DNA of 50,073 nucleotides, taken from the NCBI GenBank assembly GCA_031280275.1, contig JAITGX010000038.1, forward strand, positions 1-50,073. The letters run 5' to 3'. The notes under the pieces were generated by a model. The model ran no database searches and was not told where the DNA came from. It saw only the letters and a program-made list of their open reading frames with translations. This DNA comes from Synergistaceae bacterium. GTDB taxonomy: Bacteria > Synergistota > Synergistia > Synergistales > Aminobacteriaceae. The position numbers were made by a program, and so were the translations under genes. Below are positions 1 through 50,073 of this stretch, piece by piece (the stretch's first letter is position 1; the number at the start of each line of letters is the position of its first letter).

Positions 1-249
1 AAACCACGGTTCGCTTTCTCCTTTTGCCCAAGCCGCGGAAAAACTGAGATTTCTCAACCCTCGGCCGAAATTGATACTTCGATCGAAAAGCATTGCTTTG
101 CCTGCACGCAGACCCAGCAGCCTAGGTGTTATACGCTTGCTTCCCCATTGCAGAACCTGATTGGCTTTAATCCGAATGCGCCGTTCCCAGCCAAAAGAAG
201 AAAGAGTACACATGAGCTTACGGTTTACAAATCCTCTGTTAGAATTCAG
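1..249 (-). pseudogene. transposase remnant (IS4-like DDE family), cut by window edge
   Basis: An open minus-strand frame runs from the window edge to a stop at 250-252. Read from its 5' side it gives residues such as NRGFVNRKLM, then FGWERRIRIKANQVLQW, and ends at the edge with EPWF. This resembles the middle of IS4-type DDE transposases: the 'aDRGF' segment around the second catalytic Asp, then 'GWhwRIRiK', then the 'epWfl' strand. The Asp expected before RGF reads Asn, and nothing recognisable precedes it, so the 5' part is lost. Only the part inside the window can be judged. The family assignment is from pattern memory, not a search; the fragment could belong to a related DDE group. Confidence 0.55.
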
Positions 250-339
250 TTATGGAGGAAGATGGCCCGCAATTTGTATGTCAACGAATCGCCATACAAT
301 TTGTGATAAACTGTTTTCGTAACAAAGGCTTTGCGTCTA

Positions 340-437
340 TTAAGGAAGCGCTGATTAAGTCCTTTGTGGGGCCTTGCCCCACCCCCCGCTTAGGGGCCCA
401 AGGCCCCTAAGAACCCCATTAAATTAGTACTTCCTTA
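340..437 (+). repeat. dispersed palindromic repeat, copy 1 (complete)
   Basis: This copy shows the whole repeat design. The left arm is TTAAGGAAGCGCTGATTAA. Next come a first hairpin (GGGGCC-TT-GCCCC), the spacer CCGCTTAGGGG, and a second hairpin built on AGGGGCC/GGCCCCT. The right arm TTAGTACTTCCTTA is the imperfect inverted complement of the left. It lies just upstream of carA, so it probably sits in the carA leader or promoter region. There is no coding capacity. Confidence 0.9.
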
Positions 438-486
438 ACTGAACGTCTTGAACGTCAAAATAACGTCAGGAAAGGATTTCGATTTT

Positions 487-1605
487 ATGGCCAGCAATGC
501 GAGCCACGACAGAAGCACCCCGCTTCGGGCAGCTTTGGTTCTGGAAGACGGCCCCTCTTTCGAGGGATACTCTTTTGGGCATGAGGGCCCCGCCGCGGGA
601 GAGGTGGTCTTCAATACCTCCATGGTGGGCTACCCGGAGAGCCTCACCGACCCCTCTTACGCGGGGCAGATTCTCACGGCCACCTATCCCCTGGTGGGCA
701 ACTACGGCGTGCCGCCCACCACTCAGAAAGACGGGGTGCACGACTACTACGAATCGGAAAAAATCCACGTCATGGGACTGATCATCTCCTCCTATTCCGC
801 CGCGTACAGCCACTGGAACGCGACGAAAAGCCTGGGCGGCTGGCTGAAGGAGCACAAGGTTCCCGGCCTTCACGGCGTGGACACCCGCGAGCTGACGAAG
901 TTTTTGCGCGAGCGCGGGGCCATGAACGGAAAGATCGTCTTCGGCTCCCCTGATGAAATACCTTTCGACGACCCATCGCGGCGTAACCTGGTGGCGGAGG
1001 CCAGTTGCAAGGAGGTTATCCGCTACGGCGAGGAGGGGCAAAAGCGGGTGATACTGGTGGACTGCGGCGTGAAACACAACATTATTCGGTGCTTTTTGAG
1101 GCGGGGCGTTCAGGTCATTCGTGTGCCCTGGGACCATAACTTTAACGCGCTGGAATGGGACGGGCTTTTCATATCTAACGGCCCCGGAGACCCAGCCCTC
1201 TGCGGCCCAGCTATCGAAAATCTGCGGGCTGCGCTCAAGGGGGACAAGCCGATTTTCGGTATCTGCATGGGAAACCAACTATTGGCGCTGGCGGCGGGCG
1301 CCAAGACCTACAAACTGAAGTACGGTCATCGCAGTCACAACCAACCGGTGCGGCAGGTCGGAACGGAGAGGTGTTTCGTCACCTCCCAGAACCACGGGTA
1401 TGCCGTGGACACGGCCACGCTCCCGAAGGACTGGGAGTCCCTTTTTATCAACATGAACGACGGCACCAACGAAGGTATCCGCCATAAAACGAAGCCGTTT
1501 TTCTCAGCCCAGTTTCACCCGGAGGCGTCCAGCGGTCCTACCGACACGGAGTTTCTGTTCGACCGCTTCATGGAGGCGATGGAGGACAACAGAGGGCTCG
1601 CGTGA
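487..1605 (+). CDS. carA: carbamoyl-phosphate synthase small (glutaminase) subunit
   Basis: Glutamine amidotransferase subunit that hydrolyses glutamine and channels ammonia to CarB for carbamoyl phosphate, the entry to pyrimidine and arginine synthesis. The 372-residue product has the CarA N-terminal domain (about 12-145, with the GYPESLTDPSY signature) and a class-I amidotransferase domain (about 187-365). The nucleophile is C260 in FGICMGNQ and the partners are H344 and E346 in AQFHPEAS. The usual GH after the nucleophile loop is GN here, as in some other CarA proteins. I prefer ATG 487 to a TTG at 448 because AGGAAAGGA (468-476) sits 10 bases upstream. No carB follows; the next gene is a peptidase, so carB must lie elsewhere. 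Confidence 0.95.
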   Translation: MASNASHDRSTPLRAALVLEDGPSFEGYSFGHEGPAAGEVVFNTSMVGYPESLTDPSYAGQILTATYPLVGNYGVPPTTQKDGVHDYYESEKIHVMGLIISSYSAAYSHWNATKSLGGWLKEHKVPGLHGVDTRELTKFLRERGAMNGKIVFGSPDEIPFDDPSRRNLVAEASCKEVIRYGEEGQKRVILVDCGVKHNIIRCFLRRGVQVIRVPWDHNFNALEWDGLFISNGPGDPALCGPAIENLRAALKGDKPIFGICMGNQLLALAAGAKTYKLKYGHRSHNQPVRQVGTERCFVTSQNHGYAVDTATLPKDWESLFINMNDGTNEGIRHKTKPFFSAQFHPEASSGPTDTEFLFDRFMEAMEDNRGLA

Positions 1606-1645
1606 CCGTTTAACCTGACAGAGATTTAAAAGGAGGGTGCATGTT

Positions 1646-2824
1646 ATGGTGGAGACCATGCGGGAAGAAACGTTTCACTTCATTGACGCGAAACGAGATG
1701 AAATGCTGGCGCTGTGGGAGAAGCTGGTCAACATGGAAAGCGGAACCCTCTCTAAAGAGGACGTGGATAAGGTGGCGGAGTTCTTGAGGGAGACGGCGGA
1801 GTCCTTTGGCGCGCGGGCGCGCGTTCTGGAGTTTCCGGACGCGGGCAGCGGGCTCGTGGCGGACTTCGGTACTCCTGCGGACAAGCCCCATGTCTGTTTT
1901 CTGGGGCACTTCGACACGGTTTTTCCTAGAGGGACGGTCAAGCGGCGTCCCTTCAAGGTGGAGGACGGCAGGGCTTACGGTCCTGGCGTGCTTGACATGA
2001 AGGGCGGAATTGTGGTTCAGCTTTACGCGGCCAGGGCTCTGGTAAGCGCGGGGTACTCCGATAGGCAGATTCGCGTCGTCTTGGCGGGGGACGAGGAGAC
2101 GGGACACCCGAAGTCGGACATGCCCCGCGTGTTCGAAGAGCAGTGCGCGGGGGCGCGGGCCGCCTTTAACTTCGAGACGGGCGACGTCAGCGGAGAGCTG
2201 GTTGTGGGGCGCAAGGGAACGGCCGCCTACGATATAGCGGTGCGAGGAGTCTCCGTTCACGCCGGGCGCGAGCCGGAAAAAGGACGCAGCGCGATCCTGG
2301 AAATGGCGCACAAGATCATCGCCGTTCAGTCGCTGACGGATTACGAAAAGGGCATCACCTTCAACGTGGGAACCATTAAAGGGGGAACGGTTCGCAACGC
2401 CGTGCCCGATCACGCGGAGATCGAGGTTGACGTTCGCGTGATGGAGCCCAGCCAGTTCGATTACGTGGATAGGGAAATTTCCGACATCGTCTCGCGGCGG
2501 CACGTCGAGGGAACCACGGCGACGTGCGTGCAGAAGGCGGGCATCATGCCGATGCCGCGCACGCGGGACAGCGAAAAACTTTTCGACCTGGTCCGCCGCG
2601 TTTCCGAAGAACTGGGTTTCCAGACTCCAAGCCCCATCGTCTCGGGCGGCGGCTCCGACTCCGCCTATTCCGTCAAGGCGGGGATTCCTACGGTTGATCA
2701 GATGGGGGTGAAGGGGCAGTGGAACCACTCCGATCGGGAATACGCGGTGGTCGAAACCCTTTTTGAAAGGAGCAAACTCGCGAGCGCCTGCGTCCTGGCG
2801 CTGGATTCAAAAGGCGCTGATTAA
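1646..2824 (+). CDS. M20-family metallopeptidase (glutamate carboxypeptidase-like)
   Basis: Predicted cytosolic di-zinc amidohydrolase/exopeptidase of the M20/ArgE/CPG2 group, 392 residues. The metal-site motifs are in order: H88-x-D90 in LGHFDTV, D117 in GVLDMKGG, E150-E151 in GDEETGH, an acidic residue near 177-180 in FETGD, and H361 in WNHSDREY. The middle (about 185-300) is the lid/dimerisation domain with SVHAG and GGTVRNAVP. AGGAGGG at 1631-1637 favours ATG 1646 over GTG 1637. The last codons and the stop lie inside a truncated repeat copy, so the C-terminal tail may be repeat-derived. Substrate cannot be told from sequence; N-acyl amino acids, folate-like glutamates and peptides are all possible. 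Confidence 0.85.
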   Translation: MVETMREETFHFIDAKRDEMLALWEKLVNMESGTLSKEDVDKVAEFLRETAESFGARARVLEFPDAGSGLVADFGTPADKPHVCFLGHFDTVFPRGTVKRRPFKVEDGRAYGPGVLDMKGGIVVQLYAARALVSAGYSDRQIRVVLAGDEETGHPKSDMPRVFEEQCAGARAAFNFETGDVSGELVVGRKGTAAYDIAVRGVSVHAGREPEKGRSAILEMAHKIIAVQSLTDYEKGITFNVGTIKGGTVRNAVPDHAEIEVDVRVMEPSQFDYVDREISDIVSRRHVEGTTATCVQKAGIMPMPRTRDSEKLFDLVRRVSEELGFQTPSPIVSGGGSDSAYSVKAGIPTVDQMGVKGQWNHSDREYAVVETLFERSKLASACVLALDSKGAD

Positions 2825-2862
2825 GCCCTTATGGGGCTGGAGTCCCACGCCCCGCTAAGGAA
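2810..2862 (+). repeat. dispersed palindromic repeat, copy 2 (left half only, overlaps a stop codon)
   Basis: Left arm GGCGCTGATTAAG, first hairpin (GGGGCTGGAGTCCC, decayed) and the CCCGCTAAGG spacer are present. The copy then ends at the centre of the consensus. The GATTAA of the arm supplies the last codon and TAA stop of the M20 peptidase gene. The following 160 bases to rpiB-upp show no gene. Confidence 0.75.
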
Positions 2863-3025
2863 TATGCACCCTCTCCTCATCGGTCATAGACGCTCAACTC
2901 TTGCGGCATGATGACGTGTCTGTCCTGCCCTCATGATAATCGAAGCCGATTGTCACGCGAAGGCTATTCTACGCAGGGCAAGTTGGTGATATGATTTTAA
3001 CGAAAATTAGGGAGGTGCTTGAAGA

Positions 3026-4099
3026 ATGATCGTTGCGGTGGGGTGCGACCACGCGGGCTTTGTTTTGAGGCTCGCCGTGCTGGGTTATTTCAAGGGCAGG
3101 GCGGAGGTGCTGGACTGCGGGGTGTTCACGGCGGAGCCGACGGACTACCCGGACATAGCGCTGAAGGTCGCGGCGGCCGTCTCGGAGGGGCGGGCGGGCG
3201 CGGGCGTCCTTATGTGCGGGACGGGCATAGGCATGGCCCTGGCTGCCAATAAGGTGAAGGGCGTGCGCGCCGCTTCGTGCTTCGACGCGGAAACCGCGCG
3301 GTTGGCCAAAGCCCACAACAACCTCAACGTCCTCTGCCTGGGAGGGCGCTTTCTCTCCCACGATCAGGTTCTTACCATCTTAGATGCCTGGTACGGCACG
3401 TCCTTCGAGGGCGGGCGTCATTTGACGCGCCTCAACAAAATAGCTGCAGCGGAAACGTCCACGTTTTTCTCGGACGGCGTCGTCATCTTCAACCACCCTT
3501 TAATGCACCACAAAATGACTATTATTCGCGACAAAAACACCAGTGTCAAGGAGTTTCGGGAACTGGTTCAGGAGATGGCGGGGCTCATGGTCTACGAGAT
3601 CACGCGGAACCTGCCCCTGTCGGAAACCCGTGTGGAGACGCCCATAGCGTCCGCGACGACCCTGACCCTAACGGGTAAAAAGCTGGCTGTCGTTCCCGTG
3701 CTGCGGGCAGGGCTGGGAATGGTGGAGGGTATCCTGCATCTCGTTCCCAACGCCAAGGTTGGGCACATTGGCCTTTATCGCGACCCCACCACTCTGGAGC
3801 CCGTGGAGTACTATTGCAAACTGCCCCAGGACATCGGGGAGCGCGAGACCTTCGTCACGGATCCGACGCTGGCCACAGGGGGAACAGCCACGGCAGCTCT
3901 TTCCCTGATCAAAGCGCAGGGCGGGCGAAAAATATCCCTGGTGTGCCTGGCGGCAGCCCCCGAAGGGATCAAGAGGGTTCGTGAGGTGCACCCCGACGTG
4001 AGGATTTTTATCGCCGCGCTGGACCCCGGCCTGAACGATCACGGCTACATCGTGCCGGGTCTTGGCGACGCCGGAGACAGGCTCTTCGGCTCGAAATGA
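3026..4099 (+). CDS. fusion: ribose-5-phosphate isomerase B + uracil phosphoribosyltransferase
   Basis: A two-domain enzyme of 357 residues. Residues 1-140 are RpiB: GCDHAGF near the start, C64 in [30 protein letters not shown] at 96-108. It interconverts ribose 5-phosphate and ribulose 5-phosphate. Residues 150-357 are uracil phosphoribosyltransferase: [19 protein letters not shown], the PRPP loop [10 protein letters not shown] (278-287) and the C-terminal GDAGDRLFG. It makes UMP from uracil and PRPP. The pairing is logical because ribose 5-phosphate is the precursor of PRPP. Both active sites look intact. The start has GGAGG 11 bases upstream. It overlaps the next gene by ATGA, opening a long tight gene run. 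Confidence 0.92.
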
Positions 4100-5025
4100 G
4101 CCAGGATTCCCTTACTATGGACGTTCAACTGACTCTGACGGGGCTCATCGGCTTTTTCTGGGGCGGGTTCATGACGCCCATCGCCATCCGGCTCGCCCGC
4201 GATTACCAGATCATGGATCACCCCGATCCACGAAAGATACACAAGGACCTCACCCCCAGAGGCGCAGGTCTGGCCCTGTGGGGGGGCTACCTCCTTTGGG
4301 CGCTGTATGCCGTCCCCGACTTCGACGGGCTCCGCTACAGCGCCACAGCTGCGACGTTGGTTTTTTTCTGCGGCTACATGGACGACATGAAATCCCTGAG
4401 CCCTTTCCTGCGCTTGGCGGTGCACCTTTACGCCGCGTACCTGGTTGTCTCGCCCCTGCCCCTGCCGTTTTTCAGCCGCGTCCTATGCTTTCTCTGGATA
4501 GCGGGAACCACCAGCGCCTACAATCTTATCGACGGGGTCAACGGGCTCTGCATTTCTATCTTCATCGCCTCGGCCTTGGCTCTCTGCTTCGTGGGAAACG
4601 TCTCCTTCGGCGCCGCTGGGGCTTCCATGGCCCTGGGGGTGCTGTGTTGGAACTTCCCAATGGCCCAGACCTTCCTAGGTGACGGAGGAAGCACCCTTTT
4701 GGGTTTCCTGTTCGCCGCGCACTTCATCTCCGCCGCGGCCCCGGTACTGGCCAAAGTAGGGCCTCACGAACTCATCCTCCTGCTCTTGGCCTTTGGGGGC
4801 GTTCCCGTCCTGGACACCCTGGCGGCGTTCAGCAGGAGGATCATAAATGGAAAGTCGCCCTTTTATCCCGATCGGGGACACCTTCACCACAAGCTTATGG
4901 AGCTGACGCGCTCCCCCTTCTGGGCCGTGACCTGCCTGTTCTTGCTGCACGTCCTTTTCCTCGCTGGCGGCACGGCGGTGTACACCAGGCTCGAAGTCCT
5001 GGTAAAGACGGGGCTGCGTCCGTGA
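4096..5025 (+). CDS. undecaprenyl-phosphate sugar-1-phosphate transferase (WecA/TagO/MraY superfamily)
   Basis: Polytopic membrane enzyme, 309 residues, that transfers a sugar 1-phosphate (probably GlcNAc-1-P) from its UDP form to a polyprenyl phosphate carrier, starting a surface glycan. Signature motifs are in order: [10 protein letters not shown] and TPRGAG near 41-57, D96-D97 in [20 protein letters not shown] (143-151), FLGDGGS with D196, and the HLHH motif with RGHLHHKLM near 275. About ten hydrophobic segments are evident. The start overlaps the previous stop (ATGA); ATG 4117 is an alternative. The next gene, UDP-GlcNAc 2-epimerase, supports a WecA/TagO-like role in envelope polysaccharide. 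Real MraY is less likely because murA, not mur ligases, is nearby. Confidence 0.85.
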
Positions 5026-6143
5026 CGCACCAAGGGGGGAAAATCAAGGTTGCCTGTGTGGTGGGGACGCGTCCGGAGGCCATCAAGATGGCTCCGCTGG
5101 TTTTGGCCCTAAGGAGTGACCCCGCTTTCGAGGCGCGGGTGTTGGCCAGCGGACAGCACGCGGACATGCTGATCCAGGCGTTGGCCCACTTCGGCGTCGA
5201 GCCCGACGCAAACTTGAACGTCATGCGGGAGCGACAGACGCTGGACCACGTCACCACCGCCGTGCTGAAGGGCGTGGGGGACTGGTTGGACGCGAATCCC
5301 CAAGAATTGCTGCTGGTTCATGGAGACACCACGACGGCCCTGGCCGCTGCCCTTGCCGGCTTTTACAGGAAAACGCCCGTGGGTCACGTGGAGGCGGGGC
5401 TTCGCAGCCGCGACATGGCCCACCCCTTTCCTGAGGAGGCAAACCGGGTTCTCACCGACCGTCTCGCCTCGCTCCACTTCGCGCCGACCCCGCTGGCAGC
5501 GGAAAACCTGAGGGCGGAGGGTATCGGGGAAGAAGGGATCTTCGTGACGGGCAATACGGTTATCGACGCGCTTTTTTGGACTTTGGCGCGGCTCCGTGAG
5601 CCGGAGGTCCTGAACAGGTTCCCGGAGGATGCACCGCTGGTTCTCCTCACCGCCCACAGGCGGGAGTCCTGGGGGAAACCTCTGGAGGATATCTGCACTG
5701 CCGTGAGGGGTCTTTCAGAGAGACACCCTGAACTCCGCTTTCTCGTCCCGCTCCACAAAAACCCCCAGGTGCGAGACACGATGACGGAGGCCCTGAGGGA
5801 CTGTTCCGGCGTCACGTTCACAGAACCGCTGGACTATCCGGCTTTCGTGGCGGCCATGAACCGCAGCCTCTTTATTATGAGCGACAGCGGCGGCGTGCAG
5901 GAGGAAGCGTCAGCGCTGAAAAAGCCGCTCCTGATCCTCCGCGAGGTCTCCGAGCGCCCGGAGGCTCTTGATTCGGGGACGGGAGTGCTGGTGGGCACCA
6001 GCCGAGTTCGTATCGAAAGGGAGGCGAACCGCCTCTTAGAGGACGCTCTCTACCGGAAGTCCTTCGCGGAGCGGACCTGTCCCTTTGGTGACGGAAACGC
6101 CGCGGCGCGAATCGCCGCTATCATATTTCGGCTTAAACAATAA
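5022..6143 (+). CDS. wecB: UDP-N-acetylglucosamine 2-epimerase (non-hydrolysing)
   Basis: Cytosolic epimerase, 373 residues, interconverting UDP-GlcNAc and UDP-ManNAc for surface polysaccharides. Motifs: GTRPEAIKMAPL (residues 13-24), HGDTTTALA, GHVEAGLRS with the following HPFPEEANR, GNTVIDAL, LTAHRRES, and the nucleotide-binding SDSGGVQEEA with REVSERPE and GTGVLVG near the C-terminus. Length is typical. It starts with GTG in a 4-base overlap (GTGA) with the preceding transferase gene, so the two are translationally coupled and probably act in the same pathway. Confidence 0.94.
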   Translation: MTHQGGKIKVACVVGTRPEAIKMAPLVLALRSDPAFEARVLASGQHADMLIQALAHFGVEPDANLNVMRERQTLDHVTTAVLKGVGDWLDANPQELLLVHGDTTTALAAALAGFYRKTPVGHVEAGLRSRDMAHPFPEEANRVLTDRLASLHFAPTPLAAENLRAEGIGEEGIFVTGNTVIDALFWTLARLREPEVLNRFPEDAPLVLLTAHRRESWGKPLEDICTAVRGLSERHPELRFLVPLHKNPQVRDTMTEALRDCSGVTFTEPLDYPAFVAAMNRSLFIMSDSGGVQEEASALKKPLLILREVSERPEALDSGTGVLVGTSRVRIEREANRLLEDALYRKSFAERTCPFGDGNAAARIAAIIFRLKQ

Positions 6144-6181
6144 AAACCAGGATGCAATTATAGGGATATAGGCGGGATAAT

Positions 6182-7462
6182 ATGGACAGTATGAGGATCA
6201 AGGGCGGGAAGCCGCTCAAAGGGAAGGTGCGAACTCAAGGAGCCAAAAACGCGGCTCTGCCGGTGATGGCCTCCTGCCTGCTCCTGAAGGGGCAGAAGAT
6301 GGTGTTGAACAACGTCCCCAGCTTGCAGGACGTGGAGACGATGATCGCCCTGCTGGAGACCCTAGGCGTCTCCGTGGGACGGGAGGGGAGCAGGCTCTCC
6401 TTTGACGTGCCCGAGGAGGTGTCCTGGGAGGCCCCGGAGCCCCTGGTGCGCATGATGAGGGCCTCGTCTCTGGTACTGGGGCCGCTGTTAGCCCGGTGCG
6501 GGCGCGCCGTTCTCCCTCTGCCGGGCGGCTGTTCCATAGGGAGCCGCCCTATTGATCTTCACCTGAAAGGTCTGGTGCAGATGGGCGCGAAGGTAGAGAT
6601 ACGGAACGGCTTCGTTCACGCGCAGGCGGAACAGCTTCGAGGCCGCCGGATATACCTGGACTTCCCTTCCGTGGGGGCCACGGAGAACCTGATGATGGCT
6701 GCGGCCTTTGCTAAGGGCGAGACCATCGTGGAAAACACCGCTCGAGAGCCGGAGATCGAGAACTTGGCCAAGACGCTGCGGGCCATGGGCGTGCAGGTGG
6801 ACACCGAGGGAGCGGGCTGTATCCGCATCAAGGGGTCGGGAGAAGCGCGGGACTGCGTGGAGCGCGTCATTCCCGACAGGATAGAGGCCTGCACCTATCT
6901 TCTGGCTGGAGTTATGACAGGCGGAGAAATTACGGTGGAGGACGTGGTTCTCGAACACATCGACGCCCTCCTGGCGAAATTGGAGGAGGCTGGGGCGTCT
7001 TTTTCGGTGGGAAAGGACGCGGCGACGGGAGAGAAATCCGTTACGATTTACCCCGTCAAGAAACTGAAGCCCCTTTCGGTGAGGACCATGCCCTTCCCCG
7101 GTTTTCCCACGGACCTTCAGCCGCAGATGGCCGCGGCCCTGACGCTTTCCGGCGGGGTAAGTTTGGTGGAGGAAAGCGTCTTTCAGGCGCGGTTTCTGTA
7201 CGCCGCGGAGCTTAACCGCATGGGGGCGGACATCAAGATCAAGGGAGACACCGCTGTCATCAAAGGGGTAGAGAAGCTGGGGGGGGCTTCGGTGAAGGCC
7301 ACCGACCTCCGCGCCGGGGCGGCCCTGATTCTGGCGGGTCTGGCGGCGGAAAATGAGACCCGGGTGGAGAACATGGAGCACGTGCTGCGCGGTTACGAAT
7401 CCGTCGACGCGAAGCTGCGGGCCTTGGGAGCCGAAGCGGCCTTCGAGGCTGACCCAGAGTAA
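6182..7462 (+). CDS. murA: UDP-N-acetylglucosamine 1-carboxyvinyltransferase
   Basis: First committed step of peptidoglycan synthesis: enolpyruvyl transfer from PEP to UDP-GlcNAc in the cytosol. The 426-residue protein has K22-N23 in QGAKNAALP and the catalytic loop LPLPGGCSIGSRPIDLH with C117. The Cys is the residue alkylated by fosfomycin in other MurA enzymes, so natural resistance by Cys-to-Asp change is not indicated. Later motifs include GATENLMMAA, PDRIEACTYL, PFPGFPTDLQPQ and DLRAGAALILAGL. The start lies 38 bases after wecB with a weak Shine-Dalgarno (GGCGGGA). It continues the envelope-precursor run. Confidence 0.96.
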   Translation: MDSMRIKGGKPLKGKVRTQGAKNAALPVMASCLLLKGQKMVLNNVPSLQDVETMIALLETLGVSVGREGSRLSFDVPEEVSWEAPEPLVRMMRASSLVLGPLLARCGRAVLPLPGGCSIGSRPIDLHLKGLVQMGAKVEIRNGFVHAQAEQLRGRRIYLDFPSVGATENLMMAAAFAKGETIVENTAREPEIENLAKTLRAMGVQVDTEGAGCIRIKGSGEARDCVERVIPDRIEACTYLLAGVMTGGEITVEDVVLEHIDALLAKLEEAGASFSVGKDAATGEKSVTIYPVKKLKPLSVRTMPFPGFPTDLQPQMAAALTLSGGVSLVEESVFQARFLYAAELNRMGADIKIKGDTAVIKGVEKLGGASVKATDLRAGAALILAGLAAENETRVENMEHVLRGYESVDAKLRALGAEAAFEADPE

Positions 7463-7474
7463 CGGGAAAAGGCA

Positions 7475-8335
7475 ATGGAAAGGACGGGAAAAGCGGGGGC
7501 GAAGAACAAGGAGCCTGCCTCGCTCTCAAAAGTGGGGGTCGTGGCGTTCGTGGGCGCGGCGGGGACGGGCAAGAGCCAAAGAGCCTCTCAAGTGGCGCGC
7601 CAGTACGGAATTGATTTCGTCATTGATGATGGACTGCTGGTTTCCAAGGGACGGATCATGGCGGGCAAGAGCGCCAAGTCCGAAAAAAACCTGGTGCGGG
7701 CCATACGCCGGGCACTTTTCGAGGAACCACGGCACCAACAGGAGGTTGTGAATTTTCTGGTCGCCCACGCGCCTTGCAGGGTGCTGGTCATCGCCACGTC
7801 GGACTCTATGATGGGGAAGATCGTGGAGCGCCTGGGTCTGCCTCAGCCCGAAAAAGTTGTGGACATCGCCGAGGTCGCTTCCCGCGAGGACATCAGCAAC
7901 GCTTTAAAAGAGAGGCGTGAGAAAAAACAGCACGTGGTTCCCGTCTCCCGCACCCAGATACAGCGCAACTTCGCTGGAAAGCTGGTCGATCAACTGAAGG
8001 ACCTCTTCAAGAAGGACAGGCTGGACGAGACTCGCACGGTGGTAAAGCCGCCCTTCAGCTTTGACGGCCATGTAACCATTGATCCTGAGGCCATCCGGGA
8101 CATGATCCGCCGGCTGATAGCGCCTGGAGGCTACGTTCAGCAGGCGCGAGAACTCACCGTGGTTCCCGACGGGGACGGTCTGAACGTCAACCTGGTGGTG
8201 GATATCCGAGTGGGGGACAGCAACGCGCTCTACGTGGCCCGGCTCCTGCAAAGAAGGCTCTACATGGGCTTGAGCTTTTTCACGGGAATGGAGGTCAAAA
8301 AGGTGAACATCACCATCAATGAGGTTGTTTTGTAA
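7475..8335 (+). CDS. P-loop NTPase fused to an Asp23/Gls24-like domain
   Basis: A 286-residue protein that I cannot name. Residues 20-120 hold a P-loop (GAAGTGKS, 27-34), an acidic strand DFVIDDGLL and a hydrophobic strand RVLVIATSD, consistent with a small kinase/NTPase fold. Residues 120-190 are charged and probably linking. Residues 195-286 (FDGHVTIDPEAIRDMI... GLNVNLVVDIRVGD... VKKVNITINEVVL) have the strand-helix pattern of Asp23/Gls24 'alkaline shock' proteins. It lies 12 bases after murA and just before udg and cdsA, so it is in the envelope/housekeeping run. The domain call for the C-terminal half is from pattern only. Function unknown; a cell-envelope or stress-sensing role is conceivable. 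Confidence 0.7.
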   Translation: MERTGKAGAKNKEPASLSKVGVVAFVGAAGTGKSQRASQVARQYGIDFVIDDGLLVSKGRIMAGKSAKSEKNLVRAIRRALFEEPRHQQEVVNFLVAHAPCRVLVIATSDSMMGKIVERLGLPQPEKVVDIAEVASREDISNALKERREKKQHVVPVSRTQIQRNFAGKLVDQLKDLFKKDRLDETRTVVKPPFSFDGHVTIDPEAIRDMIRRLIAPGGYVQQARELTVVPDGDGLNVNLVVDIRVGDSNALYVARLLQRRLYMGLSFFTGMEVKKVNITINEVVL

Positions 8336-8344
8336 GTTCAGGGC

Positions 8345-8989
8345 ATGGGGTATGAAATTATGGAAGACAACCTGACGGAAAAACGGGCCGCCGCTTGGGC
8401 GGAATTGAAGGCGCGCGTGCAGGCCTGCGCCCGGTGCGGGCTTGCCGCCACGCGCACGAATGTCGTGTTCGGGCAGGGCTCCGTGAACACACCCCTGATG
8501 TTTGTGGGGGAAGGACCCGGCGAGGACGAGGACAAACAGGGCCTGGCCTTCGTGGGCAGGGCGGGGCAGCTTTTGACAAAGATCCTCTCTGCGGGGGGTA
8601 TATCTCGGAGCGAGGTCTTCATCGCCAACGTGGTGAAGTGCCGCCCACCCAACAACCGCGTCCCGGAAGCGGAGGAAATGATGCTGTGCGGGGATTTTCT
8701 GGAGGCGCAGCTTCTTCTGCTGAGACCGAAAATCCTTGTGTGTCTGGGCAACACGCCGACGAAGTGGATTTTGAAGACGACGGCAGGGATAACGACGCTT
8801 CGGGGACGCTGGTTTGAGTGGCGCGGTATCGACGTTTTCCCGATGTACCACCCCAGCTACCTCCTGCGCGATGATTCTCGGAGAAAGGGCAGTCCCAAGG
8901 ACCAGACCTGGCAGGATATTCAGTCTCTTAAGGAGCGCCTGGAGCAGCACAGGAGAGAAGAAGGAGCGGCAAATGGATGCGGTGCGTAA
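8345..8989 (+). CDS. family-4 uracil-DNA glycosylase (4Fe-4S)
   Basis: Removes uracil from DNA in base-excision repair. The product of up to 214 residues has the family-4 set: VGEGPGEDEDKQGLAFVGRAGQLL (about 54-77), VKCRPPNNRVPEAEE (98-111) and PMYHPSYLLR. Four cysteines fit the [4Fe-4S] ligand pattern: C28 and C31 (CARC), C99 and C115. The start may instead be ATG 8360, which has GGGG about 9 bases upstream. The 3' end overlaps the cdsA start by 17 bases. The C-terminal tail is charged and unremarkable. Confidence 0.92.
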   Translation: MGYEIMEDNLTEKRAAAWAELKARVQACARCGLAATRTNVVFGQGSVNTPLMFVGEGPGEDEDKQGLAFVGRAGQLLTKILSAGGISRSEVFIANVVKCRPPNNRVPEAEEMMLCGDFLEAQLLLLRPKILVCLGNTPTKWILKTTAGITTLRGRWFEWRGIDVFPMYHPSYLLRDDSRRKGSPKDQTWQDIQSLKERLEQHRREEGAANGCGA

Positions 8990-9791
8990 AAGAAACCTGA
9001 TTTTGCGCGCCTCCAGCGGTTTGATGGTCGTTGTGGGCATCTCCATCGGCATCTACAAGGGAGGCTGGCTTTGGGTGCTCGTGGCGACGGCGCTGGCGCT
9101 TCTGTCCCTCTCGGAGTACTACCGCCTGCTGACGCCCCAGTTCCGGCTCTCGCGAGGGATCGGCTACCTCTCCGCCCTGGCCGTGCTCCTTTCCTCAACG
9201 AACGGCGTGAGGCCGGTGGTCGTCCCGCTGATTCTCTCCCTGACGGTCTACGCTATTCTGATGCTCGAAATCGTCCGCCGCCAGATGTGGGGAACCAGCT
9301 TCGCCGTTTGGAACACAGGGGGAACTCTTTCGGGAATCCTCTTCATCGTCGTGCCCTGGACGTGTTTGATCTCGCTGATCAACATCCCGACGGGACGGCT
9401 TCTCTTAGCCTCCCTCTTCACCTGTACATGGAGCTGCGACGTGACGGCCTATCTGGTGGGTACCTGGTGGGGCCGGACGTCCCTCTGCGAAAACATCAGC
9501 CCCAAAAAGACCTGGGAGGGCTTCATCGGAGGCGCGCTGGGCAGTGTGCTGACCATCGCGCTCATCATCTATATCCAGAAGAGGCCGCCCTTTCCCTTGT
9601 TCTTGATAGGGCTGATCTGCGGCTTCGCCGGGCAGTTCGGCGACCTTGCCGAGTCCCTGATCAAGCGGGAGACGGGCGTGAAGGACTCCGGCAAACTGAT
9701 CCCCGGCCACGGCGGAGTCCTTGACCGTTTTGACAGCGTTCTTATCAATGGGCTTCTGACCTACCTTCTTTTCGGGATGCTTCTGGTATGA
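8973..9791 (+). CDS. cdsA: phosphatidate cytidylyltransferase
   Basis: Makes CDP-diacylglycerol from CTP and phosphatidic acid, the common precursor of bacterial phospholipids. The 272-residue integral membrane protein has about seven hydrophobic segments. It carries the family signature near the C-terminal third (SCDVTAYLVG, then SPKKTWEGFIGG) and the terminal GHGGVLDRFDS. AAGGAG at 8961-8966 decides for ATG 8973; a longer in-frame extension to 8814 only reads through the udg gene. It overlaps udg by 17 bases and dxr by 4 (ATGA), so it is part of the same transcript. Confidence 0.95.
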   Translation: MDAVRKRNLILRASSGLMVVVGISIGIYKGGWLWVLVATALALLSLSEYYRLLTPQFRLSRGIGYLSALAVLLSSTNGVRPVVVPLILSLTVYAILMLEIVRRQMWGTSFAVWNTGGTLSGILFIVVPWTCLISLINIPTGRLLLASLFTCTWSCDVTAYLVGTWWGRTSLCENISPKKTWEGFIGGALGSVLTIALIIYIQKRPPFPLFLIGLICGFAGQFGDLAESLIKRETGVKDSGKLIPGHGGVLDRFDSVLINGLLTYLLFGMLLV

Positions 9792-10960
9792 AGGAGAACA
9801 GAGGGGCGAGGAAGCGCGTTGCGCTCATCGGGGCGACGGGCAGCGTGGGTACGTCGGTGCTGGACGTCTGCCGCGCTCATGGAGACCGGCTGGAGGTGGC
9901 CGCCCTGGCCGCGGGGCGGGACGGAAAAAAGCTGGCGCGCCTGGCGGCCGAGTTCGGACCGCCGGTTCTCTGCCTTGCCGACGAGGCCGCCGCCGCCGCC
10001 CTTGCGAGGGAGCTTTCGGGAAGCCCTCTTCGGGTTCTCCGCGGGGTTTCGGGACTTTTGGAGATCGCGCGGGCCCCTGAGGTTGACCACGTGGTTTTTG
10101 CCTCCTCCGGCACGGCGGCCATCAGCGCCCTTCAGGAAGCCCTGAAGGCCGGGAAGGAGGTCTCGCTGGCAAACAAGGAGAGCATCGTGGTGGGCGGACC
10201 GTGGGTCATGCCCCTGGTGCTGGGGCGCGATCAGCTCCGCCCCCTGGACAGTGAGCACAACGCCATATGGCAATGCCTTCACGGGGAGGCGGAAAGCCCG
10301 CGCAAAATCTACCTCACGGCGTCGGGGGGGCCGTTCCGGGACTGGAGCCCCGAAGACCTGAAGAACGTCACGCCGGAGATGGCCCTGAAGCACCCTGTGT
10401 GGAGCATGGGAGCGAAGATCACCGTCGACAGCGCCACCCTGATGAACAAGGGAATTGAGCTGATCGAGGCGATGTTTTTGTTCGGGCTGGGGGCTCATCA
10501 GGTGGAGGCCCTGATCTCACCGGGTTCCTTCGTTCACGGGCTGACGGAGTTCGAGGACGGGAGCGTAAAAATGCTGGCGGGGGACCCAGACATGCGCCTT
10601 CCCGCTGTCTCCTGTCTCCTCTGGCCGGAGCGCTTGCCGCCGAGGGTCAACTATCCGCGTCCGGACTTATCCGCTCGGCGCGTCTCCTTCGACTTGGCGG
10701 ACGAACGGCGTTTCCCGGCGCTGCGTCTGGCCAAGGAGGCGGCGGCACGGGGCGGGGCGTACCCGGCTCTTCTGGTCGGCGCTGACGAGACGGCGGTTGA
10801 CCGATTCCTGAAAGGAGAAATTCCCTTCACCGCCATTCCCCAAATCGTGGAGGCAGCGATGGAGTCCTACACAGGCGGCTCCCCCCGCTCCTTGGACGAA
10901 GCCTTGGAAATTCTGTCCTGGGCTCGTTTCAAGGGGCTTACGACAAAGCGAATCGGGTAG
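9788..10960 (+). CDS. dxr: 1-deoxy-D-xylulose 5-phosphate reductoisomerase
   Basis: Second step of the non-mevalonate (MEP) isoprenoid pathway: NADPH-dependent conversion of DXP to MEP. The 390-residue protein has the N-terminal Rossmann motif GATGSVGTS (residues 15-23) and NKESIVVGG. The substrate/metal site is DSEHNAIWQCL, then SGGPFRDW, MGAKITVDSATLMNKGIE, and VHGLTEFEDGS followed by PDMRLP. The C-terminal helical domain ends at LSWARFKGL. Length is typical. The start overlaps cdsA by ATGA, an arrangement also seen in other bacteria (cdsA-dxr). The usual next gene rseP is absent here; the run stops and a minus-strand gene follows. Confidence 0.95.
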   Translation: MKENRGARKRVALIGATGSVGTSVLDVCRAHGDRLEVAALAAGRDGKKLARLAAEFGPPVLCLADEAAAAALARELSGSPLRVLRGVSGLLEIARAPEVDHVVFASSGTAAISALQEALKAGKEVSLANKESIVVGGPWVMPLVLGRDQLRPLDSEHNAIWQCLHGEAESPRKIYLTASGGPFRDWSPEDLKNVTPEMALKHPVWSMGAKITVDSATLMNKGIELIEAMFLFGLGAHQVEALISPGSFVHGLTEFEDGSVKMLAGDPDMRLPAVSCLLWPERLPPRVNYPRPDLSARRVSFDLADERRFPALRLAKEAAARGGAYPALLVGADETAVDRFLKGEIPFTAIPQIVEAAMESYTGGSPRSLDEALEILSWARFKGLTTKRIG

Positions 10961-11028
10961 GAGGCCGCTGTTGAACGGCCGTCCTCCCACACCACCATGC
11001 GTACCGGCGGGCGGCCCCGTCTTTGTCT

Positions 11029-12414
11029 TCACTCGCAGCGCAGGGTAAGGGCCAGGCCGCCCGTGGAGGTCTCGCGGTATTTTGCGTTCATGTCCTTGCC
11101 CGTCTGGTACATGGTCTCAATGATGACGTCCAGCGGCACGCGCGGCGGGTTGGTGCGCCGCAGGGCCATGCGCGAGGCGTTGATCGCCTTCACCGCCGCG
11201 ATGGCGTTGCGCTCAATGCAGGGCGCCTGCACGAGGCCGCCCACCGGGTCGCAGGTCAGGCCAAGATTGTGCTCCATGGCGATCTCCGCCGCACCCGTAA
11301 CCTGTATCGGACTGCCGCCCATGAGTTCCGTCAGGCCAGCGGCCGCCATTGAGCAGGCGACACCTACCTCGCCCTGACACCCGACCTCCGCGCCGGAGAA
11401 GGAGGCGTTCATCTTGTAGAGAAGCCCCACGGCTCCCGCAGCCATGAAGAAGCGAACCAGGCTTTCCGTGGTCAGCTGCACGACAAAGCGGTCGTAGTAC
11501 GCGATCACCGCCGGAATGACTCCGCAGGAGCCGTTGGTGGGCGCCGTCACCACGCGCCCGCCCACGGAGTTCTCCTCGCTCATGGCCAGGGCGAAGAGGT
11601 TCACCCAGTCAATGACTTTCATGGGGTCATTGGTGTAGCGGTCCGTAGACTCCAGCAGGTGGCGCAGCGGCTTGGCCCGCCGCATGATGTTCAGGCCGCC
11701 GGGCAGCATTCCTTCGACGTTCATGCCCCGCTCCATCGTGGTCCGCATTACGTCCCAAACCGCGTTGAAATATCGGTCGATCTCGGCCCGATCGTGCATA
11801 ACCTCCTCATTTTTCAGCATAAGCGCGGAAATCGAGAGCCCCGTCTCTGCGCAGTGGGCGAGAAGCTCGCTTCCAAAAGCGAAAGGGTAGGGCGTCTGAC
11901 GGGACGCGCTGTCGCTCCCCTCCTGAGCGAAGTGCTCCGCGTCCACGATGAATCCGCCTCCCACAGAGTAATAGGTGTTGAAGTAAACCTCCTTCTCTCC
12001 CGCCTCTCCCGCGAAAGCGTGAATCTCCATTCCGTTTTCATGAAGCGGCAGGTTCTCGTTATGAAAACAGAACCCCCCGCCGCGCTTAAACTCCACCTCA
12101 CGCACATCGGAGCCGACTCGCAGCGGCAGCCGCTCCGTTTGGGCCACCTTCGCCAAAAACGCGGGAATGGCTTCGATGTCCACCGTGTCGGGGGAGTTTC
12201 CCGCCAGCCCCATGATAATCGCCATGTCCGTGTTGTGCCCTTTGCCCGTCAGCGACAGGGAGCCGTAGACGTCCACCCGCACCCGCGTGACGGAGCCCAG
12301 ATGTCCCTTGTCTCGAAGCTCCTCCACGAACATCCGGCCCGCTTTCATCGGCCCCACCGTGTGAGAACTGGACGGCCCCACCCCGATTTTGAAAATGTCG
12401 AACACGCTTAACAT
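11029..12414 (-). CDS. sdaA: L-serine dehydratase, iron-sulfur type (single chain)
   Basis: Deaminates L-serine to pyruvate and ammonia using an oxygen-sensitive [4Fe-4S] cluster. It fits amino-acid fermentation. The 461-residue chain has the N-terminal beta domain with [14 protein letters not shown] (residues 13-26) and the alpha domain with the cysteines of [25 protein letters not shown] and [19 protein letters not shown]. The C-terminus is [11 protein letters not shown]. The start has GGGAGG upstream (complement of 12424-12429). A good minus-strand promoter lies at 12450-12478. It is single-cistron and convergent with dxr; the 68 bases between them hold a small GGCCG/CGGCC inverted repeat but no clear terminator. 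Confidence 0.95.
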
Positions 12415-12449
12415 AGCCCAAACCTCCCAGGATTGGAATTTTCTTTTAA

Positions 12450-12478
12450 ATTATCCCTCTTTCCCATCTGAGGTGCAA
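12450..12478 (-). promoter_or_regulatory. sigma-70-type promoter for sdaA
   Basis: On the minus strand, TTGCAC (complement of 12473-12478) and GATAAT (complement of 12450-12455) are separated by 17 bases. They lie about 35-65 bases upstream of the sdaA start. The match is 4 of 6 and 5 of 6 to the consensus. Confidence 0.6.
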
Positions 12479-12559
12479 GCCCAAGAGCGAGAAAACCCTG
12501 TTTCTCCGACGCCGCAATAGGGTTTTTCATAAAACCCAAGGTAATTTGCAGAGTCAGTA

Positions 12560-12656
12560 TTAAGGAAGCGCTGATTAATGGGGTTCTTAGGGGCCTGAGG
12601 CCCCTAAGCAGGGCGTGGGGCAGAGCCCCGCAAGGGCTTAATCAGCGTTTCCTTAA
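12560..12656 (-). repeat. dispersed palindromic repeat, copy 3 (complete, inverted orientation)
   Basis: Complete copy in the opposite orientation to copy 1. Arms are TTAAGGAAGCGCTGATTAA at the left and TTAATCAGCGTTTCCTTAA at the right. The AGGGGCC/GGCCCCT hairpin now comes first and the GGGGC-AGA-GCCCC hairpin second. It fills the gap between the divergent sdaA and chemoreceptor promoters (12415-12782); apart from the two promoters the rest of that gap shows nothing. Confidence 0.9.
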
Positions 12657-12689
12657 CAATTTTTAATGAAATTTTATTTCGATACCCCC

Positions 12690-12718
12690 TTGAACACTCA
12701 CATGCGCTATACTATGAT
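12690..12718 (+). promoter_or_regulatory. sigma-70-type promoter for the chemoreceptor gene
   Basis: TTGAAC (12690-12695) and TATGAT (12713-12718) are separated by 17 bases and lie 64 bases upstream of ATG 12783. This is a vegetative-type promoter; I see no flagellar sigma-28 box. Confidence 0.6.
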
Positions 12719-12782
12719 ATGCTTAAATCAAACTAAGCCATATGGACGGGCTGGCGAGAAAATTTGGAGGAGATGGGACATA

Positions 12783-14957
12783 ATGGGAAGAAATTTGAAA
12801 ATCAGTCATAAGCTGCTGTTGGGTTTTGGAGTTCTGCTGCTGGTGTTCATCGCGTCAATTGCCCTGACGTGGCAATACGTCTCTGTGGTCATGAACGGCA
12901 CAACTTTTTTGACGGGGGGGGTCGTTCCGTCACTGGAACTGAGCAGACAGGTTGAGGTCGACGCCTATGAGGTGTTCCTGGCAATGCGCGAGGTGCAGTA
13001 CACAGAAACCGATAAGGCAATCGCGAACTTCAGCAACCAGCTGGCGAAATACCGGAAGTCATATAACGCGATAACCGCGCTGCGCAGCCACAGCTCAATC
13101 CTTCGTGGTCCCACTCACATGGTGGAGAAGGTCGAGCCGATAGCGAAGGAGTACATAAGTTTGAGCGAGCGCATTATGCCCATTATCGCAAAAAAGCAGA
13201 CCCTGTTTAACGCGACCGGAAAGGCGGCCGAGGATGCGTCCGTTGCCGCGCGCCGAATTCTAGAGACGATCCACGCAAGCGCCAAAAGCGACATCACCGC
13301 CCAGGACAACGTCAGGGCAGCGCAGCAGGTGGACGCTTTGCTGCTGAGTGCGCAGATTCTAGAGGACGTCATGTTCGTGCGGCGCGTAATCGTGCGGGCA
13401 ATGGCCACCAACGACGCGGCGGAGATGAGGCGGACGGCCGTCATAATGCAGTCTATCAAGGGAAAGCTGCAACCCTTGGGAGCCTTGCTCAACACCGCCG
13501 ATGAGAAGAGAACTCTAGAGAGCTTGAACGCTGTATTGGTGGATTTAGAGAAAATCTCGAGCGAATTCGCGGCGACTTTCGTTGAGCTGGATGAGCTCCA
13601 CAAAGCCCGCGCTCCGCTGATGGACGCCTTCAACGTAGAGAGCAGCAACGCCTCTCTGCTCTCGGTGGAGCGTATCAAAGAGGTCTCAAGGCAGAACCTG
13701 GCGGACCTGAGCACGGTGATATCCGTGTTGTTCGCCGCCGCCGCTATTGCCATTGTTTTGGGTCTCTTTGTGGCGATAATCCTCGCGAGGAGTATATCGA
13801 AGCCCCTCAACACCATTGTTGACCTGGCTCAGCGCGCCGGGGACGGCGACCTCTCTATTGAGAAGGAGGACTTCCATTATGAAGGGCGGGACGAGCTGGG
13901 GCGCATGGTGGAAGCCTTGTCGGACATGGTAATGTCGCAGGAACACACCATGCACGAAGTCGTTCAAGTCTCGCAAAGCCTCGCGGAGGGCGCTGAGAAC
14001 CTTTCGGCTATCTCCGAAGTGACCAATGCCTCCATGGAGGAGGTCAAGGCGTCCATCGACCAGGTGTCCACGCTGAGTGAGTCCAATGGGGCGGCCTTGG
14101 AGGAGTGCAACGCCGGCGTGGAGGAAATGAGCGCTGGAGCTGACACGGTAGCCCAGTCGGCCACGGACAGCGCAGCCTTCATTTCTCAGACCACGGACGC
14201 CTCAAACAAGGCCATTCAGACGGTGAACAACGTCATCAAGGGTATGCGCAACGTGGACAAAAATTCTAAGGAAAGCGAGACCAAAACCAGGGAACTGGTT
14301 GCCTCCGTGGAAAACGTGAGCAGCTTCGTGTCGGTTATCACGGGAATAGCGGATCAGACGAACCTGTTGGCGCTGAACGCGGCCATCGAGGCGGCGCGGG
14401 CTGGCGAGGTGGGGCGCGGGTTCGCCGTCGTGGCCGAGGAGGTGCGCAAGCTGGCGGAAGAGTCCGCCCGAGCGGCCCAAAACGTGAACGGTATCATCGT
14501 GGAGCTTCAAAGCGGAGCCCAAGCTAGTATCGCGGCCACGACGGAGGCTGGGCGGCTGCTGGAAGAAACCCTTCGCCAGGCGGAGCAGGCCCAAAAGGAG
14601 TTGGACGAGGCCCTGCAGGAGATCAACAAGGCCAACGACTCCATTCAGAACATCGCGGCCGTGGCGGAGGAACAGGCGGCCTCCAGCAAAGAGGTGGCAA
14701 CGGCAATAGATAACTCCACCAAGTCCACAATGGAGGTGGTGGACACCATCGCGAACATCCGCCGGGCCGCCGACGAGACGGCGCAGGCGGCGCAAGGAGT
14801 GGCGGAGCAATCCTCGCTCATGACCGGGCACGCTCAGACTCTGGCGGATGTGCTAGCGCGTTTCAAGCTGCGGGGTATTGAGTCTCCCTCCAAGCCCTCC
14901 AAAGCGCTGGGGGCCATAGCCGCGCCGAAAGCCAGAGTCCGACCCGCTCGCGGTTGA
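12783..14957 (+). CDS. methyl-accepting chemotaxis protein
   Basis: Transmembrane chemoreceptor of 724 residues that senses an unknown ligand outside the cytoplasmic membrane and controls CheA through CheW. Layout: TM1 at about 10-33 ([20 protein letters not shown]), a helical periplasmic domain to about 305, TM2 about 310-333, HAMP about 335-390, then the coiled-coil signalling domain. The conserved hairpin tip is [44 protein letters not shown] (about 519-562). [10 protein letters not shown] marks the second methylation helix. There is no CheR-binding pentapeptide at the C-terminus. GGAGGAG at 12766-12772 supports ATG 12783 over upstream in-frame codons. It is transcribed alone and ends at a strong terminator. 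Confidence 0.95.
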
Positions 14958-14981
14958 CGCGGCGTAAAAGTACAGATACAG

Positions 14982-15016
14982 AAAAGCCCCTGACCATTAC
15001 GGCCGGGGGCTTTTTT
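14982..15016 (+). terminator. rho-independent terminator
   Basis: AAAAGCCCC and GGGGGCTTTTTT form a stem with a loop of about 14 bases, followed by T6. It sits 25 bases after the chemoreceptor stop. As A's precede the stem it can also serve the convergent secreted-protein gene ending at 15057. Confidence 0.85.
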
Positions 15017-15056
15017 CAGAGCCTGTCCAACAGGGGCGCGATGCCCTGCTTACGGG

Positions 15057-15584
15057 TTACTTCGCTTTGTAAGAACTTGCCGTCGTCTCGATCAGGGACT
15101 CGTAACCCGCCAGCTTGTCGAGGGTGAAGATGATGGTGATCAGGTTCCCGTCCTTGACGGAAGAGTACTGCGCCAGAGCTGAGGTCATGCCGCTCACCTC
15201 CACGGTGTAGGAAAGCGCCGCCCAATCCACACCCCCCACGTTTTTGAGTTCACTCTTGACGTCTTTGACTCCGGGGACCGCAGTGGCCTGACCGCTCATA
15301 GCCGAGACAAGGCTCTGGGTTGTCAAGGACGCGTCGGGCACGGGCACTTTGGTTACAGTCAGGGTGAGTGCTTTACCGGTCATCATCGCGGCCTGATCCG
15401 TCGCTACAAGGTAGGTTCCGCTGGCGGCCATAGCTTCGAGCTGTTCCTTCGGCATGGGGTCCCAGCCTTTGGGAAGTTCAATGGAAAACCCGCCCTTGTC
15501 GGACGTGAACGGCGCGGCGAAGGCGCTTCCCACGGCAAACATCACAAACAGAACCGTCAACACACAAACTTTCCAATTTCTCAT
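15057..15584 (-). CDS. secreted protein of unknown function
   Basis: A 175-residue exported protein. Residues 1-23 are a signal peptide: MRNWK, then a hydrophobic core VCVLTVLFVMFAVG, then SAFA as a signal peptidase I site before APFTSDK. The mature part is about 150 residues with no cysteines. The pattern GGFSIELPKGWD near its start, followed by alternating strands, resembles small secreted domains of the PsbP/DUF1795 kind, but I would not name a family. GGGAGGAAG lies upstream of the start and a near-perfect promoter at 15642-15669, so it is probably well expressed. It shares the terminator with the chemoreceptor gene. Confidence 0.8.
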   Translation of the reverse strand: MRNWKVCVLTVLFVMFAVGSAFAAPFTSDKGGFSIELPKGWDPMPKEQLEAMAASGTYLVATDQAAMMTGKALTLTVTKVPVPDASLTTQSLVSAMSGQATAVPGVKDVKSELKNVGGVDWAALSYTVEVSGMTSALAQYSSVKDGNLITIIFTLDKLAGYESLIETTASSYKAK

Positions 15585-15641
15585 TACAAAAACTTCCTCC
15601 CCTAAAATATTTTATTACTCTAAAATCACAAACGGCTTCGT

Positions 15642-15669
15642 ATTATACCCCTGCCCCCCGCAAAGTCAA
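15642..15669 (-). promoter_or_regulatory. strong sigma-70-type promoter for the secreted-protein gene
   Basis: On the minus strand, TTGACT (complement of 15664-15669) and a perfect TATAAT (complement of 15642-15647) are 16 bases apart with a G-rich spacer. They lie 58 bases upstream of the start codon. Confidence 0.75.
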
Positions 15670-15720
15670 GCCCCCTGAAATCAGCCTAAATCAACAGGTT
15701 GAAATCAAAAAATCTTTAAA

Positions 15721-15814
15721 ATAACTGATTAATGGGAGGTTCTTAGAGGTATAAGGTCCCTAAGCAGGGTATGGGGCGGAGCCCCGCAAAGGGGTTAATC
15801 AGCGCTTCCCTAAA
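15721..15814 (-). repeat. dispersed palindromic repeat, copy 4
   Basis: Inverted orientation. Left arm is shortened (ACTGATTAATGGG) and the AGGGGCC hairpin is decayed (AGAGGTATAAGGTCCCT). The GGGGC-GGA-GCCCC hairpin and the right arm TTAATCAGCGCTTCCCTAA are intact. It lies between the secreted-protein gene and the divergent fliE operon. The remaining 15815-16029 holds a TATAAT at 15880-15885 without a good -35 box, so the flagellar operon promoter is not certain. Confidence 0.85.
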
Positions 15815-16029
15815 ATTCTGAACGCGGACGTAAAACCGCCAATGAAAAATCAGAATACGAAATTTACGCAGAGTTGCGTTATAATAATTTGCCGTGCCGG
15901 GGAGCGCGTTCTCGAACGGGTGTTTTATGAGGAGAAATTTTACCCTGTTTTAACGAAAACAATATATTGCCTATATCCGCTTAACGGCGTATGATAGGCG
16001 GACAAGTTTTTTTGAAAGGAAGGTTTTCT

Positions 16030-16344
16030 ATGGATCCGATAGTCTTGGATATGATGAAGTACGCGGAGATTGAGAAGAAAACCCCCAAGCTCACACGGCC
16101 TGAGACTTCAGCCCTTTCCGGTGCAGTTTCTTTCGAAGAACTGCTGTCCTCGTCCATGAAGGAGGTCAACACCCTTCAACTGGAGTCGGACGCCTTGGTC
16201 ACTAAGCTGGCGACAGGGGACGTGGAGGACATCTCCGAGGTGGTTTTAGCTTCTTCCCGCGCGGAGATAGCTCTCAAGATGTTTTTGGAGCTGCGCAACA
16301 AGTTTGTGGACGCCTACCAGCAGTTGTCCAGGATATCCGGCTGA
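16030..16344 (+). CDS. fliE: flagellar hook-basal body protein FliE
   Basis: Small basal-body protein, 104 residues, joining the MS ring to the rod. The C-terminal part is typical: FEELLSSSMKEVNTLQLESDALVTKLATGD, then SRAEIALKMFLELRNKFVDAYQQLSRISG. The start has AAGGAAGG 6 bases upstream (16015-16023) and a better N-terminus (MDPIVLDM) than an in-frame ATG at 15991. It is the first gene of a ten-gene flagellar operon. The flgB and flgC genes that often precede fliE are not here. Confidence 0.93.
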   Translation: MDPIVLDMMKYAEIEKKTPKLTRPETSALSGAVSFEELLSSSMKEVNTLQLESDALVTKLATGDVEDISEVVLASSRAEIALKMFLELRNKFVDAYQQLSRISG

Positions 16345-16364
16345 TTTTGTTCCGCTGAGTGACC

Positions 16365-17933
16365 ATGGAGCGGTTGAAGCAGTTATTTCCTGAGTTTTCG
16401 TCTTTCTGGGCAGGGCTGAAGACGTGGCAAAAGGCGTCTTTGTTCGCGGCGGCTTTTTTGGTCTTTGGCTTGCTGACAGGGGCGATCTTGTGGGCAGGAC
16501 GCACTTCCTACGAGCCGCTTTTCAAGGGTCTGGACACCAAAGACCAGGCGGCTGTACTCGCGTACCTCAAAGAAAACAACATCAGCAACTACCGGCTCGA
16601 CCCGGCAGCTGACGCTATCCTCCTTCCGAGAAGCCAAGTCTACGAGGTTCGCCTTGCCCTGGCTCAAGAGGGCCTTCCCAAGGGCTCCGAGGTGGGTAAG
16701 GAGATTTTCGACGACGCGAGGATGGGAAGAAGCGAGATCGAGCAGAGAATCAACATTGTTCGGGCAATAGAAGGGGAACTTCAGCGCACCATCTCCTGGG
16801 TCGACGCGGTGGAAGCGGCCAAGGTGAGTATCGTCATTCCTAGGGAACCCCTTTTTCTGGAGCAAAAACAGCCTTCCAAAGCGTCCGTCATGCTGCGGTT
16901 GAAATCCGGCGCGCAGCTGGGCTACAACCAGATCAAGGCAATTATCCACCTCGTGGCGCGGAGCGTGGAGGGTTTGCAGCCTGATGAGGTGACTATCGTG
17001 GACACGGCTGGCCGCAACCTGTCCAACCTGGTGGCGGACGACATGTTGTACATCCCCGACGGACAGGGCGAGTTCAAGATGATACAGAGGGAATTCGAGC
17101 GTCAGCGCGAAAGGGAGTACGAGTCCAAGATCCGCGGCCTGCTGGAACCCAGGTACGGCGTCGGCAAGGTCGTCGTCAAGGTGAAGGTGGAGCTGGATTT
17201 CAGCAAGAGGACCGGCACCCTTAAGAGGTACATGCCTGACCCCCAGACGGGGCAGGGTGTCCTTCGTAGCCAAACATCGAACGCGGAAAATTACACCGGC
17301 AGCTCCGCTCCTCCCGGCGGCGCGCCTGGAACGACCACTAACATCCCCGGTTACGCCGTCAACACGCAAAACACGGAGAGCGAATTTAATAAAGAAGAAA
17401 GCGTGAAAAACTACGAAATAACCACCGAGGAAACCAGCGAGGTGTCCTCGCCGGGCACGGAAAGACGCGTAACAGCTTCCGTGCTGCTGAACGGAGACTT
17501 GGGGGAGGAAGAACTCGGCAGGGTTAAAACGATGGTGGCGGCCGCTATCGGCCTCACTACCGCGCAGATGGGGGATGTGGTCGTCAACGCCGGCAAGTTC
17601 GACGATGACATTATAACTCAGATGCGAGAGGAACTTCGCAGAGAACGTCTGGTGCGCCTGGCTTTAGGTATCGCCGCGGCGCTTTTGGTGCTGGCCTGCG
17701 TCGTCTTGACGGTACTTTGGTGGCTGCGCAGGCGCAGGCAGCGTCTGGCGCTCCAGGCGGTACAGGAGGATGGCAAACACGTGCCCACGATCCAGGAGAT
17801 GCTCACGTCTCCCGACCTGCTGGCGTTCCAGGGGGAGATGGCGGTTTTGGAGGAACAGTTGAAAGCCTATGCCAGGAACAACCCCAAAGAAGTGGCCAAC
17901 CTGGTCAACGAATGGATTTCAACAGAGGCCTAG
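16365..17933 (+). CDS. fliF: flagellar MS-ring protein FliF
   Basis: Forms the MS ring in the cytoplasmic membrane, the platform for the rotor and export gate. The 522-residue chain has TM1 at about 22-42, a periplasmic ring-building domain (YEPLFKGLDTKDQAAVLAYLKENNI, LPKGSEVGKEIFDD, then the PRE-type motif IPREPLFLEQKQPSKASVML) and TM2 at about 428-452. The C-terminal tail (EEQLKAYARNNPKEVANLVNEWI, split here only for listing) binds FliG. A GTG at 16359 is the other possible start; neither has a clear Shine-Dalgarno. It ends 38 bases before fliG. Confidence 0.95.
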   Translation: MERLKQLFPEFSSFWAGLKTWQKASLFAAAFLVFGLLTGAILWAGRTSYEPLFKGLDTKDQAAVLAYLKENNISNYRLDPAADAILLPRSQVYEVRLALAQEGLPKGSEVGKEIFDDARMGRSEIEQRINIVRAIEGELQRTISWVDAVEAAKVSIVIPREPLFLEQKQPSKASVMLRLKSGAQLGYNQIKAIIHLVARSVEGLQPDEVTIVDTAGRNLSNLVADDMLYIPDGQGEFKMIQREFERQREREYESKIRGLLEPRYGVGKVVVKVKVELDFSKRTGTLKRYMPDPQTGQGVLRSQTSNAENYTGSSAPPGGAPGTTTNIPGYAVNTQNTESEFNKEESVKNYEITTEETSEVSSPGTERRVTASVLLNGDLGEEELGRVKTMVAAAIGLTTAQMGDVVVNAGKFDDDIITQMREELRRERLVRLALGIAAALLVLACVVLTVLWWLRRRRQRLALQAVQEDGKHVPTIQEMLTSPDLLAFQGEMAVLEEQLKAYARNNPKEVANLVNEWISTEA

Positions 17934-17971
17934 CCCTCTTTTTCCCGTTTTATATGTAAAGGAGTTCTTCT

Positions 17972-18991
17972 ATGGCTAAGACAGCTAGGGCGAGCAACAT
18001 CTCCAACAGGGAAAAAATCGCGGTTCTTATGGTGGCGCTGGGAAACGACATCGCGGCCGAGGTCTACAAGGCTCTCGACGACACCACCATTGAGTTGATC
18101 ACCCTCGAGGTTGCCAATCTGAGGAAGGTCACGCCCGAGGTGAAGCTGGACGTCATGAAGGAAGCCCAGGAGATTCTGATGGCGCGGGAGTTTATGGCGC
18201 GCGGCGGCGTGGAGTACGCTCGAGACGTTTTGGAGCGCGCTTTAGGACCGGAACGCGCTCAGAACCTGCTTACCCGTATCACGGCCAGCCTTCAGGTCCG
18301 TCCTTTCGATTTCATGCGTCACACCGATGCTCAGCAGATTTTGAGTTTCATTCAAGGGGAGCACCCCCAGACCATAGCCCTTATTTTGTCCTATCTCGAA
18401 GCACCTCAGGCGGCCCTGATCATCAGCGGACTGCCTGCGGTTATGCAGGCGGAGGTGGCCAGGCGCATCGCCAAGATGGATCGGATCACGCCCGAAGTTT
18501 TGCGAGAGGTGGAGCGCGTGCTGGAACGCAAGCTGAGCACCGTCATGGGACAGGACTTCACCATCGCAGGGGGCATCGACGCCGTCGTCACCCTCATCAA
18601 CAGCTCCGACCGGGCCACGGAGCGCAACATCATGGAGTACCTGGAGGAAAACGACCCAGAGCTGGCGGAGGAGATCAAGAAGCGCCTCTTCGTGTTCGAG
18701 GACATTATCCGTCTGGACGACCGCTCGCTGCAGCGCGTTCTGCGCGAGGTCGACATGAAGGAGCTGGGGCTGGCCCTCAAAGGCGCCACGGAGGAGCTGC
18801 GCGCGAAGTTTTTCAAAAACATGTCCAAGCGGGCGGCCGAAATGCTCCAGGAGGACATGGAATACATGGGCCCGGTGCGCGTCAAGGACGTGGAGGAGTC
18901 GCAGCAAAAGGTCGTCAATTCGGTCCGCGCTCTGGAGGAAGCCGGCGAGATCGTTATCGCGTCTGGCGGGGAGGACGAGTTGGTTGTCTAA
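17972..18991 (+). CDS. fliG: flagellar motor switch protein FliG
   Basis: Rotor protein that transmits torque from the stator and sets rotation direction. The 339-residue length is typical. The N-terminal domain binds FliF. The middle contains the EHPQ motif (GEHPQTIALILSYL, near 129-142), and the C-terminal domain carries charged torque helices (DRSLQRVLREVDMKELGLALKG, near 249-270) and MGPVRVKDVEESQQ. A strong AAGGAG precedes ATG 17972. Its end overlaps the fliH start by 8 bases. Confidence 0.96.
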   Translation: MAKTARASNISNREKIAVLMVALGNDIAAEVYKALDDTTIELITLEVANLRKVTPEVKLDVMKEAQEILMAREFMARGGVEYARDVLERALGPERAQNLLTRITASLQVRPFDFMRHTDAQQILSFIQGEHPQTIALILSYLEAPQAALIISGLPAVMQAEVARRIAKMDRITPEVLREVERVLERKLSTVMGQDFTIAGGIDAVVTLINSSDRATERNIMEYLEENDPELAEEIKKRLFVFEDIIRLDDRSLQRVLREVDMKELGLALKGATEELRAKFFKNMSKRAAEMLQEDMEYMGPVRVKDVEESQQKVVNSVRALEEAGEIVIASGGEDELVV

Positions 18992-19955
18992 ATTGCGCCA
19001 AGGTGTCCTGCGTACCGTCCGCCTCCTGCCGGAAGCGGTAAAAATAGGTGTTGCCTCTGAGCCTGCTCTTCCTTCTTCACAGGAGGAAGAGCAGCTTTTG
19101 AATGGGGACGCGGGCGCGAACACGCAACCGACCCAAACGCCGGAGCGAGCGGCCGACTTGGCGAAAATCGAAGAACTGAACGGCCAGGTCGCTGAGCTGG
19201 AAACACGCTTGGCGGGGGCTCTAGCCGAAAGACAGGGTTTCGTGGCGCAACTCACGTCTCTGGAGACGGAAATGGCGAGTATCCGAAACGCTGCCGCTCA
19301 AAAGGAGCGGGAGATGACGGCGAGCATTGGGACCGCCAAGGAACAGGCCCGCGTCGATGGCGCGGCCCAGGGTCACGAGGAGGGGCTGAAAAGCGGCTAC
19401 GAAGCCGGCCTGAGCAAGGCGAGAACCGAGGTTGAAGCGGAGTACAGAGAAAAGTTTTCGGCTTTGGCGGCAAAACTTGAGGGAATTGCCCTGAAACTGG
19501 AAGAGAACTTCGCCGAGCTGGTCATGCTGAATCAGCCTCGGATGGTTCGACTCTGGCAGGAAATGCTGAAAAAGATGCTGCAGCGCGAGACGACCCTCTC
19601 GCCAGACGGTGTGTTGGCGGTTTTGGCGGACGTGTTGTCGCGCCTCAGCGATAAAAATTACGTGCTGATCTACGTGTCCCCCGATGACTTGGAGCTTGTG
19701 CGGGACAGGATGGCGGGGGAATTTGGAGACATTCTGAGGGGCGTCAAGCACCTGGCGTTGAAGCCGGACGCCAGCGTGGACAGGGGCAGCTGTATCGTGG
19801 AGACGAATCTGGGAATCTATGATGCCCGCTGGCGTGTTCAGCTCGAACAAATTGAGGGCGCCGTTGAGAAACTTTTCCAAAAATTAGGAAAGGCACCGGA
19901 ACCTTCAGAGACCCGAAAAGCGGCAAAAAAGGTGTCGGAGGCCGCGAATGCGTAG
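18984..19955 (+). CDS. fliH: flagellar assembly protein FliH
   Basis: Peripheral stalk of the flagellar export ATPase; it holds FliI and regulates it. The 323-residue product has a disordered N-terminus, a long coiled coil (about 50-165) containing glycine-spaced repeats (GAAQGHEEGLKSGYEAGLSKA, typical GxxxG stretch of FliH), and a C-terminal V-ATPase subunit E-like domain (about 200-300). The start is TTG 18984, inside the end of fliG, with GGGGAGGA 9 bases upstream; no better start exists before the conserved part. It overlaps fliI by 8 bases. Confidence 0.9.
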   Translation: MSKLRQGVLRTVRLLPEAVKIGVASEPALPSSQEEEQLLNGDAGANTQPTQTPERAADLAKIEELNGQVAELETRLAGALAERQGFVAQLTSLETEMASIRNAAAQKEREMTASIGTAKEQARVDGAAQGHEEGLKSGYEAGLSKARTEVEAEYREKFSALAAKLEGIALKLEENFAELVMLNQPRMVRLWQEMLKKMLQRETTLSPDGVLAVLADVLSRLSDKNYVLIYVSPDDLELVRDRMAGEFGDILRGVKHLALKPDASVDRGSCIVETNLGIYDARWRVQLEQIEGAVEKLFQKLGKAPEPSETRKAAKKVSEAANA

Positions 19956-21273
19956 TGTAGATGACCTTTTTTCTATACTGGAGACCGATCTGGAACAACT
20001 TTCCCTGATTAAGATAAACGGCCGTATCGTGCAGGTGGTGGGCTTAGTGGCGGAGTCCCAGGGTCCCGATGTACGCGTGGGGGACCTGTGCCGGATTTCC
20101 TTCCGAGACGGCTCCCACGGTCTGAACGCCGAGGTGGTTGGCTTCCGCGGCGACCGGGTGCTTCTCATGCCCTTGGGCGATCTAAGGGAGGTGGGGCCCG
20201 GCTGCGACGTCATCTCCATGGACCGGCCCCTGGGCGTGGCTGTGGGAGAATCTCTGCTGGGGCGTATCTTGGACGGCCTGGGGGAGCCCCTGGACGACAA
20301 GGGGCCCTTGGTGACTACGGACCTCTACCCCCTGCACGCGGAGCCCCCTCATCCCCTGCGGCGGCAGATGATTGAGCGCCCCCTTTCCGTAGGGGTTCGG
20401 GTAATTGATGGCCTGCTCTCTCTGGGGACGGGACAGCGTATAGGAATATTCGCCGGTTCGGGTGTGGGGAAGAGCACCCTTTTAGGTATGATGGCGCGCT
20501 ACACCACCGCCGACGTCAACGTGATCTCCTTGGTGGGGGAACGCGGGCGCGAGGTGCGGGAGTTCATCGAGCGAGATCTAGGGGAGGAGGGTCTCAAGCG
20601 CTCCGTGGTCGTGATTGCCACCTCGGATCAGCCTCCTTTGATCCGCTTGAAGGCCTCCCTGACGGCGACGGCCATCGCGGAGTTCTTTCGGGACGAGGGC
20701 AGGAACGTTCTCCTGATGATGGACTCCGTGACGCGGGTGGCCCGAGCGCAGCGCGAGATCGGGCTGGCGATAGGAGAACCCCCGGCCACGCGAGGCTACA
20801 CGCCTTCGGTTTTTGAGTTTCTGCCCCAGCTGCTGGAGCGCGCCGGAGCGGGCGTGCGCGGCAGTATCACCGGCGTCTACACGGTGCTGGTGGAGGGCGA
20901 CGACATGAATGAACCCGTGGCGGACACGGTGAGGGGAGTCCTGGACGGACACATCGTCCTGTCCCGGAAGATAGCCGCGCGCAACTTCTACCCCTCCGTC
21001 AGCGTTCTGGAAAGCGTGAGCCGCGTGATGCCGGCTATCGTCTCTCAAGAGCACCTGGCGGCCGCGGGACGGGTGAGGGAACTGCTGGCGACCTACGCGG
21101 AGTCGGAAGACCTGATCAACATCGGCGCGTACAAAACCGGGGCCAATCAGCGCGTGGACTGGGCCTTGAAACACCTGGATTCCGTGCGCGCGTTCTTGAC
21201 GCAAAAGGTGGAGGAATCCTCCACGTTTCAGGAGACCGTAGAGCGGATTGTAACCTTGGCGCCGGAAGGATAA
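19948..21273 (+). CDS. fliI: flagellum-specific export ATPase FliI
   Basis: Hexameric ATPase of the flagellar type III export apparatus, 441 residues. Walker A is GSGVGKST (170-177), followed by VSLVGERGREVREFIE. The Walker B region is VLLMMDSVTRVARAQREI, followed by GEPPATRGYTPSVF. The C-terminal domain includes QEHLAAAGRVRELLATYAESEDLINIGAY. Length and motifs distinguish it from the F1 beta subunit. It is translationally coupled to fliH. A repeat-derived terminator-like hairpin lies in the 98-base gap before fliJ. Confidence 0.96.
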   Translation: MRSVDDLFSILETDLEQLSLIKINGRIVQVVGLVAESQGPDVRVGDLCRISFRDGSHGLNAEVVGFRGDRVLLMPLGDLREVGPGCDVISMDRPLGVAVGESLLGRILDGLGEPLDDKGPLVTTDLYPLHAEPPHPLRRQMIERPLSVGVRVIDGLLSLGTGQRIGIFAGSGVGKSTLLGMMARYTTADVNVISLVGERGREVREFIERDLGEEGLKRSVVVIATSDQPPLIRLKASLTATAIAEFFRDEGRNVLLMMDSVTRVARAQREIGLAIGEPPATRGYTPSVFEFLPQLLERAGAGVRGSITGVYTVLVEGDDMNEPVADTVRGVLDGHIVLSRKIAARNFYPSVSVLESVSRVMPAIVSQEHLAAAGRVRELLATYAESEDLINIGAYKTGANQRVDWALKHLDSVRAFLTQKVEESSTFQETVERIVTLAPEG

Positions 21274-21305
21274 AAAGGAAAAAAGGATAAATATAGGAAA
21301 AGGGG

Positions 21306-21349
21306 TAGGGGCCTGCGGCCCCTAAGTGGGGTTTGGGGCAAAGCCCCAA
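21306..21349 (-). repeat. dispersed palindromic repeat, copy 5 (core only, inside flagellar operon)
   Basis: Only the two internal hairpins remain: AGGGGCC-TGC-GGCCCCT and TTGGGGC-AAA-GCCCCAA. Both terminal arms are gone. It occupies the fliI-fliJ gap, an unusual place because the rest of the operon is tightly packed. Confidence 0.75.
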
Positions 21350-21356
21350 GTTTTTT
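21333..21356 (+). terminator. terminator-like hairpin between fliI and fliJ
   Basis: TTGGGGC (21333-21339), loop AAA, GCCCCAA (21343-21349), then G and T6 (21351-21356). This has the full form of a rho-independent terminator on the sense strand of the operon. The fliJ ribosome-binding site AGGAGG begins two bases after the T-run. It may attenuate expression of the downstream flagellar genes. Confidence 0.6.
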
Positions 21357-21371
21357 CAGGAGGCACGAAAC

Positions 21372-21887
21372 ATGCAGCAACGGATTCAAAGGTTCGATCG
21401 GATACTGAAACTCCGGGAAAACGACCGCCAAACTGAGCAGATCATCTTGGCGGAGGAGCGCCGGGAAGAGGAGGTCGTCCTGCGGCGCATCGACTCCCTC
21501 CGGGGTGAAAAGAAGCAGGCCATTAAGGACTTTTTCGGCGGGACGGAAAGAGTTGTTTCCCCTCAGGTACTCTGGTTTCAGAGACAATGTATCGACGTCA
21601 TCGAAAAGCATATCGGCGAAAGCCGAGAAAACTTGAGCGATGTGCGGCGCAGAATCACCGGCACGGAGGAGCGCCTGACCGAACGCCACCGCGATGTGCG
21701 CATGATGGAAGGGTACCTCGACCGCCTTAGGGTGAACGTGCGCCAAGAACTCGTGAACATTGAGCAGGGCGAGCTGGACGATATTGCCGTGACGCGTTTC
21801 AACCACGGACTGGCCCGTACTTTGGGTCACGCGCCTCACGACGCCGGACCCAGCGTGAAGAGCGTGAAGAAGGAGGTTGGCATATGA
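21372..21887 (+). CDS. fliJ: flagellar export chaperone FliJ
   Basis: Small coiled-coil central stalk of the export ATPase; also helps chaperone escort. The 171-residue product is almost wholly helical and charged (QQRIQRFDRILKLRENDRQ at the start, many Glu/Arg heptads), as in FliJ. Identification rests on this pattern plus position straight after fliI. CAGGAGG at 21358-21363 supports ATG 21372. Its stop overlaps the transglycosylase start by ATGA. Confidence 0.82.
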   Translation: MQQRIQRFDRILKLRENDRQTEQIILAEERREEEVVLRRIDSLRGEKKQAIKDFFGGTERVVSPQVLWFQRQCIDVIEKHIGESRENLSDVRRRITGTEERLTERHRDVRMMEGYLDRLRVNVRQELVNIEQGELDDIAVTRFNHGLARTLGHAPHDAGPSVKSVKKEVGI

Positions 21888-22456
21888 GCCCCGATCTTTC
21901 CAACATGAACAAAGTTTTAAACCGCATAGAGGAAATCGCTCAGAGGTGCTCTCAGCCTTTCGAGTTCCGGCGCGCGCCTCTGGGTACACCACCCGCGAGC
22001 CGCTTTGTGGACGTCTTGGATAAGCTGGATAAACCAGGCGCTGGGAAAGCGGGGGCCTATACCGCCATGGACGACTTGAGGAAACACGTCTCTCGTTCCG
22101 CGGAAAAGTACAATATCGACGAAGAACTGGTCCGAGCCGTCATTCAGGTGGAATCGGGATGGAGGGCCGACGCCGTTTCCTCGAAGGGCGCGCGGGGACT
22201 GATGCAGCTCATGCCGGGCACAGCGAAGATGCTGGGTGTGGAGGATGCTTTTGACCCAGAGCAAAATATCGAGGGCGGGGTAAAATATCTGGCCCAGTTG
22301 ACCGATAAATACAACGGGGACGTAGAAATGGCTTTGGCGGCCTACAACGCGGGACCGTCGCGTGTGAAAGCCGCGAGCGGAATTCCCTTCGCGGAGACCG
22401 CGCGTTACGTCAAGAACGTTATGGCTTTGTACCACCGTTACCGGGAGGAAGAATAA
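21884..22456 (+). CDS. lytic transglycosylase (SLT domain) in flagellar operon
   Basis: Peptidoglycan-cleaving enzyme, 190 residues, probably opening the wall for the rod or hook. The SLT domain spans about 65-185: YNIDEELVRAVIQVES with catalytic E90, SSKGARGLMQLMPGTA (99-114), FDPEQNIEGGVKYL, and ALAAYNAGP. I see no signal peptide; the N-terminal 60 residues are polar. Export may therefore use the flagellar type III route, as for FlgJ-type enzymes; this is inference. It starts in a 4-base overlap with fliJ and shares one base with the next start. Confidence 0.88.
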   Translation: MSPDLSNMNKVLNRIEEIAQRCSQPFEFRRAPLGTPPASRFVDVLDKLDKPGAGKAGAYTAMDDLRKHVSRSAEKYNIDEELVRAVIQVESGWRADAVSSKGARGLMQLMPGTAKMLGVEDAFDPEQNIEGGVKYLAQLTDKYNGDVEMALAAYNAGPSRVKAASGIPFAETARYVKNVMALYHRYREEE

Positions 22457-23133
22457 TGGCCGAAGAACGGCGGGGTGAGAGGCAGGACCGGGACGAACGC
22501 CTTGAGGGCGCGGTGCAGCCCGCGCCAGTCGTGAAACAGAAGAAAGAAGGCGGCAAGGCGCGTTTGCTCTTCCCTTTGCTGCTTTTAGCCCTTGGAGTGG
22601 GCGCTGGGCTGCATTACAGCGGCTTGTGGGATGCCAGGCCTTTGGTGTGGGGGATCATTCCCCAGCTTCCTTACGTGGGAAAGCCAATTGCCGATTTTTT
22701 CGGCATACCGGAACAGTATACGCTGACAGTGGCCGAACGCCGTGCCTTTGAACTTGAGGAGTGGCAAAAGCGTCTTGATGCGCGGGAGCGGGAGTTGAGC
22801 ACCACAAGGGCCGAGTTCGACGCGGCATCCAGCGACGTGGCGGCCAGAGCGGAGCGTCTGGCCAGGGCGGAGACCGCCAGGAGAAATGCCCAAGCGGAGC
22901 CCAGAGGGGCGAGTGCGGAGGATAGCGAGGAACAGAAGCTGCTCAACCAGGTGGTTAGAACTTACCAGGATATGTCGGCCCGCAACGCGGCTCAGATAGT
23001 GGAACAGCTGCGAGACCCCCTGGCGGTGAGACTTTTACAAAAGCTCCCCAACGAGGCCAGAGCCTCCATCCTGGGAAAAATGGACCCCAGAAGAGCTGCC
23101 AGACTTACCGAATTGATGACGGTGGAGCAGTAG
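22456..23133 (+). CDS. MotE-like flagellar protein (MgtE-N-like C-terminal domain)
   Basis: A 225-residue single-pass membrane protein. Residues 34-53 form the membrane segment (LLFPLLLLALGVGAGLHYSG). About 95-165 is a coiled coil rich in Glu/Arg. The last 60 residues (VVRTYQDMSARNAAQIVEQLRDPLAVRLLQKLPNEARASILGKMDPRRAARLTELM; see the MgtE intracellular N-like pattern) match the MotE/FliK-neighbour family, whose known member is a periplasmic chaperone for the motility protein MotC. Position between the transglycosylase and fliK fits. It starts one base into the previous stop. The name is by family pattern and context only. Confidence 0.75.
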   Translation: MAEERRGERQDRDERLEGAVQPAPVVKQKKEGGKARLLFPLLLLALGVGAGLHYSGLWDARPLVWGIIPQLPYVGKPIADFFGIPEQYTLTVAERRAFELEEWQKRLDARERELSTTRAEFDAASSDVAARAERLARAETARRNAQAEPRGASAEDSEEQKLLNQVVRTYQDMSARNAAQIVEQLRDPLAVRLLQKLPNEARASILGKMDPRRAARLTELMTVEQ

Positions 23134-23239
23134 AGGAAACGCTGATTAAGCCCTTGTGGGGCTCCGCCCCACGCCCTGGGGTCTCGGACCCCGAGGGGCC
23201 TCAGGCCCCTAAGAACTCTATTAATCAGTGCTTCCTAAA
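23134..23239 (+). repeat. dispersed palindromic repeat, copy 6 (with an extra central hairpin)
   Basis: Forward orientation with both arms (GGAAACGCTGATTAAG and TTAATCAGTGCTTCCTAA). The GGGGC-TCC-GCCCC hairpin and AGGGGCC-TCA-GGCCCCT hairpin are intact. Between them, where the consensus reads CCGCTTA, this copy holds an additional hairpin GGGGTC-TCG-GACCCC. It lies between the motE-like gene and fliK, starting at the motE-like stop. Confidence 0.88.
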
Positions 23240-23279
23240 GTTCCAGCTTTCCCCCTTTATCTTTATTGAGGTGAAATCC

Positions 23280-24914
23280 ATGTCGAGTGCGCAGAGCAAT
23301 ATGTTTCCTATCGTCCCGGAGCCGGGAAAATCCTTGGAGCCTGCCGCGAATGCGCGGAGTGCAAAACGGGCCGCCGTCGAGTGTGAACCGGCGGACAGGG
23401 GCGCTTTCGCCTCCTGCCTGGCCGAGGCCAGCCGCGGCAGCGAGCAGCTCATCAAGCCGGAAAGAATCGTAAACTCCTTTACTGAACAGCATGTAGAGGG
23501 CAAAACAGAGGAGCAAGACGGAGAATTTGTGTTTTTTAATATCGTGGAGCCTGTGCTTTCTCAAAACATGAAACCTGTGCTTTCTCAAAACACAGAATCT
23601 GTGTTTTCCCAAAACACGGCGTGCGAACTTTTTCAGACTTTAGAACCTGACCTTTTTAAGACCTTAGAAGTTGACCTTTTCAAAACTTTAGAAGTGGGAT
23701 TTTTCGAAACCTCGGAACCTACTGCTTCCTTCAAGGTTTTTTCGGAGTCTATGCAGGATCTCCTGGCATTTCTCAAGGATGCTCTGGAAGCAAAAGGCCT
23801 CGGCGCTGATGAATTCTCTAAGCGAATGGAAAAGTTCTTGGGCAAGGATTGGCAAGACACCGCTAAGTGGGATATACCCCGCCTTTTGGAAATGTCGTCG
23901 AAGCTGGGGCTTCAGCGCCAATTATACGACCTTGCCAAAACAGGCGGAGACCCAGGGTGCCTGAACATAAATATGGACCTTGTGCTAACAAAATTGGAAA
24001 ACGGCTTAGAGGCTCAGCCGAAGGACGACGGATCGGACACGGCGGACTCTCCGCAGGCTTTGGTTGCGTCCCGGATCCACGTATATTTGAAAGGAGTCCC
24101 GCGCAAGACGGAGAATGGCCTGGGTGAGCCTGAGAAAAACAAGGCGGAGGAACGGGATAAGGAGGAAAAAACTCTCTTTCCCGAACTGAAGGACGCGGCG
24201 GTTTTGACCGTTCCTGTTCCCCCTGTGGTCGAGGCGGGGAAGGTCCCGGAGGGAACGCGCGAAGTGCAGGACGCGGGCGTTCAGCGTGACTCCCTTGCAG
24301 CGCGCTTTTCCCCGGAGTTGAAGGGGGACGCGCCCCTGGCAGGCGGCGCGGCCGCGGGGAGTGGGCAGCCGAAAGCCAGTGTTTCGGAGCACGGGGTGGA
24401 TTTCGACCGCTTTTTTCAGGGGGTGATCGACGCCCCCTCCAACGTTAGAGTGAGCGCCGAGGCTCCGGTGCAGCGGCTGGATTTGGGCAAAGGAGTCCAC
24501 TTGCCGCGGAACGAGGCGTTGCGTGAAGGGCTGGACAACACCGTGCGATTTATCCGTGCCAGCGGCGTTCAAAAGGCTGAGGTGATCGTAGACCCGCCCG
24601 CGCTGGGGCGTGTATCTGTGGAGCTGACCAGCACCACGACGGGGTTGGAAGCCGCCATCAAGGTCAGCAGCGAGCAGGTTCGGCAGCTGGTACAGGATCA
24701 GCTCATGCAGCTTCGCTTCACTCTGGCTCAGCAAGGGGTGGAGCTGACTCATTTCTCGGTGGATGTCCAGCAGGACGGCGGCCAGCGTCAGCATGAGCAG
24801 CAGGGCGCGGAGCAGAACGGAAACGGCGTTTTAGCCGGAGATGACGACGGGACGGACGAGGAAACGGTTTTTCGAGTGGACCTGAACGAGGGCCTGCTCT
24901 ACTGGGTAGCGTAA
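23280..24914 (+). CDS. fliK: flagellar hook-length control protein FliK
   Basis: Exported molecular ruler that sets hook length and switches export specificity. The 544-residue product has a variable N-terminal ruler and a C-terminal Flg_hook domain at about 410-520. That domain carries VRFIRASGVQKAEVIVDPPALGRVSVEL, ending LRFTLAQQGVELTHFSVDV. Residues about 88-145 are two short tandem arrays: three or four units like PVLSQNTE, then four like DLFKTLEV. GAGGTG at 23268-23273 supports ATG 23280; longer in-frame extension into the repeat is not credible. The array region has lower GC than the rest. It is followed 16 bases later by flgD. Confidence 0.9.
   Translation: MSSAQSNMFPIVPEPGKSLEPAANARSAKRAAVECEPADRGAFASCLAEASRGSEQLIKPERIVNSFTEQHVEGKTEEQDGEFVFFNIVEPVLSQNMKPVLSQNTESVFSQNTACELFQTLEPDLFKTLEVDLFKTLEVGFFETSEPTASFKVFSESMQDLLAFLKDALEAKGLGADEFSKRMEKFLGKDWQDTAKWDIPRLLEMSSKLGLQRQLYDLAKTGGDPGCLNINMDLVLTKLENGLEAQPKDDGSDTADSPQALVASRIHVYLKGVPRKTENGLGEPEKNKAEERDKEEKTLFPELKDAAVLTVPVPPVVEAGKVPEGTREVQDAGVQRDSLAARFSPELKGDAPLAGGAAAGSGQPKASVSEHGVDFDRFFQGVIDAPSNVRVSAEAPVQRLDLGKGVHLPRNEALREGLDNTVRFIRASGVQKAEVIVDPPALGRVSVELTSTTTGLEAAIKVSSEQVRQLVQDQLMQLRFTLAQQGVELTHFSVDVQQDGGQRQHEQQGAEQNGNGVLAGDDDGTDEETVFRVDLNEGLLYWVA
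23545..23720 (+). repeat. two in-frame tandem repeat arrays inside fliK
   Basis: The first array has units of about 24-27 bases coding xPVLSQNxx (CCTGTGCTTTCTCAAAACA occurs twice exactly). The second has units coding DLFKTLEx (ACCTTTT-AA-AC-TTAGAA), with a final diverged GFFETSEP. Both keep frame, so copy-number change would lengthen or shorten the FliK ruler. Confidence 0.8.
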
Positions 24915-24930
24915 ACAAGGAGGAATCGAC

Positions 24931-25365
24931 ATGGCAGTGAATGGAGTGAATTCGGCGCTTACTTCCGATCAAATGTCAGCGGCGTCACGTACTGTATCCA
25001 ATGAGCTGGGCAAGGACGCTTTTCTAAAGCTCCTGATCGCGGAACTCGCCAATCAAGATCCGCTGAACCCCATGGATGACCGCGAGTTCATCGCGCAGAT
25101 GGCGCAGTTCAGCACGCTTGAACAGATGACCAACATGACCAAGGCACTGGAGGGCTTAGCCAGCACGGAACAATATTCCACCGCCAGCTACGTGGGTCGA
25201 TGGATCGCTTTCTCCTACACCGACGACGCCGGACAAGTGCAGGAAGCCTTGGACTTGGTGACGGCGGTGTACTTTGACCCCATTGAGGGGCCTATCCTCG
25301 AAACGGAAGAACACGGACTGATTCCGTTGAAAAAAATCGACGGTGTTTCCTTTTACGGCACCTAG
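24931..25365 (+). CDS. flgD: flagellar hook-capping protein FlgD
   Basis: Scaffold that caps the growing hook. The 144-residue protein contains the conserved N-terminal part: LGKDAFLKLLIAELANQDPLNPMDDREFIAQMAQFSTLEQM (about 27-67). The following domain is short (VGRWIAFSYTD... ILETEEHGLIPLKKIDGV), so the FlgD Ig/Tudor region of enteric proteins (about 230 residues) is absent, as in many other phyla. AAGGAGG precedes ATG 24931. It is the last gene of the operon. flgE, which usually follows, is missing; the gap instead holds two repeat copies. Confidence 0.93.
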   Translation: MAVNGVNSALTSDQMSAASRTVSNELGKDAFLKLLIAELANQDPLNPMDDREFIAQMAQFSTLEQMTNMTKALEGLASTEQYSTASYVGRWIAFSYTDDAGQVQEALDLVTAVYFDPIEGPILETEEHGLIPLKKIDGVSFYGT

Positions 25366-25443
25366 GCAAGTTCCCTTTGGTAGAAAAATTGATGCGGCGC
25401 AGCGATTGATTCAGTCCTTGATACACGATGATACACGATAAGG

Positions 25444-25574
25444 TAAAGGAAGCGCTGATTAATCCCTTTGTGGGGCTCCGCCCCACGCCCCGCTTAGGGG
25501 CCGCCGTCACGGACATGTGCATGACTCGAAAAATTCCGTCGTCTTTGGAAAAAACCCCATTAATTAGTGTTTCC
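25444..25574 (+). repeat. dispersed palindromic repeat, copy 7 (centre replaced)
   Basis: Left arm TAAAGGAAGCGCTGATTAA, the GGGGC-TCC-GCCCC hairpin and CCCGCTTAGGGGCC are present, as are the right-end ACCCCATTAATTAGTGTTTCC bases. Between them about 55 bases of unrelated sequence replace the second hairpin. The break is at the same central point as in copies 2, 6 and 12. Confidence 0.8.
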
Positions 25575-25660
25575 CCCCTATAAAACTTTCACTCAATGGG
25601 TGAAAATTAAAAACAGGGAGAACTATTGTTTTGATCCTAATATATGGAGATTTTTTGATT

Positions 25661-25749
25661 TTAAGGAAGCGCTGCCCTTGTGGGGCTCTGCCCCACATCC
25701 CGCTTAGGGGCCTGAGGCCCCTAAGAACCCCATTAATCAGTGCTTCCTT
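25661..25749 (+). repeat. dispersed palindromic repeat, copy 8
   Basis: Forward orientation, complete except that the ATTAA of the left arm is deleted (AAGGAAGCGCTG then CCCTTGTGGGG). Both hairpins and the right arm TTAATCAGTGCTTCCTT are intact. Together with copy 7 it fills most of the 650-base gap between flgD and plsY. The rest of the gap has no gene I can support; TGGCCA-N17-TATACT at 25780-25808 is a weak possible promoter. Confidence 0.88.
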
Positions 25750-26018
25750 GAGCTGCGATTTTGGGTTCCCTCCGGTATCTGGCCAAGCCCCGCGTTTTGC
25801 GTTATACTGAACGAAAGTACTCTTTGGGGCTGGCGAGAAAGCGGCGCGCGGACTGAGGGAGAGCTTCAAGCCTCCCTCAGTTACGTGATTTAAGGCGGTT
25901 TGCGGTTTTGTGCGCAAAACTATTGATGATGAGGTGTTCCCGTAATAAATGTTTCATGTCATATTGATTGTGCGCCGATATATAAGATTGAAAGTAAAGA
26001 AAAATGGGAGGGTATGCC

Positions 26019-26615
26019 GTGAGAAACGCGATACTGTGGATGATCGTTTCCTACTTTATTGGTTCCGTCCCCACCGGCTACATTGCGGCCCGCCTGCTGA
26101 AGGGCGTGGACATCCGCACGATGGGCTCCGGGGGGATAGGAGCCACCAACGTGCGGCGCGTGCTGGGTCAAGGCTGGGCTGTTTTCGTCTCGGCGGTCGA
26201 TATGTTGAAAGGGGCTCTGCCCCTGCTGCTGGCGGGGGTCTCCACCAGCACCGCCCCCTGGTTCCTTTCCTTGACGGGAGTCGCCGCTGTAATGGGGCAC
26301 AACTACCCCATATGGCTGAAATTCAAAGGCGGCAAGGGTGTTTCCACCACCTACGGCGTGACGTTCTTCCTGTGGCCTTACCGCTCCTTCGCCGTGACCC
26401 TTTTGAGCGGCGCTGTCTGGTACGCCGTGATGACCACCTCACGCTACGTCTCCTTGGCCTCAATGATCTCCCTCTTCGTCCTCCCCGTGTTTTTCTGGAT
26501 GCTCAGCGCGCCCTTCGCCTTTGTCCTCGCCTCGCTCTTCCTAGCCGTGATGGCAATTTCCCGGCACAGATCAAACATCGCGCGCCTTTCCCGCGGAAAA
26601 GAAAACAAGGTATGA
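26019..26615 (+). CDS. plsY: acyl-phosphate:glycerol-3-phosphate acyltransferase
   Basis: Integral membrane acyltransferase that makes lysophosphatidate from acyl phosphate and glycerol 3-phosphate, feeding the CdsA step. The 198-residue product has several membrane segments and the three family motifs: GSVPTGYI, then DIRTMGSGGIGATNVRRVLG, then GHNYPIWLKFKGGKGVST. RHRSNIARL lies near the end. The second motif has Gly where PlsY usually has Asn (GSGN), a small oddity. GTG 26019 has a perfect GGGAGGG 6 bases upstream, which beats ATG 26004. A terminator follows immediately. Confidence 0.92.
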   Translation: MRNAILWMIVSYFIGSVPTGYIAARLLKGVDIRTMGSGGIGATNVRRVLGQGWAVFVSAVDMLKGALPLLLAGVSTSTAPWFLSLTGVAAVMGHNYPIWLKFKGGKGVSTTYGVTFFLWPYRSFAVTLLSGAVWYAVMTTSRYVSLASMISLFVLPVFFWMLSAPFAFVLASLFLAVMAISRHRSNIARLSRGKENKV

Positions 26616-26644
26616 CCCCCCGGCAAAACCGGGGGGCTTTCTAT
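26616..26644 (+). terminator. rho-independent terminator after plsY
   Basis: CCCCCCGG-CAAAA-CCGGGGGG gives an 8-bp GC stem, followed by CTTTCT. It begins two bases after the plsY stop. The T-run is short, but the stem is very stable. Confidence 0.75.
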
Positions 26645-26677
26645 GTTTAACTTGATTTGTTTGGGGGGTATGTTGAA

Positions 26678-27814
26678 ATGTTGTACAGGAAAATGCCGCG
26701 AATTAAGGAAGAACTGTCTGTCCTGGGTTTTGGGTGCATGAGGCTGCCCACGCGGGACGGGCAGGTTGACGAACCCACCGCCGCGCGGATGATGAGGACG
26801 GCCGTCGACAGCGGGATCAACTACGTCGACACCGCGCGCCCTTACCACGGCGGCGCCAGCGAACCCTTCGTGGGACGGGCGCTGAAGGGCTTGCGGGACA
26901 AAGTTCAGCTCGCGACGAAACTGCCGAGCTGGATGGTAAAAAAACGCGAGGACATGGATTTTCACCTGAACGAGCAGTTAACCCAGCTCCAGACGGACCA
27001 TATCGACTTTTACCTGCTGCACGCGCTTTCCGACGCCCGATGGAAGAAGCTAGTGAAGCTGGATGTGATGAGTTTCATGGAAAAGGCGCGGGCGGCGGGC
27101 AAAATCCGCTACATCTGTTTTTCCTTCCACGACGGACTAGACGCTTTCAAAAAGATCGTGGACGCCTACGCTTGGGACATGTGTCAGATACAGCTCAACT
27201 TCCTGGACGACAATTTCCAGGCAGGGCTTGACGGCCTGCGTTACGCGCGCGGCAAGGAAATCGGCGTCGTAGTGATGGAGCCCCTGAAGGGCGGAAACCT
27301 GTCCATCCCCGTTCCGGCGGACTTGGAGGCGGCGGCCCAGGCTGCGGGCTATGACAGACCCAACCTGGCGGAGCTGGGGCTTCGCTGGGTATGGCACCAG
27401 CCGGAGGTGGCGCTGCTCCTCAGCGGTATGAGCGCGCCGGAACAGATGGAACAGAACATCGCCAGCGCCGCCAAGGGTCAGCCAGGCAATCTGAACGCGA
27501 AGGAACTGGAGCTGGCGGAGGCCGCAAAGGCCCTTTTCACCAGCCGTATGAGGGTTCCCTGCACGGCCTGTGCCTACTGCAAGCCCTGCCCGCAGGGGGT
27601 GGACATTTCTCAGTGCTTCTCGAACTACAACAACGGAGCGATCTCCGGGGACTGGACAACGCAGAAGGCCAGCTACCATTACATGCTCGCCGACGACCGG
27701 GAAGGTAATAAGGCCAGCGCCTGCGTGGAGTGCGGCGTGTGCGAGTCCAAGTGTCCCCAGAACATCCCTATCCGCGCGAAGCTGAAAGAGGTTGCCGCCG
27801 CTTTCGAAATATAA
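26678..27814 (+). CDS. aldo/keto reductase with C-terminal 4Fe-4S domain
   Basis: Probable cytosolic oxidoreductase, 378 residues. The N-terminal TIM barrel (about 8-275) has the aldo/keto tetrad: D51 and Y56 in DTARPYHGG, K81 in LATKLPSW, H115 in YLLHAL. The C-terminal tail is ferredoxin-like, with CTACAYCKPCPQGVDI and CVECGVCESKCPQNIPI, i.e. two sets of Cys-x2-Cys-x2/3-Cys-x3-Cys. This AKR-ferredoxin architecture is common in anaerobes; the substrate is unknown. G-rich GGGGGG lies 9 bases before ATG 26678. Upstream TTG 26657 is less likely. It is probably its own transcript. Confidence 0.9.
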   Translation: MLYRKMPRIKEELSVLGFGCMRLPTRDGQVDEPTAARMMRTAVDSGINYVDTARPYHGGASEPFVGRALKGLRDKVQLATKLPSWMVKKREDMDFHLNEQLTQLQTDHIDFYLLHALSDARWKKLVKLDVMSFMEKARAAGKIRYICFSFHDGLDAFKKIVDAYAWDMCQIQLNFLDDNFQAGLDGLRYARGKEIGVVVMEPLKGGNLSIPVPADLEAAAQAAGYDRPNLAELGLRWVWHQPEVALLLSGMSAPEQMEQNIASAAKGQPGNLNAKELELAEAAKALFTSRMRVPCTACAYCKPCPQGVDISQCFSNYNNGAISGDWTTQKASYHYMLADDREGNKASACVECGVCESKCPQNIPIRAKLKEVAAAFEI

Positions 27815-27838
27815 TAAATAAAGGGGGGCTCGCTCTTT

Positions 27839-27877
27839 TTGCTCCCTAAAGGAGCAAGTCCCTGACCCTGGTATAAT
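27839..27877 (+). promoter_or_regulatory. extended -10 promoter with adjacent inverted repeat
   Basis: TGG-TATAAT (27869-27877) is an extended -10 element without a recognisable -35 box. Just upstream is a perfect inverted repeat TTGCTCC-CTAAA-GGAGCAA (27839-27857), which overlaps where the -35 region would be. No T-run follows the repeat, so it is not a terminator. It may be an operator for a regulator or activator of the next two genes; that is inference. Confidence 0.5.
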
Positions 27878-27943
27878 AAGGTAAGGTTGTTATTTGAAGG
27901 ATTTTGCCGTCAGATTTTCTATATGAAAGGGGTAGTGCTAAGG

Positions 27944-28636
27944 ATGATTTATTCCGCGGAAGTCGAGCACATGTGCCCGGTGGCCAAGGGCGCGTACCAC
28001 GGCCCGGCTCCCATCCCCCAGGAGGGGAAGTGGGTGCAGGTCAAGGAGAACGGCGACATCAGCGGCCTGACTCACGGCGTGGGCTGGTGCGCGCCTCAGC
28101 AGGGGGCCTGCAAGCTGACCCTCAACGTCAAAAACGGCGTCATCGAAGAAGCGCTGGTGGAGACTGTGGGCTGTTCCGGCATGACCCACTCGGCGGCCAT
28201 GTCGGCGGAGATTCTGCCGGGCAAGACGCTCCTGGAGGCCATGAATACCGACCTCGTCTGTGACGCCATCAACGTGGCCATGCGGGAACTCTTCCTGCAA
28301 ATCGTCTACGGCCGCAGCCAGACGGCCTTCTCGGAAGATGGCCTGCCCGTGGGCGCGGGGCTGGAGGACCTGGGCAAGGGGCTCCGCAGCCAGATAGGCA
28401 CCATGTACGGCACCAAGGCCAAGGGCGCACGCTATCTGGAAATGGCCGAGGGGTACGTGACGCGGCTGGCCCTGGACAAGGACAACCTCATCATAGGATA
28501 TGAGTTCGTCCACATGGGCAAGATGATGAACGCCGTTAAGAAGGGCAAAGACGCAAACCAGGCCCTGAAGGACGCCACGGGGTCCTACGGGCGTTTTGCC
28601 GAGGCGGTCAAGTACATCGATCCGCGCGAGGAATAG
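27944..28636 (+). CDS. iron-sulfur scaffold-like (NifU/IscU-N-related) protein
   Basis: A 230-residue protein of the family usually found beside GGGtGRT proteins. The segment VGCSGMTHSAAMSAEILPGKTLLEAM (about 76-100) resembles the GC-x-S-x-A-S motif region of IscU/NifU scaffolds. Cysteines at 11, 49, 56, 77 and 106 are candidate cluster ligands. No C-terminal NifU thioredoxin-like domain is present. The start could also be ATG 27923 (seven residues longer); AAAGGGG lies between the two. It is 12 bases before the next gene, so both form an operon from the promoter at 27869. The true function is not known. Confidence 0.75.
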   Translation: MIYSAEVEHMCPVAKGAYHGPAPIPQEGKWVQVKENGDISGLTHGVGWCAPQQGACKLTLNVKNGVIEEALVETVGCSGMTHSAAMSAEILPGKTLLEAMNTDLVCDAINVAMRELFLQIVYGRSQTAFSEDGLPVGAGLEDLGKGLRSQIGTMYGTKAKGARYLEMAEGYVTRLALDKDNLIIGYEFVHMGKMMNAVKKGKDANQALKDATGSYGRFAEAVKYIDPREE

Positions 28637-28648
28637 GAGGGAACCGCA

Positions 28649-29647
28649 ATGGCGACATTTGAGAGCTACGAGAGGCGCATCGAAAAAATCAACGCCGTTC
28701 TGAAAGAATATGGTATTCCGAGCCTGGACGAGACGGAAAAAATGTGCAAGGCAAAGGGGTTTTCGCCCATCGAGATCGTGAAGGGGATTCAGCCTATCGC
28801 CTTTGAGAACGCGGGTTGGGCCTACACCATGGGAGCGGCCATAGCCCTGAAAAAGGGGTGCGAGAGCGCCGCGGACGCCGCCGAGGCCATTGGCATAGGG
28901 TTGCAGGCGTTCTGTATCGCGGGCTCCGTGGCGGAGGACCGCAAGGTGGGCCTGGGTCACGGCAACTTGGGGGCCATGCTGCTGCGGGACGAGACGAAGT
29001 GCTTCGCGTTCCTGGCAGGCCACGAGTCCTTCGCGGCAGCGGAAGGGGCCATTGGCATCGTGCGCAACGCCAACAAGAGCCGCAAAGAACCGCTTCGCGT
29101 GATCCTGAACGGCTTGGGGAAGGACGCGGCGCAGATCATCTCGCGGATCAACGGCTTCACCTACGTGCAGACCCAGTTTGACTACGCCTCGGGTGAGGTG
29201 CACGTGGTCAGGGAAATCCCCTATTCCGGCGGCGAGAGGAAAAGCGTGCGGTGCTATGGGGCCGACGACGTGCGGGAGGGCGTGGCCGTCATGCATCTGG
29301 AGGGTGTGGACGTGTCCATCACGGGCAACTCCACCAACCCGACGCGCTTTCAGCACCCCGTGGCGGGCACGTACAAGAAGGAGTGCACGGAAATGAGGAA
29401 GAAGTACTTCTCCGTGGCCTCCGGCGGCGGCACAGGGCGCACGCTTCACCCGGACAACATGGCGGCTGGGCCCGCTTCTTACGGCATGACCGACACCATG
29501 GGGCGTATGCACTCCGACGCGCAATTTGCGGGGTCAAGTTCCGTCCCCGCCCACGTGGAGATGATGGGTTTCCTGGGCATGGGCAACAACCCCATGGTGG
29601 GCGCGACGGTGGCCGTGGCCGTGGCCGTCGAACAGGCGGTGAAGTAA
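28649..29647 (+). CDS. GGGtGRT-family protein of unknown function
   Basis: A 332-residue protein named by the motif it carries: SGGGTGRT at about 256-263, followed by LHPDNMA. It is Gly/Ala-rich, with further conserved-looking blocks FENAGWAYTMGAAIALKKGC, GNLGAMLLRDETKCFAFLAGHESFAAAEGAIGI and the C-terminal FLGMGNNPMVGATVAVAVAVEQA. No membrane segment or signal peptide. The family occurs in anaerobes next to the Fe-S scaffold-like gene, as here (12-base gap, GGAGGG before ATG 28649). The biochemical role is unknown; a metal or redox function with its partner is a guess. Confidence 0.85.
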   Translation: MATFESYERRIEKINAVLKEYGIPSLDETEKMCKAKGFSPIEIVKGIQPIAFENAGWAYTMGAAIALKKGCESAADAAEAIGIGLQAFCIAGSVAEDRKVGLGHGNLGAMLLRDETKCFAFLAGHESFAAAEGAIGIVRNANKSRKEPLRVILNGLGKDAAQIISRINGFTYVQTQFDYASGEVHVVREIPYSGGERKSVRCYGADDVREGVAVMHLEGVDVSITGNSTNPTRFQHPVAGTYKKECTEMRKKYFSVASGGGTGRTLHPDNMAAGPASYGMTDTMGRMHSDAQFAGSSSVPAHVEMMGFLGMGNNPMVGATVAVAVAVEQAVK

Positions 29648-29675
29648 TCAGGCCATCGGTCCCCCCTGAGTTTTT

Positions 29676-29764
29676 GGGAAGCGCTGATTAACCCCTGGCT
29701 TCACCCCACGCCCCGCTTAGGGGCCTCAGGCCCCTAAGAACCCCATTAATCAGTGTTTTCTTTG
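29676..29764 (+). repeat. dispersed palindromic repeat, copy 9
   Basis: Forward orientation. Left arm GGGAAGCGCTGATTAA, first hairpin decayed (CTGGCTTCACCCC), second hairpin AGGGGCC-TCA-GGCCCCT intact, right arm TTAATCAGTGTTTTCTTT. It lies exactly between two convergent genes and may serve both as a transcription stop. Confidence 0.85.
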
Positions 29765-29774
29765 TTATATATCG

Positions 29775-31010
29775 TTATATGTCCGTCGCGACGCTGGGGG
29801 CGGGTATGTCTTTGTTTGTGTAGCAATTCATGGCCGCGCCGATGTCCTCCACGATCTCCCCGTCAATCTGGCCCTTTTTCGCCACCTGGGACAGTATTTC
29901 CATGGCCTCGTCGTGAGTGCGCGCCGGGTGATATGGTCTTTCCTCCCTCACGGCCTGGTAGATGTCGAGACAGGCCAGCAGCCTTGAATTGAAATCCTGC
30001 TCGTCGGCTTTTTTGCCAAAGGGATACCCGTTTCCGTCGAGTTTTTCGTGGTGGCTGGACGCCCAACGGCAGATGTCCTCCAGCCCCGGAATGTCGTGAA
30101 GCCAGTCATACGTGTCGTGTACGTGCTGTTTGATAACCTGGAACTCCTCGCGGGTGAGCTGCCCCGGCTTCTCGAGAATTTCCGTCGGAGTAGCGGTTTT
30201 TCCTATATCGTGCAGCGCGGCGGCAAGGTAAAGTTTCGTCTTCGTCACCTCGTCGAAACCGTAGCGGCCGCTCATGACCCAGGTTCTATTGGCGATCTGC
30301 ACCGTGTGTTTTCTGGTGAAAACGGATTTGTAGTCGATGATGCGCGCGATGACGCTGGCAATGCCGATGATGGCGGGATCGTCGTCCGCCACGTTCCAGA
30401 CTGGAACGGCTTCCGCGATCGTGTTCTCGATGCGTTCATCCTGAAGCGACAGCAGCATTTCCTCGTTCAGCGCCTCCAAAAGCGCGTCCACGGCCTCGCG
30501 CGGCGCAGCGTTCCCCGCCATTCCAGCGACGCGCCTCCTCAAGTCGGGCAGTTCAGCGGCGCTCAGCCGATGAAAAGGGCGCGCCACGTCCAACATGTCC
30601 ACCATAGAGATCAAAGCCGCCTCGAAAGGATAATCTCCTTCTTTTTTACCGAAGGGGCCCGTGCCGTTCGATTTCTCGTGGTGATAAAGGACGAATCCGC
30701 TCACGTCCTCCTTGAACGGCAGACACTTTACGTTGCGCTCCCCAAGCTCACAGTGCACGCGTACGTTGCGCTGCTGGTCATCGTTGGGCTTTTCGGAGAG
30801 GATGTACTCCGTCAGCGCGTTATCGTGAAAGAGGGCGCAGGTGGTCAAGGCGGAGAGGGCGTTGTCACTGAATCCCAGTTTCCGCCCCAGCGCGGCGCAA
30901 AGCGCGGCTATGCGCATACTGTGGTGCTCACTGACGCCCAGAATCTCCCTTTCTATAACGTCTAGCGCGTGAGACATACGCCGACACAAAACATCCATTC
31001 TAATATACAT
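29775..31010 (-). CDS. HD-GYP domain protein with a degenerate second HD half
   Basis: Predicted cyclic-di-GMP phosphodiesterase, 411 residues, cytosolic, with no sensor or membrane segment. The C-terminal half (about 225-385) has H267-D268 in ALHDIGK, HVHDTYDWL, SSHHEKLDGNGYPFG with the GYP at 328-330, and DIYQAV. The N-terminal half (about 28-150) repeats the plan in decayed form: FHDNA at 61-65 and YHHEKSNGTGPFGKK at 109-123, where GYP is lost. It therefore looks like an internal duplication with one inactive half. AGGAGG (complement of 31020-31025) decides for ATG 31010; the longer frame to 31115 runs through a repeat. Confidence 0.88.
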   Translation of the reverse strand: MYIRMDVLCRRMSHALDVIEREILGVSEHHSMRIAALCAALGRKLGFSDNALSALTTCALFHDNALTEYILSEKPNDDQQRNVRVHCELGERNVKCLPFKEDVSGFVLYHHEKSNGTGPFGKKEGDYPFEAALISMVDMLDVARPFHRLSAAELPDLRRRVAGMAGNAAPREAVDALLEALNEEMLLSLQDERIENTIAEAVPVWNVADDDPAIIGIASVIARIIDYKSVFTRKHTVQIANRTWVMSGRYGFDEVTKTKLYLAAALHDIGKTATPTEILEKPGQLTREEFQVIKQHVHDTYDWLHDIPGLEDICRWASSHHEKLDGNGYPFGKKADEQDFNSRLLACLDIYQAVREERPYHPARTHDEAMEILSQVAKKGQIDGEIVEDIGAAMNCYTNKDIPAPSVATDI

Positions 31011-31042
31011 TGCTTTTTGCCTCCTAATATGCGCACAAGAGC

Positions 31043-31138
31043 TTAAGGAAACACTGATTAATGGGGTTCTTAGGGGTCGAGACCCCTGAGCGGGGCGTGG
31101 GGCGGAGCCCCGCAAGGGAGTTAATCAGCGTTTCCTTT
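31043..31138 (-). repeat. dispersed palindromic repeat, copy 10 (overlaps a stop codon)
   Basis: Inverted orientation, complete. Arms TTAAGGAAACACTGATTAA and TTAATCAGCGTTTCCTTT; hairpins AGGGGTC-GA-GACCCCT and GGGGC-GGA-GCCCC. It fills the gap between the two minus-strand genes. Its outer end reaches the TAA stop of the HAD gene (31137-31139). Confidence 0.9.
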
Positions 31139-31949
31139 ATAAAAAAATCTCCGCGAGTTTTTTGGGGACGCCATCTTCCGTGTTGGGAAGGCAGACGCAG
31201 GACGCGGCGTCAAGCACGTCCGGCTGCGCGTTTTTCGGGGCGATGGAGTACCCGGCCTCCGCGAACATCGTCAGGTCGTTGAAGTGGTCCCCCGCCGCGA
31301 CGATCTCCTCCTTCCGCACGCCTAGGCGGGCCGCCAGTTTTTTCAAGCCTTGGCCCTTATTGGCGGCGGGGTTCATGTATTCGAGGAAAGTGGTCATGCT
31401 CTGCGTGACGTAGAGCCGATTTCCGAAGAACTTTTCGCTTTTCTCAAACAGGGCGGGAAGCGCCTCGGGGCTGGTCACGTTGATGAGCTTCAGCGGGCGC
31501 CTGCCGTTCAGTCCGTCCAAAAAGGCGCGGAGGTCCCCCGCCTCCTCCACGATGGTGCGCGTTCCCTCAGCGTAAAGCCTGTCCTCTTCAATGACGCGGG
31601 AGACGTAAAGGCGATCGTTTATGTAGACGCGGGGATGGGCCCCATTCTCTTCGCCTAGGCGCACCGCCAGCTTGGTGTCCTCGATGGGCAGGGGGCATTC
31701 TTCCAGCACCTGGCGTCCGTCGCGTATCTGCGCGCCGTTGCAGAAAACGCCCGGACTATCCAGTCCCACCTGCCGGATGTAGAACAGCACACCTGGATAG
31801 GGCCTTCCCGTGCAAAACGTCACCCTTACGCCCGTTTTCTCTATCGCGCGCAGCACCCTCACCGCGTACTCGGAGATCACTGAATCGGGGTTCAGCAGCG
31901 TGTTGTCCAGGTCAAGGGCAACCAACTTGTATCCGCCTTTTCTCTTCAT
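31137..31949 (-). CDS. HAD-superfamily (Cof-type, class IIB) phosphatase
   Basis: Magnesium-dependent phosphatase of 270 residues, probably acting on a small phosphorylated metabolite such as a sugar phosphate or FMN. The four HAD motifs are present: D13-x-D15 in ALDLDNTLLN, T in FCTGRPYPG (about 45-53), K in NKGQGLKKLAARLGV (about 195), and the acidic pair in AAGDHFNDLTMF (about 212-223). The cap domain lies between motifs II and III. The start has AAGGAAGG-type bases upstream. Its stop abuts repeat copy 10. Substrate cannot be predicted. Confidence 0.9.
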   Translation of the reverse strand: MKRKGGYKLVALDLDNTLLNPDSVISEYAVRVLRAIEKTGVRVTFCTGRPYPGVLFYIRQVGLDSPGVFCNGAQIRDGRQVLEECPLPIEDTKLAVRLGEENGAHPRVYINDRLYVSRVIEEDRLYAEGTRTIVEEAGDLRAFLDGLNGRRPLKLINVTSPEALPALFEKSEKFFGNRLYVTQSMTTFLEYMNPAANKGQGLKKLAARLGVRKEEIVAAGDHFNDLTMFAEAGYSIAPKNAQPDVLDAASCVCLPNTEDGVPKKLAEIFL

Positions 31950-32058
31950 ATTTTCCTTCGCCTTCCTTTAACAGCGGATCGCATAATTACACCAAAATGG
32001 CGTATAAAAAGCCCATAACGGCCGCAAAAGCTTTGTTCATAAAAGAGCTGACGACTCT

Positions 32059-32092
32059 AAAAAGAGGCCGGGAAATTATCCGGCCTCAAGTT
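32059..32092 (-). terminator. rho-independent terminator, minus strand
   Basis: GAGGCCGG-AAATTAT-CCGGCCTC forms an 8-bp stem (32065-32087). On the minus strand it is followed by T5 (complement of AAAAA at 32060-32064). It lies about 75 bases beyond the stop of the small minus-strand gene ending at 32163. The flanking 31950-32160 contains no other gene I can support. Confidence 0.75.
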
Positions 32093-32162
32093 TTAACAAA
32101 AATTTTGCCCTTCCAGCCGCGCGTGGCGGTAAAAGGGCACATGCTGTTTTGCTGTCCGCTTT

Positions 32163-32360
32163 TTAGTGGTTTGGGGGCTGGGCGTTTTTACTCCGGCCCG
32201 CGATCAGACGGGGAGCGTCCCACGCCTTGTCTTTGAGGTACAAGGCCCCTGCAGTGTACAATTCCCCGTCCCGTCGTCTCACAGGGACAAAAGAACCGTC
32301 TGGCATCAGCCACTGCGGTTTCCCGTCAAAGTAGATCAGCTTCGTTCCATCGTATTTCAT
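32163..32360 (-). CDS. small protein of unknown function (65 aa)
   Basis: A short frame that looks genuine. It has AAGGAAG 8 bases upstream of ATG 32360 (complement of 32368-32374) and a rho-independent terminator downstream, so it forms a complete transcription unit. The product has 65 residues with sensible composition: an N-terminal half predicted as short strands (KLIYFDGKPQWLMPDGSFVPV) and a basic tail. The PQWLMPDGSFVP stretch may be a small beta motif. No signal peptide, membrane segment or known domain is recognised. It lies between the HAD gene and the tRNA region. Confidence 0.55.
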   Translation of the reverse strand: MKYDGTKLIYFDGKPQWLMPDGSFVPVRRRDGELYTAGALYLKDKAWDAPRLIAGRSKNAQPPNH

Positions 32361-32678
32361 GCATTCACTTCCTTTGTTTCATATTTCGGACATTATAATA
32401 AACGTCCTGAAGGTAAAAGTCAAACCGTAAAAAAACCGAGATTCATTACGGAATCGCGATAGTGGACATTGTAACGACGAATTAATCAGCGATTCCTTAT
32501 ATTTTTCATAGCTTGTCCATAATTTGACATTCTGCCCGTTCCCGATGACGCCCCGAAAATTCAAGTTTGTCCGGATGCGGGTATTTTAATGGCCAGCATG
32601 ATTTCTTCTCCATCTTGCAGAACGACATTCAGTCAAACATTTATCCCGAAAGGCAATTTGTAACTTATATTTGACAGG
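32361..32678. other. intergenic stretch with a solo repeat arm
   Basis: No convincing gene. The only feature seen is TTAATCAGCGATTCCTTA at 32482-32499. It is one base off the right-hand arm of the dispersed palindromic repeat and stands alone, probably a remnant of a deleted copy. The short frames here are AT-rich, lack ribosome-binding sites and resemble nothing. Confidence 0.5.
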
Positions 32679-32754
32679 TAGCGGGCAACTGGAATCGAAA
32701 TAGTGACGCTGCAAACGTAAACCCTGTGCTTTAATCCTATGAACTATGCCGCCC
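32679..32754 (-). pseudogene. decayed tRNA-Val(UAC)
   Basis: Minus strand, 76 nt. The acceptor stem GGGCGGC pairs with GUUGCCC allowing two G-U pairs. The T-loop UUCGAUU is kept, and spacing is that of a tRNA with anticodon UAC in the loop UUUACGU. But the anticodon stem (CAGGG against UUGCA) hardly pairs, the T-stem (ACUAU against CCAGU) has two mismatches, and the 3' end reads CTA instead of CCA. It looks like a former tRNA-Val gene just downstream of tRNA-fMet. Confidence 0.55.
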
Positions 32755-32768
32755 TACGGCTTAGAGAT

Positions 32769-32845
32769 TGGTTGCGGGGGCAGGATTCGAACCTGCGACC
32801 TTCGGGTTATGAGCCCGACGAGCTTCCTGACTGCTCCACCCCGCG
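32769..32845 (-). tRNA. initiator tRNA-fMet (CAU)
   Basis: Minus strand, 77 nt including an encoded 3' CCA (complement of 32769-32771). Anticodon CAU lies in the loop CUCAUAA. Initiator hallmarks are present: an unpaired C1-A72 end (CGCGGGG against CCCCGCA) and three G-C pairs at the base of the anticodon stem (CGGG...CCCG). The T-arm is GCAGG-UUCGAAU-CCUGC. Its sequence is close to enterobacterial tRNA-fMet. A strong promoter lies upstream at 32870-32897. Confidence 0.96.
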
Positions 32846-32869
32846 ACATTGCATAGTCATTATTTTATA

Positions 32870-32897
32870 AGTATACCTATCAACATCGATCTGTCAA
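32870..32897 (-). promoter_or_regulatory. strong sigma-70 promoter for tRNA-fMet
   Basis: On the minus strand, a perfect TTGACA (complement of 32892-32897) and TATACT (complement of 32870-32875) are 16 bases apart. The tRNA 5' end is 24 bases beyond the -10 box, leaving a leader of under 20 nt. Confidence 0.85.
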
Positions 32898-33180
32898 GTC
32901 CTATAGCATTTTGACTCAGGGCAAACGCATGAAGACGTGAAGTCTTGCTATAATTGAATTTATTCTCCAAGTTAAAATACCTAGGTAAATAACGCAAAGC
33001 CAGTTGCTGCAATAATTCAAGGTGAGCTTGTTCGAAAATAGCGGGGTACACCACAAATGTAGAAATAGGGGGCAGATTTCCTGCCCTCCTATAATTTGTG
33101 ATAAAATTTTTCGTCGTAAGTGATTCGTCTCGTATCGATTATTTATCGAAATGAGCACATCAACTAGGGGAGGACGTATC

Positions 33181-33537
33181 ATGAAAAAGGCTATGGCTAC
33201 GGTTTCTGCGCTGCTCGCCATCGCGGTTTTAGAGGCTGGGGCGTTTGCTGCTGCGCCAGCGCCGGTGGTCGGGTACTATTATCAATTTGACCATTATGGG
33301 AACATGCAGCTTGTCCCCGTCGAGTACCAATACGAGGAGCGCGTCTACCCAGTTACTTACTACGAAAAACGCGTGGTGCTTCGCCCGCGCCCGTATCGCA
33401 CCCGCACGGTATACAACGTCGCGGAGCCTAACGCCGCGGGGCCTGTCATAACGATGGAAACGGCGGCGCCCCCGGCCAAAGCCCCGGCGGTTCCCGTAAC
33501 GGGGGGCGTCTCCTGTGGCTGCGCGGCGCCGCGCTAG
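33181..33537 (+). CDS. small secreted Tyr/Pro-rich protein of unknown function
   Basis: A 118-residue exported protein. Residues 1-24 are a signal peptide (MKKAM, then a hydrophobic core ATVSALLAIAVLEAGAFA, cleavage probably at AFA before AAPAP). The mature protein is Tyr- and Arg-rich (YYYQFDHYG, YQYEERVYPVTYYEKRVVLRPRPYRTRTVY), then Pro/Ala-rich, and ends in GVSCGCAAPR with its only two cysteines. This suggests a surface or periplasmic strand-forming protein; no family is recognised. AGGGGAGGA before ATG 33181 is strong. TATAAT at 33090-33095 may be its -10 box, with a GGGCAG-ATTTC-CTGCCC hairpin just before it. Confidence 0.7.
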   Translation: MKKAMATVSALLAIAVLEAGAFAAAPAPVVGYYYQFDHYGNMQLVPVEYQYEERVYPVTYYEKRVVLRPRPYRTRTVYNVAEPNAAGPVITMETAAPPAKAPAVPVTGGVSCGCAAPR

Positions 33538-33572
33538 ACCGCTCAAAGATTAGACCTCTTCGGGAATTAAAG

Positions 33573-33726
33573 TAGGGTGTGTTTTAAAACTAAATATGGG
33601 CATGAATCCTTAACTATGTGGCATAATATAACAAATCAGGGTATGTTTTAAAACTCCTATTGACTTCAAAAAAGTGCCTAAAAACGGCGGTTTTTGTTGG
33701 AGTAGCTAGTTTTCAAACACACCCTA
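33573..33726. mobile_element. MITE-like element with 17-bp terminal inverted repeats
   Basis: GGGTGTGTTTTAAAACT at 33575-33591 and its inverted complement at 33708-33724 (one mismatch) bound an AT-rich, non-coding 154-bp segment. A third, direct copy GGGTATGTTTTAAAACT lies at 33639-33655. Each end is flanked by TA, and TTAAAG occurs on both sides (33567-33572 and 33728-33733), possibly target-site duplication. It abuts a transposase remnant, so it may be the collapsed end of the same insertion sequence. Confidence 0.65.
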
Positions 33727-34017
33727 TTTAAAGTGGAACTTGAAGGCAGTGTAGTAATGGGAGACAAAGCATATGGTACAAAGGAAATCCGTGAATATAT
33801 TGAAAGTCATGGAGCCAGTTATTGTATTCCGCCGAAAGCGAACACCGCAAAACCATAGAAGTGTGATTTTTTTCAGTACAAGGAACAGCACGTAATAGAA
33901 CGTTTTTTCAATAAGCTTAAACAACCACAAGCTTAAACAACCACGTGTATTTTTGTATTTCTGCCACCACACGGCAGCCCTATATCTTGATTGGTTTCGG
34001 CATTTTCAGCCCCTTTT
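33727..34017 (+). pseudogene. IS5-type transposase C-terminal remnant
   Basis: The frame from 33727 reads VMGDKAYGTKEIREYIESHGA, then YCIPPKANTAKP, a TAG stop (33856-33858), KCDFFQYKEQHVIERFFNKLKQ, and after a frame change RVFLYFCHHTAALYLDWF. This matches the C-terminal half of IS5-family DDE transposases (third acidic residue region 'YKeRhlvErFFnkiK'). Two lesions are clear. TAG stands where the family has Trp (TGG). A 16-base tandem duplication, AAGCTTAAACAACCAC at 33913-33928 and 33929-33944, shifts the frame. The N-terminal half is missing. 34018-34260 shows no gene. Confidence 0.8.
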
Positions 34018-34260
34018 TGCCCCCGCTGAGTGCCGGCGGGCCTTACAAGACGTACGTATTAAGGAACGCTGGACAATCCGTAATAATAAGGAATTTCCGC
34101 CACGTCAAGCAAGTGACCAGCGAAAGCGGCATTCTGGTACGATTATCATGCCGAAGGCTAATGAACCGAGAGGTTTGCCTTTTGGAGCTTGCGCCCTGGA
34201 CAAAAGTTAGGCGGGGGAGTAGTATATTTGGCAAAGTTACCGCAAAGAGGGGGGAAATGT

Positions 34261-34737
34261 ATGGTCATATTTGTGGTTTCGTTTTTTACGTACCTGTTAC
34301 TCTCAGGCGGATGGACCGTACAGGAGGTGACGCTGGCTTTTCTGGTGAGCGCAATCGTGGCAGCCGTGTTTTCGGGCTGGTCCAAGACGAATTTTTGGAG
34401 CACAAAGGGGCTCGACCTGCGAAGGTGGTGGCTGTTTCTGCGCTACCTGTGCGGTCCGTTCGCTATGGCTTTGGCGCAGGCTAACTGGGACGTGGCCAGA
34501 CGGGTGATCACAGGGGACATCAATCCGGGCATCGTCAAGTTCAACCCGCGGCTCAAAACGGACCTGGGCCGCACGCTTCTGGCGAACTCCATCACGCTGA
34601 CGCCGGGTACCCTGACGGTGGACGTCGACGAGAACGGCACGTTTTACGTCCACGCGCTCAACTTGACCACCTTAACCCCCTCGGAGGCGGAAATTTGCGG
34701 AACCTTCGGTCAATGGGTGAGGAGGATTACGGAATGA
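34261..34737 (+). CDS. mbhA: Mrp-type antiporter subunit E / MbhA
   Basis: First gene of a 14-gene operon for a respiratory membrane-bound [NiFe] hydrogenase. The 158-residue product is a small MrpE/MnhE membrane protein with two N-terminal membrane segments (VIFVVSFFTYLLLSGG, VTLAFLVSAIVAAVFSG), then LRYLCGPFAMALAQANWDVARRVI and the conserved LLANSITLTPGTLTVDV. It belongs to the ion-translocating module. The G-rich AGGGGGG before ATG 34261 supports this start. It overlaps the next gene by ATGA. No clear promoter is visible upstream; the region contains the transposase remnant. Confidence 0.88.
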   Translation: MVIFVVSFFTYLLLSGGWTVQEVTLAFLVSAIVAAVFSGWSKTNFWSTKGLDLRRWWLFLRYLCGPFAMALAQANWDVARRVITGDINPGIVKFNPRLKTDLGRTLLANSITLTPGTLTVDVDENGTFYVHALNLTTLTPSEAEICGTFGQWVRRITE

Positions 34738-35000
34738 ACGCGAGTCAATATCTTTTCGCAGGAGCGGCCCTGCTCATGGGTCTTCTGCTCGTAGCGCTGA
34801 TAGGGCGGCTGTTCGTGGGTCCCACCACCGCCGACCGCCTGATAGCCCTAGACGTGGTTAACACGCTGGTGTCGGCGATCATGCTCCTCCTGGCTGCGGT
34901 TTACGACTCCGTTGTCATGGTGGACGTGAGCATCGTGTACATGGCGCTTTCTTTCGTCAGCACCCTGTACATCGCGCGTCACTTGGAAGGGGGAATTTGA
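34734..35000 (+). CDS. mbhB: Mrp-type antiporter subunit F / MbhB
   Basis: Small membrane protein of 88 residues, MrpF/MnhF family, with three membrane segments (LFAGAALLMGLLLVALIGRLF, VNTLVSAIMLLLAAVY, VSIVYMALSFVSTLYIA). The family motif is GPTTADRLIALDVVNTL. It is part of the sodium/proton-translocating module with MbhA and MbhC. The start overlaps mbhA by ATGA and has GAGGAGG upstream. Confidence 0.88.
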   Translation: MNASQYLFAGAALLMGLLLVALIGRLFVGPTTADRLIALDVVNTLVSAIMLLLAAVYDSVVMVDVSIVYMALSFVSTLYIARHLEGGI

Positions 35001-35381
35001 GTGCTTCTGGGCCTTATCGTTATTCCCTTTCTCATCGTCAGTTTCGCTTTCAACCTCTTGGGGGTCATCTCCCTCTACCGTTTCCCCGACGTCTACACGC
35101 GCCTCCACGGCGCGACGAAGTGCACCACCTTCGGAACCCTCTTTTCCGTTCTTGCTCTCATGTTCTACTCCTTCGTGCGCTACGTTTTCGGGAGCGGCGA
35201 GGCGCGTTTCATGGTCCTTTTCATCCACGTGATCATCGCGGCCGCGGTGCTGCTCATTACCAACCCCACGGGCGCCCAAGTTCTGGCCCGGGCTGCCCAC
35301 CGCTCTGGAACCCTGCCCGAGCCGGCCTTGGTGGACGCTTTAGAGGAAGCGGAGAAGGCCAAGGGAGGTGCTGCGGCATGA
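35001..35381 (+). CDS. mbhC: Mrp-type antiporter subunit G / MbhC
   Basis: MrpG/MnhG family membrane protein, 126 residues, three membrane segments, with the signature GVISLYRFPDVYTRLHGATKCTTFG (about 21-45). The C-terminal 30 residues are a charged Ala/Glu tail. It starts with GTG directly after the mbhB stop and overlaps mbhD by ATGA. It completes the E-F-G trio of the antiporter part. Confidence 0.88.
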   Translation: MLLGLIVIPFLIVSFAFNLLGVISLYRFPDVYTRLHGATKCTTFGTLFSVLALMFYSFVRYVFGSGEARFMVLFIHVIIAAAVLLITNPTGAQVLARAAHRSGTLPEPALVDALEEAEKAKGGAAA

Positions 35382-35641
35382 ACCCCAGCCTGCACGCACC
35401 CCTTTTGATCCTGTTGTTCCTTTCCGGCTTTCTGGCGCTCTGGTTTCGCAACCTGCTCAACTCCATCCTTTCGCTGGGCGTTTTCAGCCTTCTCCTGGCT
35501 TTGGAGTTCTATATCCTGAAGGCCCCTGACGTGGCCATCGCCGAAGCGTCCATCGGCGCGGGTCTTTCCACCACCATTTTCATCATTACGCTCCGCGCCT
35601 GCTCCCCCAAGGGAAAGGGCAAGGGGAAAAAGGGGGGATAG
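35378..35641 (+). CDS. mbhD: MbhD-like subunit (DUF4040 family)
   Basis: Membrane protein of 87 residues corresponding to MbhD, related to the C-terminal part of MrpA. Membrane segments: LLILLFLSGFLALWF and LNSILSLGVFSLLLALEFYIL, then the conserved APDVAIAEASIGAGLSTTIFIITL. It ends in a short basic Lys/Gly tail. ATG 35378 overlaps mbhC by ATGA and has GGGAGG upstream. A longer frame in this register reads through mbhC and is not real. Confidence 0.87.
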   Translation: MNPSLHAPLLILLFLSGFLALWFRNLLNSILSLGVFSLLLALEFYILKAPDVAIAEASIGAGLSTTIFIITLRACSPKGKGKGKKGG

Positions 35642-35644
35642 ACC

Positions 35645-35917
35645 GTGAAAAAAACGATCTTCATCGCGGCAGTTATCGTCCTGGGAGGGCTGCTCTGCGG
35701 CATGTTTGAGGCGATACATCCCTTCGGCGTCCCGGTCAGCGTAGATATGGACGAGTATATCCTGACCCGCGCCCCAGTGGACAGGTCGGCGCCGAACGTG
35801 GTGACTTCAATGGTTTTCGACTACAGGGGCTTCGATACTTTGGGGGAGGCGGCGGTGCTCTTCACGGCCCTCACGTCCATTGCCTCTCTTTTCCGGGATG
35901 GAGGCAAGAAAGAATGA
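35645..35917 (+). CDS. mbhE: MbhE-like subunit
   Basis: Membrane protein of 90 residues matching MbhE, also related to a C-terminal piece of MrpA. It has an N-terminal membrane helix (TIFIAAVIVLGGLLCGMF), an extracytoplasmic stretch ending in TSMVFDYRGFDTLGEAAVLFTAL, and a second helix. It starts with GTG three bases after mbhD and overlaps mbhF by ATGA. Confidence 0.85.
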   Translation: MKKTIFIAAVIVLGGLLCGMFEAIHPFGVPVSVDMDEYILTRAPVDRSAPNVVTSMVFDYRGFDTLGEAAVLFTALTSIASLFRDGGKKE

Positions 35918-36402
35918 AACCGTTATCCGTTATCGTAACGACGGTCAGCGATGTTTTCGCCTGGTTCATGATCGTCTTCGGCGTGTACGTTATCCTCAAC
36001 GGGCACTCCACGCCCGGAGGGGGGTTTCAGGGCGGAGCCATCGTCGCGACGTTTCTCAGCTTCATGCTGGTGGCCCACGGCGGCAAACGCTTCTTGGCGT
36101 GGGTGAACGGCGGGATGTACGGCCTGCTGGAGTTTGTGGGCCTGATGGCCTTTTTCCTCTTCGGGTGTCTGGGGTTCCCCAACTCGTTCTTCCACAACTC
36201 CATAGCCGTTGCGCAGGGAGCGCGGCCTCTGTCGGAGTGGCTCCCCTACTGCGGAACCATCTCCCTGATGAACGCGGCCGTCGGCTTCGAGGTCGTCGGG
36301 GCCCTGTCGCTGGTGGTCCTTTACATGTACAGCAGCATCCGCATGGTGGACACGGGCGCCGGAATGGGGGGGGAACGGGGACATGACCGCTTCGATCGCT
36401 GA
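35914..36402 (+). CDS. mbhF: Mrp-type antiporter subunit B / MbhF
   Basis: MrpB/MnhB family membrane protein, 162 residues, four membrane segments. Characteristic sequence is FGVYVILNGHSTPGGGFQGGAI (about 22-43) and NAAVGFEVVGALSLVVLYMY. The last residues are a Gly/Asp tail overlapping the start of mbhG by 20 bases. Confidence 0.88.
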   Translation: MKPLSVIVTTVSDVFAWFMIVFGVYVILNGHSTPGGGFQGGAIVATFLSFMLVAHGGKRFLAWVNGGMYGLLEFVGLMAFFLFGCLGFPNSFFHNSIAVAQGARPLSEWLPYCGTISLMNAAVGFEVVGALSLVVLYMYSSIRMVDTGAGMGGERGHDRFDR

Positions 36403-36760
36403 AAAAATGGACTGGCTGGGCAACGCGTCTTACGTGGTCGTGGCGCTGCTGGTGATTATGGCGCTTTACACCATCATCACGCAGAAGAACCTCCTCAAGA
36501 TATGCGTGGCCTTGGCCGTGCTGGGGTCTTCGGTGAACCTCTTCCTGGTGCTCTTGGGCTATCGGGACGGGGGCTCCATCCCCATCTATCACATGAAGGG
36601 CGCGGGCGATCTCATGGTGCTGCCGACACCCCAGTGCCTGACCCTGACGGCCATCGTCATCGCGCTGGCCACCACGGCTCTGATGCTTTCCTTGATCATT
36701 TTGATCCACAAGCACTACGGCACCTTGGACATCGACGAAATCAGGAGGTTACGTGGATGA
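36383..36760 (+). CDS. mbhG: Mrp-type antiporter subunit C (NuoK-like) / MbhG
   Basis: NuoK/MrpC homologue of 125 residues with three membrane segments. Typical features are NLLKICVALAVLGSSVNLFLVLLG and PTPQCLTLTAIVIALATTALMLSLII. It overlaps the end of mbhF by 20 bases and the start of mbhH by 4, so translation of the whole set is coupled. Confidence 0.9.
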   Translation: MTASIAEKMDWLGNASYVVVALLVIMALYTIITQKNLLKICVALAVLGSSVNLFLVLLGYRDGGSIPIYHMKGAGDLMVLPTPQCLTLTAIVIALATTALMLSLIILIHKHYGTLDIDEIRRLRG

Positions 36761-38319
36761 ACCTGAGCGATCACCTTCCGGCGTTTCTCGTCATGATTCC
36801 CCTTCTGGGGGCGTTTTTGACGCCTTTCGCCGGCTCCTTTAACAGGGGAACGCGCAACGCGTTTTTCGTGACCTTCTCAGGGCTGACCCTTCTCACGGCC
36901 ATAGCCCTGTGCCTGTCCACCCTCAATGGGGACGTGTTGGTCTACGTCATGGGCGGGGAGAGCTTTGCCCTCACCCTGCCGTCAGGCATGACCTACCCGG
37001 TTCGCATCCTCTTTGAGATCGACGCCTTTGGCTCGCTCCCGATCCTCTGTATCGCTATCGCGTCCTTCGCGGGGGCCCTGTTTTCCCTGGACTACATGGA
37101 CCGGTTTTCAGGGTGGAAGCGCTTCCTGGCGCTTTACTTTTTAATGACGGCGGGGGCCTTGGGCATGTGCGCCACGGGCGACATGTTCAACTTTTTTGTC
37201 TTTGTGGAGATCTCCTCCATCGCATCCTTCGGCTTGGTGGCCTTCTGGCGCGACAAACCCGAAGCCGTGGAGGCCAGCTTCAAGTACATGCTGATCTCCC
37301 AGATCGCGGCCATGCTGCTTTTGCTCGCTATTGGAACGCTCTACGGCAGGTACGACGCGGTCAACATGGCCGCCCTGTCGGCGATGGCGGGCTCCGGAAC
37401 GCTGGAGCGCGTGGCCATGGGTCTCATCATCGCGGTGCTGGCCTTCAAGTGCGGCTCGTTTCCCATGCACACCTGGATGCCCGACACCTACGCGGAGGCC
37501 CCCAGCGGCGTGACCTGCCTCTTGGTGACGGTGAGTCAGGCGTCCTTCTACGGCCTGGTGCGCGTTTGCTACTCCATCTTCCCCGGCTTGGCCGCCGGCG
37601 GCGTCGTGGCCTGGATGCTTATTGCCCTGGGCGTCATGTCGATGTTCTTCGGCGTGCTGATGGCCGTGGTGCAGCACGAGATCAAGCGCTTGATGGGGTA
37701 CCATTCGATCTCCCAGGTGGGCTATATGCTCCTGGCCATGGGCGTGGGCCTGCTGGCCTTGGGCAGTCCGGAGGCGGTGGAGACCTACGGCCGCGCCGCC
37801 ATCCGGGGCGGCATCTTCCACTCCGTGAACTACTCCTTTTATAAGGCGCTGCTTTTCCTGTGCGCGGGCTCCCTGTACTACGCCACGGGAACCCGTGACC
37901 TGGACAAGATGGGCGGACTGGCGCGCAGCATGCCCTGGACGGCAGGGATGTTCGTGGTGGCCGCGGCGGCCATTTCCGGGCTGCCTCCCTTCAACGGCTT
38001 CGTCTCCAAGTGGATGATCTACGAGTCCAGTTTTGCCGTGCACCCTATTCTGCCCGCCGTGGCGATGATCACCTCCGTCCTGACCTTGGCGTCCTTTGTT
38101 AAGGTCTTTCAGGCGGCGTTCCTCGGTCCCGCGAAGGCCAAGTTTGTGGCCGTGCGGGAGGTCCCCTACGGAATGCTGGCGGGAATGGCGGTGCTGACCG
38201 TGATGACCCTGCTGCTTTCCCTGTTTCCCGGCTGGTTCACGAGCGGTTTTTTTGAAAGCGCGGTCAACGCCCTGGTGAACCACCAAAGCTACGTCCGCGC
38301 CGTCATGGGAGGAATGTAG
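36757..38319 (+). CDS. mbhH: Mrp-type antiporter subunit D (NuoL/M/N-like) / MbhH
   Basis: Large proton/sodium-channel subunit, 520 residues with about 14 membrane helices, homologous to complex I NuoM/NuoN. Key features: the helix-5 Glu in NFFVFVEISSIASF; Lys in AFKCGSFPMHTWMPDTYAEAPSGV; KRLMGYHSISQVGYMLLA; HSVNYSFYKALLFLCAGSLYYATGTRDLDKMGGL; and ISGLPPFNGFVSKWMI. AGGAGG at 36743-36748 precedes ATG 36757. This is the main ion-pumping element of the complex. Confidence 0.93.
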   Translation: MNLSDHLPAFLVMIPLLGAFLTPFAGSFNRGTRNAFFVTFSGLTLLTAIALCLSTLNGDVLVYVMGGESFALTLPSGMTYPVRILFEIDAFGSLPILCIAIASFAGALFSLDYMDRFSGWKRFLALYFLMTAGALGMCATGDMFNFFVFVEISSIASFGLVAFWRDKPEAVEASFKYMLISQIAAMLLLLAIGTLYGRYDAVNMAALSAMAGSGTLERVAMGLIIAVLAFKCGSFPMHTWMPDTYAEAPSGVTCLLVTVSQASFYGLVRVCYSIFPGLAAGGVVAWMLIALGVMSMFFGVLMAVVQHEIKRLMGYHSISQVGYMLLAMGVGLLALGSPEAVETYGRAAIRGGIFHSVNYSFYKALLFLCAGSLYYATGTRDLDKMGGLARSMPWTAGMFVVAAAAISGLPPFNGFVSKWMIYESSFAVHPILPAVAMITSVLTLASFVKVFQAAFLGPAKAKFVAVREVPYGMLAGMAVLTVMTLLLSLFPGWFTSGFFESAVNALVNHQSYVRAVMGGM

Positions 38320-38321
38320 GC

Positions 38322-38660
38322 ATGTGGAGCCAGCTTGACACGGGTTTTGGGCACTGGAACGTTTTCGTCTGGCTTTTCTTCTTCGTCATCATCTCCGCCT
38401 TCGCGCTTTGGGTCCGCTCTTTGGGACGAATGGACTACAAGCGCAGCACGGAACAGGACGAGATATTCTGGTCGGGTAACGAAGTTCCTGAGGACGGGGC
38501 CGATTTCTCCGTGCCGGCTTCCTCGTCCTATTGGGGCTTCCGTGTGGCCATGGAGCCGCTTTACAATCTCTTGAACCGATTCCACAACGGGAACGCCTCC
38601 GACTACGCGGGGTACTTTATCGTAACCGTGGCGTCGATCGGGGTTCTGGTTCTTATCTAA
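38322..38660 (+). CDS. mbhI: MbhI-like linker subunit
   Basis: A 112-residue membrane protein corresponding to MbhI, which in the archaeal complex joins the antiporter and hydrogenase modules. It has an N-terminal helix (VFVWLFFFVIISAFALWV), a polar middle (TEQDEIFWSGNEVPEDG) and a C-terminal helix (GYFIVTVASIGVLVLI). FWSGNE and the position between mbhH and mbhJ support the call. It starts two bases after the mbhH stop, with GGAGGAATG just upstream. Confidence 0.8.
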   Translation: MWSQLDTGFGHWNVFVWLFFFVIISAFALWVRSLGRMDYKRSTEQDEIFWSGNEVPEDGADFSVPASSSYWGFRVAMEPLYNLLNRFHNGNASDYAGYFIVTVASIGVLVLI

Positions 38661-38680
38661 AGCGGGGGAGGCGAACGGCA

Positions 38681-39178
38681 ATGAAGCTTTTCAACATGCT
38701 CAAGGTACTGCCCAAGTCGCTTTGGGTGACGACCTGCAACAGCGGGTCCTGCAACGGGTGCGACATCGAGATCGTGGCCACCCTCAGCCCCCGGTATGAC
38801 ATTGAGCGTTTCGGCATGAAGCTGGTGGGGACGCCGCGCCACGCGGACGTCCTGATCGTCACGGGCCCCGTGACGAAGTTCATGCGCCCGAAGCTGCTGC
38901 GCATCTACAGCCAGATACCTGCCCCCAAGGTGGTCGTGGTGGTCGGGAACTGCGGGTGCTCCGGCGACGTTTTCTACAAGTCCTACAACCTGGACGGTCC
39001 GGTGGACAACGTCATTCCCGTGGACGTCTACGTGCACGGGTGCCCTCCCCGCCCCGAGGCCATCATTGAGGGCGTGGCGAAGGCGGTTTTGAAGTTGGAA
39101 TCCCTGGAAAAGGCGGAAAGCGCGGCGCGTGAGGCGGCGGAGTCCGCCGAGCCGCTCTTAGAGGAGGTCGCGCTATGA
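38681..39178 (+). CDS. mbhJ: group 4 [NiFe] hydrogenase small subunit (NuoB-like) / MbhJ
   Basis: Electron-transfer subunit, 165 residues, carrying one [4Fe-4S] cluster next to the NiFe site. Ligands are C24 and C27 in SGSCNGCDIE, the Cys of GNCGC, and the Cys of HGCPPRP. It lacks the extra clusters of standard hydrogenase small subunits, as in NuoB and Ech/Mbh proteins. The C-terminal 25 residues form a Glu/Ala-rich helix. ATG 38681 has GGGGGAGG upstream; a longer frame back to 38531 reads through mbhI. It overlaps mbhK by ATGA. Confidence 0.92.
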   Translation: MKLFNMLKVLPKSLWVTTCNSGSCNGCDIEIVATLSPRYDIERFGMKLVGTPRHADVLIVTGPVTKFMRPKLLRIYSQIPAPKVVVVVGNCGCSGDVFYKSYNLDGPVDNVIPVDVYVHGCPPRPEAIIEGVAKAVLKLESLEKAESAAREAAESAEPLLEEVAL

Positions 39179-39714
39179 CGTCGAAATTCAGAAAAACAGC
39201 AATGGCCTGCGGAATTCTAGCCGATGCCTTGAAGGCGCGCTTCGGGGAGGCGCTGTTGAAGCTGGAGACCCACGAGCACAAGGGCGGCGCGGCGAACGAG
39301 ACCCTGTACCGAGATCTGTGGGTCGAGGTGGCCCCCGAGACGTTCCGCCCCTTTATAGAGGCCCTGTTTGAGTACGACTTCGTAAACTTTCACGTCATAT
39401 CGGGGGATGACACTGGGGACGACGTGGAACTCAATTATCACCTGTCGCTCTTTCAGAGAACGAGGGGCGGGCGGGTGGGAATCACCCTCACCGTCCGCGT
39501 GCCGAAAGCCGCTCTTTCCCTCCCCTCAATCTTCGACGTGCTTCCGGGGTCGGAGTACAGCGAGCGCGAGGTCCGCGAGATGTTCGGCGTTGACTTCGAC
39601 GGGCTTCCCAACAAGACCTTGGTGTTTCTCCCAGAGGATTGGGACGAGGAGATAAAACCCTGGCGGCGCGACGCGACCGGCCCCACTCCCGAGCACGTCC
39701 GGGAGTTGAGCTAG
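39175..39714 (+). CDS. mbhK: hydrogenase subunit, NuoC (30 kDa)-like / MbhK
   Basis: Soluble peripheral-arm subunit of 179 residues homologous to NuoC. The signature is LPSIFDVLPGSEYSEREVREMFGVDFDGLP (about 119-148), followed by LVFLPEDWDEEIKPWRRD. It binds the large and small hydrogenase subunits structurally and has no cofactor motif. The start overlaps mbhJ by ATGA. Confidence 0.92.
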   Translation: MTSKFRKTAMACGILADALKARFGEALLKLETHEHKGGAANETLYRDLWVEVAPETFRPFIEALFEYDFVNFHVISGDDTGDDVELNYHLSLFQRTRGGRVGITLTVRVPKAALSLPSIFDVLPGSEYSEREVREMFGVDFDGLPNKTLVFLPEDWDEEIKPWRRDATGPTPEHVRELS

Positions 39715-39729
39715 CAGGAGGTATGTGAA

Positions 39730-40959
39730 ATGTCAACCACCTATAAGGTACCTATCGGTCCGGTTCACGTCGGCTTGAAGGAGCCGGTGACGGCCTGGCT
39801 GGAGCTGGACGGCGAGCGGATCGTCGGCGCGCGGGTGCGCCCCGGGGCCATACACCGAGGCATTGAGTTCATGGCGCGGGAGCGCAATCCCATTCAGGTG
39901 ATATATCTGTCGGAGCGCATCTGCGGCATCTGCTCCTTCAGTCACGTGTTATGTTTCATCCGCGCCATCGAGGACTTGGCGGGGATGACGGTTCCCGTGC
40001 GGGGGCAGTACATCCGCACCCTGGTGCTGGAACTGGAGCGGGTTCATTCCCACCTCTTGTGGGCGGGGGTCGCCTGCTACACCATCGGCTTCGACTCCGC
40101 GTTCCACTTGGGAATGCAGCTTCGCGAGCGCGTCATGGACATTTTGGAGCTTTTGACCGGAAACCGCGTCAACTACGGCGTCGCCACCTTCGGCGGCGTC
40201 CGGTGGGACGTGACCCCGGAGCTGGCGAAAGCCATGCGGGAGATGATCCGCTACTACCGGCGGGAGTTTACCCCCTTCCGCGACATTGTCATGGATGACC
40301 CCATTGCGCACGCACGTATGAGGGGCGTGGGCGTGCTGACGGGGGAGGAAGCCGTCCGCTACAGCGCCACGGGCCCCACGGCCCGGGCCAGCGGTCTGCG
40401 GATAGACCTCCGCAAGAGTTCTCCCTACGAGGCCTACGGGGATATTCCCGTGGAGCCTATTGTTCCTCAGGATCACTTCGGCGCGGCGCGGGGCGACGTT
40501 TTGGACCGCTTCGCCGTTCGCGTGATGGAGGTCTACCAAAGTCTCGACGTCTTAGAAAAGGTCCTGGACGGCCTGCCAGAGGGTCCCTACGCGGCGGAGG
40601 CGAACCTGAACAAGGTGCTTGCTTCTCTGAAAAAGGCGGAGGGAACGGGCTGGGGGATCATTGAGGCCCCGCGCGGCGACGACACTCACGTGGTTCACCT
40701 CAAAGGCGGGGACGAGAACGTGTACTGGTGGAAAGTGCGGGCCCCTACCTACGCTAACGCCGTCTCCTGGCCCCTGATGTTCCGGGGGAACGAGCTGGCC
40801 GACGCGCCTCTCATCATCAACAGCATCGACCCCTGCATCTCTTGTATGGAGCGAATGATGGTCACGGACGGGCGAGGAGATCCCCGTGTGGTCACGAGGG
40901 CGGAGCTGCTGGAGCGCTGCCGCCGGAAAACCTTCGACATGATGGGCCGCCGGGCTTGA
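39730..40959 (+). CDS. mbhL: group 4 [NiFe] hydrogenase large (catalytic) subunit / MbhL
   Basis: Catalytic subunit reducing protons to H2 (or the reverse), 409 residues, NuoD-related. Both Ni-Fe ligand pairs are intact: C65 and C68 in ERICGICSF, and C369 and C372 in DPCISCMERM. This separates it from complex I and from Mbx/Mbs sulfur-reducing relatives, which lack the full set. Other group-4 marks are GAIHRGIE near 39 and ELERVHSHLLW near 105. Arg follows where many hydrogenases have His after the second pair, and a 37-residue tail remains after it. AGGAGG precedes ATG 39730. No hyp maturation genes are in the window. Confidence 0.95.
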   Translation: MSTTYKVPIGPVHVGLKEPVTAWLELDGERIVGARVRPGAIHRGIEFMARERNPIQVIYLSERICGICSFSHVLCFIRAIEDLAGMTVPVRGQYIRTLVLELERVHSHLLWAGVACYTIGFDSAFHLGMQLRERVMDILELLTGNRVNYGVATFGGVRWDVTPELAKAMREMIRYYRREFTPFRDIVMDDPIAHARMRGVGVLTGEEAVRYSATGPTARASGLRIDLRKSSPYEAYGDIPVEPIVPQDHFGAARGDVLDRFAVRVMEVYQSLDVLEKVLDGLPEGPYAAEANLNKVLASLKKAEGTGWGIIEAPRGDDTHVVHLKGGDENVYWWKVRAPTYANAVSWPLMFRGNELADAPLIINSIDPCISCMERMMVTDGRGDPRVVTRAELLERCRRKTFDMMGRRA

Positions 40960-40973
40960 GGGAGGGACGGTAA

Positions 40974-41978
40974 ATGGCCGCTATTTTCATGCTGTTTTTG
41001 AAGTTTTTCGCCGGAGTGGCGCTGTTGGCCCTGGTGGTGGTTCTGGCCCTTCTCTTTGACGGTGCAGACCGTGTCGCGCATGCCCGAATGCAGCGCCGCG
41101 TGGGGCCGCCGGTGTTTCAGCCGGTTTACGACATCCTGAAGCTGGCAGGCAAGGAGAACATCGTCCCTCGCCGCGCGGCGCGGTTTTTCTTCATGCTGGC
41201 GCCCTGGCTGGCCTTGGTCTCCACTCTAATGGTCTTCCTATACATCCCAGTGGGGTCGTTTCCAGCCGTGCTGGGTACCGAGGGCGACATGATCCTGATC
41301 GTCTACCTCCTGGCCCTGAGCGGGGTGGCGATGGCCGTGGGCGGCTTCGCCAGCGGCAACCCCATCGCCAGTATCGGCGCAGGCCGTGAGATCACCTTGA
41401 TGATGAGCTACGAATTTCCCCTGGCCATAGTGATCACCACTATGGCTTGGGTAGCCCACAAGTGCGGGATGGAAGGCTCTCCCTTCAGTTTGGAGACCTT
41501 CGCCGCCTCCTCGGTGTGGGACGCAGTGGGCAAGGCGGGAGACTTCGGGCTCCTGTGCCTGTTCCTTTCCCTGGTGTTCGTCGTACCCGGTGAGATCGGC
41601 AAGGGCCCCATGGACATCCCCGAGGCCAAGACAGAAATTCTGGACGGATTCATCATCGAGTACAGCGGCGTCAACCTGGCGTTATTTAAGATCACCTTTG
41701 CGCTGCGCTCCTTCGCCATGGCGGCCTTCGTGACAAGCCTGTTCGTGCCTGCCTCGTTCGCTGGACTGCTAGGGGGCTGGGGCTTCGCCGCGGCGGTTCT
41801 GGACTTCCTTCTTTACTGGGTGAAGGTGTTTGTCGTTCAGATGGTTTTCGTAACCCTGATGCGCACGGCCTTCGGGCGGCTCAAAATCTGGCAGGCCTCG
41901 CGTTTTTACGTCATGCGTGTCGCGGGACTCTCGATCGCTGGAATGCTTTTGCTTTCCATCGACGTTCTGACACGGTAG
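40974..41978 (+). CDS. mbhM: hydrogenase membrane anchor, NuoH-like / MbhM
   Basis: Membrane subunit of 334 residues with about eight helices, homologous to NuoH. It connects the hydrogenase arm to the membrane. Conserved stretches are [20 protein letters not shown] (about 38-57), [14 protein letters not shown], and [22 protein letters not shown] (about 212-233), whose acidic residues line the quinone-site-equivalent region. GGGAGGG precedes ATG 40974. Confidence 0.93.
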
Positions 41979-41991
41979 GGGGCGGAGAAAC

Positions 41992-42408
41992 ATGATCACT
42001 CGCATGGTGCCGCGGCTGTTGAAGCATATTTGCCTGCGTTTCGTCACAAACCTTTTCCCAGCGCCCCACATGCCGCCGTCGCTGACGGACGCCCTCGCCG
42101 AACCCGCCGCCCTAACCCCGCCCGTACCGGTGGGACAGCGTTTCCGGGGCCGGCTCAACTACGACCGCGCCAAGTGCATCGGGTGCCGTTTGTGTCTCAG
42201 GGTTTGCCCGGCAAACGCCACGGACTACATCCCGGAGGAGAAAAAGATCCTCATCCACAATGACCGCTGCTGTTTCTGCGCCCAGTGCACGGAGATCTGC
42301 CCCGTGAAGTGCCTCACCATGTCCGGGGACTGCATGATTTCCTCCTATGCGCGAAAGGAGAGCGTCGTCACCGATACCGGACCCGTTCAGACCGACGTAA
42401 AGGCGTAG
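41992..42408 (+). CDS. mbhN: hydrogenase ferredoxin-type subunit, NuoI-like / MbhN
   Basis: Two-cluster [4Fe-4S] protein of 138 residues that passes electrons from ferredoxin to MbhJ. Motifs are [14 protein letters not shown] (about 60-73) and [15 protein letters not shown] (about 90-104). The N-terminal 45 residues ([20 protein letters not shown]) form the NuoI-type amphipathic membrane-contact helix. It is the last gene of the operon; a terminator and a repeat follow. Confidence 0.93.
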
Positions 42409-42432
42409 GGAAGCGGGATAATTTTGCCGTAA

Positions 42433-42467
42433 GCGGGGTTTGCCGGAAAGGCAGGCCCCGGTTTTTT
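42433..42467 (+). terminator. rho-independent terminator after the hydrogenase operon
   Basis: CGGGGTTTGCC-GGAAA-GGCAGGCCCCG gives a stem with one mismatch, followed by G and T6. It lies 25 bases after the mbhN stop. Confidence 0.85.
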
Positions 42468-42476
42468 GAGTTTATT

Positions 42477-42555
42477 CGGGGAAACGCTGATCAATCCGAG
42501 GCTCCGCCCTAGGGCCTCAGGCCCCTAAGAACCCCATTAATCAGTGCTTCCTCAA
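42477..42555 (+). repeat. dispersed palindromic repeat, copy 11
   Basis: Forward orientation. Left arm GGGGAAACGCTGATCAA, a shortened first hairpin (GAGGCTCCGCCCT), then AGGGCC-TCA-GGCCCCT and right arm TTAATCAGTGCTTCCTCAA. It lies between the hydrogenase-operon terminator and gmd. Confidence 0.85.
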
Positions 42556-42589
42556 CATAAGACACTTACAAAAAGGAATGGTTATAGTT

Positions 42590-43681
42590 ATGAAAACGGC
42601 GCTCATCACCGGCGTGACCGGGCAGGACGGAGCTTACTTGACCTCGCTCCTGCTGAAGAAAGGCTACCGCGTTCACGGTATCAAGCGGCGCAGCTCGCTC
42701 TTCAACACGGCACGCATCGACAACCTTTACGAAGATCTGCACGAGGACGACCCCAAGCTGATTCTCCACTACGGGGACCTCACCGACTCCAGCGGCTTGA
42801 TACGGGTCATCCAGCAGGTGCACCCCGACGAGATTTACAACCTGGCGGCTCAGAGCCACGTGAAGGTCTCCTTCGAGACGCCTGAGTACACAGCCAACTC
42901 CGACGCTCTGGGCACCTTGCGCCTTCTGGAAGCCCTGCGCATTCTGGGCCTCGAAAAGACCACGCGCTTCTACCAGGCGTCTACCAGCGAACTCTACGGC
43001 AAGACTCAGGAGACGCCGCAGAGGGAGATGACCCCGTTTTATCCCCGCAGCCCCTACGCGGCGGCCAAGCTCTACGCCTACTGGATCACAGTGAACTACC
43101 GGGAGGCCTACGGGATGTTCGCGTCCAACGGCATTTTGTTCAACCATGAGTCGGAGTTCCGAGGCGAGACCTTTGTAACACGCAAGATCACGAGAGCGGC
43201 GGCCCGAATTGCCCTAGGGCTTCAGAAGAAAACCTGGCTGGGGAACCTGGATGCCAAGCGCGACTGGGGTCATGCGGAAGATTACGTGGAGGCAATGTGG
43301 CTTCTTTTGCAGCACGACAGGCCTGACGACTTCGTGATTGCCACGGGGGAGACTCACTCGGTGCGGGAGTTCGCTGCGCTGGCCTTTCGGGAGGCGGGGA
43401 TAGAGCTGGAGTGGACGGGCAGGGGCGTGGAGGAAAAGGGAATCGACGTGAAGACGGGGTGTTCTGTGGTGGAGGTTGACCCCACCTATTTCCGCCCGAC
43501 GGAGGTGGACTTGCTTCTGGGTGATCCCTCCAAGGCGGAGCGGCTGCTTGGATGGAAGCGGAAGGTCTCCTTCGAGAACTTGGTGAGGCGGATGGTCCGA
43601 TACGACCTGGAGCTTTTCAGAAAGAACGCCCTGATCCGCGATGCGGGGTATAAAATCTGCTATCCGCTGGAAGAGGATTAG
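42590..43681 (+). CDS. gmd: GDP-mannose 4,6-dehydratase
   Basis: NADP-dependent enzyme of the short-chain dehydrogenase fold that converts GDP-mannose to GDP-4-keto-6-deoxymannose, 363 residues. Rossmann motif [10 protein letters not shown] (8-17), [13 protein letters not shown], active-site [14 protein letters not shown] and [12 protein letters not shown] (Tyr-x3-Lys). [13 protein letters not shown] and [13 protein letters not shown] are also present. One variation: the family NHESPRRGE reads [12 protein letters not shown] 42590 is preferred to ATG 42578 because AAAAGGA touches the latter. It is followed by fcl after 69 bases, giving GDP-fucose for surface glycans. Confidence 0.95.
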
Positions 43682-43750
43682 GTAAAAGGCTAAAAGAGCC
43701 GGAAAGGAAAGCAGGATGTTTTCGATGATTTGGAATCCTGCCTCGAAACT

Positions 43751-44680
43751 ATGAACACCGAGGCAAAGATCTACGTGGCGGGCCACCGGGGGCTGGTGGG
43801 CAGCGCGCTGGCGCGCCGTTTGGAGCGGGCAGGATACAGCAACTTGGTTTTCAGGACAAGGGCCGAGCTGAACCTTCGGGAACAGGCTGCGGTCCGCGCC
43901 TTTTTTGAGTCGGAGCGGCCGGAGTACGTGCTGCTGGCGGCGGCGAAAGTGGGGGGAATCCACGCCAACAGCACCTATCCAGCGGACTTCATCTACGATA
44001 ATCTGATCGTTCAGGCCAACGTCATTCACGCGGCCTATAAGACGGAGGTAAAGAAGCTCCTGTTCCTGGGAAGTTCCTGCATCTACCCGCGCCTGGCCCC
44101 CCAGCCCATGAGCGAGTCGGCCCTTTTGACCGGCCAGCTGGAACCCACGAACGAGCCCTATGCCATCGCTAAGATCGCGGGAATCAAGCTGTGCCAGTCC
44201 TACAACCGGCAGTATGGGACGAACTTCATCTCCGTGATGCCGACAAACCTCTACGGTCCAGGGGATAACTATGACCTGGAGAACTCCCACGTGCTGCCCG
44301 CGATGCTCCGAAAGTTCCACGAGGCGAAGGAAAGCCGCGCTCCGTCCGTTCAGTTGTGGGGCACGGGAACGGCGCGGCGGGAATTTCTTTACGTGGACGA
44401 CATGGCGGACGCCTGCCTTTTTCTGATGGAGCGCCATGACGGCTCGCAGATCGTCAACATCGGCACGGGGACGGACGTGACGATCCTGGAGCTGGCCGAG
44501 ACCATCCGCGGGATCGTCGGCTACGAAGGCAAAATAGTCTGGGATACCTCCAAACCCGACGGATCGCCGCGTAAGCTGCTGGACGTCTCCCTGCTTCACG
44601 GCATGGGTTGGAAGCACACTGTAACTCTGAAGGAGGGAATAGAAAAGACCTACGCCGCCTACAAAGAGCGAAATCGCTGA
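43751..44680 (+). CDS. fcl: GDP-L-fucose synthase (epimerase/reductase)
   Basis: Converts GDP-4-keto-6-deoxymannose to GDP-L-fucose with NADPH, 309 residues, close to the family length. Motifs: [10 protein letters not shown] (9-18), [31 protein letters not shown] with the catalytic Ser and Cys, [18 protein letters not shown] with Tyr-x3-Lys, and [22 protein letters not shown]. The C-terminal DGSPRKLLD is typical. ATG 43751 is chosen by family N-terminus; its ribosome-binding site is weak. It forms one unit with gmd, closed by a strong terminator. The glycan that receives fucose is not identified; transferases are not in the window. Confidence 0.95.
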
Positions 44681-44722
44681 GAAGAATCAATTTCACAGAG
44701 GCTATACGGAAACCGAAAAACG

Positions 44723-44762
44723 AAAAAAGGACTCAGAAAAATCTTCTGAGTCCTTTTTTTTT
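44723..44762. terminator. strong bidirectional terminator
   Basis: AAAAAAGGACTCAGAA and TTCTGAGTCCTTTTTT pair perfectly over 16 bp around the loop AAATC. The form works on both strands: for fcl on the plus strand and for the toxin-antitoxin operon on the minus strand (stop at 44783). Confidence 0.95.
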
Positions 44763-44782
44763 AGGCTAACGGGTCAAGGAAC

Positions 44783-45055
44783 TCATTTTTTTGTGCCCGA
44801 AAGCCCGCTCTCCTGGTCCTCGTCACGCTTGCGAATCAGGAAGACCCGCAAGGTTTCTCCATTTTCCACGTTGTAAATAATACGGCAATCCTTGATGTCC
44901 AAACGCCAATAGGGGTACTCCACGAGTTTCCTCGCATCCTTGGGGTATGGGTCTTGTTTCAGGCTGAGCAGGGCCGCCATGACCTGCCGGAACCGCGTCG
45001 TCTGCAACTCGGCCAGTCCGTTGTAGGCTGGCTTCTTGATGTCGAGTGTCAGCAT
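44783..45055 (-). CDS. RelE/ParE-family toxin
   Basis: Small basic protein of 90 residues of the RelE/ParE fold. The family pattern is LVEYPYWRLDIKDCRIIYNVENGETLRVFLIRKRDE (about 44-79): an Arg-rich strand, then the 'yRiiY' strand, then 'v.vl.i.kR'. RelE members cut mRNA on the ribosome and ParE members poison gyrase; sequence alone does not decide here. Its ATG directly follows the antitoxin stop (TAA-ATG), so the two are coupled. The toxin frame looks intact. Confidence 0.85.
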   Translation of the reverse strand: MLTLDIKKPAYNGLAELQTTRFRQVMAALLSLKQDPYPKDARKLVEYPYWRLDIKDCRIIYNVENGETLRVFLIRKRDEDQESGLSGTKK

Positions 45056-45298
45056 TTACTTCAGCTTTTCCAGCAGTTTCTTCACTTCCCCGTCGGTGGC
45101 GGAACCCGACCGGGCTGCGTCGTCGGCCATTCGACCCCAATAATCATCTTCCAAGGACGTCAAGCGGTCAAATTCCCTTGCCGAAAGGAGAACCACCACC
45201 GGTCTCTTGTTTCGCGTCACCCGGACAGGCTCGATAAGAGCCCGCTCAATGACCGCTCCCGTCCTCGTTTGAAGCTCTGTCGCGGTTACGTCTGTCAT
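45056..45298 (-). CDS. Phd/YefM-family antitoxin
   Basis: Antitoxin and probable operon autorepressor, 80 residues. The N-terminal DNA-binding part is VTATELQTRTGAVIERALIEPVRVTRNKRPVVVLLSAREFDRL (about 4-46), and the acidic C-terminal part wraps the toxin. GGAGG (complement of 45308-45312) fixes ATG 45298; an upstream frame to 45346 is unlikely. The operon has a good promoter at 45338-45366. The pair lies between the fucose genes and flagellin as an isolated module, probably acquired. Confidence 0.85.
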   Translation of the reverse strand: MTDVTATELQTRTGAVIERALIEPVRVTRNKRPVVVLLSAREFDRLTSLEDDYWGRMADDAARSGSATDGEVKKLLEKLK

Positions 45299-45337
45299 GT
45301 CAAAACCTCCATATTTTATTCGTTCAGATGTTCTTAC

Positions 45338-45366
45338 AAAATACATACTTCAACAAAAAGAGTCAA
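45338..45366 (-). promoter_or_regulatory. promoter of the toxin-antitoxin operon
   Basis: On the minus strand, TTGACT (complement of 45361-45366) and TATTTT (complement of 45338-45343) are separated by 17 bases. They lie 40 bases upstream of the antitoxin start. Confidence 0.6.
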
Positions 45367-45658
45367 GCCCTAAACTGCGTTTTTTTGCGTAAAAAAAACG
45401 TTAAATTGCTAAACGAAAAAGTAATTGAAGTGTTGAAGTGACACTCAAGACGGCGGAGCCCGTCCCATGCCCGCATTTTGTCCATTTTGCCGCTCTTTCA
45501 TGCTCTTTCTCTCCCTTTGACGTAGTAAGAAAGCACTGATTGAGGAAATGACCTCCCCCTAATTTTTTTCTTTTTTAGAGTATAGACTATAACGCTACAT
45601 TCGAGTCAAGTCCTTTTTTCATCATTTCCTCAGATTTTGATACAATCATTTTCACTGA
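45367..45658. other. AT-rich intergenic stretch, no gene seen
   Basis: No convincing gene or RNA. AGAAAGCACTGATTGAGG at about 45529-45546 resembles a decayed arm of the dispersed repeat. A TACAAT at 45641-45646 could be a -10 box for the helicase remnant that follows, but no good -35 box is seen. Confidence 0.4.
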
Positions 45659-45775
45659 ATGGTATTAGGGCAGGGAGAGGAGCGGCAGAATCAGCTGAAA
45701 GACCTCAATTCAGAGCAGCGGGAGGCCGTCGTAACCACGGAGGGCGCGCTTCGCAGCGGCGGAGATCAGGAGTGA
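45659..45775 (+). pseudogene. N-terminal fragment of a UvrD/PcrA-type helicase
   Basis: ATG 45659 opens a 38-codon frame whose middle reads LKDLNSEQREAVVTTEGA, the Q-motif segment that begins UvrD/PcrA/Rep superfamily-1 helicases ('LNpeQreAv...eGPllvlAGAGSGKT'). The frame then departs (LRSGGDQE) and stops at 45773-45775, just where Walker A should come. So only the first ~30 codons of the gene survive, joined to unrelated sequence. It could still be expressed as a peptide but cannot be a helicase. Confidence 0.6.
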
Positions 45776-45808
45776 GATGTCCGGTGGTCATACGTTGAAA
45801 TTTCCGCC

Positions 45809-45847
45809 AAAAAATCCCCCCCCCTCGCCGGGGTCCGGAGGCCCCAA
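45809..45847 (-). terminator. possible terminator after flagellin
   Basis: On the minus strand, after the flagellin stop, the palindromic GGGGCCTCCGGACCCC (complement of 45830-45845) is followed about 15 bases later by T6. The distance between stem and T-run is long, so this is tentative. Confidence 0.4.
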
Positions 45848-45890
45848 CGGGAGGGAGGGATGCTCTTTACAGTCCGCTGCCGCTTTAGAA

Positions 45891-47456
45891 CTAACGGATA
45901 AGGCTGAGAACGTTCTGCGGCAGGCTGTTGGCCTGAGCCAGCATGCTGGTGCCCGCCTGGAGAAGGATCTGGAGTTTGGTGAAGTTCATCATTTCCTTCG
46001 CCATGTCCGTGTCCCTTATCCGGCTTTCGGAGGCCGTCAGGTTCTGAGCCGCCACGGTCAGGTTGTTGATGGTGTGCTCCAGGCGGTTTTGGTACGCGCC
46101 CAGCTTCGCCCGCTGGGTAGACACCTTGTCCAGGGCGTTGTCGATAAGGGTGATGGAACGGGACGCCGCTTCCCGGTTGGTGACGATAACGCCGTTGATC
46201 CCCAGCCCCAGGGCCCGCATGTCGCCGATGTTGATACCCATATCCTCGCCCTCGTTGGCGCCGATCTGGAACACCGTGGTGTTATCCTTCAAGTGCAGGT
46301 TGAATGAGTATTCACCCTTGGAGATAGCGGAGAAGATGACGTCCACGTTGGGATGGATGAGACCAATCAGCCTGTTCCCCGTAACGAGGAGACCGCTGCC
46401 AGTTTTGATAGGGTCTACCGCACCGTATAGGCCGCCGTGGGCGTCCGCTATGTCGACAAAGTACGTGACCTCCTTGGCCTTTCGCAACTCAGACAACCCG
46501 AAGGCCTTCAGCACGTCCTCGTCGCCCGCGAAGGACATCTTCCCGTCGGAGCCCTGAGTCAAGGACGCGATTTCAATCGTGCCGGGTACCCCACTAGCAG
46601 AAAGAGTCCCCATTCTTGCGCTAAGAATCTGCGCGCCATTATCTGGATTCTTCAACGCGTTGAGTTTTTTTATCACATCCTCCAGCGTATCGTCGCCATA
46701 AAGAGTGAGTCTGTCCCTCGTGCCGTTGCCCAGCGTGACCGTGATGGTTTTGGGGTCCTCCAGCAGGAAACGCCCCTCGCTGTTCCAGAACTGCTGAATG
46801 TCGCGCAGCTTGGTACCGCTCATAGCGATGGTGCCAAGCGGGTACCCTGAGGAAGTGTGCTTGATCGTGAAGATGTTGCTCTTCAGTACCTGCGCCGTTC
46901 CAGTATCGTACTTGATCGTGATTTTAAGGTTGGCCTCGGCGGCGCTCTTCTGACCAAACTGGTCGATGGTGCGCAGTCCGCCGTGGACGACGGCCTTAGC
47001 CCCAAGCTGGCTGGTGGACCAAAGAATGCCCGCAGAACCGTCCAGGAGCTTTTTCTTGTTGAACTGGGTGGTGTTGCCGATACGGGTGACTTCCTCGCGG
47101 AGCTGGTCGATTTCCTCTTGGATATAGGCGCGGTCCTGCTGGGTAAGGGTGTCGTTGGCCGCCTGCACGGACAGTTCGCGCATACGCTGCAAAATGGCGT
47201 GTGTCTCGTTGAGGGCGCCCTCGGCGGTCTGGCTCATGGAGATGCCGTCCTGGGAGTTCAGCGCCGCCCGGTCGAGGCCGCGGATCTGCGCCCGCATTTT
47301 CTCGGAGATGGCAAGCCCCGCCGCGTCGTCCGCTGCGGAGTTAATGCGCAGCCCCGTGGAAAGTTTCTGAATAACCTTCTCCAGGGTTCTAGAAGTGTAG
47401 TTCACCGCGTTGTAAGCTTGAAGCGCGGGGATATTGTGATTGACGATAAGAGACAT
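45891..47456 (-). CDS. fliC: flagellin
   Basis: Filament subunit, 521 residues, exported through the flagellar type III system. The N-terminal D0/D1 region (1-170) has IVNHNIPALQAYN, LSTGLRINSAADDAAGLAISEKMRAQIRGL and LQRMRELSVQAANDTLTQQDRAYIQEEIDQLREEVTRI. The C-terminal D1/D0 region (about 425-521) ends in AQANSLPQNVLSLIR. The middle 250 residues are variable surface domain. The stretch around LQRMRELSVQ corresponds to the site recognised by TLR5 in enteric flagellins and is conserved here. A strong AAGGAGG precedes ATG 47456. It is transcribed alone from a promoter about 400 bases upstream, far from the structural operon. Confidence 0.96.
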   Translation of the reverse strand: MSLIVNHNIPALQAYNAVNYTSRTLEKVIQKLSTGLRINSAADDAAGLAISEKMRAQIRGLDRAALNSQDGISMSQTAEGALNETHAILQRMRELSVQAANDTLTQQDRAYIQEEIDQLREEVTRIGNTTQFNKKKLLDGSAGILWSTSQLGAKAVVHGGLRTIDQFGQKSAAEANLKITIKYDTGTAQVLKSNIFTIKHTSSGYPLGTIAMSGTKLRDIQQFWNSEGRFLLEDPKTITVTLGNGTRDRLTLYGDDTLEDVIKKLNALKNPDNGAQILSARMGTLSASGVPGTIEIASLTQGSDGKMSFAGDEDVLKAFGLSELRKAKEVTYFVDIADAHGGLYGAVDPIKTGSGLLVTGNRLIGLIHPNVDVIFSAISKGEYSFNLHLKDNTTVFQIGANEGEDMGINIGDMRALGLGINGVIVTNREAASRSITLIDNALDKVSTQRAKLGAYQNRLEHTINNLTVAAQNLTASESRIRDTDMAKEMMNFTKLQILLQAGTSMLAQANSLPQNVLSLIR

Positions 47457-47861
47457 ATTGAATTGACCTCCTTGTGTTTTTGGGCGTCGGCTTCCCTACC
47501 GTGCCCGTGCTTTACGTCCTGGGGACATCCGTGCCCCCGCGGAACCGATCCGTTTAGTGTCTTTGCCTATACGCTCTCGCGCCGCTGCGGCCTTACCGGC
47601 TCCCTCTTCAACGCTGTTTTTCCGCGCCATCCCCTTTCCTTGCAAATCCGGGCGCCGGCACTCCCCCCACAGCTCTTCTTTGCGAAGCGCAGCCGGTACA
47701 TTTCCCCGCCGTCCGCTTAGGCTCTCCAGCAGGGCCGACGCTCCCGAAAACCTCTCTTTTGTTTTTCCAAAAACCTAAGCCAAAGGGGTTTTCGAAAATT
47801 CACACAACCGCCGCGCCGCAAATCTCCCTTTGGCGGCCTCGCCCGCCGCCTTGCTTAGAGT
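47457..47861 (-). other. long flagellin 5' leader
   Basis: The 400 bases between the promoter and the flagellin start contain no gene I can support on either strand. The sequence is GC-rich, with several short inverted repeats, so a structured, regulated untranslated leader is possible. I see no known riboswitch. Confidence 0.45.
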
Positions 47862-47890
47862 TTTATATCACACACTTCTCCCTCCGTCAA
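47862..47890 (-). promoter_or_regulatory. sigma-70-type promoter upstream of flagellin
   Basis: On the minus strand, TTGACG (complement of 47885-47890) and TATAAA (complement of 47862-47867) are exactly 17 bases apart. I looked for a sigma-28 box (TAAA-N15-GCCGATAA) in 47457-47930 and saw none. Confidence 0.65.
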
Positions 47891-47940
47891 GTGCCCTATT
47901 TCACCCAAATCCGCAGGGGTGTGCGTGCTTAAAATATTTA

Positions 47941-47992
47941 GTGAAGCGCCATTAACCCCTTGTGAGGCTCCGCCTCACGCCCCGCTTAGGGG
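47941..47992 (+). repeat. dispersed palindromic repeat, copy 12 (left half only)
   Basis: Left arm GTGAAGCGCCATTAA, hairpin GTGAGGC-TCC-GCCTCAC, then CGCCCCGCTTAGGGG. It ends at the centre of the consensus. From 47993 the sequence is unrelated and runs into the large open frame below. The compensating changes in the hairpin (GTGAGGC with GCCTCAC) keep the stem paired. Confidence 0.8.
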
Positions 47993-48046
47993 TGTGGGAG
48001 AAGATACCCAGAAGTCCCCTACCCGGAGGAACAGCCGAAGCCTGTC

Positions 48047-50073
48047 ATGCCCCTGCAGCGTCCGGAACCTCTCCCCACTGACCCTTTTGTCATACGACTG
48101 CAAGATGACGTCAACACCAGCGGGCAATTAACGCCGGTGGGCATGAAGAGGCTCGCGAGAGCAAAAGCCATACTAATGAAAGACGACCCGGAAAACTGGG
48201 CTAAATATCTAGAAGGCGGCTTCGCTGAGGTATACAAGGAGTTCCCGGAGAAGTTCGACGAACAGGCCCGGCGGGATGAGCTCTTTACCGAACTGACCGG
48301 GGAGAGCGGGAACATCTTCGAGTCTGACGCCGCGAACCAGGCGGTGGAGGTGGCCAGGGGGGCTAAAGCAGTTTTGCAAGAGACGGCTTTCCCTGCTGTA
48401 CGCGGCATAGGTGAAGGTGCGGCGGCGTTCGCTGACCTAGCTTACGATGTGCTTAACTTTGCCGATAACTTGGCTGAGACAAATTTTCTGCCGAATGACG
48501 TAAACGTACAGCAATGGCTTTTGGACAAAACCACACTATTAGAAGGTGAAACAATTCTCAGCACTATGTCTCAAACCTTAGCCAAGTTTGCGGCAGGCGG
48601 GAAACTATTGGGTATCTTGGCCTCTGGCACCGCAAAAGCCGTGGGATTAGGCAAAGCAGTGCAGGCAACAGCTAAATTCCAGCAGGCTCACCCGGTGATT
48701 TTTGAAATGCTGAAGAGCCAACCGGTTAACCAGATAGTATCAGACCCTCACGGCGGCACTATTTTCAACTGGATGGGTTCAATCGTGCCGAGTTTGCAGG
48801 GCCCCTTGCTTCAATATCTTTCGATTAACGGTGATGAGTCAGAATGGGAGGCGCGGTTAAAATCAGCCGCCGCTAACGGCGCTCTTGACCTTGTGCTTCA
48901 GCCAGTGTTATATTATGGAAGCAAATGGCTGAAGGGTGAATTGACTAGAAAGAACAGCCCTCCTCCTCCCTCCTCTTCACCCCCATCTTCTGGTTCCAGT
49001 TATGACGTGCATGAAGCGGCTCAAAAGGAAATGTGGAGACAGTTTGAAGAGGCCGTAGAAGAGGCCGCGAAACAGGCTGACGACACGCTGAAAAGTCAAA
49101 CAGACGAAATGCTAGGGGCGGCTTCAGGAGGACAGAAAGGAGGAAGGGCGGGCAATGAACAACATCTTGGGGGAAGTACTGGGGAAAATACTGCTGGGCG
49201 TGGTACGCCAAATGGAACCGGGCATGAGGGAATCCCTGGACAAGGGAGAAGTGCCTCTGCCCGTGGGGATATTTCTGTTCATGGGGATAGCGGGGTTAAT
49301 AATGCTGATTTACCAGTACCTCCAGGCAATAGAAATCCTGTAGACACACCACCCGGAGGTACACCACCAAGAGGTGCACCATCACCCACCCCCGGAACAG
49401 AACTCTACTGGCACCAGGACGCGGCGGGGAACTGGTCGCTGAGGGAGAGACCGGTTAAAGGCGGAACGGTAGAATTATCACAAAGAGGGGACTCGGTGAG
49501 GGTTCCTCTTGACGGGCAACAACAAGCAAGAGGGGGAGGAGCGGCAGACGTTTCTCCCCCTTCACCGTCTTCGCCCATGGACGACGCCCTTCCACCCCCT
49601 CCTTCTTCGCCTTCTCCCTCACCTGCAGACGACGCCCTTGGTGCACCATCACCCTCATCACCACCATCTCCTCCCCCAACCCCTCCAGATGCAGACAGCG
49701 GAGGAGGAGGAGGAGGGGTCGAGGGCAGTCAAAAGCCCTGGAACTACAAGGGCTTCACTCCTGAAGAGCAGGATACTATCAACACACTGCGCCAAGCCGC
49801 CGGGCTCAATCGAGCCCCTAACGAGGCGGGCGTGCTTAAAGACCCCCAAGTGGTTGTTGACGCCATGTCCAAAACAGACGCTTTCCTCCGTTCCTTGGGT
49901 TGGACGGGTAATGAGGAGGGCCGCCTGAAGTTCCTCTTCGATTGGATTGAAAAGCAGGGCCGGGCTGAGGTCTTCGTCACCTACGAGGCCTGGAAGGCCA
50001 TGCAGGCCGACTTTGACGCGGTGGGGCTATGGCTTCGTCAGTTGGACGCTCAAGGCCCTGAGGCCTTCGCCGC
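48047..50073 (+). CDS. large protein of phage/mobile-element type, open to window end (partial)
   Basis: An uninterrupted frame runs from just after a TAG at 47987 to the last base: at least 675 codons from ATG 48047 with no stop. The first part (about 1-310) is helical with small-residue stretches (VARGAKAVLQETAFPAVRGIGEGAAAFADLAYDVLNF; FAAGGKLLGILASG; DPHGGTIFNWMGSIVPSLQGPLLQYL). Next come Ser/Pro- and Gly-rich linkers (about 310-565), including two DDAL-PSP units, then a new domain (YKGFTPEEQDTINTLRQAAGL... LKFLFDWIEKQGRAEVF). The style matches very large phage or conjugative-element 'polyvalent' or virion proteins; that is inference. GGAGGA lies 16 bases before ATG 48047, rather far, so the true 5' end may be lost at the repeat junction. 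Confidence 0.7.
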   Translation, partial: MPLQRPEPLPTDPFVIRLQDDVNTSGQLTPVGMKRLARAKAILMKDDPENWAKYLEGGFAEVYKEFPEKFDEQARRDELFTELTGESGNIFESDAANQAVEVARGAKAVLQETAFPAVRGIGEGAAAFADLAYDVLNFADNLAETNFLPNDVNVQQWLLDKTTLLEGETILSTMSQTLAKFAAGGKLLGILASGTAKAVGLGKAVQATAKFQQAHPVIFEMLKSQPVNQIVSDPHGGTIFNWMGSIVPSLQGPLLQYLSINGDESEWEARLKSAAANGALDLVLQPVLYYGSKWLKGELTRKNSPPPPSSSPPSSGSSYDVHEAAQKEMWRQFEEAVEEAAKQADDTLKSQTDEMLGAASGGQKGGRAGNEQHLGGSTGENTAGRGTPNGTGHEGIPGQGRSASARGDISVHGDSGVNNADLPVPPGNRNPVDTPPGGTPPRGAPSPTPGTELYWHQDAAGNWSLRERPVKGGTVELSQRGDSVRVPLDGQQQARGGGAADVSPPSPSSPMDDALPPPPSSPSPSPADDALGAPSPSSPPSPPPTPPDADSGGGGGGVEGSQKPWNYKGFTPEEQDTINTLRQAAGLNRAPNEAGVLKDPQVVVDAMSKTDAFLRSLGWTGNEEGRLKFLFDWIEKQGRAEVFVTYEAWKAMQADFDAVGLWLRQLDAQGPEAFA
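49155..49343 (+). CDS. small membrane protein printed in another frame of the large gene
   Basis: A 62-residue frame inside the large gene, shifted by +1. AAAGGAGGAAGG lies just upstream of ATG 49155 (49136-49147). The product has an amphipathic start (NNILGEVLGKILLGVVRQM), a charged middle (ESLDKGEVPLPVG) and one clear membrane helix (GIFLFMGIAGLIMLIYQYL), ending in QAIEIL. In the host frame this stretch encodes only low-complexity Gly/Asn linker, which would tolerate overprinting. Phages use such nested frames for small membrane proteins, for example in lysis gene sets. No homologue is recognised, and a chance frame is possible. Confidence 0.4.
   Translation: MNNILGEVLGKILLGVVRQMEPGMRESLDKGEVPLPVGIFLFMGIAGLIMLIYQYLQAIEIL

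Follow-up and report, generated by a model that had tools for sequence, protein, structure and literature searches.

A gene with a T7-like internal virion protein module, joined to the broken centre of a palindromic repeat found throughout a Synergistota genome

We lean slightly towards reading the right end of the window (the whole stretch of DNA that was analysed, 50073 bp, which is all of contig C7 in a 2.07-Mb draft genome of 141 contigs, 86.8% complete) as the left end of a phage-derived element that sits in the centre of a palindromic repeat and has the gene of an ejection-type protein as its first gene. Host genes lie to the left of this gene, and its right side is beyond the contig end. 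The host is placed in Synergistota on the strength of a Synergist-CTERM sorting signal on contig C31. Support for a virion protein is good as far as the N-terminal module is concerned. Feature coordinates are collected in Table 1.

Table 1. Features at and around the junction on contig C7
Feature	Position	Strand	Remarks
Copies of the ~90-bp repeat in the window	near 360, 2826, 12582, 15738, 23150, 25464, 25674, 29697, 31064, 42488, 47943		
Flagellin gene, host gene adjoining the junction	45891..47456	-	PF00669 and PF00700
Left half of the ~90-bp palindromic repeat	47943..47992	+	Alignment to full copies; centre cut after CTTAGGGG (47985-47992)
TTAGGGG, junction sequence common to both gene copies	47986..47992	+	C7/C16 alignment begins here
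54-nt leader YPEVPYPEEQPKPV	47993..48046	+	In frame with the gene; nearly identical on C16
Large phage-related gene, 5' part, at least 675 codons	48047..50073	+	Cut by contig end; paralog C16:1-1470:-
Internal virion protein D (T7 gp16-like) N-terminal module, residues 79-351	48281..49099	+	Helical, Gly/Ala-rich; phrog_6651
Pro/Ser/Gly-rich linkers, residues 301-570	48947..49756	+	Helix 320-359, short strand pair 451-469; low-confidence AlphaFold2 model
Helical segment, residues 572-675	49760..50071	+	Cut by contig end; pLDDT about 51-63 in part; no family match

A single frame runs without a stop from 47990, directly after a TAG at 47987-47989 that lies inside the repeat half, to 50073 (about 694 codons), and its first ATG, at 48047, leaves at least 675 codons before the end of the contig. 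In 500 mononucleotide shuffles of the same stretch, read in six frames, the longest open run was at most 299 codons (median 137), which bears out the initial annotation of a large unbroken gene running off the window. The stop codon is missing because the assembly contig stops at 50073; the final 30 bases of C7 have no other occurrence in the bin with up to 3 mismatches allowed. A GGAGG stands at 48025-48029, 17 nt upstream of the ATG.

According to the profile search, residues 79-351 match positions 53-323 of phrog_6651, 'internal virion protein' (E 3.7e-8). A genome-wide search for this family (E 6.3e-9) reports matches only at this gene and at its second copy on contig C16, and none in the 14 control genomes; elsewhere in the phylum set of 188 genomes it was found in one other genome, G124. 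Regarding phages, tblastn matches the internal virion protein D of the Autographiviridae phage KM23-C739 at E 7e-4, with a weak match to HTVC041P, and the C7 gene has two distant matches and no others among 50,697 phage records. An alignment-guided scan recovered the module in 25 IMG/VR contigs and one Pelagibacter contig. At these 26 loci outside the present genome it is placed close to the N-terminal end of the open frame (first matched residue 40-192), the frames are mostly about 1,150-1,240 aa where complete, and the phrog_6651 identity was confirmed for all five loci checked. Profile-profile comparison of the module with hhalign gives 96.3% probability (E 1.6e-9), and with an HMM of the phage module only these genes score above noise (2,812 sequences including 400 shuffles; best shuffle E 1.8). 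The alignment behind the hhalign and HMM results was gathered partly by resemblance to the C7 protein, so the first phrog_6651 match is the more independent test. Close relatives of the gene were found neither in 60 related genomes nor in exact-peptide scans of viral and genome collections, and relatives of the module are absent from 72,556 plasmids. The agreement between the phrog_6651 match, tblastn, the IMG/VR and Pelagibacter contigs, and hhalign upholds the earlier suggestion of a virion protein for the N-terminal part.

Internal virion protein D of Autographiviridae and marine podoviruses has the same N-terminal helical module, with the motifs D..G, P.LQ.PL..YL, and EARLK. The C7 protein differs in its longer N-terminal extension, and in having Pro/Ser/Gly linkers and an unmatched helical segment where gp16 has a conserved body. 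Its gene also adjoins the host flagellin gene, whereas internal virion protein D genes adjoin virion genes. As for the gp16 central and C-terminal body (profile positions ~700-1300), it is unmatched in the visible 675 aa, which match profile positions 53-324 only, and the genome search returned no further stretch of the family.

Residues after 300 have no significant match in Pfam, NCBIfam, PHROGs, or PADLOC, and no Pfam, NCBIfam, or enzymatic domain was detected in the visible 675 residues as a whole. The AlphaFold2 models (mean pLDDT 36 with 2 sequences and 37 with 19 sequences) serve for rough secondary structure only, and residues 572-675 are the best-scoring part of a poor model. A PDB sequence search returned short matches only, mostly to designed repeat proteins, which were judged to be driven by composition; an Rfam match to mir-150 in the Pro/Ser-coding stretch is far under its gathering score. 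Polyvalent proteins of phages and conjugative elements are single polypeptides that unite at least two domains with disparate activities (PMC5512222). The C7 protein resembles such proteins in its large size, multiple segments, long linkers, and apparent N-terminal injection module, but carries no recognised enzymatic or large-polyvalent-associated domain in its visible part. The name 'polyvalent protein', used in the initial annotation, so far finds no support in the visible 675 residues; the profile search suggested there did return a virion family, phrog_6651, but no large polyvalent-protein domain.

The repeat that adjoins the gene is about 90 bp long and consists of inverted outer arms GGAAGCGCTGATTAA ... 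TTAATCAGTGCTTCC, an inner hairpin, and the central palindrome CTTAGGGGCCTGAGGCCCCTAAG. Its ends are inverted over 15 bp and often flanked by TTAA, and GGGGTCTCGGACCCC-like blocks stand in its centre in varying number. At ≤3 mismatches, 179 genomic sites match the right arm, compared with 0 for a reversed-pattern control. In the copy next to the gene, the half repeat is cut exactly at the centre, after CTTAGGGG, which is the first half of the central palindrome, and the ATG follows 54 bases on; the broken repeat centre on the 5' side was therefore correctly noticed at the outset. A half repeat by itself is weak evidence, because half copies stand elsewhere in the genome without such a gene. The copies differ in their centres, and some are half copies without any ejection-type gene: in the window, only the left half is present at 2826-2862, and in the copy at 25444-25574 about 50 unrelated bases stand in place of the centre (half copy, 25481-25574). 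Several further copies are broken at or near the centre, and the centre of the palindrome may be a hot spot of breakage or insertion.

The second copy of the gene occupies bases 1-1531 of C16 (minus strand), where it too runs off the contig end. It shows 83% DNA and 81% protein identity and is the sole other substantial match to the C7 gene within the genome. Similarity begins at the same base in both (TTAGGGG|TGTGGG). Outside the gene, C7 has the left repeat half and C16 the right arm of a different repeat copy, inverted; the same end of the proposed element is seen in two independent repeat copies. The same starting base, next to the opposite half of another repeat copy, is unlikely by chance. 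By our estimate, which leaves a palindrome breakage hot spot out of account, the chance of a second junction at a repeat centre is ~1/1000 (about 180-290 copies, 3-base tolerance). Because the repeat centre is symmetric, an element inserted there has CTTAGGGG on its left in either orientation, which fits both C7 and C16. That both gene copies have the same left end, but in opposite halves of two repeat copies, points to a virus-derived element that inserts into the repeats, and TTAGGGG is proposed as the insertion point or crossover core.

For the C16 site only, an empty site could be compared. In the same-genus genome G001, ttcA, ruvX, and alaS are contiguous, with neither repeat nor insert. 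In the present genome the repeat arm and the second gene copy come after ttcA, and ruvX is on C31, behind a full rather than a half repeat and the end of a Synergist-CTERM gene. The adjacency of ttcA and ruvX has been lost relative to G001, so something of some length, not necessarily one insert, came between them. C31 was considered as the other flank on grounds of synteny and rejected, since the sequence preceding ruvX contains a full repeat and not a half. On C16, the ttcA-like gene reaches its stop codon within the repeat arm (L005:1525-1554), and the end of its protein is thus set by the inserted repeat. Two genes with RKKR-type tails, on C31 (L052:1-307; this one matches Synergist-CTERM) and on C4 (L159, C4:6478), are each followed directly by a nearly identical copy of the repeat, as if repeat and gene end had been duplicated together.

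The initial annotation also proposed the edge of an integrated element. The shared left end, the GC3 of the gene (0.52, compared with 0.65-0.82 in 13 other window genes), which is foreign, and the lost ttcA-ruvX adjacency speak for such an edge, but the right end was not found: the complementary junction was sought in about 95 distinct right-arm copies, none of which was shown to be one. Two candidates, on C46 and C35, were rejected as neither resembles an element end, and C35 has no long gene past its half repeat. A 30-bp match on C130 was set aside as probably due to chance. Three integrase genes are present in the bin (C92, C60, and C67), with linkage to C7 or C16 seen for none.

Under the favoured reading, the left end of the element would lie within the central palindrome of an abundant repeat, probably inserted site-specifically at the centre, and its right end would adjoin CCCCTAAG and the other repeat arm. 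The first gene would encode a T7-like internal virion module in its N-terminal ~300 residues, with flexible linkers and one or more additional domains behind it. The gp16 protein of T7 is packaged and ejected with the DNA (PMC8954989). The C7 protein may likewise be packaged in the capsid and ejected with the DNA into the next host, the N-terminal module helping it to pass the portal and the envelope; the C-terminal part would act in the new host as a further activity. A more specific form, in which the symmetric repeat centre is the attachment site of a phage, satellite, or cargo cassette whose ejection protein is a chimera of a T7 module and a payload, is tentative and in our view rather doubtful. 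Taken as an attachment site, the repeat centre would offer well over a hundred possible sites per genome. We know of no phage-derived element with an edge at the centre of a REP-type palindrome, though no dedicated literature search was made. If this form were true, an abundant repeat would serve as a dispersed attachment site, and the N-terminal part of a T7-type ejection protein would be reused to deliver other domains.

Comparison of the C7 and C16 copies gives Ka/Ks of 0.10 for residues 1-112 and 0.06 for residues 201-300. Synonymous differences are saturated in residues 113-200, Ks is about 0.30-0.35 in the flanking blocks, and it falls to 0.09 in residues 431-490. The low Ka/Ks in the conserved blocks indicates purifying selection on the protein, and the substitution patterns point to a functional protein with blocks exchanged between lineages. 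A mosaic organisation has been described for phage ejection proteins (PMC8954989).

These values bear on the explanation that the gene is a remnant, a 5'-truncated fragment of a phage gene that was joined to repeat arms by hairpin-palindrome breakage or repeat-mediated recombination, so that no intact element end exists. Both gene copies could be 5'-truncated, since no stop separates the frame from the junction and GGAGG stands 17 nt before the ATG, and the Pro-rich in-frame leader and the poor spacing of GGAGG are what a remnant might show; the breaks at or near the centre of other repeat copies and the lack of any other T7-type phage gene found in the genome point the same way. However, Ka/Ks of 0.06-0.10 implies selection on the protein, and the two copies share a boundary but have opposite repeat arms, which a single truncation followed by duplication fails to explain. 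We regard the remnant as unlikely. An ordinary T7-like prophage, with a divergent gp16 and its remaining phage genes missing through incompleteness of the bin, appears decidedly improbable. Such a prophage does occur in the same order, in G124, with TerL, tail proteins, internal virion protein D, and an integrase, and 86.8% completeness leaves room for missing genes. The present protein, however, continues after residue 350 with linkers and not the conserved gp16 body, no T7-type terminase (phrog_38) was found in the 86.8% complete bin, and the internal virion protein D gene of G124 sits within its prophage, not at an edge.

Another explanation makes the gene a polyvalent-type effector of an integrative conjugative element, transferred by type IV secretion and with a borrowed phage module. 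Polyvalent proteins are known in conjugative elements (PMC5512222), and contig C60 carries one such element (integrase, topoisomerase, VirB4, VirB6, VirB8, VirB9, and VirB10). However, no linkage of C60 to C7 or C16 and no matching ends were seen, and in this analysis the module is known from phage virion proteins only, the plasmid collection having yielded none. The conjugative alternative raised by the initial annotation thus found no direct support, and we consider it very improbable.

Among known systems, REP palindromes are targets of insertion sequences (PMC1525189; PMC11187229). The C7 and C16 loci share with REP-targeting insertion sequences the position of their left edge, which in both is the centre of a palindromic repeat that occurs genome-wide; they differ in that no transposase is seen and the visible cargo is a phage virion-type gene. 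The prophage of G124 (C121), from the same phylum and order, has an internal virion protein D with a homologous module; in contrast to the C7 locus, it looks complete, with TerL, tail genes, and an integrase. No copy of the 90-bp repeat was found within the 40 kb examined on G124 C121. That region (G124:C121:22000-61999) encodes a terminase, tail tubular proteins, internal virion protein D, and a tyrosine integrase, and represents a temperate T7-like phage in Synergistota.

The conjugative element on C60 (L072, C60:942-18116; tyrosine integrase) includes, at L072:10005-10144, a 90-bp repeat that is itself broken. Another type of repeat, whose ends resemble GGGTGTGTTTTAAAACT, is present in the window at 33569-33732, at L072:460-490, and on C46, C100, and C118. 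On C60 this second type adjoins the start of an apparent transposase gene, and it appears to interrupt some of the 90-bp repeats (C100:370, C118).
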